Positions 1 to 10,543 of a stretch of DNA of 10,543 bases are shown here, in pieces. This stretch comes from Rodentolepis nana (lineage: Eukaryota > Platyhelminthes > Cestoda > Cyclophyllidea > Hymenolepididae). The translations under genes and the position numbers were made by a program. The stretch covers positions 1 through 10,543 of the forward strand of contig UZAE01013740.1 in NCBI GenBank assembly GCA_900617975.1, given 5' to 3'. The notes under the pieces were generated by a model that worked only from the letters and a program-made list of their open reading frames with translations, was not told the DNA's origin and ran no database searches. Positions within the stretch are counted from its first letter, which is position 1. Each line of letters starts with the position of its first letter.

Positions 1-47
1 ATTGTATGTCATATTCGACCACTTTCGCAGTACTCACCTCACCTTTA
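1..47 (+). mobile_element. Partial ribozyme-headed retroposon, copy F (window edge)
   Basis: The first ~47 bases match the interior of the retroposon family in this window. They align with 831-877 of copy A and with the equivalent part of copy B, including the shared run TGTATGTCATATT and the later CAGTACTCA. The similarity fades after about 47, where the family would continue into its GTCT-rich pyrimidine tract, so this copy seems to lack its 3' half. Retroposons are usually shortened at the 5' end, so a later deletion or rearrangement is more likely. The 5' half with the ribozyme would lie outside the window. Confidence 0.6.
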
Positions 48-704
48 TATCTTCCTACGTGATACATATCTAAACGAATCGCTTTTATTTAAATGTGCAA
101 TAAAATCGATGAAGACCTATTGGCTGGAAGTGAAATGGTTTTTGCTTTCATAACCTTTTGACCTTTAATGGACGAGTGTGAAAAGTTTTCCTTCTGGTTC
201 ATGAAAGGCTGTACTTTTTATAAATATTACTTAAAGTGCGTTTTATGCTTGATTGATTATGATCATATAGTGAGGCTATCTATTCGTTCACCCGCGGAAG
301 TAAAAAATTAAAATTTAAGGAAGCAACTTGCATAGAATAACAGAAAGTACAAGATTGCCAAGTCTGAAAGGATCAAAATGATAGAATAGGTAAAATTGAA
401 GTATCGAAGAAACCTTCTTCATGTGATGTTTTGACAAGCAGCGTAGCATATTTACCAAATTGAGGATTTCCAACACTAGAAATTTCTCTTGAGTCGATTC
501 AAACTCTTGTCTGCGATATTGACTCCTTATTGGCAGGTATTAGTTCATCCAAAGGGAACGATCTTTTCTTCCAATAGTTGAGAATTCAATCCATTTTATA
601 TGAAATTCTGTAATTCACAGTTAACACAGAAGATATGAAGAAACTAAAATTTTTGGAGCTAACAGAACCCCGTAAGGAATGTCCATACCATATGTATAAT
701 TTCA
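48..704. other. AT-rich non-coding stretch, nothing recognised
   Basis: This interval lies between retroposon fragment F and the target-site duplication of copy A. I found no credible exon, RNA gene or repeat in it. A short open frame starting at 635 runs straight into copy A and is explained by that repeat. Confidence 0.5.
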
Positions 705-717
705 AATTCATTATACT

Positions 718-790
718 GGGGTGTGCGTTAGACTTACCTCCACGTGGTGCATCCAGGGCAACATATACTCATACGGCAAAATGGTCTATT
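718..790 (+). ncRNA. HDV-like self-cleaving ribozyme, copy A (probably weakened)
   Basis: The fold places P1 as 718-724 with 749-755, P2 as 729-734 with 783-788, P3 as 736-738 with 746-748, and L3 as TCCACGT at 739-745. P1.1 pairs the two C of L3 (740-741) with GG 756-757. P4 is 762-766 with 771-775, and the predicted catalytic cytosine is C777. Cleavage would fall between 717 and 718, the insertion boundary. Defects are a G-A mismatch at the first P1 pair, an A-C mismatch in P4 and a shortened P2, so activity is doubtful. L3, P3, the CAAC joint and the active-site GC are intact. Confidence 0.62.
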
Positions 791-1050
791 AATCGGCAGT
801 TGACTTCTGACTTTAATATACCACCACCCCATTGTATGTCATATTCGACTACTTCCACAGTTCTCATTTTATCTTTTCTGTGCCTTTGTGTCTGTCTGTC
901 TGCCTCTTTTACATCTGTAAATCATTATTCTCTCCTCCCTCTCGACTTTTTTTCACTTGGATGCTCCTTCATCTCTCTGAAGTCCGAAGTCAACTAAAGG
1001 ACTAATGATAACTATCAAAACGCCTGCCATTTGATATAAATAAATAAATA
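718..1050 (+). mobile_element. Ribozyme-headed SINE-like retroposon, copy A
   Basis: This is a non-autonomous retroposon of about 333 bp. It is flanked by a 13-bp target-site duplication with one mismatch: AATTCATTATACT at 705-717 and AATCCATTATACT at 1051-1063. It begins with GGGG exactly after the left duplication and ends with CCTGCCATTTGA (1023-1034) plus a TAAA-repeat tail. In order it holds an HDV-like ribozyme (718-790), a linker with CACCCC (825-830), a pyrimidine-rich centre with GTCTGTCTGTCT (near 890-901), and a 3' segment related to the LINE relic at 1222-1862. It encodes nothing: an open frame running through it from 635 is not family-conserved. The tail and duplication show target-primed insertion by a LINE-type reverse transcriptase. 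Pairing changes in the ribozyme suggest an older copy than D. Confidence 0.88.
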
Positions 1051-1221
1051 AATCCATTATACTATTTTTTTATGTTGCTATGACTCACATACATTCCTTT
1101 AAGTGCCCATTAGTTACTGTTAGGTTACAATGAATTAGGATTTTGAGAAGATGATAACAATACAAATTTGTTATATTACTTTAGTTGTTCTCTTCCCTCC
1201 CCTCTGCTGAGGTTTCTATTC

Positions 1222-1862
1222 TAATATTATTATTATTTCAAATGGCAGGCTGTCTTCTGGCTTCCCAATATCTCTGGATTTCCGTCGTTGCCTTTAGGGC
1301 TGGACACCGAATCAGGTGGGTCTTCTCCATTTCCTCCTGTAGGTTACATAGAGGGCATGTGGGTTGAGTGTATGCTCCCAATCTGTGAAGGTGTTTTGCC
1401 AAGCAATCATAACCGGTACGTAGTCTAAACTCATCAACGGCTTCGATTCTTGGCCAGTCGGGTATGTCGGAGAGTGCCACTTTCCACTATTTCTCCTTTG
1501 TTCGAGCTTTAAGTTCGTTGCACCTTGAGGTCTTGAATTCTCTCCTGATTAAGGCCTTCATTGTGTGGAAAGACATCTGCCGGTCTATGCCTTTCAAAAT
1601 CGTTGTCCCCTTCTTAGCAAGTGTGTCAGCAATCTCATTGCCTTTAACGCCACAGTGACCAGGAATCCATTGTAGGACCACTGTTTTGTTTTTTCTCTCA
1701 GCAGCTGATAGAGTTTTTACATTCGTTTATCTCAGCTGTTTTGGGTGGTTCTCTGTTTCCAATGGAGTTTATTGCTGACTGTGGGTCCGAAAGGATTACG
1801 GCTTTGGTGAATTTCATATCCATTCTATTCATATATTATTGCCAATGTCAACTCGTGATATT
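1222..1862 (-). pseudogene. Decayed 3' end of an RNase H-bearing LINE (RNase H domain + CCHC knuckle)
   Basis: On the minus strand this encodes the C-terminus of a non-LTR retrotransposon polyprotein, which normally degrades RNA in RNA-DNA hybrids during insertion. Three frame segments are visible. About 1862-1825 gives a weak YHELTLAII-like helix. About 1820-1705 holds FTKAVILSDPQSA, whose D (1785-1787) matches the third RNase H catalytic acid. Then 1726-1238 holds WIPGHCGVKGNEIAD, with the conserved His and final Asp, followed by C-x2-C-x9-H-x3-C (CPLC...HLIRC). Lesions are two frameshifts (near 1825, and near 1700 where one base seems lost) and an in-frame TAG at 1487-1489, between KEK and WKVALSDIPDW. 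The final TGA (1238-1240) lies inside CCTGCCATTTGA and is followed at once by an AAT-repeat tail (to about 1222). Clade assignment within I/R1/Jockey-type elements is uncertain. The copy is non-functional. Confidence 0.85.
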
Positions 1863-1874
1863 TGATATTCAGCC

Positions 1875-2162
1875 TCATTTAGACGATTGTTTCGGACAAA
1901 TGATTACCCATTTCTTGGTTTCCAACAATCTGATGGTTATCATCTTTTTTGAACTGACTTTATTGCTTGTATTCACTGCTTCCAGCCACTTAATGTGAGC
2001 TGACGAGTTGTTTGATGAAAATAAGCGATCCTTTTCCCAGACTTCTCTGCCTAATTTGAATGCAGATTTATCAGCAACCCCCTTCAGACATGTTTTTTTA
2101 TTCCATTGTTTAAATGCTTTGTTGGGCGGCTTTTTCTGCTCCGCACTCTGGAGTCTGATGAA
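1875..2162 (-). pseudogene. Unidentified 95-codon open frame upstream of the LINE relic
   Basis: Directly upstream of the RNase H relic on the same strand is a stop-free run of 95 codons ending in TGA at 1875-1877. It has no obvious start. The translation is lysine-rich and contains KAFKQWNKKTCLKG, LGREVWEKDRLF and IKWLEAVNTSNK. I do not recognise a domain. By position it could be the part of the LINE between reverse transcriptase and RNase H, decayed, or an unrelated remnant into which the LINE 3' end was inserted. It could also be a chance run, although base composition here is less AT-rich than in the surroundings. I see no reverse-transcriptase motif (no YADD-like box). Confidence 0.3.
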
Positions 2163-2349
2163 TTACAACATTTGGGGACATAGGTGAAATGTTTCATTGT
2201 TTGTTGCTATTTTTATGCTTGCACCTCTAAGCACGCTGTAGTTAGTTTGACAAAAAGATTGCAAATTGTCGGCAAGGCCACGGAGTTATAATGCACGCTA
2301 CAGTGGATCAGATTCCAGCGAGAGATGTGAGAGACTATTGTTGGTAAAT

Positions 2350-2420
2350 GGGGCGTGCGATAGACTAACCTCCACGTGGTGCACCCTGGGCAACGCATAC
2401 TTATACGGCAAAAAGTCTAT
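2350..2420 (+). ncRNA. HDV-like self-cleaving ribozyme, copy B
   Basis: P1 is 2350-2356 with 2381-2387: a G-U pair at the cleavage site, then three G-C pairs, one C-A mismatch, and two more pairs. P2 is 2360-2366 with 2414-2420 (7 bp, perfect). P3 is 2368-2370 with 2378-2380, closing the 7-nt L3 TCCACGT (2371-2377). P1.1 pairs 2372-2373 with GG 2388-2389. P4 is 2394-2398 with 2403-2407 (one mismatch). The predicted catalytic cytosine is C2409, after G2408. The cleavage position, between 2349 and 2350, is exactly the edge of the target-site duplication. Confidence 0.7.
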
Positions 2421-2675
2421 AAACCGGTAGTTGACTTCTGACTTCAAACTACCATCACCCCCACTGTATGTCATATTACACAGCTTTCACAGTACTCATC
2501 TCACCTTTTCTCTGGCTTTGTGTCTGTCTGTCTCCTCTACAACTGTGAATCACTCTTCTGTTCCCCCTCCCGAATTGTCCTCACTTTGATTTTCCTCCCT
2601 CTGCGAAGCCCAAAGTCAGCTAAATGGCTAATGACAAATATTCAAAACGCCTGCCATTTGAATTAATAATAATAA
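2350..2675 (+). mobile_element. Ribozyme-headed SINE-like retroposon, copy B
   Basis: This copy of about 326 bp has a perfect 14-bp target-site duplication, TATTGTTGGTAAAT, at 2336-2349 and 2676-2689. It starts with GGGGCGTGCGATAG immediately after the left duplication and ends with CCTGCCATTTGA (2650-2661) followed by an AAT-type tail. It contains the ribozyme head (2350-2420), a 7-bp hairpin GGTAGTT/AACTACC (2426-2432 with 2447-2453), a CACCCC segment (2456-2461), the GTCT-rich pyrimidine region and the LINE-like 3' end. The perfect duplication implies a fairly recent insertion. It carries no coding capacity. Confidence 0.9.
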
Positions 2676-2689
2676 TATTGTTGGTAAAT

Positions 2690-5099
2690 GAAGGCAGAGT
2701 GGGTATGATAGGTGACAGTTTCGAAGTAATGCAGACGTACAGGTCACTTTGTCAGGGCTATGAATCAGAGTAAGTTAAGATACAAAATTACGATGTGGGA
2801 ACCTGTCACTCGATTTTGAAGTAATCAGATGTTTATGTTAGTTAGCTTAAAAGCCGACATTTATAGACATTTTAAGAAGTTATTCGATCACCAATGCCAT
2901 TGTGATAACACTTGTGATAAGGATACTGAAGAAGCAAGCCAGACAGATACGGATGGCGGCATAAAGGCTGGAGCGTAGACGGGTTGGAATTTATGGCATG
3001 ATGAAATGAAGAAGAATTATTTGTGCCAGGTCAGTTGGTCAAAGAGAGGGGAGTTTAAGTTGACTTTTCAGACAGATTTGATTCACGATTAAGGCCAGGC
3101 TGAATCATTAAAAGGAACTATTCGAAATTATTTTTTTAATTCTAGCAAATTATTAACTGAAGGAAAATTTATTAATGGCTTAATTAAAATTTGAAATTGC
3201 TTGCATTTTTCCTGATTGGGAATCACTATGATCAAACTAATTGTATCAAGTCAACGATTTGACTTGAGACAGAGCTCAACATTAGCTCATGTCAACCAGC
3301 GAATAAAACTTGCTCAACTTCAAACAACTCCTCAAGAGAACAGTTGATTATATGAAAATCTTGGCATTTGACCCCACCACTCTTGAATCTTCTCATTGTC
3401 TTCTGAAGCATCTGAAGTAATAATAAGAATGCATTGAATCTCTGGAGTTTCTGAATTTTAAGGTGGTGTTACTTCACACTTATCGAGATAAATTTAAGAA
3501 CATTTTTCGGTTAAGAAGCTAAATTCGCGTGCCAGGAATGGAAATGTTTCGTCATGGTGCTACCACGTTTGGACGCAATCTGGGGACCGTTGTAAAACGA
3601 ATACATATCTTCCACCAACACCTACCCTCGTGGCATAACCAATTTCCTTTCCAGAGTACCGACAAATTACTCACCCAAAGCATCGAGAGTAAAAGACATT
3701 TATACCATGACTATAGTCCTCAAATAGAGTTGAATAAAGCTTATGGCCACAATGTTGCTTAGTATACCAAAATTGGTGATTATGTAGTGATACAATTACT
3801 GTCTGAATCGGTTGTGACAGACTTAATAGGCATAATCTCGGGTCACTTTGAATACGAATCCTTCAGGACTAAGTGGTAGATTTCACGAATAAGATTTTAA
3901 TGAATGAGATTGGAGCCTTGCATGGATTTTGTTCCACTAAGTTTACTACTGGTTCGTTATTGTGAGAAACAGTTTTGAAAAGGATCATTTCCGCGGGTCG
4001 TTTGCGTTTGTCATCCGTCTTTACTGATCGCTTTGGACGGTAAATGAGTTTTGATCTAAATTGAACAGGATTGTATTGTCATTTTGGAGACTTGATCTTA
4101 GTGGACGACTTGGGAGTTTTAGGGAGACGCAAAGTCCAATCATCTTCCCTGTAGTCCTTTGGTTGGGGGGGAGGGTGGCTTGCCTGTTTAGTCCGGATTT
4201 AGGAACCATGGCTAATTGGACATGGTAGACTCGGAGGCAGGGTAAACTGAGATGACTCTTGGCTTGGTAGATTCCAACATATATATGAAATTTGTCACTT
4301 TTACACTATCTCCAGTTGGTAATTATGAATCCATGATTTTGTTGACGTCGGAAACACATTTGCATTACAAATCGCCGCAATAGAGGCCAATACAACAGGC
4401 GATTAAGTAGGGATTCTGCAGAGACAACTTGTATTTTTGATGATTGGCTCTCAAACATTCTGAACAGAATAGTGAGCTATTTGGTATCTAAAACCCGAAG
4501 ATTTGATGCTTTTGGCATGATAGAAAATATCAAAGAGGTCAGATAGTATGCAACCTGGTACTTATTTCGACCTGAATAGCCCCCAAAGGTAGCGATACCA
4601 AGTAATTGCCTCAAAGGTAGGCCTTACACCGAAATACTGTTAGACAAGCCATCGTAGAATTGAGCACATGATAACAAGCCAGCAAATTTTTAGGAATAAT
4701 TAATGATTTATTTATATCAAATGGCAGGCATTTTGAAGCAATCATCCAACTTTTGGCTAAAAAGTATTCAAAATAGCTTTGCCAAAAATCCGAAAATGCA
4801 TAATTTGTGTTGAACTGTGAGAGAAACGAGACGGACGATGTTGTTGGGAAATAAAAATTGTTGTTTGAGGATTTGAATGGAAAAGGAAAAATAATAAAAA
4901 ATACCTAGATAACTATTTTAGCAGCTTAACTCTATCGGTTAGCGCGAGTAGACTTATGACCCATATTTACTATTGACAGGCCTGACTAAATTTGTATTCA
5001 AATGTGATAATGGGTTACCGTGGACGCAATGAACCTTCATGAGATGAGGTATTGGAGACTTTTCTTGGTATACTGACGAAAATGTAGCAAATATACTAG
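2690..5099. other. Long AT-rich stretch without recognisable genes
   Basis: No exon, RNA gene or known repeat is convincing between copies B and C, apart from the short tail fragment near 4705-4750. A 77-codon open frame at 3529-3762 has no recognisable domain and is of background length. A guanine-rich run lies near 4160-4180 (a run of seven G, then GAGGGTGG). Confidence 0.45.
4705..4750 (-). repeat. Tail-only fragment of the retroposon or its LINE
   Basis: The complement of 4717-4728 is the family 3' signature CCTGCCATTTGA, preceded by TCAAAATG and followed by ATATAAATAAATCA, like the tails of copies A and C. Upstream similarity is weak and lost within about 25 bases. This is either a severely 5'-truncated insertion or a relic of another element that uses the same 3' end. 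I could not define a target-site duplication. Confidence 0.55.
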
Positions 5100-5110
5100 T
5101 TATCAATTTC

Positions 5111-5305
5111 GGGGTGTGCGATGGACTTACCTCCACGTGGTGCACCCTGGACAACGTATACTCACACCTTACCTCCACGTGGTGCACCCTGGGCAACGTA
5201 TTCTCATTCGGCTACCTCCACGTGGTGCACCCTGGGCAATGTATACTCATACACCTCCACGTGGTGCACCCTGGACAACGTATACTCATACGACACAAAG
5301 CCTAT
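5111..5305 (+). ncRNA. Expanded HDV-like ribozyme region of copy C
   Basis: One P1 5' strand (5111-5117, GGGGTGT) and one P2 5' strand (5121-5128) are followed by four core units and a single P2 3' strand (5298-5305). P2 still pairs over eight positions with one mismatch. Unit 1 gives P3 5129-5131/5139-5141, L3 TCCACGT and P1' 5142-5148, with P1.1 GG at 5149-5150. Its own P4 is poor. Unit 4 has a good P4 (CGTAT/ATACG) and is followed by A5293 and C5294, the likely catalytic position. All four P1' strands read GCACCCT and could each pair with the single P1 5' strand. Whether this RNA cleaves cannot be judged by eye. Confidence 0.5.
5129..5292 (+). repeat. Four tandem ribozyme-core units of 39-43 bp
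   Basis: Units begin at 5129, 5171, 5214 and 5253, each with ACCTCCACGTGGTGCACCCT followed by GGRCAAYGTAT. Each carries P3, L3, P3', P1', P1.1 and P4, but not the P1 or P2 5' strands. Spacing is 42, 43 and 39 bp. The differences lie mainly at the junctions and in the P4 loop. The other copies each have one such unit. Confidence 0.92.
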
Positions 5306-5574
5306 TAACTGACTTCTGACTGCAAACTACCATGACCCCACTAAAGGTCATATCCACCACTTCCACAGTACACATCTTACCTTTTCTCTAACTTTGTGTC
5401 TCTCTGACTCTTTCACATCTGTGAATCATTATTCTGTCCCCCCCCCCTCTCGATTTTTTGTCCCTGTGATATTCCTCATCCCCTCTGTGAAGCCCGACGT
5501 CAACTAAAAGGCTAATGATAACTATCTAAACTCCTGCCATTTGATATAACTAAATAAATAAATTTATCAATTTC

Positions 5575-6177
5575 AAAGTTTTCCAAAGTTTCCATTGGCT
5601 TGCATCTTTCCGCTTTGCATTGAAAAACAGTTTTAATAATTTTGTAAATAGAAGTAACTTTACACTTCGAATTAACTGGCTTTTAAGGAGTAAATTTTTG
5701 CAACTTTCCTTTCTTTATACTTCCGAGTGATTTCCAATTGATCAGGGAGGTAATCTGCTCCCCTGATTGACCTATGAATAAAGTTGATATGGCAGGACAC
5801 ATTTAGGCTTAGTCATCCATTATTGATATACTTGTCAGGTAACTTTACATTTCATACTCAAAAAAGTTAGTGCTTATGCCGATGTCTTCAACCAATTTAC
5901 CGATTTCAGTGAGTACATTTCGACGACGAAACGACATGAATTCTATGGACTAGGCTACATACCATGAGACATAGTTCATGATATATACTGTCTGAAATAT
6001 GGAAAATATTGGTATAATATCCGTCTTTCGAATTGTATCCAAACAATGTGATTATGCTCAATAACTTTATTAGAAAGTTTAAACAGTTTTGTTTCACTTT
6101 TCCGACTTTTCATTTTTCATTTTGTTATTTACTTCAAGATAGGTTGAAACAAGAAGGTCGTAACTGATAGAAGGGTC
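5575..6177. other. AT-rich stretch, nothing recognised
   Basis: No coding, RNA or repeat signal is supported between copies C and D. A 63-codon minus-strand frame at 5906-6097 has no identifiable domain. Confidence 0.45.
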
Positions 6178-6323
6178 AGAACCAAGATATTATTATATCA
6201 AATGGCAGGCGTCTTGATGGTTATCATTAGCCCTTTAATTGATTTCAGGCTTCACAGGGAGGAAGGTATATCAAATTGAAAAAAGTCGAGGGGGGAGGGG
6301 GAACAGAAGAGTGGTTCACAGAT

Positions 6324-6403
6324 GTAAAAGAGACAGACAGACACAATGGTAGAAAGAAGGTGAGTAAAAGAGACAGACAGACACAATGGTAGAAAGAAGG
6401 TGA
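6324..6403. repeat. Exact 40-bp tandem duplication inside copy D
   Basis: Positions 6324-6363 and 6364-6403 are identical. The unit begins GTAAAAGAGACAGACAGACA and ends AGAAGGTGA. In element sense it lies in the GTCT-rich pyrimidine region. Complete identity argues for a recent slippage or template-switch event. No other copy in the window shares it. Confidence 0.95.
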
Positions 6404-6481
6404 GTTGAGTACTATGGAAGTAGTCGAATATGACATACAGTGGGGTCATGGCAGTTTGAAGTGAGAAGTCAACTGACGAAT

Positions 6482-6554
6482 AATAGACTTTTTTGCCATA
6501 TATGTATACGTTGCCCAGGGTGCACCACGTGGGGGTAAGTCTATCGCACACCCT
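6482..6554 (-). ncRNA. HDV-like self-cleaving ribozyme, copy D (predicted most active)
   Basis: Read on the minus strand, P1 is 6554-6548 with 6523-6517 (AGGGTGT/GCACCCT, all seven pairs, one G-U). P2 is 6544-6537 with 6490-6483 (ATAGACTT/AAGTCTAT, eight perfect pairs). P3 is 6536-6534 with 6526-6524. L3 is CCCACGT (6533-6527), where the other copies begin with T or TT. P1.1 joins 6532-6531 to GG 6516-6515. The joint is GCAAC, and P4 is 6510-6506 with 6501-6497 (one G-U). G6496 and C6495 are the active-site pair, with C6495 as the predicted general acid. Strand order, the 3-bp P3, the 7-nt L3 and the GCAAC joint all fit the HDV-like family. Predicted cleavage is immediately 5' of the P1 base at 6554. 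Confidence 0.8.
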
Positions 6555-6567
6555 AGAACCAAGATAT

Positions 6568-8950
6568 CATATTTACCTATTATTCAATAGTAAAGACTCA
6601 ATGTAAAGTGCCAAGAGTAGATATCAAACATACTGGAGGAGGGGTGGGGGGAGAAGAGGGGGTGTTTTGAAAAGATAGAAGAGAATAAGATAGAATGGGA
6701 GTGACGCTTGGTCCGTTTGATTCATTCTGGACGCTGGGAGAATATGAACCGACGGAAGAAGAAAAAACTTTTTTCACTACATTTTGTGAAATGTACGATG
6801 AGTTTAACCCCCACCCTTCAGAGGAGAAAAAAATGGAACTGCCAAAGCATTAAAAATCATGAATTAGAATCAGGATGAGACCAAAGCGCAAGGACGAATT
6901 AAGTTATGGAAAGACTAATCTCCAGTGAAATGACCTAAGAATAAATGACTTTCCATGAAGCTGAAGAAAATTATCATCCAGGTGTCCACTAGGTACGATA
7001 CAAGAACTGGCATATAGATCTAAGTCTGCTACAAAATTGTAGACAGAATAACTCAATGACTGTATTCAAATGGCAGAACGAATCACACCAATGTGGTTAG
7101 CGGTAACAAGCTTTCACGATTCAGAGAATTGGGGAAAGGTGGGGGCTGTTACAACGGCTATTGAAAATTAGCACCACGGATCTATCAACTTATGAGGTAT
7201 TTACTGTCCTAACTGAGGGAAATGAAAGGTCCAAAGAGAAGAATATTTTGATGGAAAAGTTGGAAAGAAATAGGATTCTTGCGTTAACGTGGCCGTAGGA
7301 AATCACTAAAAGTTCAGCTGAATTAGAAGTGAAAAACCAAATACAAATTGACTCAATTGGAAAGATGCAGATATTAAACTATCACATCAAATCGACCATC
7401 TGCGAATCTCCAAAATTGAAGAGGAGAGAGGTGAATAATTGGGAATGTTTATTGTGGAATTTCTCCCTATCTGAGAGACAAAATCATCAGAAGAAGGTAA
7501 ATGAAGGTGGTATCTCTAAACAGAATTTAAGTATGTTATGGTAGCAGGTTTGAACTCTACATCTGCTTTGATATTTTAATACGTTTCGTTTCCTCATTGC
7601 TGTTCAAACTTTGAATGATCTAGGATCTCAAGTCACATGATTCTGTAAACCTCCTTTACAGCCTTTAATAACTAAACGACTTTTATCAACAATTTAAAAA
7701 TAGTTAATTCTTATTTAAATGTCGATATTACTTCCGGATTTCTGCTGGTTCTTTATGTCTTTATGTCGTCTAGACTACATGACTGAAAAAGAAGGAATTG
7801 CATTTTGATTATCGGCTGAAGAAGTTTTAGAAGAAAGGGCCTAAAAGCAGCTATTTTGTTAGTATGGGGAGTCGTCATTATTAGCAAGTGTGATGTGGAA
7901 ACAAAATATCATTAATAGAAGACTTAAATTTAATTTTAAAATAGTGAGTGGATTGATAAAGAAATTAACGAGGCACGAAAAGTGACAGATGATATCAGAG
8001 GATCAGAGGCCTTATTTTTTTCGAATTTTGAAAGCACTAATTTAACCAATTTTCCATAAAGGGTTTAGTTTATTTTCCAATATTTAATTGCTTCAAGATT
8101 CACTTTCCATTTTTTTGATGAGTAAATTTCCATGATATTCAAAATTTTTACCAAATGATTTGATTGAATGATTTGTACTTTCAATTTAATTCATTTAATC
8201 TTTTTTAGCTGTTATGAGCAGGTAGACGAGTACTAACGTTGACACTTTAAATAACAGAATATATCCCAGGTACTTATCTAGCCCAACTTGTCTAAAGGCA
8301 AAGAAGAGAAAATTTAGGCTAGATTTTGCACACTCAGACCTATAAATCAATAAATCAATCTTGGAACCAGCATTGGCGGCCTTTCGCAACACTTGAGCGA
8401 AATTCCTTCAGTTTCTTTCAGTCGGAATAAATCAAATTGATTTTTCTTGTACTTACGATTCGAATACTCTTAAGCCAAAACACGCAGACGATAAATAATC
8501 AAAACTCATCATCAACTCTGATTATGTAGACCCGCAAATTGCTACTTAAAGTCAGCTGTTGCTAATCCCTTGTAATATGATCTAATTTTCGCGCTGACAT
8601 GATTGGCAAAAAAAGTATCATAGCTGCTACCGCACACTAATGACGAAGCGCAAGAATTCTTGACGTTGTGCTATGGTCTTAAAATGGGTAAGTACTTTAG
8701 TCAAGATTGTTCAGGTTCTTTAACTCATATAGTGAGCACCAATAGGAAATCCACCACTTCGCAAACAGATGTTTGAGTTCAGTTTGTGTCCTACACAATG
8801 AATGAGATAACTCTAAGTGATTACCATATTGGACAATATTTTCAATATTTTGTTTACGACTAATAAATTTTGTTTCATAGTGAAGGGTTCAACTGTCCAA
8901 CAAAAAGAAGAGGGAGAGCATATGGGGGCAGACGTTTGACATAGCTTTAC
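6568..8950. other. Long AT-rich stretch with one purine tract, no recognised genes
   Basis: A purine-rich tract at about 6632-6700 includes AGGGGTGGGGGG and GAGGGGG and could form non-B DNA. An 11-base match to the retroposon 3' signature at 7066-7076 is too short to call. Open frames at 7329-7544 (+) and 8195-8392 (-) have no recognisable domains and are of background length. Confidence 0.4.
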
Positions 8951-8990
8951 TTCCACCAAGACTTGAACCCCTGCTAGGCTACCTCAGCCA
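8951..8990 (-). other. Possible tRNA-derived relic (box A/box B-like pair)
   Basis: On the minus strand, TGGCTGAGGTAG (8990-8979) resembles an internal box A, and GGTTCAAGTCT (8969-8959) resembles a box B. They are only about 21 bases apart, half the distance in a tRNA gene, so at best this is a tRNA-like sequence missing its anticodon arm. No acceptor stem is evident, and chance similarity is quite possible. Confidence 0.2.
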
Positions 8991-9760
8991 CTACTGAAAT
9001 TGAAGGTAATTGTCAATTGCCTATAGTTGGGCGATGCCAATTCTAGTTCAAAATTGAGTCATAGGACCTTTAGTGAGGTGTAAAAATCACGTTAAACTAT
9101 AGCCTTAACTAATTATGGAATAATTATTGAAAAACTTGTTTGCTCAGGGTGGCCTATACATATAAATTTGAGGCGCAGGTAATTTGAATGGAACCGGGGT
9201 TTTGGTTCGATTGCACTAATTCACTCAATATGACAACTCTGTCTTGACAACAAAAATCAGCTTATTTTACAACTTGTCATTGGTGGAGGTGAGTGGATAA
9301 CTTATGACGACGCTATTAGAAAGATGGTAGTCCCCAAACCAAATAATCATTCCATCCACTAAGTCGAGCCAAGGTTGGCTCTGCAATCTTCTATTGCACA
9401 TTCTGTGAGATGTTTGTGGAGTGTGTAATAATTTATTAGTACTTACTAAACACTGACGAATCGGTTTCAGTCAAAGATTAGAGATAAACGTACAGCTTCA
9501 TTTAACAGAAAAGAGATAATACTCCAACTTGACAAGGCCCTCCCCTCCCCCCACCCCAGCTACAGTCACTTTAAAAATTGTGAAGTTTTTTCCTAAGGTT
9601 CTCTCTCTCGTCAGACCTCCAAGAGGGAAATAGATTTCGAGATGTAACTGAAGTGGTAAACCCCTTGTAGGGACATTTAAATTTAAAATACAAAAAAATA
9701 AAATTAATTACTGAAGAGCTGCAAGGCAAATGGGATAGAGTTGAAAATGGTGGTCAGAAT
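8991..9760. other. AT-rich stretch, nothing recognised
   Basis: No gene or family repeat is supported here. A cytosine-rich run occurs near 9538-9559. Confidence 0.4.
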
Positions 9761-9772
9761 TGTTTTAAAATT

Positions 9773-10092
9773 TGCTAATTTTTAGCAAATAGCAGGCTTT
9801 ATGCCAGTTATCATTAGCCTTTTAGTTGACTTCTGGCTTCACAGGGAGGAAGGAGCATCAGAATCACATGAAGTCGTGGGAGGGAGGGGGGGGGGAACAG
9901 AAGAATGATTCACAGATGTTGGACAGACAGACATAGAAAAAGGTAAGATGAGTACTGTAAAAGTGATCGAATTTAACATGCAGAGGGTTCATTGTAGCTT
10001 GAAGTCAACTCTCGGTCTATAAACTGTTTTTGTCGTATGAGTATACGTTGACCAGGATGCACCACGTGAAGGTAAGTCTATCGCTCCATCCC
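9773..10092 (-). mobile_element. Ribozyme-headed SINE-like retroposon, copy E (oldest)
   Basis: This minus-oriented copy is about 320 bp. The flanks share TGTTTTA at 9761-9767 and 10093-10099, extending as a 10/12 match to 9772 and 10104, which I take as a decayed target-site duplication. The 3' signature has one change, CCTGCTATTTG (complement of 9786-9796), and the A-rich tail is degraded. The element-sense C-rich tract is long: the plus strand shows GGG, GGG and ten G at 9878-9895. Its 3' part holds GAAGCCAGAAGTCA (complement of 9827-9840), which matches 13 of 14 bases of the LINE relic. The altered tail and duplication suggest an older insertion than B, C or D. Confidence 0.82.
10019..10092 (-). 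ncRNA. HDV-like self-cleaving ribozyme, copy E
   Basis: On the minus strand, P1 is 10092-10086 (GGGATGG) with 10060-10054 (GCATCCT): six of seven positions pair. The fourth pair has changed from G-C to A-T on both strands relative to copies B-D. P2 is 10081-10075 with 10025-10019 (seven pairs, one G-U). P3 is ACC/GGT, closing L3 TTCACGT (10070-10064). P1.1 uses GG 10053-10052. P4 is a perfect CGTAT/ATACG (10047-10043, 10038-10034), and the catalytic cytosine is at 10032. One extra base sits between P1 and P2. It is plausible but weaker than copy D. Confidence 0.62.
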
Positions 10093-10104
10093 TGTTTTAT
10101 ATTT

Positions 10105-10543
10105 ATAATTCATAAATGAATAATATTTTTATGCCGTTTATTTTTGAATCCCATAATCTTTGCATGAAAATCCAATGTTCCAATTTGCAAATCTGCTTAA
10201 CTGATTATTTATTTATTATAAGACACAAAATATCCAATGGTCTTTCTATTCTATTGGATAGAGTTAATGAACAGACATATCTTAATCTGTTTAGATTTTT
10301 TGAAAATTCCGATAACAATTCCCTTCTCTAAGAGAAGTTACTAATCAATGCCATCAACCGTAACTTTATTCCTTTTCGATACTATCTGTTATCGTGATTT
10401 TTTGCTAGATTATTGACTTCTGCATAGTTTTACTTATAAATTACCACTCGGTTTTAAAGTTGTTTGTCAATTTCAATTATTATCTTACAACCGTGTTTGA
10501 GCCATTCTCCGCACTTAATTAATTTTTAACACCCAAGTTAGAG
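10105..10543. other. AT-rich right edge, nothing recognised
   Basis: A 71-codon plus-strand frame at 10116-10331 encodes an unrecognised Phe/Asn/Leu-rich sequence, typical of translated AT-rich DNA. No RNA gene or repeat is supported. Confidence 0.4.

Follow-up and report, generated by a model that had tools for sequence, protein, structure and literature searches.

A predicted HDV-like self-cleaving ribozyme at the 5' end of a short retroposon and its partner LINE in the tapeworm Rodentolepis nana

The window analyzed here, a stretch of 10,543 nucleotides that makes up the whole of contig C3854 in a 107-Mb eukaryotic assembly, carries copies (A to E) of a dispersed short retroposon of about 320 nt (Table 1), and it raises the question of what lies at the 5' end of this element and what that end does. 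The first-pass annotation, prepared from the sequence alone, had proposed that each full copy begins with an HDV-like ribozyme folded as a nested double pseudoknot. We consider it very likely that the 5' end of the retroposon, and of a partner LINE described below, is a predicted HDV-like ribozyme that would cut before the first nucleotide and so free the full-length element RNA from any longer transcript.

The proposed fold is borne out by copy D, which on the minus strand can form all five helices. P1 and P2, both claimed to be complete, have every one of their seven pairs, with an eighth P2 pair possible. The GCAAC joint and a run of A residues after the predicted catalytic cytosine are present as well. 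The first position of L3 (6533) is C in copy D versus U in the family; we take this base to be the counterpart of U20 of HDV, which supports the active site. Copy D may thus cleave poorly and is perhaps not the best copy for an assay. In the family consensus, G1-U7 reads GGGGUGU and pairs fully with GCACCCU, using the wobbles G1-U38 and U7-G32. As for the register, the Rfam alignment of copy D begins at 6552, and the seven-pair P1 begins at 6554, the first base of the element; with P1 counted from 6554, the predicted cleavage falls exactly at the element boundary.

Table 1. Features of the window, with coordinates, strand and supporting detail
Feature	Position	Strand	Detail
Short-element interior fragment	3..56	+	at contig start
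TSD of copy A	709-717 and 1055-1063		CATTATACT
Copy A	718..1053	+	ribozyme 718-789
LINE 3' end, 5'-truncated	1222..1822	-	RNase H and zinc-knuckle end, internal 3'UTR deletion, tail
TSD of copy B, 14-nt	2336-2349 and 2676-2689
Copy B	2350..2677	+	ribozyme 2350-2421; young subfamily, 94% to L009:2096
3'-tail fragment, LINE or short element	4707..4745	-
Copy C	5111..5563	+	ribozyme core four times in tandem; registers start 5111, 5153, 5196, 5235
TSD, 3' side of copy D	6178..6190	.
Copy D, short retroposon	6191..6554	-	includes 40-bp internal tandem duplication
TSD, 5' side of copy D	6555..6567	.	abuts nt 1
HDV-like ribozyme (predicted), copy D	6482..6554	-	nt 1 = 6554; strict descriptor, pair check, Rfam score
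P1 of copy D	6554-6548/6523-6517	-	7/7 pairs, AGGGUGU/GCACCCU
P2 of copy D	6544-6538/6489-6483	-	7/7 pairs, AUAGACU/AGUCUAU; closes at 6483
P3 of copy D	6536-6534/6526-6524	-	3/3 pairs, ACC/GGU
L3 of copy D	6533-6527	-	7 nt
P1.1 of copy D	6532-6531/6516-6515	-	2/2 pairs, CC/GG
P4 of copy D	6510-6506/6501-6497	-	5/5 pairs, CGUAU/AUAUG
Catalytic C (predicted) of copy D	6495	-	after P4
Copy E	9780..10092	-	ribozyme 10092-10019

A structure-descriptor search, named in the first-pass annotation as a check on its claim, recovers copy D. The strict descriptor allows no mismatches in P1, P2, P3, P1.1 and four P4 pairs, and includes the catalytic cytosine and an A-rich J4/2. Within the window it matches once, starting at 6554, and in 48 loci totaling 257,610 bases (about 258 kb, mostly picked for the ribozyme-headed family) it finds 25 sites, all of them within the family. 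No match occurs on either strand of 1000 first-order Markov windows, by which a chance fold was rejected. A looser descriptor, with one mismatch allowed in P1 and one in P2, gives 27 matches in 60 random windows; it arises by chance, so near-miss copies alone are not evidence.

Comparison with the Rfam covariance models, the other computational check suggested for the fold, gives RF02682 as the closest family. The RF02682 scores are 39.6 bits for copy D (E = 1.3e-4; gathering score 44), 37.2 for B, 25.9 for E, 25.6 for C and 24.9 for A, and RF00094 (HDV_ribozyme) gives 30.7 for D and 26.5 for B. All five window copies are below the gathering scores. Eight family copies, all outside the window, do pass RF02682 when it is applied at its gathering threshold to 15 sources. 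Over the whole genome, 61 of 25,212 first-look candidates were scored, and 59 of these match RF02682. The highest score is 54.5 bits, and 37 exceed the gathering score; the places are known by score alone and are candidate members of the family. In 14 control genomes this search gives no matches, and viral contigs contain no exact match to a 23-nt core. Several of the top RF02682 matches, including G000:C698:15715-15786, C1487:9981-10052 and C2258:27216-27287, span 72 nt rather than 70 and may represent a second ribozyme subfamily.

The claim that the architecture of copy D is also that of A, B, C and E stands only in part. Each of A, B and E has broken pairs: one each in P1, P2 and P4 of copy A, one in P1 and one in P4 of copy B, and one in P1 of copy E, in which pair 4/35 is A-U instead of G-C. 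Copy C is interrupted, its four tandem cores leaving no contiguous ribozyme. Such arrays of ribozyme cores lacking complete flanking helices are seen in copy C at 5111-5291, with a spacing of 39-43 nt, and a similar one lies in another copy at L023:6981-7179. Copy D contains an exact 40-bp tandem duplication of its own (6324-6403). A reading frame of 99 aa runs over copy D and one of 120 aa overlaps copy A; a Pfam scan of the 99-aa frame returned no match. At its 3' end, the short element reads GGCTAATGATAA...GCCTGCCATTTGA, followed by a TAA or TAAA tail.

The element boundaries agree with the predicted cleavage site. In a sample of 267,669 bases, 119 copies or fragments could be placed with room at the 5' side; the first base is exactly nt 1 in 64 of them, whereas 22 begin no earlier than position 261 and are tails, partly of the LINE. 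Across 71 copies the information content never exceeds 0.43 bit in the 25 bases upstream, is 1.39 bits at nt 1 and does not fall below 1.19 bits anywhere in positions 1-15. In 28 of 59 full copies, 8 nt or more of the 5' flank recurs exactly behind the tail as a target-site duplication (TSD; two being plain AT runs), versus 0.5% of swapped-flank controls. The TSD touches G1 without a gap in 21 of the 28, among them window copies A, B and D. The original proposal that the predicted ribozyme forms the 5' end of a retroposon is upheld, in that the predicted cleavage site coincides with the 5' end of the element and the TSDs touch G1. The short-element copies look like target-primed insertions of an RNA beginning at G1.

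A new result is that the short family does not stand by itself: the genome also contains a partner LINE, which starts with what is predicted to be the same ribozyme. At LINE 5' ends located from a match to the endonuclease region, the ribozyme is present in six of six cases, all beginning GGGGTGCGCGATAGACTTACCTCC, and its seventh P1 pair is C-G instead of U-G. In LINE copy C3255, a 14-nt TSD abuts G1. The LINE and the short element are 90% identical over nt 1-81 and 86% over nt 1-97, and their 3' tails are 83-88% identical over about the last 54-67 nt. A comparison of the short-element interior (nt 98-260) with nine LINE pieces, one of which is partly N (930 of 2150 bases), yields one 31-nt stretch (E = 0.022), found in two overlapping pieces. 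With the same ribozyme head and a similar tail, the short element has the look of a companion that arose from the LINE by internal deletion or by recombination.

The LINE pieces match RVT_1 (E = 5.6e-39) and RNase_H (E = 6.5e-18), along with a weak endonuclease match (E = 0.0037) and a zinc-knuckle match that are both below cut-off; these domains and the ends were assembled from pieces of several copies and do not imply the intact autonomy of any one of them. The reading frame has its ATG 105 nt from G1, leaving no room for an ORF1 before it. The best match of the reverse transcriptase (RT) is an ENA protein (68%), and the nearest named proteins are from Rodentolepis nana (89%, covering 62% of the query), Hymenolepis microstoma and spiders. 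In agreement with R. nana or a very close relative as the host, one R. nana protein of 248 residues is matched in this genome at 99% along 214 of them. A PDB search with the N-terminal piece of the LINE gave no meaningful match. We note that not every LINE head is intact. A diverged copy (L010:221-622, 79%) reaches about LINE nt 101 with no ribozyme upstream, and is either 5'-truncated or part of a subfamily with a different 5' end. A LINE 5' ribozyme piece at L030:3017-3118 is without P1 and runs antisense to LINE coding sequence; it is a rearranged or nested insertion.

Allowing up to 3 mismatches, a 34-nt core has 15,618 occurrences across the 107 Mb assembly (7570 + 8048), or one per about 6.9 kb. 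The 60-nt stretch from G1 to the catalytic cytosine, again with up to 3 mismatches, occurs 6,244 times (3159 + 3085), and at least 100 matches to this pattern are exact. A LINE-type 45-nt core is found 398 times, with exact matches at 39 places. Reversed-pattern controls for the 34-nt, 60-nt and 45-nt cores give no matches in any case. The LINE-type cores are unevenly distributed by contig strand (271 versus 127), and among the matches listed, several on the minus strand are located some 190-620 bases from the start of a contig; the imbalance is probably an assembly effect at contig ends broken by repeats.

For the analysis of conservation, 79 copies (73 distinct) of the 87 distinct placed 78-nt stretches were aligned, drawn from a sample biased by the picking of most loci for similarity to copy B or the LINE. 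Eight stretches, which carry deletions or tandem cores or lack part of the 5' end, were left out (L012:2109, L015:4295, L015:7066, L023:6981, L023:7102, L030:3017, L040:708 and window:5196, the last from copy C). The catalytic cytosine is kept in 75 of the 79 aligned copies. All 24 pairs together with the cytosine are found in 20, and 37 have the cytosine with at most one broken pair.

Majority consensus sequences were derived for a young subfamily (23 copies with at least 89% identity to L009:2096) and an old one (42 copies). The two consensus sequences differ at 0 of 76 positions in the ribozyme versus 22 of 172 in the interior (Fisher p = 3.7e-4) and 4 of 47 in the tail. The comparison took in only copies whose start (at position 10 or lower) and end could both be aligned, a choice that may favor conserved ends. 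Young copies deviate from their own consensus equally in the ribozyme (54/1743, 3.1%) and in the interior (123/3900, 3.2%), so the unchanged ribozyme more probably reflects the source elements than the mutation rate. For old copies the corresponding values are 275/3132 and 939/6857, rates that probably mix subfamilies.

Covariation adds nothing to this picture. Over the 79 copies, 91.1% of cells are paired versus 90.8% after shuffling, with 51 of 500 shuffles as high, and the covariation score is equaled or exceeded by 252 of 500 shuffles. Controls with slid helices show changes on both sides in 8-12 pairs versus 6 for the model, but only 27-48% of their cells are paired. This outcome is expected for copies that decay after insertion, yet it lends the fold no support. 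Nested minimum-energy folds of four sequences do not show the ribozyme, the method being unable to draw pseudoknots; three of the four are no more stable than shuffled sequences, and the LINE fold is more stable (10 of 200 shuffles as stable).

Several other explanations of the conserved 5' end were weighed. It seems improbable to us that the region is conserved mainly as DNA, in the role of an internal promoter, or as a site bound by the LINE protein, with a weak or inactive HDV-like fold. The lack of independent support from covariation fits such a reading, as does the precedent of the 77-nt hallmark of L1Tc (Pr77), which PMC8256844 presents as both promoter and ribozyme. It leaves unexplained, however, why all five helices should coincide with the catalytic cytosine and the L3 motif precisely where the element begins, with an architecture that the strict descriptor never met in random windows and with eight copies exceeding RF02682, an independent model. 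Moreover, promoter or binding-site roles and a ribozyme role are not mutually exclusive.

We regard it as highly improbable that a formerly active ribozyme has lost catalysis and that the present copies are relics. Although 59 of the 79 aligned copies are without the full set of pairs plus cytosine, the exact recurrence of the LINE-type and 60-nt cores argues against this, as do the closeness of young copies to their consensus (about 3%) and the identity of the ribozyme consensus in both subfamilies. A chance likeness within an ordinary Pol III SINE is scarcely credible: it draws only on the chance occurrence of the looser descriptor, and it is opposed by the strict one and by the nearly identical sequence that heads a LINE. 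No Pol III A or B box was matched in the single short-element copy and the single LINE 5' end that were scanned, and a tRNA search of the window found none; a Pol III SINE was rejected on these grounds.

The reading we favor, that of a self-cleaving 5' end, suggests the following cycle. The elements would be transcribed by read-through from outside promoters, and the nascent RNA would fold co-transcriptionally and cleave itself before G1 by means of the catalytic cytosine, which in copy D is 6495, so that the product would start with a 5'-hydroxyl G (or A). The LINE protein, presumably made from the ATG 105 nt in, would recognize the similar tails and copy both RNAs by target-primed reverse transcription, the released RNA having the exact 5' end needed for the next cDNA copy. 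Because the ribozyme is kept downstream of the cut, each full-length insertion would carry it again, and the short element would then need no promoter or coding region.

How does this arrangement compare with known systems? L1Tc is a LINE with a single ORF for endonuclease, RT and RNase H. PMC4035085 reports that L1Tc and NARTc have in common a 5' HDV-like ribozyme of about 77 nt and the 3' end, with cleavage just 5' of +1, and that cleavage was shown for the L1Tco/NARTco pair of T. congolense. Like L1Tc/NARTc of Trypanosoma cruzi (L1TcRz/Pr77), the tapeworm LINE and short element have a common predicted 5' ribozyme and a similar 3' end. Unlike that pair, they reside in an animal host, have a core present in more than 15,000 copies and end in simple-repeat TAA/TAAA tails. 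Judged by sequence, the tapeworm pair is a new member of this kind of ribozyme-headed LINE with a short companion.

A second parallel is provided by R2 of Drosophila and the R2/R1 SIDEs, the latter being short non-autonomous elements that according to PMC3414825 combine a 5' HDV-like ribozyme with a LINE 3' end, have ribozymes that cleave, and are probably mobilized by the LINE machinery. The tapeworm short element likewise joins a 5' HDV-like ribozyme, for which cleavage is predicted, to a LINE-like 3' end. R2 is site-specific in 28S rDNA and co-transcribed with rRNA, whereas the tapeworm family is dispersed, with varied TSDs. SIDEs reside in rDNA, one of them in fewer than five copies in D. 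innubila (PMC3414825), in contrast to thousands here. Among Rfam 15 families, RF02682 (HDV-F-prausnitzii) and RF00094 have the same helices and core motifs; host and setting differ.

PMC8256844 lists HDV-like ribozymes from Anopheles, Drosophila, sea urchin, lamprey, lancelet and nematodes, partly at retrotransposon 5' ends, and flatworms or platyhelminths are not mentioned in that paper. A search of the open-access literature, which takes in few subscription papers and no repeat databases, gave no HDV-like ribozyme from a tapeworm among the matches listed, and nothing for ribozyme, Hymenolepis and retrotransposon combined. In the H. microstoma genome paper (PMC7653826, as far as its text is accessible), LINEs make up 1% of the assembly and 14.8% of the repetitive sequence is unclassified; the word "ribozyme" has no occurrence in that text.

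The family would be an animal counterpart of trypanosome L1Tc/NARTc, namely a LINE with a ribozyme-sharing companion thousands strong. Since its likeness to the LINE is almost confined to the ribozyme region and the tail, the companion amounts to a natural experiment on what an RNA needs in order to be copied by such a LINE. With so many copies, nature also supplies a broad collection of ribozyme variants, and the cutting of host transcripts by ribozyme-headed insertions becomes testable. A bolder possibility, which we hold to be rather doubtful, is that the short element is a promoter-less parasite with the ribozyme and the LINE recognition tail as its only working parts, and that thousands of host transcripts are cut. 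If this were true, any host transcript running through a copy would yield RNA ready for retrotransposition, sense copies in introns or UTRs would cut the transcripts that contain them, and the genome would be among the most ribozyme-dense of animals, a case of ribozyme cleavage shaping host gene expression.

Two minor observations concern the surrounding genome. A short-element copy at L015:2217 is preceded, at a distance of 16 nt, by the end of a tRNA gene (L015:2127-2200; Rfam score 55.4 bits). The COX1 gene at G000:C1797:9958-11292 contains seven in-frame TGA codons, consistent with an animal mitochondrial code.
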